Assembly: GCA_946478635.1 (NCBI GenBank)
Contig: CAMLCX010000047.1
Location: forward strand, 1-16,203
Direction: 5' to 3'
Length of the DNA: 16,203 nucleotides
Source: an uncultured Pseudomonadota bacterium
GTDB lineage: Bacteria > Desulfobacterota_B > Binatia > UBA9968
Shown here: piece after piece, positions 1-16,203 of the stretch
How positions within the stretch are numbered: the first letter of the stretch is position 1
Layout of the letters: each line of letters begins with the position of its first letter
Program-made: the position numbers and the translations under genes
The notes under the pieces: model-generated
What the model was told of the DNA's origin: nothing
Databases searched by the model: none
Seen by the model: the letters and a program-made list of their open reading frames with translations, nothing else

Positions 1-200
1 TTCTCATACATGCGTTTGCGGTAACCCGAGAGCACGATGAATGCCACGCGCGCCATGAAGCGCGTGAAAGCGAATACGAGCCGCGGCGGCAAGTAAGGCA
101 GGGACTGGATAAACCAACGCAACGCCTGCTCCCCGAGCCGATAACGCAACCTGTATAACAATCGCCGGGATTCCGAGCGGCGGCGTTTCGTTTTTCTCAT
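1..200 (-). CDS. LpxL/HtrB-like lysophospholipid (lipid A) acyltransferase, N-terminal part
   Basis: An open minus-strand frame starts at ATG 200 and runs off the left edge, giving 66 codons with no stop. An in-frame TGA at 204-206 lies two codons upstream, so ATG 200 is the only available ATG start. The N-terminus is very basic (MRKTKRRRSESRR). It is followed by amphipathic, Arg/Leu-rich helices with an LPYLPPRLVFAF stretch and then LSGYRKRMYE. This pattern resembles the start of lipid A acyltransferases of the LpxL/HtrB family, which have a 'LPxR...LGRLAY...RRR...NL' layout, are inner-membrane anchored and add secondary acyl chains to lipid A. The catalytic HX4D/E motif would lie outside the window, so the assignment rests on N-terminal pattern only. 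The gene follows a strong hairpin, which suggests a transcription unit separate from the Fe-S operon. Confidence 0.5.
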   Translation of the reverse strand, partial: MRKTKRRRSESRRLLYRLRYRLGEQALRWFIQSLPYLPPRLVFAFTRFMARVAFIVLSGYRKRMYE

Positions 201-261
201 GTCTCATCTATGAATTTGATTGGTTTGATTTTCAAGAGAGACCCAGCCGCCGGGAATGAAA

Positions 262-291
262 CGGCGATGACGGACCGGGCCGTCATCGCCG
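262..291 (-). terminator. Perfect 12-bp hairpin, probable intrinsic terminator of the Fe-S operon
   Basis: CGGCGATGACGG (262-273) and CCGTCATCGCCG (280-291) are exact reverse complements separated by a 6-base loop (ACCGGG). Read in the minus direction the stem is followed by TTTCATTC, a weak U-rich stretch, not a clean run of T. It lies 33 bases past the stop of the last gene of the cluster and before the acyltransferase start. The hairpin is seen directly; the terminator role is inferred from its strength and place. Confidence 0.65.
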
Positions 292-324
292 ATAGGACAA
301 GGCATGAACAAGCGGGAACGCGCG

Positions 325-789
325 CTAGCGCCCCACTGCGCGACGCAAACGTCTATTCGCCTTACGAGTACGCGGCACCCCGACTCTGCGGCTTTGCTTG
401 CGCGGGCTAGGCGTCAATTGATAAACTTTTGTCTGCGTGTGCCGCGCCAACGCCGCCTTCTTCCAATCAGCCAGCCCGCGCCGGAGGTAATCGGGATTTA
501 ACCCGAGCGCCTCACAGACGCTGTCGAAAGAAAAAACACCGACGCCTCCCGGCCCTTCAACCCACTCGCGGGCCTCGTGAAAAAGCGTCTTGCCTTTGAT
601 GTCTCGTGCGAAGAAATACTTTTGGTAACAAGCGATGGCGTCCTCGAGAATCGCCAGCAGCAACTTTTTTTCCGGCTCGAGATGCAACTTGCGCCGAAAC
701 GTGTCGAGATACTGCTCCGGCAGCAGCGTGTCCGGTTGGAACAGCGAGGTTACCCGGTCTTCCATGCTAAGTCCTGTATCGTAGCTCAT
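325..789 (-). CDS. Conserved-looking hypothetical protein, last gene of the Fe-S operon
   Basis: This encodes 154 aa starting at ATG 789, with a strong Shine-Dalgarno (GGGAGGTGG, bases 794-802) 4 bases before the start. I do not recognise a named domain. The core (residues about 30-115) looks like a compact, mostly helical soluble domain, with LLLAILEDAIACYQKYFFARD, then a LFHEAREWV helix, then FSFDSVCEALGLNPDYLRRGL. The last part has the cadence of a small DNA-binding or recognition helix, but this is only an impression. The C-terminal 30 residues are very basic (SRRVGVPRTRKANRRLRR), which could bind nucleic acid. There is no signal peptide or membrane segment. It begins 36 bases after the Rrf2 regulator stop and is probably co-transcribed with it. 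That context suggests a link to regulation or Fe-S/redox physiology, but function is unknown. Confidence 0.8.
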   Translation of the reverse strand: MSYDTGLSMEDRVTSLFQPDTLLPEQYLDTFRRKLHLEPEKKLLLAILEDAIACYQKYFFARDIKGKTLFHEAREWVEGPGGVGVFSFDSVCEALGLNPDYLRRGLADWKKAALARHTQTKVYQLTPSPRKQSRRVGVPRTRKANRRLRRAVGR

Positions 790-825
790 AAAACCACCTC
801 CCGTTGGAGTACGGTTTGAATTTGT

Positions 826-1281
826 TCATGCCGCACTCGAAAGAGAAGAGGAACCCAGTAAATCCCGGCAGGCCGGTTGCCGCAGGGCGGCGATCGTCGT
901 CCGGCTGAGAACCTCGGTCACACTTCGTTGTACTTCACTCCACACACCGATCATCGTGCACCGCGGAATCTGATCGCACCCCAATGCATGATCCAAACAG
1001 GCGTTGACCGAAATCGGCCCTTCAATCGCCTCAATGACGTCGCAAAATGAAATCGCCTCGGCCGAACGCGCCAGCTTGTAGCCGCCCGCCGGACCTCGTT
1101 TCGATTGGATCAACCCACCGCGCACCAAATCCTGGATGATTTTCTCCAAGAATTTTTTGGGTACTCCTTGATGCTTGGCAATCTCCGTTATGGAGCTGCA
1201 TTTCCCCTGCTGTTGGTCTCCTAGATAAATGACCGCTCGTAACCCGTAATCGACACGCCGAGGAATCTGCATGAGTCCCAT
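826..1281 (-). CDS. Rrf2-family (IscR-like) transcriptional regulator
   Basis: This encodes 151 aa with an N-terminal winged helix-turn-helix (residues about 5-75) of the Rrf2 type. It shows RRVDYGLRAVIYL, the HTH (ITEIAKHQGVPKKFLEKIIQDL) and the wing motif KRGPAGGYKLA. Three cysteines, C95, C102 and C108 (C-X6-C-X5-C), sit where IscR, NsrR and RirA bind their Fe-S cluster. C28, C80 and C138 are extra. It is therefore probably an Fe-S or NO/redox-sensing regulator. The start at 1281 is favoured by AAGGGGG (1291-1297) at 9-base spacing; ATG 1272 is an alternative giving a more usual Rrf2 N-terminus (MQIPRRVDYG). It is 6 bases from the cysteine desulfurase stop, and the Shine-Dalgarno lies inside the end of that gene. 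A likely target is the palindrome at 5656-5684 ahead of iscS, making the regulator autoregulatory. IscR is the closest functional model, but other Rrf2 types (RirA, CymR) cannot be excluded. Confidence 0.93.
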   Translation of the reverse strand: MGLMQIPRRVDYGLRAVIYLGDQQQGKCSSITEIAKHQGVPKKFLEKIIQDLVRGGLIQSKRGPAGGYKLARSAEAISFCDVIEAIEGPISVNACLDHALGCDQIPRCTMIGVWSEVQRSVTEVLSRTTIAALRQPACRDLLGSSSLSSAA

Positions 1282-1287
1282 GTGGCC

Positions 1288-2508
1288 TTACCCCCTTGCT
1301 CCGGTGGTGCTTGCGCGAAGCTGCTCCGGCTGAGAGCGTTCCTGTCCAAGCTTGCCGAGGGCGGAAAGACCCTGCAGACGTTGGACGATCGAAGGCACCA
1401 TTTGGTTCACATAGCGGACTTCTTCTTCAGTATTGAACCGTCCCAAGCTGAAACGAACCGCACCCTGGAGCCAATCGGCCGGCACCTTCATGGCCCGCAG
1501 CACATGCGACGGCTCTGAAGAGCCCGCCGTACAAGCGGACCCGGTGGACGCACAGATGCCGACTTGGTCGAGCAGGACCAGGATCGATTCTCCTTCAAGA
1601 TAACGAAAGCTCATGTTTGACGTATTCGAAACTCGATTCTGGTCCTGACCATTCACCCGGCTGCCGGGGCAGGACTCCAGCAACAAGGTCTCAAGTAAGT
1701 CGCGCAATTTGCCGATCCGCGCCGAATCATCGGCCAATCTTTCGAGGGCAATTTCCGCCGCCTTGCCCATGCCGACGATGGCGGCGACATTTTCAGTCCC
1801 GGCGCGGCGATTGCGCTCCTGGTGGCCGCCGATGATGAACGGCGGAAAGGTAATGCCGCGGCGCACGTAAAGCGCGCCGACGCCCTTGGGCGCGTGAAAT
1901 TTGTGCGCCGAGATTGTCAGCAGATCGATCGGCAGATCTTTAACACGAACGGAAATCTTCCCGGCAGCCTGCACGGCGTCCACGTGAAAGGGGATTCCTC
2001 TGGACCGCACAATTGCGCCGATCTGTTCCACAGGAAAAATGACGCCGGTCTCGTTATTGGCCCACATGATGGACACCAACGCGGTGTCATTGGCCAATGA
2101 CGCGCGAAGCTCTTCCAGATTGAGCGCGCCATGCTCATCCACATTCAACCAAGTGATCCGATAGCCTTTTCTTTCCAGGTGTTGGCAGAGACCCAGCACA
2201 GCGGAGTGCTCGACCTGTGTCGTCACGATGTGGCGCTTATCCGGGCGCGCCTCGAGCATGCCGCGAATCGCCGCGTTATCACCTTCGGTGCCGCTGCCGG
2301 TGAAAATCACTTCCACCGGATCGGCCGCGCCGATCAGCGCGGCAACCTGCTCCCGCGCCTCGGATATTTTCTGGCCCACTTGGCTGCCGAAACGGTGAAT
2401 GCTCGATGGATTGCCGTAGGATTCCGTGAGGTAGGGCATCATCGCTTGAGCCACCTCGGGCAGCACCCGGGTCGTGGCGTTATTATCGAAGTAAACCGCG
2501 CGCACCAT
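1288..2508 (-). CDS. nifS: Cysteine desulfurase, NifS/IscS class (second copy)
   Basis: A 406-aa PLP-dependent class V aminotransferase-fold enzyme that converts cysteine to alanine and passes persulfide sulfur to Fe-S assembly proteins. Visible residues are the N-terminal YFDNNATTRV, the PLP-stacking His101 in VEHSAV, Asp177 in HVDAVQ, the Schiff-base Lys203 in SAHKFHAPKG, and the catalytic-loop Cys326 in STGSACTAGSSEPSHVL. The length and the extended Cys loop fit group I (NifS/IscS) desulfurases, not SufS. The C-terminal 25 residues are polar and low in conservation signal. It lies 40 bases downstream of sufB and 6 bases upstream of the Rrf2 gene. It differs throughout from the other desulfurase at 4391-5638, so it is an old paralogue and not a recent duplication. 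Whether it serves SufB specifically, or another thiolation pathway, cannot be told from sequence. Confidence 0.95.
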   Translation of the reverse strand: MVRAVYFDNNATTRVLPEVAQAMMPYLTESYGNPSSIHRFGSQVGQKISEAREQVAALIGAADPVEVIFTGSGTEGDNAAIRGMLEARPDKRHIVTTQVEHSAVLGLCQHLERKGYRITWLNVDEHGALNLEELRASLANDTALVSIMWANNETGVIFPVEQIGAIVRSRGIPFHVDAVQAAGKISVRVKDLPIDLLTISAHKFHAPKGVGALYVRRGITFPPFIIGGHQERNRRAGTENVAAIVGMGKAAEIALERLADDSARIGKLRDLLETLLLESCPGSRVNGQDQNRVSNTSNMSFRYLEGESILVLLDQVGICASTGSACTAGSSEPSHVLRAMKVPADWLQGAVRFSLGRFNTEEEVRYVNQMVPSIVQRLQGLSALGKLGQERSQPEQLRASTTGARG

Positions 2509-2548
2509 AGTCGTTCTCAGTTTCGCTCGACTCTCAACACCGGACCAG

Positions 2549-4009
2549 CTACCCGATGCTTCCTTCCAAACTTACACCCAAAAGCTTTTGCGCCTCGACG
2601 GCAAATTCCATCGGCAACTCCTTGAAAACCTGTTTGCAAAAACCGTTGACGATCAAATTGACCGCGTCTTCGGTAGAAAGGCCGCGCTGCTTGCAGTAAA
2701 AGAGCTGGTCCTCGCCGATTTTGGACGTCGACGCTTCGTGCTCGACCTGAGAAGCGTTGTTCAAAACTTCCAGATAAGGAAACGTATGCGCGCCGCACTT
2801 GTCTCCGAGCAATAAAGAATCGCACTGCGAATAGTTCCGTGCCCCGCTGGCGCCCTTCATGATCTTCACCAGTCCCCGATAAGTGTTTTGCCCGTGGCCG
2901 GCGGAGATCCCCTTGGACACGATCGTACTCTTGGTGTTTTTGCCGATATGAATCATTTTCGTGCCGGTATCGGCTTGCTGGTAGTTGTTGGTCAAAGCCA
3001 CCGAGTAAAACTCCCCGACCGAATCGTCGCCCTGCAGGATGCAACTCGGATATTTCCAGGTAATCGCCGAGCCCGTTTCAACCTGAGTCCAGGAAATCTT
3101 CGATCGCTGGCCGAGACATTTGCCGCGCTTGGTGACAAAATTATAGATGCCGCCCTTGCCTTCGGCATCGCCGGGATACCAGTTCTGCACCGTGGAATAC
3201 TTGATCTGCGCGTCTTTGTGGGCGACCAGCTCGACCACCGCCGCGTGGAGCTGGTTTTTGTCGCGCATCGGCGCCGTGCAGCCTTCGAGATAGCTCACGG
3301 TTGCGCCTTCGTCGGCGACGATCAAAGTGCGTTCAAACTGGCCGGTGTCCGCGGCATTGATGCGGAAATAGGTCGACAGTTCCATCGGGCAGCGCACACC
3401 CTTGGGGATGTAACAGAAAGAGCCGTCGGTAAACACCGCGGCATTGAGCGCGGCAAAAAAGTTGTCGGTGTAAGGCACAACCGAGCCCAGGTACTTCTGC
3501 ACAAGCTCCGGATGATTCTGTACCGCTTCGGAAAAAGAGCCGAAAATGATGCCGAGCTCGGCAAGCTTGCTTTTAAACGTCGTCGCTACCGAAACGCTAT
3601 CGAAAACCGCATCGACGGCCACTCCGGCTAAATGCTCCTGCTCTTTGAGAGGAATACCGAGCTTGGCATAGGTTTCAAGCAACTCTGGATCGACTTCCTC
3701 CAAGCTCTTCGGCCCGTCCGACTTGCTCTTCGGCGCGGAATAATAGCGAATCGCCTGATAGTCGATGGGCGGATAATGCACCATGGCCCATTTGGGTTCA
3801 GCCTCGGATTTTTCCAGCTTCGCCCAATGGCGGTAAGCCTTAAGTCGCCATTCGAGCATGAACTCCGGCTCGTTTTTTTTCGCCGAAATGAAGCGAATGA
3901 TCTCTTCATTGAGGCCGGGCGGAACAGTGTCCGCTTCGATATCGCTGATGAAGCCGTACTTGTATTCTCGGCGCGCGAGATCTTCGACTGTGTTGTTGGC
4001 TGGTTTCAT
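2549..4009 (-). CDS. sufB: Fe-S cluster assembly protein SufB
   Basis: A 486-aa protein, close to the usual 465-495 aa of SufB. SufB is the cytosolic scaffold subunit that forms the SufB-SufC-SufD complex and assembles nascent Fe-S clusters. Recognisable stretches include the N-terminal YKYGF and [32 protein letters not shown] (192-213), LEGCTAPM (241-248), the beta-helix region with [16 protein letters not shown] (341-356), and the C-terminal [21 protein letters not shown] (391-411). That last stretch carries the conserved Cys396, followed by the [15 protein letters not shown] segment (424-438). The start ATG 4009 gives the standard N-terminus. It is 21 bases after the A-type carrier gene. 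Notably no sufC or sufD is adjacent; a cysteine desulfurase follows instead. Since SufB needs the SufC ATPase, that gene is expected elsewhere in the genome. Confidence 0.97.
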
Positions 4010-4030
4010 GGTTCTGCTTTCTGATTTGAC

Positions 4031-4360
4031 TCAAACGGTAAAAGACGCGCCGCAGCCGCAAGACTTTTTGACGTTCGGGTTTTGAAACACGAATCCGGAC
4101 TGCATGAGTTCGTCCTTGTAATCGAGCTCGGTGCCGCTCAAGTAAAGCAAGCTCTTCATATCGATCAGAACTTTCGCGCCGTCCTTCTCGAACACCTTAT
4201 CGCTCGCTTTGGGCATGTCGAAATCGACTTTGTACTGCAGGCCCGAGCAACCGCCGCCGACAACTTTCACCCGCAAACCTTGCCCCTCGCGGCTATCCGC
4301 GGCAATCAGCTCCTTGATCCGCGCCGCGGCACGTTCGGTGAGACTGACTCCCATGGCCAT
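4031..4360 (-). CDS. erpA: A-type Fe-S carrier protein (IscA/ErpA/HesB family)
   Basis: A 109-aa HesB-like protein that receives Fe-S clusters from a scaffold and delivers them to target apo-proteins. The three family cysteines are present: C38 in VGGGCSGLQY, and C101 and C103 in the C-terminal SCGCGASFTV. The QSGFVFQNPN strand precedes the CGC pair, as in ErpA and IscA. ATG 4360 is preceded by GGAAGGA at 8 bases; ATG 4354 is two codons downstream. It lies 30 bases after iscS and 21 before sufB. The NPN...CGCG ending resembles ErpA, but IscA, SufA and ErpA cannot be separated confidently by eye, so the symbol is provisional. Confidence 0.93.
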   Translation of the reverse strand: MAMGVSLTERAAARIKELIAADSREGQGLRVKVVGGGCSGLQYKVDFDMPKASDKVFEKDGAKVLIDMKSLLYLSGTELDYKDELMQSGFVFQNPNVKKSCGCGASFTV

Positions 4361-4390
4361 GAATATCGTCCTTCCCTTCTCAGTCAGACC

Positions 4391-5638
4391 TCAGGAAACC
4401 TTCTCCTGCGGTCTCGCCTCGTTGTGCTGACGTTTCTGTAACCTGCTCTTTTTCGCTTTATAAAGCGGTGAAATTTCCCTCAGTCGGGAAACCTCTTCGA
4501 CAACGCGCTGTGCAGCGTAATCGATCTCCTCAGCGGTATTGAATCGGCCGATGCCGAATCGAATGGAAGCATGCGCCATGGCGTCTTCAAGTCCGATCGC
4601 CTTTAACACATAGGACGGCTCGAGACTGGCGGACGTGCAGGCTGAACCCGTCGACACGGCAATTTCCTTGAGCCCCATCATGAGTGATTCACCCTCGATA
4701 AACGCAAAGCTCAGGTTGAGATTGCCCGGCAAACGCTTGAGCGCGTCGCCATTGACGTAAACGTCATCGAGCTGATCGAGCAGCGCGCGTTTGAGCCGCT
4801 CGCGCAGCGCCGTTAAACGCTCGCCCTCGGTGCCCATTTCCATTTGAGAAAGCTCGCAGGCCTTGCCCAATCCGACAATGCCGGAAACGTTGGGCGTTCC
4901 GGAGCGCATACCGCGCTCATGGCCGCCGCCATCGATAAGCGGCGTAATTTTAACCCGAGGCCGGCTCGAACGAACGTAAAGCGCGCCGACGCCCTTGGGA
5001 CCATACATTTTGTGCGCGGTCAGCGACAAAAGATCGATTCCCATGTCCACGACATTGACCGGAATTTTGCCAACCGCCTGGGTTGCGTCGGTATGAAAGA
5101 GAATTCCTTTCTCCTTTGCCAAACGACCGACCTCTTTGATCGGCTGAATTGTGCCGATTTCATTGTTGGCCACCATAATCGAAATCAAAATGGTTTTTTC
5201 GGAAAGCGCATCTTTTAACCGCTGCAGCTCAATAAAGCCGTCCGAAGTCACGGGTAGGTACGTCACACGAAACCCATGTCGCTCCAGAAACTTGCAGCTA
5301 TCGAGAACCGCTTTGTGTTCGGTCGAACAAGTGACGATATGGTCGCCCTGAGCACGATACGCTTCAGCTACTCCTTTGATGGCGAGATTGTCGGATTCGG
5401 TGGCACCGCTGGTAAAGACAATTTCCCGGGCCGACGCCGCGCCGATCAATCGGGCGACCTGTTCGCGCGCAGTGTCCACGGCGGCTTCGGCTTCCCATCC
5501 AAAGGAATGGCTCTTGCTCGCTGCGTTACCAAAACTTTTGGTAAAATAGGGCAGCATGGTATCCACCACCCGCGGATCCACCGGTGTCGTAGCGTGGTTA
5601 TCGAGGTAAATGGGCGTGTTGACAACCATAATGTGCAC
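4391..5638 (-). CDS. iscS: Cysteine desulfurase IscS
   Basis: A 415-aa PLP-dependent cysteine desulfurase and first gene of the Fe-S operon. Visible motifs are [16 protein letters not shown] at the N-terminus, His108 in CSTEHKAVL, the [10 protein letters not shown] segment (182-191), the PLP-binding Lys210 in [12 protein letters not shown], and catalytic Cys334 in the loop [19 protein letters not shown]. That loop is nearly identical to the IscS signature. This is the more IscS-like of the two desulfurases in the operon. The C-terminal 25 residues are basic and polar ([17 protein letters not shown]), different from the usual IscS end that contacts IscU. The frame opens at GTG 5638, with GGAAAG (5647-5652) 8 bases upstream; ATG 5629, which lacks a good Shine-Dalgarno, gives a more typical N-terminus ([11 protein letters not shown]). 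Transcription probably starts from the promoter at 5657-5686. Confidence 0.97.
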
Positions 5639-5655
5639 AGACGAATCTTTCCGAC

Positions 5656-5684
5656 GATATTACAGACTAATTAGGTCTGATATC
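5656..5684. promoter_or_regulatory. Palindromic operator, IscR type 1-like, probable Rrf2 binding site
   Basis: A 29-base imperfect palindrome: outer arms GATAT/ATATC, inner arms CAGAC/GTCTG, centre TAATTA, with one extra base between an inner arm and the centre and two between inner and outer arms on the other side. The 13-base core GACTAATTAGGTC (5665-5677) matches the E. coli IscR type 1 core GACTRWWWYAGTC, as I recall it, at 11 of 13 positions. It overlaps the -35 to -10 region of the iscS promoter, where a bound repressor would block RNA polymerase. The Rrf2 protein at 826-1281 is the natural candidate ligand. Confidence 0.6.
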
Positions 5685-5686
5685 AA
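5657..5686 (-). promoter_or_regulatory. Sigma70-like promoter of the Fe-S operon
   Basis: Read on the minus strand, TTGATA (5681-5686, 5/6 match to TTGACA) is followed by an 18-base spacer and TAATAT (5657-5662, 4/6 match to TATAAT). The predicted start of transcription is near 5650, only about 12 bases from the GTG and about 21 from the ATG of iscS. A second possible pairing, TTGGTT plus TAATTA with 16 bases between, lies about 10 bases further upstream and would give a longer leader. The palindromic operator fills the spacer of the first pairing. Confidence 0.55.
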
Positions 5687-5783
5687 GTTAACCAATACAG
5701 GACAGTGAGTCAACCCCGAAGAAACCAAACCAAGCTGTTGAAATATTTGGACTTTTCAATCCAGAGCAGCGTTAAATTCATCT

Positions 5784-8321
5784 TTACACTTGGGCGAGCA
5801 CTTGCCGGAGAAAATGCCCGGTTGCGGATGCAGCTATACTGGCGATCATTTCTGGCGATCCCTGGGCAATCAGCTCGCCGCCTCTTTCGCCCCCTCCAGG
5901 ACCCAGGTCAATGACGTAATCCGCGCTTTTGATGACGTCCAAGTTATGCTCCACGATGACAATCGTATTCCCCAGGTCAGTCAAACGGTGCAGCAGCTCC
6001 AGGAGCGTTTTCACATCTTCGAAATGCAGACCGGCCGTCGGCTCGTCAAGTACGTAAAGCGACCGACCCGTTGATCGCCGTGCCAGTTCGCGCGCGAGCT
6101 TGACGCGCTGGGCCTCGCCGCCCGCCAGAGTCGACGCAGGTTGGCCAAGCTGCAGATAACCCAGCCCGACCTCGCGCAAGGTGCGCAAGCGATCGTGGAT
6201 CGCGGGAATGTGAGCGAGCAACTCCAGCGCTTGATCAACGGTCAAATCCAAAATATCCGCGATGCTCATTCCCTTGTACTTGATGTCCAGAGTTTCGCGG
6301 TTATAGCGCCGTCCCTTGCATACCGCGCAAGTCACATAAACCTCCGGCAGAAAATACATGTCGATGCGCGTAACACCCTCGCCGCCACATGCTTCGCAGC
6401 GCCCGCCGCTCGCGTTGAAAGAAAACCGTTCGCTGCCGTAGCCGCGCACGCGCGCCTCCGGTAGCTGAGCGAAAAGCGCGCGCAAATGATCGTACAGACC
6501 CGTGTAGGTCGCGGGATTGGACCGCGGCGTGCGGCCGATCGGACTTTGGTCGACGCCGATTATCCGAGTAATATTTTCCCAACCGGCAATCTCCGCGCCG
6601 CCGCAAGCATGGTCTTTCCGGCGCTGCAATCGCGCCAACACGCCGGCGTAAAGCACTTCCATCACCAGAGTGCTTTTGCCCGATCCCGAAACGCCGGTGA
6701 CACAGGTCAGGACACCGATCGGAATATCCACGGTTAGATTTTTGAGATTACGCGCGTTGGCCTTTCGCACCCTTAGAAATTGACCTGAGTCGGCGCGCCG
6801 TTGTCGTGGCATCGAAACCTTCGCTTGGCCAGACAGATAGCGCCCGGTAAGCGATTGCGGGTTGCGGCCAATCTCCTCCGGCGTTCCGTGCGCAACGACT
6901 TCGCCGCCGTGGACACCCGCCGCCGGCCCCATGTCGACCAAATAATCCGCTTCCAGCATCGTTTCGCGGTCGTGCTCGACGACCAAAACCGTATTGCCCC
7001 CATCGCGCAGCTGCTTCAACAATTGGAGCAGTTTAGCGTTGTCCTTCTGGTGTAAACCGAGACTCGGCTCGTCGAGCACATAAAGAACTCCCGCCATGGC
7101 TGAGCCGATTTGTCTTGCCAGGCGCGCCCGTTGCAGCTCTCCTCCTGAAAGCGTCACTGTCGGCCGATCGAGGCTCAGATATTCGAGACCCAGCTCAGCC
7201 AACACGCGAAGGCGACGAACCAATTGCTCGACGATTTTTTGACCGACGATTTTTCGCTCCTCGCCGATCGTCAGCTTCGAAAAAAACGCCAGCGCTTCAC
7301 AAACCGGCCAGGAAGCAACCTCGACGATATCGCGCCCGGCGACGCGCACTGCGCGGCTTTCTTTCCTGAACCGTGAGCCGCCGCACTCGGGGCACGGCGC
7401 CGTGGCGCTATCATCGCGTCTTGTCCTATCGTGTCCGCCACGGGCGGGGGCGACCCTCCCCAGTCCGTTGCAACCCGGACAGGCGCCTTGCGGGCTATTG
7501 AACGAAAACAGGCTCGGCGTAATCTCCGGCATGGCCGTGCCGCAATGGACACAAACCAATCGCAAACTGAACAGGACTTCACGGTCGGACGGAGTTTCGT
7601 TGCTGCCGAATATTTGAATCCTGACAAGCTGCTCGCCATGGCGCGACGCGACTTCCAGCGAATCCGCCAGCCGTTTCTCGATCCCCTGACGCACAATCAA
7701 GCGATCGATTACGAGATCGAGCTGCCGCACCGCGCCGATATCGAAGTCCGCTTCATCCCCAAGCTCGCGCATCTCACCATTGATCATGACTCGGGCAAAA
7801 CCCTGGCGAGCAAATTCACCGAAGAGTTTTTTAATATCGGCCCCGGCAGATAGCGACACAGGCGCCAAGACGACAATGCGTGTTTGCGCCTCCAAGGCAA
7901 GCACCTGATCGACGATCTGCTCGATGGTATGCGCGGTGATCTCGTTTCCACAGGTCAGGCAAAACGGCTGCCCGACTCGGGCGAAGAGCACGCGCAAATA
8001 ATCGTGAATATCGGTAAGCGTGCCGACCGTCGAGCGAGGACTCGCCAAGCCTGGTTTTTGTTGGACGGCGATGGTCGGAGAAAGGCCGTCGATGCTGTCG
8101 ACGTCAGGCTGTTCGAGCCGTTGGAGGAGCTGGCGGGCATCCGCGCCAAGCGACTCGAGATAACGGCGCTGGCCTTCGGCATAAATCGTATCGTAGGCTA
8201 ACGAAGATTTTCCCGAACCCGATACCCCGGTAATGACCACGAAACGGCCGCGCGGGATTTCCAGCTCGATGTTTTTAAGGTTATGAACCCGGGCGCCCTT
8301 GATGACGATATTGCCGTCCAT
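5784..8321 (-). CDS. uvrA: UvrA, excinuclease ABC subunit A (short form lacking the insertion domain)
   Basis: An 845-aa ABC-type DNA damage sensor of nucleotide excision repair that loads UvrB at lesions. First ATPase half: Walker A GVSGSGKSS (32-40), UvrB-binding region (about 115-255), cysteine pairs C257/C260, C281/C284 and C310/C313, signature LSGGELQR (391-398), Walker B VLYVLDEPS (412-420). Second half: Walker A GVSGSGKST (543-551), zinc module C642/C645 and C665/C668, signature LAGGEAQR (732-739; Ala replaces the usual Ser), Walker B SLYVLDEPT (754-762). Ordinary UvrA is about 940 aa. Here only 25 residues separate C284 from C310, so the insertion domain (about residues 287-398 in the Geobacillus protein) is absent. 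The UvrB-binding domain is kept, unlike UvrA2-type paralogues. The start lies 8 bases after the phosphomannomutase stop, so co-transcription is likely. Whether it is the genome's only UvrA cannot be seen. Confidence 0.95.
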   Translation of the reverse strand: MDGNIVIKGARVHNLKNIELEIPRGRFVVITGVSGSGKSSLAYDTIYAEGQRRYLESLGADARQLLQRLEQPDVDSIDGLSPTIAVQQKPGLASPRSTVGTLTDIHDYLRVLFARVGQPFCLTCGNEITAHTIEQIVDQVLALEAQTRIVVLAPVSLSAGADIKKLFGEFARQGFARVMINGEMRELGDEADFDIGAVRQLDLVIDRLIVRQGIEKRLADSLEVASRHGEQLVRIQIFGSNETPSDREVLFSLRLVCVHCGTAMPEITPSLFSFNSPQGACPGCNGLGRVAPARGGHDRTRRDDSATAPCPECGGSRFRKESRAVRVAGRDIVEVASWPVCEALAFFSKLTIGEERKIVGQKIVEQLVRRLRVLAELGLEYLSLDRPTVTLSGGELQRARLARQIGSAMAGVLYVLDEPSLGLHQKDNAKLLQLLKQLRDGGNTVLVVEHDRETMLEADYLVDMGPAAGVHGGEVVAHGTPEEIGRNPQSLTGRYLSGQAKVSMPRQRRADSGQFLRVRKANARNLKNLTVDIPIGVLTCVTGVSGSGKSTLVMEVLYAGVLARLQRRKDHACGGAEIAGWENITRIIGVDQSPIGRTPRSNPATYTGLYDHLRALFAQLPEARVRGYGSERFSFNASGGRCEACGGEGVTRIDMYFLPEVYVTCAVCKGRRYNRETLDIKYKGMSIADILDLTVDQALELLAHIPAIHDRLRTLREVGLGYLQLGQPASTLAGGEAQRVKLARELARRSTGRSLYVLDEPTAGLHFEDVKTLLELLHRLTDLGNTIVIVEHNLDVIKSADYVIDLGPGGGERGGELIAQGSPEMIASIAASATGHFLRQVLAQV

Positions 8322-8329
8322 GGGCAGGA

Positions 8330-9685
8330 TTACTGAAGGTCGAACTCCCTAAGCTTCCGCTCGACCAACGCGCGGTACTCATTGAGCTTCGCGATCGTCT
8401 GCGCTTCGAAGCGCAAGACCAGCGCGGGCTGGGTGTTGGAGGCGCGGATGAGCCCCCAGCCCTCGGGAAACCGCACCCGGACACCGTCCAGATCGATCAC
8501 ATCGTAATACTTGCGAAAATATTTGGTGGCCTTTTCGGCGATCACGAATTTCCGCTCGTCCGCGCAGTCGACGCGAATTTCTGGCGTGGAAAAGCTCGGC
8601 GGCAAATCTGCCAGTAGGGTTGACAGCGGCTTGCCGGAATTGGCGAGAATCTCGAGAAGTCGAAGGGAGGCATAAATCGCATCGTCATAGCCGAAGTAAC
8701 GTTCCTTGAAAAACATGTGGCCGCTCATTTCACCGGCGAGAAGCGCCTGCGTTTCTTTCATCTTGGCCTTGATCAAAGAATGGCCGGCCTTCCACATGAT
8801 CGGGTTGCCGCCATTTTTCGCGACGTCGTCGTACAAACGCTGCGAGCATTTCACTTCGGAAATGACCGTCGCTCCCGGGTTGCGTTTAAGCACGTCTCGG
8901 GCAAACAAAGTGAGCAGTTCATCGCCCCAGAGAATATCGCCCTTTTCATCGACCACACCAATACGGTCGGCGTCGCCGTCGTAGGCGATGCCGACGTCGG
9001 CTTTTTCCTTCTTCACCCTTTCGATCAGCATTTCCAGGTTCTCCGGCACCGTCGGGTCCGGATGATGAAACGGAAAGTCCGCGTTGGGCTCACAGGCGAT
9101 CTCCCAAATCGTGCAACCGAGCTGCCTAAAAATCGGTGGTGCCACGGGACCCCCGACGCCGCTGCCGGCGTCGATGACTACCCTTAGCGGACGCGACAAC
9201 TTCGGGACATCGGTCAGCAGGTGACGATGATAGGGCGGGACGATCTCGTAACGTTCGACTTCTCCGCCCGGTTTTTCGCGGCAATCGTTCCGTTCCATCC
9301 GCGCGCGAATTTCCTGAATCTGCTGGCCGTAAAGAGTGTCCTTGCCGAAGCAAATTTTAAATCCATTGTATGCGGACGGATTATGACTCGCGGTAATCTG
9401 GATGCCGCCGTCGAGGTCCAGATGAAAGAGCGAAAAATAGAGCAACGGCGTCGGGCACACGCCGATGTTATAGACATGCAACCCCGCCGAGGCCATGCCG
9501 GCGATCACCGCCTCGGCATAAGCATCGGACGTTGCTCGGCAATCTCGCCCCACCGCTGCTCGTTTGCCGCCCACGGCGGCGATTGCTGCGCCGTGCACTT
9601 TGCCGAGCAACAGAGCGAAATCCGCGTCGAAATCTCTTTGCGCCAAACCGCGGATGTCGTACTCGCGAAATATCGCTGGATTCAC
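8330..9685 (-). CDS. algC: Phosphomannomutase/phosphoglucomutase
   Basis: A 451-aa alpha-D-phosphohexomutase that interconverts mannose- or glucose-6-phosphate and the 1-phosphates, supplying sugar nucleotides for LPS and exopolysaccharide. All four active-site loops are visible: the phosphoserine loop TASHNPSAYNG with Ser100 (98-108), the metal loop DGDADR (236-241), the sugar-specificity loop GEMSGH (318-323), and the phosphate-binding loop RASNTQP (414-420). GEMSGH and the following FFKERYFGYDDAIY closely resemble bifunctional AlgC-type enzymes. The frame extends upstream to 9895, but that would overlap pdxA by 70 codons with an unfamily-like Arg/His-rich sequence. I choose GTG 9685, which starts the normal N-terminus (NPAIFREYDIRG) and forms a GTGA overlap with the pdxA stop. 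The symbol is by resemblance; manB is an alternative name. Confidence 0.95.
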   Translation of the reverse strand: MNPAIFREYDIRGLAQRDFDADFALLLGKVHGAAIAAVGGKRAAVGRDCRATSDAYAEAVIAGMASAGLHVYNIGVCPTPLLYFSLFHLDLDGGIQITASHNPSAYNGFKICFGKDTLYGQQIQEIRARMERNDCREKPGGEVERYEIVPPYHRHLLTDVPKLSRPLRVVIDAGSGVGGPVAPPIFRQLGCTIWEIACEPNADFPFHHPDPTVPENLEMLIERVKKEKADVGIAYDGDADRIGVVDEKGDILWGDELLTLFARDVLKRNPGATVISEVKCSQRLYDDVAKNGGNPIMWKAGHSLIKAKMKETQALLAGEMSGHMFFKERYFGYDDAIYASLRLLEILANSGKPLSTLLADLPPSFSTPEIRVDCADERKFVIAEKATKYFRKYYDVIDLDGVRVRFPEGWGLIRASNTQPALVLRFEAQTIAKLNEYRALVERKLREFDLQ

Positions 9686-10695
9686 TTCTGTTTCCGCCGC
9701 GACCGCGCCAAACGCGCAGCCAACAGAATGGCTTCCTTCATGCTGGTTGCGTCCGCCTTGCCGGTTCCGGCGATATCGTATGCCGTGCCGTGGTCGACCG
9801 AGGTTCTGATGAACGGCGGCCCGAGGGTCAGAGCCACGCCGCCGAAGAAATGATGCAGCTTCAGCGGAATGAGCCCCTGGTCGTGATACATGCAAACGAC
9901 CGCATCGTAATCACCGCGCGCGGCGTGGTGAAACAGGCTGTCCGCCGGAAACGGTCCTGTGGCGCCGATGCCGCGCCGCCGCGCTTGCCGCACGGCCGGC
10001 GCAATCACTTCGATTTCTTCGCTGCCGAAGATGCCTTCTTCTCCGCCGTGGGGATTCAAGGCCGCCACGGCGATGCGCGGGCGCGCGATTCCGAAAAATT
10101 CTCGGAGCCCGCGCTGGGTCAATTCCAAGGTGGTCTGAATATTCTCGCGCGTCAAATTGCGCGCCACCCGAGTGAACGGGATGTGGCCCGTCACCGGCAC
10201 GACGCGCAGCTTGGCGCCCATGAGCATCATGCGGCACTCCGGGGTGCGGCTGAGCTCTGCCAGGAGCTCGGTGTGGCCGGGATAATGATAGCCCGCGTCA
10301 ATTAAAATACTCTTGCTGATGGGCGCGGTGGCAATCGCGTCGACGACTTTCGACAGCGCCAGTTTCGCCGCGACTCGAATATAACTAAAGGCGCCGTGCC
10401 CGCCGGCCTTTGATGGATGCGCGGGCCGTGACTCCCGGGGCGTTAACGCTGACAGCGAGCAAACCACATGCGCAGCGGGATGGTTGAGCATCGGCAAAAG
10501 CTGCTGCCCGGGCTGCCAGCAAATGAGTTTTGGCGAATTCCTTCGTCGGGCGCGCTGCAATACTCCCCAGTCTCCCAGAACCAGCGGTCGCGCGAATCGC
10601 TTAATGACCGGATCGGCAAGCGCCTTGAGAATGATTTCCGGGCCGATTCCCGACGGATCGCCCATGGTTACCGCGATAATCGGTTTAGGCGCCAT
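9682..10695 (-). CDS. pdxA: 4-hydroxythreonine-4-phosphate dehydrogenase PdxA
   Basis: A 337-aa enzyme of the DXP-dependent pyridoxal phosphate pathway. It oxidises 4-phosphohydroxy-L-threonine; the product decarboxylates and is joined with DXP by PdxJ. Family motifs are AVTMGDPSGIGPEI (9-21), TAPISK (123-128), YPGHTELLAE (138-147), the metal-ligand histidines H171 (TGHIPF), H216 (NPHGGEEG) and H271 (YHDQGLIPLK), and the C-terminal TSVDHGTAYDIAGTG (298-312). ATG 10695 gives the standard MAPKPIIAVTMGDP start; the frame also opens at TTG 10755, which is less likely. It lies about 70 bases after surA and overlaps the phosphomutase start by 4 bases. The pairing of surA and pdxA also occurs in E. 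coli, where the two are adjacent. Its product PLP is the cofactor of the two cysteine desulfurases in this window, though they are in a separate operon. Confidence 0.97.
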   Translation of the reverse strand: MAPKPIIAVTMGDPSGIGPEIILKALADPVIKRFARPLVLGDWGVLQRARRRNSPKLICWQPGQQLLPMLNHPAAHVVCSLSALTPRESRPAHPSKAGGHGAFSYIRVAAKLALSKVVDAIATAPISKSILIDAGYHYPGHTELLAELSRTPECRMMLMGAKLRVVPVTGHIPFTRVARNLTRENIQTTLELTQRGLREFFGIARPRIAVAALNPHGGEEGIFGSEEIEVIAPAVRQARRRGIGATGPFPADSLFHHAARGDYDAVVCMYHDQGLIPLKLHHFFGGVALTLGPPFIRTSVDHGTAYDIAGTGKADATSMKEAILLAARLARSRRKQK

Positions 10696-10764
10696 GGATG
10701 TGAGAAATTTCGCGGGCCGGATAATGACGGCACTACCGGCGCATCGGGTCTGCAAGACAAGGAA

Positions 10765-12069
10765 CTAAGGTTTTTTGGATGAAAACGGATTGAGCGAATC
10801 AAGAATATTGGAGACGACTCCCTTTTCGGATTCTTTCGGCGCCGGCGACAAGACATCCGGCGCATCGTCCACTGTCTCGGTTGTAAAGAGCGGGACGCCC
10901 AACACACTGACGATGCTCTTTCCACGCAGCGGACTCTTCGGATCATCTTCCTCAAAAGGAGTTTCCTTGACGATATACGAAAGCGGGTTCAGGTAACTTA
11001 GGAAGGTCCGGTCCTCCCGCCGAGTGGATCGCGTCGATTTCGCCATCAGACTATCGACCGTGCCTTCTTTTGAATCTTCCGGTTTGAAAACGACACCAGC
11101 GACCTTGATGTCGACCCGATGCTTGCGTCGAAGATCGGTTTTGACCCATTTGGCAAAACGCTCTTCCAGAGCCCTATTGGTCAATTCTTCCTTGATGCGC
11201 GGCGCGACGCTGCTCAGCGGCAGGAGAGTACCGGCATCCCGCCCTTCCAATTTGACGATATGCACGCCCATGCTGGTGCGAAAAGGCTCGCTGACCTGAC
11301 CCACAGACAATTTCTGAAACGCCACGTCTTCGATTCCGGCAATTAAAGTTCCACGATTGACCCAGCCGATCTCGCCGCCTTCGGCTTGTCCGGCGCCCTG
11401 CGAAAATTCCTGCGCCAAAGTTGCGAAGTCTTCACCGGCGGCAATGCGTTTGTGGAGCTCTTTGCCTTTCGCCATCACGCTTTGCACAGTTTCGGGCGGC
11501 GCATTTTCGGCTAAACTGAGCAAAATATGGCGGATGCGGGCGCGATCATTGTTTCTGAACTTGCTTGAGTTAAGCTTGTAATAGCGCTCGACGTCGTCGT
11601 CGCTGATGGTGACTTTTCTTCTCACTTGACGGTCGACCAGATCGCTTTTCTCTATTTCTGCTTTGACCGACGCTTTATAACCCGCCAGAGTTTGATTTTC
11701 TCGACTGAGGGCGGCTTTAAGATCTTCATCCGAGAGCCGGTTATTTTTCTTGACTTGCTCGATATACTGATCGACGTCAGCGTCGCTGACGATAATACCC
11801 GCCTCGCGCACCTCCGCTTCGAGCAGCTTATCGGTAATAAATTGCTCGAGAACTCCTTTGTCCCTGGCGTCGATTTGTTTAAGGTCACCGGACGGGAAAG
11901 AGCGGCCAAGTTTGGTTTTCGCGTAGCTGTTGATGTTCGAGAGGGTGTAGGGCTCGCCGTCGATCACGGCAATTAATTGCTCGATCACGGCTGCGTGAGT
12001 CGTATGAGGAACGGCGCAGAGGAAAAATAAATACGAGATAATTCCGACGGATCGTCTCAGCATGGGCAT
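10765..12069 (-). CDS. surA: SurA-like periplasmic peptidyl-prolyl cis-trans isomerase (parvulin)
   Basis: A 434-aa exported protein. Residues 1-26 are a signal peptide (basic MLRRS, hydrophobic core IISYLFFLCAV, probable cleavage after THA). Residues about 30-165 form the helical SurA N-terminal chaperone domain (IAVIDGEPYTLSNI...FITDKLLEAEVREAGIIVSDADVDQYI). One parvulin domain spans about 175-277, with ARIRHILLS, EFSQGAGQAEGGEIGWV and GVHIVKLEGR. E. coli SurA has two parvulin domains; one is common in other lineages. Residues about 330-434 are a polar, probably disordered tail that I do not recognise. The family folds outer-membrane proteins in the periplasm, consistent with a diderm cell. 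It follows mfd after a 104-base gap and precedes pdxA by about 70 bases. Alternative names are PrsA-like foldase or PpiC; SurA is favoured by domain order and the pdxA neighbour. Confidence 0.88.
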   Translation of the reverse strand: MPMLRRSVGIISYLFFLCAVPHTTHAAVIEQLIAVIDGEPYTLSNINSYAKTKLGRSFPSGDLKQIDARDKGVLEQFITDKLLEAEVREAGIIVSDADVDQYIEQVKKNNRLSDEDLKAALSRENQTLAGYKASVKAEIEKSDLVDRQVRRKVTISDDDVERYYKLNSSKFRNNDRARIRHILLSLAENAPPETVQSVMAKGKELHKRIAAGEDFATLAQEFSQGAGQAEGGEIGWVNRGTLIAGIEDVAFQKLSVGQVSEPFRTSMGVHIVKLEGRDAGTLLPLSSVAPRIKEELTNRALEERFAKWVKTDLRRKHRVDIKVAGVVFKPEDSKEGTVDSLMAKSTRSTRREDRTFLSYLNPLSYIVKETPFEEDDPKSPLRGKSIVSVLGVPLFTTETVDDAPDVLSPAPKESEKGVVSNILDSLNPFSSKKP

Positions 12070-12173
12070 GGCCGTTTACCTTTGACTCCTGAGATCATGA
12101 AAACAGGTACCATACTACCCCGTAAAAGCCAACCTTGTGACCGGCAAAAGCCACGCGAAAACATCGGTCATCG
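12070..12173. other. mfd-surA intergenic region, possible promoter region
   Basis: At 104 bases this is the largest gap in the right-hand gene array. It carries a possible -10-like TAGTAT on the minus strand but no matching -35 that I trust. AAGGT lies about 10 bases before ATG 12069 and AGGAG further upstream. An 8-base direct repeat (AAAAGCCA at 12124-12131 and 12146-12153) is present. No terminator is evident after mfd. Confidence 0.3.
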
Positions 12174-15100
12174 CTAGGGGTGCAGTTCCAAGGGTGAGAA
12201 ATGTTGCACCGCGACGGTTTCCCCAACCGTGCGCAAGAGCCCCTCAACTTCATCCATTAACGCCGACCACTCTAAATCTTTGGGCGCGAATGACAACCGG
12301 CCATCGGGGGCCAAGCGAAAACGATTTTTTTGCTTGTGAATCAGCTCCAGCAATTTCTCCACCTGTACCGGAGACTCTGGGTGGAAGAGCAAAAATACTT
12401 TGCCGTCCGAGAAGCTGATTTGCTGTACCAAATATTCCTTTAGAATGCGGCGCAAGTTCATCACCAAAAAAAGATTCTCGACGACATCACTGTAGGCGCC
12501 GAAACGATCTTTGATCTCCTCCTTAAGCTCTTCCAGCTCCGCGGCATTTCTGAGAGATGCCAGACGCTTGTAAAAATAGAGGCGTTGGTTGGCATCCGGG
12601 ATATAGTTATCAGGAAAATACGCGGCAATGCCGAGGCGGATCTCCGGTTCCACTTCAGGTAAGACCGCTTCGCCTTTGAGCTCTTTCACCGCGTTTTCCA
12701 TCATCTCGGTGTAAAGCTCAAAGCCTACCGCGGTGATCTGTCCCGACTGCTGCGCGCCGAGCAAATTGCCGGCGCCGCGGATTTCCAAATCGTGCAACGC
12801 CAGTTTAAAGCCGCCGCCCAGGCCGTCGATTTCCTGCAGCGCGCGCAGCCGCTTCTCGGCATCGGGCGTAATCGCTTTCTCGCCCGGGATAAGCAGGTAC
12901 GCATACGCATGGCGGTGCGAGCGGCCGACCCGGCCGCGCAGCTGGTAGAGCTGCGCGAGGCCGAATTGGTCGGCGCGGTTGATGATAATCGTGTTGGCGT
13001 TGGGAAAATCAAGGCCCGATTCAATGATCGCCGAGCAGACCAGCACCTGGGTTTTGTTCTCGAAGAACTCCACCATGACCTTTTCAAGTTCCCTCGGCCG
13101 CATCTGCCCGTGCGCCACGGCCATTTTGGCTTCGGGAACAAGGTCGGCGAGTTTCAGCGCCAGGCGCTCAATGGTTTCAACCCGATTGTGAAGAAAGAAG
13201 ACCTGTCCGCCGCGCTCGAGCTCGCGCAGGATCGCGTCGCGAATCAAGCGCTCATCGTAACGGGTCACGTAAGTCTGGATCGCCAAGCGGTCCACCGGCG
13301 GCGTTTCGATGATGCTCAAATCGCGGATGCCGACCAGGGACATGTGCAACGTGCGCGGGATCGGCGTCGCCGTAAGGCTGAGCACGTCGACGAGCTGGCG
13401 CATTTTCTTTAGCCGTTCCTTATGCACGACGCCGAAACGGTGCTCTTCGTCGATGATGACGAGCCCGAGGTCTTTGAACTCCACGTCTTTTTGCAGCAGG
13501 CGATGGGTGCCGATGACGATGTCGACCTTGCCCTTGGCGGTCTCCTCCAGGATCTGGCTCACCTCTCGCGCGGTGAGAAAGCGGCTGACCATTTCAATGC
13601 GCACCGGATGATGGCGGAAACGATGGCGAAAGGTGTGCAGGTGCTGCTGGGATAAAATCGTCGTTGGCGCCAGCACCGCAACCTGTTTGCCGCCCTCCAC
13701 CGCAAGAAATGCGGCGCGCATGGCCACTTCGGTCTTACCGTAGCCGACATCGCCGCAGACCAGCCGGTCCATCGGCCTTTTCCCTTGCATGCCGGCCAGG
13801 GTGTCGTCGATGGCGCGCTGCTGGTCGGGGGTCTCTTCGAATTCGAATGCCGCTTCGAACTCTTTATACATATTATCCGGCGCGGCGAACGCCGTGCCCG
13901 CGCGCGCCTCGCGGAGCGCGTAGAGCTGGACCAGTTCTTCCGCCATCGCCAGGATCGACTTGCGGGCCTTTGCCTTGACCTTTTCCCAAGCGGTCCCGCC
14001 CAGGCGATCCAACACCGGCGCGGCGCCGTCGCCGCCGATGTATTTCTGCACCATGTTGATGCGGTCCACGGGCAGATACATGCGATCGCCGCCGGAATAT
14101 TCCAGGTGGAGAAACTCGCCTTCGACGTCCGCGACTTTCATGAACTTTAGACCGCGATAGACGCCGATGCCGTGATCGAGGTGAACCACGTAGTCGTCCT
14201 GCTTGAGCTCGCTCAGGCTGGTCAGAAAGTGGCTCGGATAGTTTTTCCCGGCGGACGCCGGCTGGCGCTTGCGCGTGCCGAAAATCTCGTCGAAGGTAAC
14301 GAGAACCAGACGCGCTTCCGGCAGGCGAAAACTTTGATTCAGTTGTCCGCACACGATCGCCCGGTGAAAATCCGCGCGCATCAAAAGCTCGCGCACGGGG
14401 CCGTCGATGAGCGGCACATGAAGATCGTAATGGCCGAGGAGCTCGCCCAGGCGCGCCGCGTCGCCGCGCGTCGGCGCTACGAAAACCACCCGCTCCGCGT
14501 GCCATGCCCTCAACCGCTCGACCAACGGCGCCAGTGACGCGTCTTTACCGTGCAGCGCGGTTTCCTGACGCAGGTCCGCCGTCAGATAAGATTCCACATC
14601 GAGGGTCGACGCTTGAGCTTGCCCAGAGGCCGCCATCACCGTCAACGATTCTCCCTGCACAACAGAAAACGGCTCGAGCGCGGCGCGCCATTGATGCTCG
14701 TTCAAGTAGAGATCTTCCACCGGCGCGACCAGCCGATGCTCCTCCCGGGCGTGCTGATGGCGCTCCCACGCCACCCGGCCGAACCGCTCCGCTTCCGCTT
14801 CCACGCGGTCGGCGCCGTCAAGCCAGATCAGCGTCTGGTCGGGCAGATACGAAAATATCGGCACCAGCCCCGGGCTAAAGTAAGGAACTAAAAATTCCAT
14901 TCCGGGATAGGGAATGCCGGCGCGCAAAGATTCCAGCAAATGATTTTTTTCCCGGCGATCGACTTCAAGTTCGATGGCCCGCTGATCCAGACGGCGCAGC
15001 GCTTCGTCCAGGGCGGTCCCTCTCAGCGAAAAGTCTTTCATCGGCAGCAGCAGCATTTCTTCTTGAACCCGCTCAGTTCGCTGGGTGGAGGGGTTGAACT

Positions 15101-15722
15101 CGCGAATCGAATCCAAACGGTCGCCGTCGAACTCCAAGCGCAAGGGCCGGCCGTAACCGGGCGAGAAAAGATCGACAATGCCGCCGCGCAAACTAAAATC
15201 GCCGCGCTCTTCGACCAGGGGCACGTTCTGAAACCCCCACTGAACCAAGTGTTCCAGCAGCAAGTCGCGCGCCAAGTCCTGTCCCGCGACCAAATACAAG
15301 TAGGATCGACTGAGCGATTCCTTGGGGATCACTCGCTGCATCAGCGCGGCGGGCGTCGCAACCACAATCGGCGCGGATTCTTCGACAAACTTGTAAAGCG
15401 CTTCCAAGCGGCCGGCGATGTTCTCGGGATGCGGCGACAGGTTTTCAAACGGCAGCACTTCCCAGGAGGGAAACAGATGCAAGCGGCTGCCAAACGGCGC
15501 CGTCTCCGCCTCGGCGCCAAGAAAAAAACTCAGATCATCGAAAAGATTTTCGGCTTCGCGCGCTCCCGGCGCGACAATCAGAATCGGCCGCTGCAGCCGC
15601 TCGGTAATTAAGGAAATCACAAAGGCGCGCGCGCCGCCTTGCACGCCTTGAATGCGTTTAGGGCCGCGCCATTTTCCTTGTAGAAAATTTGCGAGGCGAT
15701 CCGCCAGGACGATGGTGCTCAT
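12174..15722 (-). CDS. mfd: Transcription-repair coupling factor Mfd
   Basis: A 1182-aa ATP-dependent translocase that removes RNA polymerase stalled at DNA lesions and recruits UvrA, normal length for Mfd. Domains in order: UvrB-homology module (about 20-350) with FPSWEVLPFE and the RGDFSLRGGIVDLF segment; linker D3; the CarD-like RNAP-interaction domain (about 495-560) with GDYV-type DDYVVHLDHGIGVYRGL; and the RecG-like superfamily 2 helicase core with Walker A GDVGYGKTEVA (657-667), DEEH box (758-761), SLTATPIPRT (782-791) and QLRGRVGRS (927-935). Last comes the C-terminal TRCF domain D7 (about 1025-1130), which in E. coli masks the UvrA-binding site. ATG 15722 is chosen because its N-terminus is family-like and it forms an ATGA overlap with the DUF309 stop; the frame extends 35 codons upstream into that gene without Mfd-like sequence. 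Translational coupling is likely because no good Shine-Dalgarno precedes the start. Confidence 0.98.
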   Translation of the reverse strand: MSTIVLADRLANFLQGKWRGPKRIQGVQGGARAFVISLITERLQRPILIVAPGAREAENLFDDLSFFLGAEAETAPFGSRLHLFPSWEVLPFENLSPHPENIAGRLEALYKFVEESAPIVVATPAALMQRVIPKESLSRSYLYLVAGQDLARDLLLEHLVQWGFQNVPLVEERGDFSLRGGIVDLFSPGYGRPLRLEFDGDRLDSIREFNPSTQRTERVQEEMLLLPMKDFSLRGTALDEALRRLDQRAIELEVDRREKNHLLESLRAGIPYPGMEFLVPYFSPGLVPIFSYLPDQTLIWLDGADRVEAEAERFGRVAWERHQHAREEHRLVAPVEDLYLNEHQWRAALEPFSVVQGESLTVMAASGQAQASTLDVESYLTADLRQETALHGKDASLAPLVERLRAWHAERVVFVAPTRGDAARLGELLGHYDLHVPLIDGPVRELLMRADFHRAIVCGQLNQSFRLPEARLVLVTFDEIFGTRKRQPASAGKNYPSHFLTSLSELKQDDYVVHLDHGIGVYRGLKFMKVADVEGEFLHLEYSGGDRMYLPVDRINMVQKYIGGDGAAPVLDRLGGTAWEKVKAKARKSILAMAEELVQLYALREARAGTAFAAPDNMYKEFEAAFEFEETPDQQRAIDDTLAGMQGKRPMDRLVCGDVGYGKTEVAMRAAFLAVEGGKQVAVLAPTTILSQQHLHTFRHRFRHHPVRIEMVSRFLTAREVSQILEETAKGKVDIVIGTHRLLQKDVEFKDLGLVIIDEEHRFGVVHKERLKKMRQLVDVLSLTATPIPRTLHMSLVGIRDLSIIETPPVDRLAIQTYVTRYDERLIRDAILRELERGGQVFFLHNRVETIERLALKLADLVPEAKMAVAHGQMRPRELEKVMVEFFENKTQVLVCSAIIESGLDFPNANTIIINRADQFGLAQLYQLRGRVGRSHRHAYAYLLIPGEKAITPDAEKRLRALQEIDGLGGGFKLALHDLEIRGAGNLLGAQQSGQITAVGFELYTEMMENAVKELKGEAVLPEVEPEIRLGIAAYFPDNYIPDANQRLYFYKRLASLRNAAELEELKEEIKDRFGAYSDVVENLFLVMNLRRILKEYLVQQISFSDGKVFLLFHPESPVQVEKLLELIHKQKNRFRLAPDGRLSFAPKDLEWSALMDEVEGLLRTVGETVAVQHFSPLELHP

Positions 15723-16087
15723 GAGAAAAAACCAAAGCGTTGCATGTTGATTTTCGGAATGCTCGCCGCGCTCGGCTTGGCGTCGGCCTTTTCCGCGGCC
15801 TTGGCCCAAGCTTCGGCCGCCTGGCAAAGATCTTTCACTCTGATTTGCAGAAATGCCGGCTGGTAGTTTTCTAGGCGGATGAGCGCCTGATAGATCAGCC
15901 GCACCGAGCCTTTGACCTCGCCGAAATCACAGAACAGCCGAAAGGCGGCGGCAAGTCCGATCAAGCCTTCGAGAATGGCCTTGTTCTCCGGCTCCGTCTC
16001 TCGATAGAAATCTTCCCAAACTTCATGGCACTGGAAGAACTTGCTTTGGTTGAATAGTTCAATGCCCTCGCGCAGCCGTGCATCCAT
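15719..16087 (-). CDS. DUF309 family protein
   Basis: A small helical protein of 122 aa from ATG 16087. It matches the DUF309 pattern: REGIELFNQSKFFQCHEVWEDFYR with the HEVWE motif, then a helix EGLIGLAAAFRLF and a second helical repeat GSVRLIYQALIRLENY. Family function is unknown; the conserved His and Glu suggest a metal or ligand site, but this is inference. The frame opens five codons earlier at TTG 16102, which has GGAGAAG 9 bases upstream, so that start is a serious alternative. The C-terminal tail (KADAKPSAASIPKINMQRFGFFS) lies outside the domain. The stop TGA overlaps the mfd ATG, making the two genes translationally coupled. Confidence 0.88.
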   Translation of the reverse strand: MDARLREGIELFNQSKFFQCHEVWEDFYRETEPENKAILEGLIGLAAAFRLFCDFGEVKGSVRLIYQALIRLENYQPAFLQIRVKDLCQAAEAWAKAAEKADAKPSAASIPKINMQRFGFFS

Positions 16088-16149
16088 GACGTTTACGCTC
16101 AACGCTAACAGCTTCTCCGGAGGGCCTCAAGATTGGCGGAACGGAGCGA

Positions 16150-16203
16150 TTAGTTTTCGAGCCAGAGCCGTTTGTCGTAGTTGGCCACGGACTCAACCGA
16201 GGC
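16150..16203 (-). CDS. C-terminal end of an unrecognised protein
   Basis: An open frame enters at the right edge and stops at TAA 16150-16152, giving the 17-residue end ASVESVANYDKRLWLEN. This is too short to identify. It is the same strand as all other genes and ends 62 bases before the DUF309 ATG (47 before the TTG), so it may belong to the same transcription unit. Coding status rests only on an open edge frame and plausible composition. Confidence 0.35.
   Translation of the reverse strand, partial: ASVESVANYDKRLWLEN

Follow-up and report, generated by a model that had tools for sequence, protein, structure and literature searches.

An inverted repeat, CAGAC-N7-GTCTG, precedes iscS in a 16,203-nucleotide stretch of DNA from an uncultured Binatia bacterium (the whole of this stretch is called the window below), and comparison with related genomes strongly supports its role as operator of an Rrf2 repressor of the Fe-S type that acts on the operon encoding it. 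The sequence of the site, its conservation and register among relatives, its co-occurrence with rrf2 and the presence of the same box at a second operon of those relatives are direct observations. In the circuit that we infer from them, down to the identity of the binding protein, its cluster type, the signal and the direction of regulation, a cluster-loaded dimer of the operon's own Rrf2 (predicted to hold a [4Fe-4S] cluster through three cysteines and Asp8) would bind the repeat just downstream of the -10 element, across the probable start site, and block RNA polymerase. When the supply of clusters falls or the cluster is damaged, Rrf2 would release the DNA and iscS-iscA-sufB-nifS-rrf2 would be switched on; through the same box in a suf operon, one Rrf2 protein or both would co-regulate two operons among which SufB and SufCD are split. 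We consider it very probable that an Fe-S repressor of the Rrf2 family has its operator here and keeps its own operon under negative feedback, with the second operon probably co-regulated.

The box before iscS and the operon behind it

The box lies within the 145-nt intergenic gap between uvrA and iscS (5639-5783), upstream of iscS and downstream of uvrA. The site and the genes that follow it are:

5663..5679, minus strand: core of the operator, CAGACCTAATTAGTCTG, with arms CAGAC and GTCTG that flank 7 bases; kept in register by all 21 main-clade genomes examined
4391..5638, minus strand: iscS, cysteine desulfurase of the IscS subfamily (NF010611, 621 bits, cut-off 548)
4031..4360, minus strand: iscA-type carrier (TIGR00049)
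2549..4009, minus strand: sufB (NF008773, 911 bits, cut-off 717)
1288..2508, minus strand: second cysteine desulfurase, NifS type (TIGR03402, 574 bits, cut-off 531)
826..1281, minus strand: rrf2, probable repressor with Cys-x6-Cys-x5-Cys, Asp8 and Arg12, counted from the second Met (TIGR00738)
325..789, minus strand: conserved gene of 154 amino acids directly after rrf2 (relatives in L001, L002 and L081)

The genes of this operon (iscS-iscA-sufB-nifS-rrf2-orf) are separated by gaps of 15-40 nt when Rrf2 is counted from its second Met, and their order agrees with the earlier note, which had placed a three-cysteine Rrf2 fifth in the same operon. The last gene, for which NCBIfam and Pfam gave no match, may have a part in Fe-S homeostasis. 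Elsewhere in the window, 15719-16102 (minus strand) encodes a DUF309 protein upstream of an mfd-like gene (mfd recognised by eye).

On the minus strand the full order before iscS is TTGACT-N17-TAACTT-GATATC-AGACCTAATTAGTCT-GTAATATC, and positions 5686-5657 read TTGATA-TC-AGACCTAATTAGTCT-G-TAATAT. The arms CAGAC and GTCTG are perfect around their 7-base centre (5663-5679); the 15-mer AGACYNNNNNRGTCT has a single exact match within the window, at 5664-5678, and when the 300-nt upstream region was shuffled 300 times with dinucleotides preserved, no shuffle gave a box of 15 out of 15. The description of the site as a 29-base palindrome is generous: CAGAC-N7-GTCTG is in register, but the ATAT arms outside it are shifted by two bases, and among spans that begin at 5650-5665 and end at 5676-5691 there is no ungapped palindrome of at least 21 nt with at least 80% symmetry. 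The likeness to the IscR type 1 core, which we take to be GACTRWWWYAGTC, came out on rescoring with the same count as before, 11 of 13 positions of the 13-mer GACCTAATTAGTC being identical; over the window and 21 relatives (22 sequences) this match ranges from 8 to 13 of 13, and it is complete in 6 of the 22.

Relatives were sought by an IscS scan of genome contigs, followed by an Rrf2 search in ten of the genomes found. One close relative, G005 (IscS 79% identical over residues 122-412, Rrf2 83%), belongs to the order whose 35 genomes formed the comparison set. The region upstream of iscS could be cut out in 29 of the 35, comprising 21 from the main clade (L091, L121-L140) and 8 from a sister group (L141-L148); it was missing or broken in G005, G309, G317, G323, G329 and G336, which were left out. 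Conservation before orthologous iscS genes, the check that the earlier note had proposed, was found throughout the main clade: a box with 13-15 of 15 positions stands before iscS in all 21 examined genomes as well as in the window, and a pattern search also found it in G323 and G329. The site is missing from 8 of 8 sister genomes, where the best score, 12 of 15, was reached by 88-97 of 100 shuffles.

In the 22 sequences the box keeps a nearly constant distance from the start of an upstream TTGAC (35 nt in 17, 34 or 36 nt in three and 32 nt in one), while L139 has TTGAT in place of TTGAC, also at 35 nt. Columns downstream of the box hold 0.0-0.2 bits, which indicates that the background is saturated. 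How much a single box weighs depends on its score: boxes of 15/15 were equalled by 0 or 1 of 300 shuffles, those of 14/15 by 4-14, and the four of the 22 that score 13/15 by 49-89; only 16 of the 22 have an intact GAC together with an intact GTC.

Orthologues of the operon's rrf2 (58-83% identity) occur in 22 of the 35 genomes and in none of the eight sister genomes, seven of which have lesser Rrf2 paralogues only and one of which (G312) is without any match. Such an orthologue accompanies the box in 19 of 21 genomes, against 0 of 8 genomes without it. Among these 19, rrf2 and iscS share a contig in 17 and lie on different contigs of a broken assembly in two (G326 and G334). As for the two exceptions, the contig of G327 ends inside sufB, and G331 has kept the isc box and lost the operon rrf2, its last gene following directly after nifS (L195:6013-7850). 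In G306 both box and rrf2 are present in an operon without sufB, which is found beside sufD on another contig. The correlation between rrf2 and box, resting as it does on few evolutionary events, is suggestive rather than conclusive.

A second operon with the same box

The 35 genomes also hold 31 Rrf2 paralogues with 35-44% identity. The annotation of one locus (L182) reads rrf2 paralogue-sufC-sufD-sufS-sufU-sufT; the other loci were compared by similarity only. SufB is missing from this gene set and is encoded in the window's isc operon: in the main clade the sufB orthologue belongs to the isc operon and in the sister clade it lies directly behind the suf-type rrf2, with extra copies in G321, G335 and G005. 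The window's own genome presumably has this second operon as well.

The 220 nt upstream of 30 of the 31 paralogue genes (29 genomes) were checked for the box, which is present with 14 or 15 of 15 positions in 24 of the 30. Here it takes up the whole spacer from a TTGAC-type box, exact in 21 of the 24, to TATATT or a near match; the remaining six genes have a weaker in-register box in three cases and none there in the other three. Since the isc and suf operons share the box, they are probably co-regulated.

A shared box leaves room for the suf-operon paralogue to be the protein that reads it, controlling both operons in the manner of RisR and leaving the isc-operon Rrf2 otherwise employed or a fine-tuner. 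This would suit G331, in which the isc box and a suf-type paralogue are kept and the operon rrf2 is lost, and the sister genomes whose suf-type operon is boxed in the absence of an isc box (e.g., L183 and L192); RisR itself, in the available part of its description, has its gene at the suf operon and acts on both isc and suf (PMC9973013). Across the order, however, the isc box accompanies the operon rrf2 (19 of 21 genomes with the box, 0 of 8 without), and in our reading of the alignment the suf-type proteins are without an equivalent of wing Arg59, which the window's protein keeps. We regard control by the paralogue as rather unlikely, and prefer the operon's own Rrf2 as the reader of the isc box.

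A serious possibility, which we put forward tentatively, is that two Asp8-type [4Fe-4S] Rrf2 proteins, one per operon, share the GAC-N7-GTC box and cross-regulate, the two operons having been interdependent since sufB left suf for isc. The box would then be an old common Rrf2 Fe-S operator that has outlasted the divergence of the proteins (IscR at type 1 sites, RisR and both proteins here). Nature has run two experiments of its own here, one in G331, where the box has survived the loss of rrf2, and one in the sister clade, which has neither; the first is a natural test of cross-regulation. The closed feedback loop of the earlier note is borne out insofar as conservation and the co-occurrence of rrf2 support an operator for an Fe-S-type Rrf2 on its own operon, but as a closed loop it is drawn too narrowly: a suf operon with its own Rrf2 shares the box, and in G331 the isc box has outlived the operon rrf2.

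Genome-wide, the strict 17-mer CAGACYNNNNNRGTCTG showed no excess in the 35 genomes (21 places versus 18 places for the reversed control); by coordinates, 9 of the 21 are at isc promoters (that of G329 at a contig end beside uvrA). Two patterns that combine the box with parts of the promoter had 27 and 22 matches in the 35 genomes and 0 with reversed controls. By coordinates, 20 genomes have a match of the first at the suf promoter, and isc promoters account for 12 matches of the second (that of G329 again at the contig end beside uvrA), its ten others including one at a rhodanese-MoeB gene and four inside nifS-type genes. As far as strict patterns tell, the regulon looks small.

Extra box places were inspected at seven sites. 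Two boxes within atpG-like coding frames and one within a fusA-like frame (recognised by eye) were rejected. In G326, a TTGACT box and the operator stand just before a rhodanese-MoeB fusion gene (L219:5219-5310), which is a possible further target in sulfur transfer. In G001, a perfectly symmetric box, ATTATAGACCTATTAGGTCTATAAT (L180:1335-1359), lies beyond the suf genes with a ferredoxin-like gene nearby and reads as an operator beside a -10-like TATAAT in both directions. Two relatives of the window's gene at 325..789 were also noted: one of 43% identity in G330 (L217:4926-5375), which follows its own copy of the box, and one of 51% in G333 (L179:2047-2373), upstream of the suf-type rrf2.

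Outside the order and within the same phylum, a box of 13-14 of 15 stands behind TTGACA before iscS in four of nine loci (L092, L093, L095 and L096 among L092-L100); L102 and L104 have no such box before iscS. Loci of other groups (L003, L005-L008 and L024) score 11-13 and have an Rrf2 gene immediately in front of iscS. In G273 and G230 (L244, L245) there is a third type of Rrf2, which carries a Cys-rich insert; upstream of it stands a box (14 and 13 of 15, respectively) of the form TGACTGA(A/G)T(T/C)AGTC(T/C), some 60 nt before the matched start, and a related box precedes iscS in both genomes too (L093, L096).

Placement of the box relative to the promoter

Two pairs of hexamers are candidates for the promoter before iscS:

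5708..5713, minus strand: -35 box TTGACT, conserved; TTGAC exact in 21 of 22 sequences
5685..5690, minus strand: -10 region TAACTT (or TTAACT one base upstream, preceded by TG); consensus of 22 sequences TTGG.TAATTT
5657..5686, minus strand: TTGATA-18-TAATAT, the promoter of the earlier note; consensus match, mean 7.0/12 over 22 sequences, less conserved

The hexamers TTGATA and TAATAT, between which the palindrome had been placed, are indeed present, and they form the sole consensus promoter match in 5400-6000 (9/12; shuffles average 0.6 matches). In the scoring of the 22 sequences both pairs were allowed the same sliding, and 51 other offsets served as background. The upstream pair, TTGACT-17-TAACTT (5713-5685), is better kept, with a mean of 8.8/12 versus 7.0/12 and with 15 versus 3 of the 22 sequences scoring at least 9/12; the 51 unrelated offsets have a mean of 5.7/12 and a maximum of 6.2/12. 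This difference argues that the box most likely lies downstream of the -10 element and across the start site, outside the spacer of the main promoter, with a transcript probably starting near 5678. The downstream pair nevertheless exceeds the background in relatives (7.0 versus at most 6.2 of 12), so that it is less conserved rather than not conserved. It may be a weaker second promoter that overlaps the first, or perhaps the A+T-rich arms of the box alone lift its score.

That the palindrome fills the spacer of a working TTGATA-18-TAATAT promoter, as the earlier note had it, we hold to be improbable: it draws on the only consensus match in the stretch, on a score above background in relatives and on the suf operon, which in relatives is built with the box in its -35/-10 spacer, but it is set against an upstream pair that is better kept, with a TTGAC exact in 21 of 22 sequences, and the A+T-rich arms could raise its score. 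The spacer-filling layout as such is real at the suf operon of relatives. Least probable by far is a repeat that acts as RNA or a chance palindrome, since, although a start near 5678 would put the repeat at the 5' end of the transcript, where a short stem is conceivable, the arms are of 5 bp, the box is kept in 21 genomes, the suf-operon box sits in the -35/-10 spacer and hence is untranscribed there, and the window has no Rfam match, for which the RNA-element reading was dropped.

The Rrf2 protein and its relation to known systems

The window's Rrf2 exceeds the superfamily cut-offs (TIGR00738, 122.6 bits against 73.3; PF02082, 129 against 30) and falls below those of all six subfamily models matched. 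Against the equivalog models it scores 75.2 of 207.55 bits for IscR (TIGR02010), 71.3 of 182 for NsrR (NF008240) and 85 of 193 for RirA (NF008886), so that the regulator is not an IscR equivalog. Instead of the IscR ligand set Cys-x5-Cys-x5-Cys-x2-His (reference EcIscR, L216) it reads Cys-x6-Cys-x5-Cys-x2-Ile. Asp8 and Arg12, counted from the second Met, are present in 20 of 20 isc-type sequences (window included) and in 30 of 30 of the suf type; at these two positions E. coli IscR has Arg and Thr. In a tree of 65 Rrf2 proteins the suf type forms one group (100/99), the isc type comes together in only 24% of the 200 bootstrap replicates, and the branch leading to E. coli IscR is very long; the sole claim that we draw from this tree is that the suf-type Rrf2 appears as a distinct type.

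According to the available parts of two reports, the cluster of NsrR of Streptomyces coelicolor (ScNsrR) takes its fourth ligand, Asp8, from the partner subunit, and this Asp8 is paired with Arg12 (PMC5411485), and Asp8 put into RirA stabilised the [4Fe-4S] cluster and abolished iron sensing (PMC10510648). By analogy with both, a [4Fe-4S] cluster is predicted for the window's Rrf2, whose signal would be damage, oxygen or NO and not simply a shortage of iron.

Among the matches listed in the literature on IscR/Rrf2 regulation, RisR and Binatota, which were mostly titles and the openings of abstracts, there was no account of this circuit in this lineage. It is a conserved operator in a feedback loop of a known kind, and its wiring is new. 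With it, the known range of Rrf2 repressors in Fe-S feedback control would grow by an uncultured lineage, and there would be a case in which to study how a split machinery, with SufB in one operon and SufCD in another, is kept in balance; it also suggests that an operator can keep its shape while the regulators reading it are replaced.

The third cysteine of ScNsrR is Cys105. With Asp8 and Arg12 this protein resembles the window's Rrf2, from which it differs in cysteine spacing (Cys93 and Cys99 in ScNsrR), target genes and operator, as far as the accessible text of the report goes (PMC5411485). Like E. coli IscR, the window's Rrf2 is encoded in the operon predicted as its target, and the 13-bp core GACY-N5-RGTC is common to both in the portions of the sources at hand (PMC9973013, PMC12594620), with 11 of 13 type 1 positions matched in the window. 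Since the core belongs to IscR type 1 sites as well, an IscR cannot be recognised from a box of this shape. The iscR gene comes first in E. coli, whereas rrf2 is fifth here, and E. coli IscR, in the same partial sources, holds a [2Fe-2S] cluster with C-x5-C-x5-C-x2-H, whereas the protein here has C-x6-C-x5-C and no His at that place.

The closest known circuit, by box shape and by both placements, is that of RisR of Myxococcus xanthus, an Rrf2 protein of group IS6 whose holo form represses isc and suf (PMC9973013; the comparison extends to the available part of that report). Here there are two Rrf2 types, one per operon, whereas M. xanthus has one, and sufB lies within the isc operon; the outer arm bases are AGAC rather than T(t/g)GAC, and the cysteines of the isc type are spaced x6/x5 rather than x9/x5, as in RisR (C92, C102 and C108). 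An rrf2 gene heads the sufBCDSUT operon in M. xanthus and the sufCDSUT operon here (L182). The footprints of RisR contain GAC-N7-GTC, over the -10 element and start at isc and over the -35 and -10 elements at suf (PMC9973013); in relatives of the window, likewise, a GAC-N7-GTC box is found at both the isc and the suf operons, over the -10/start region at isc, given the promoter that we favour, and across -35 and -10 at suf.
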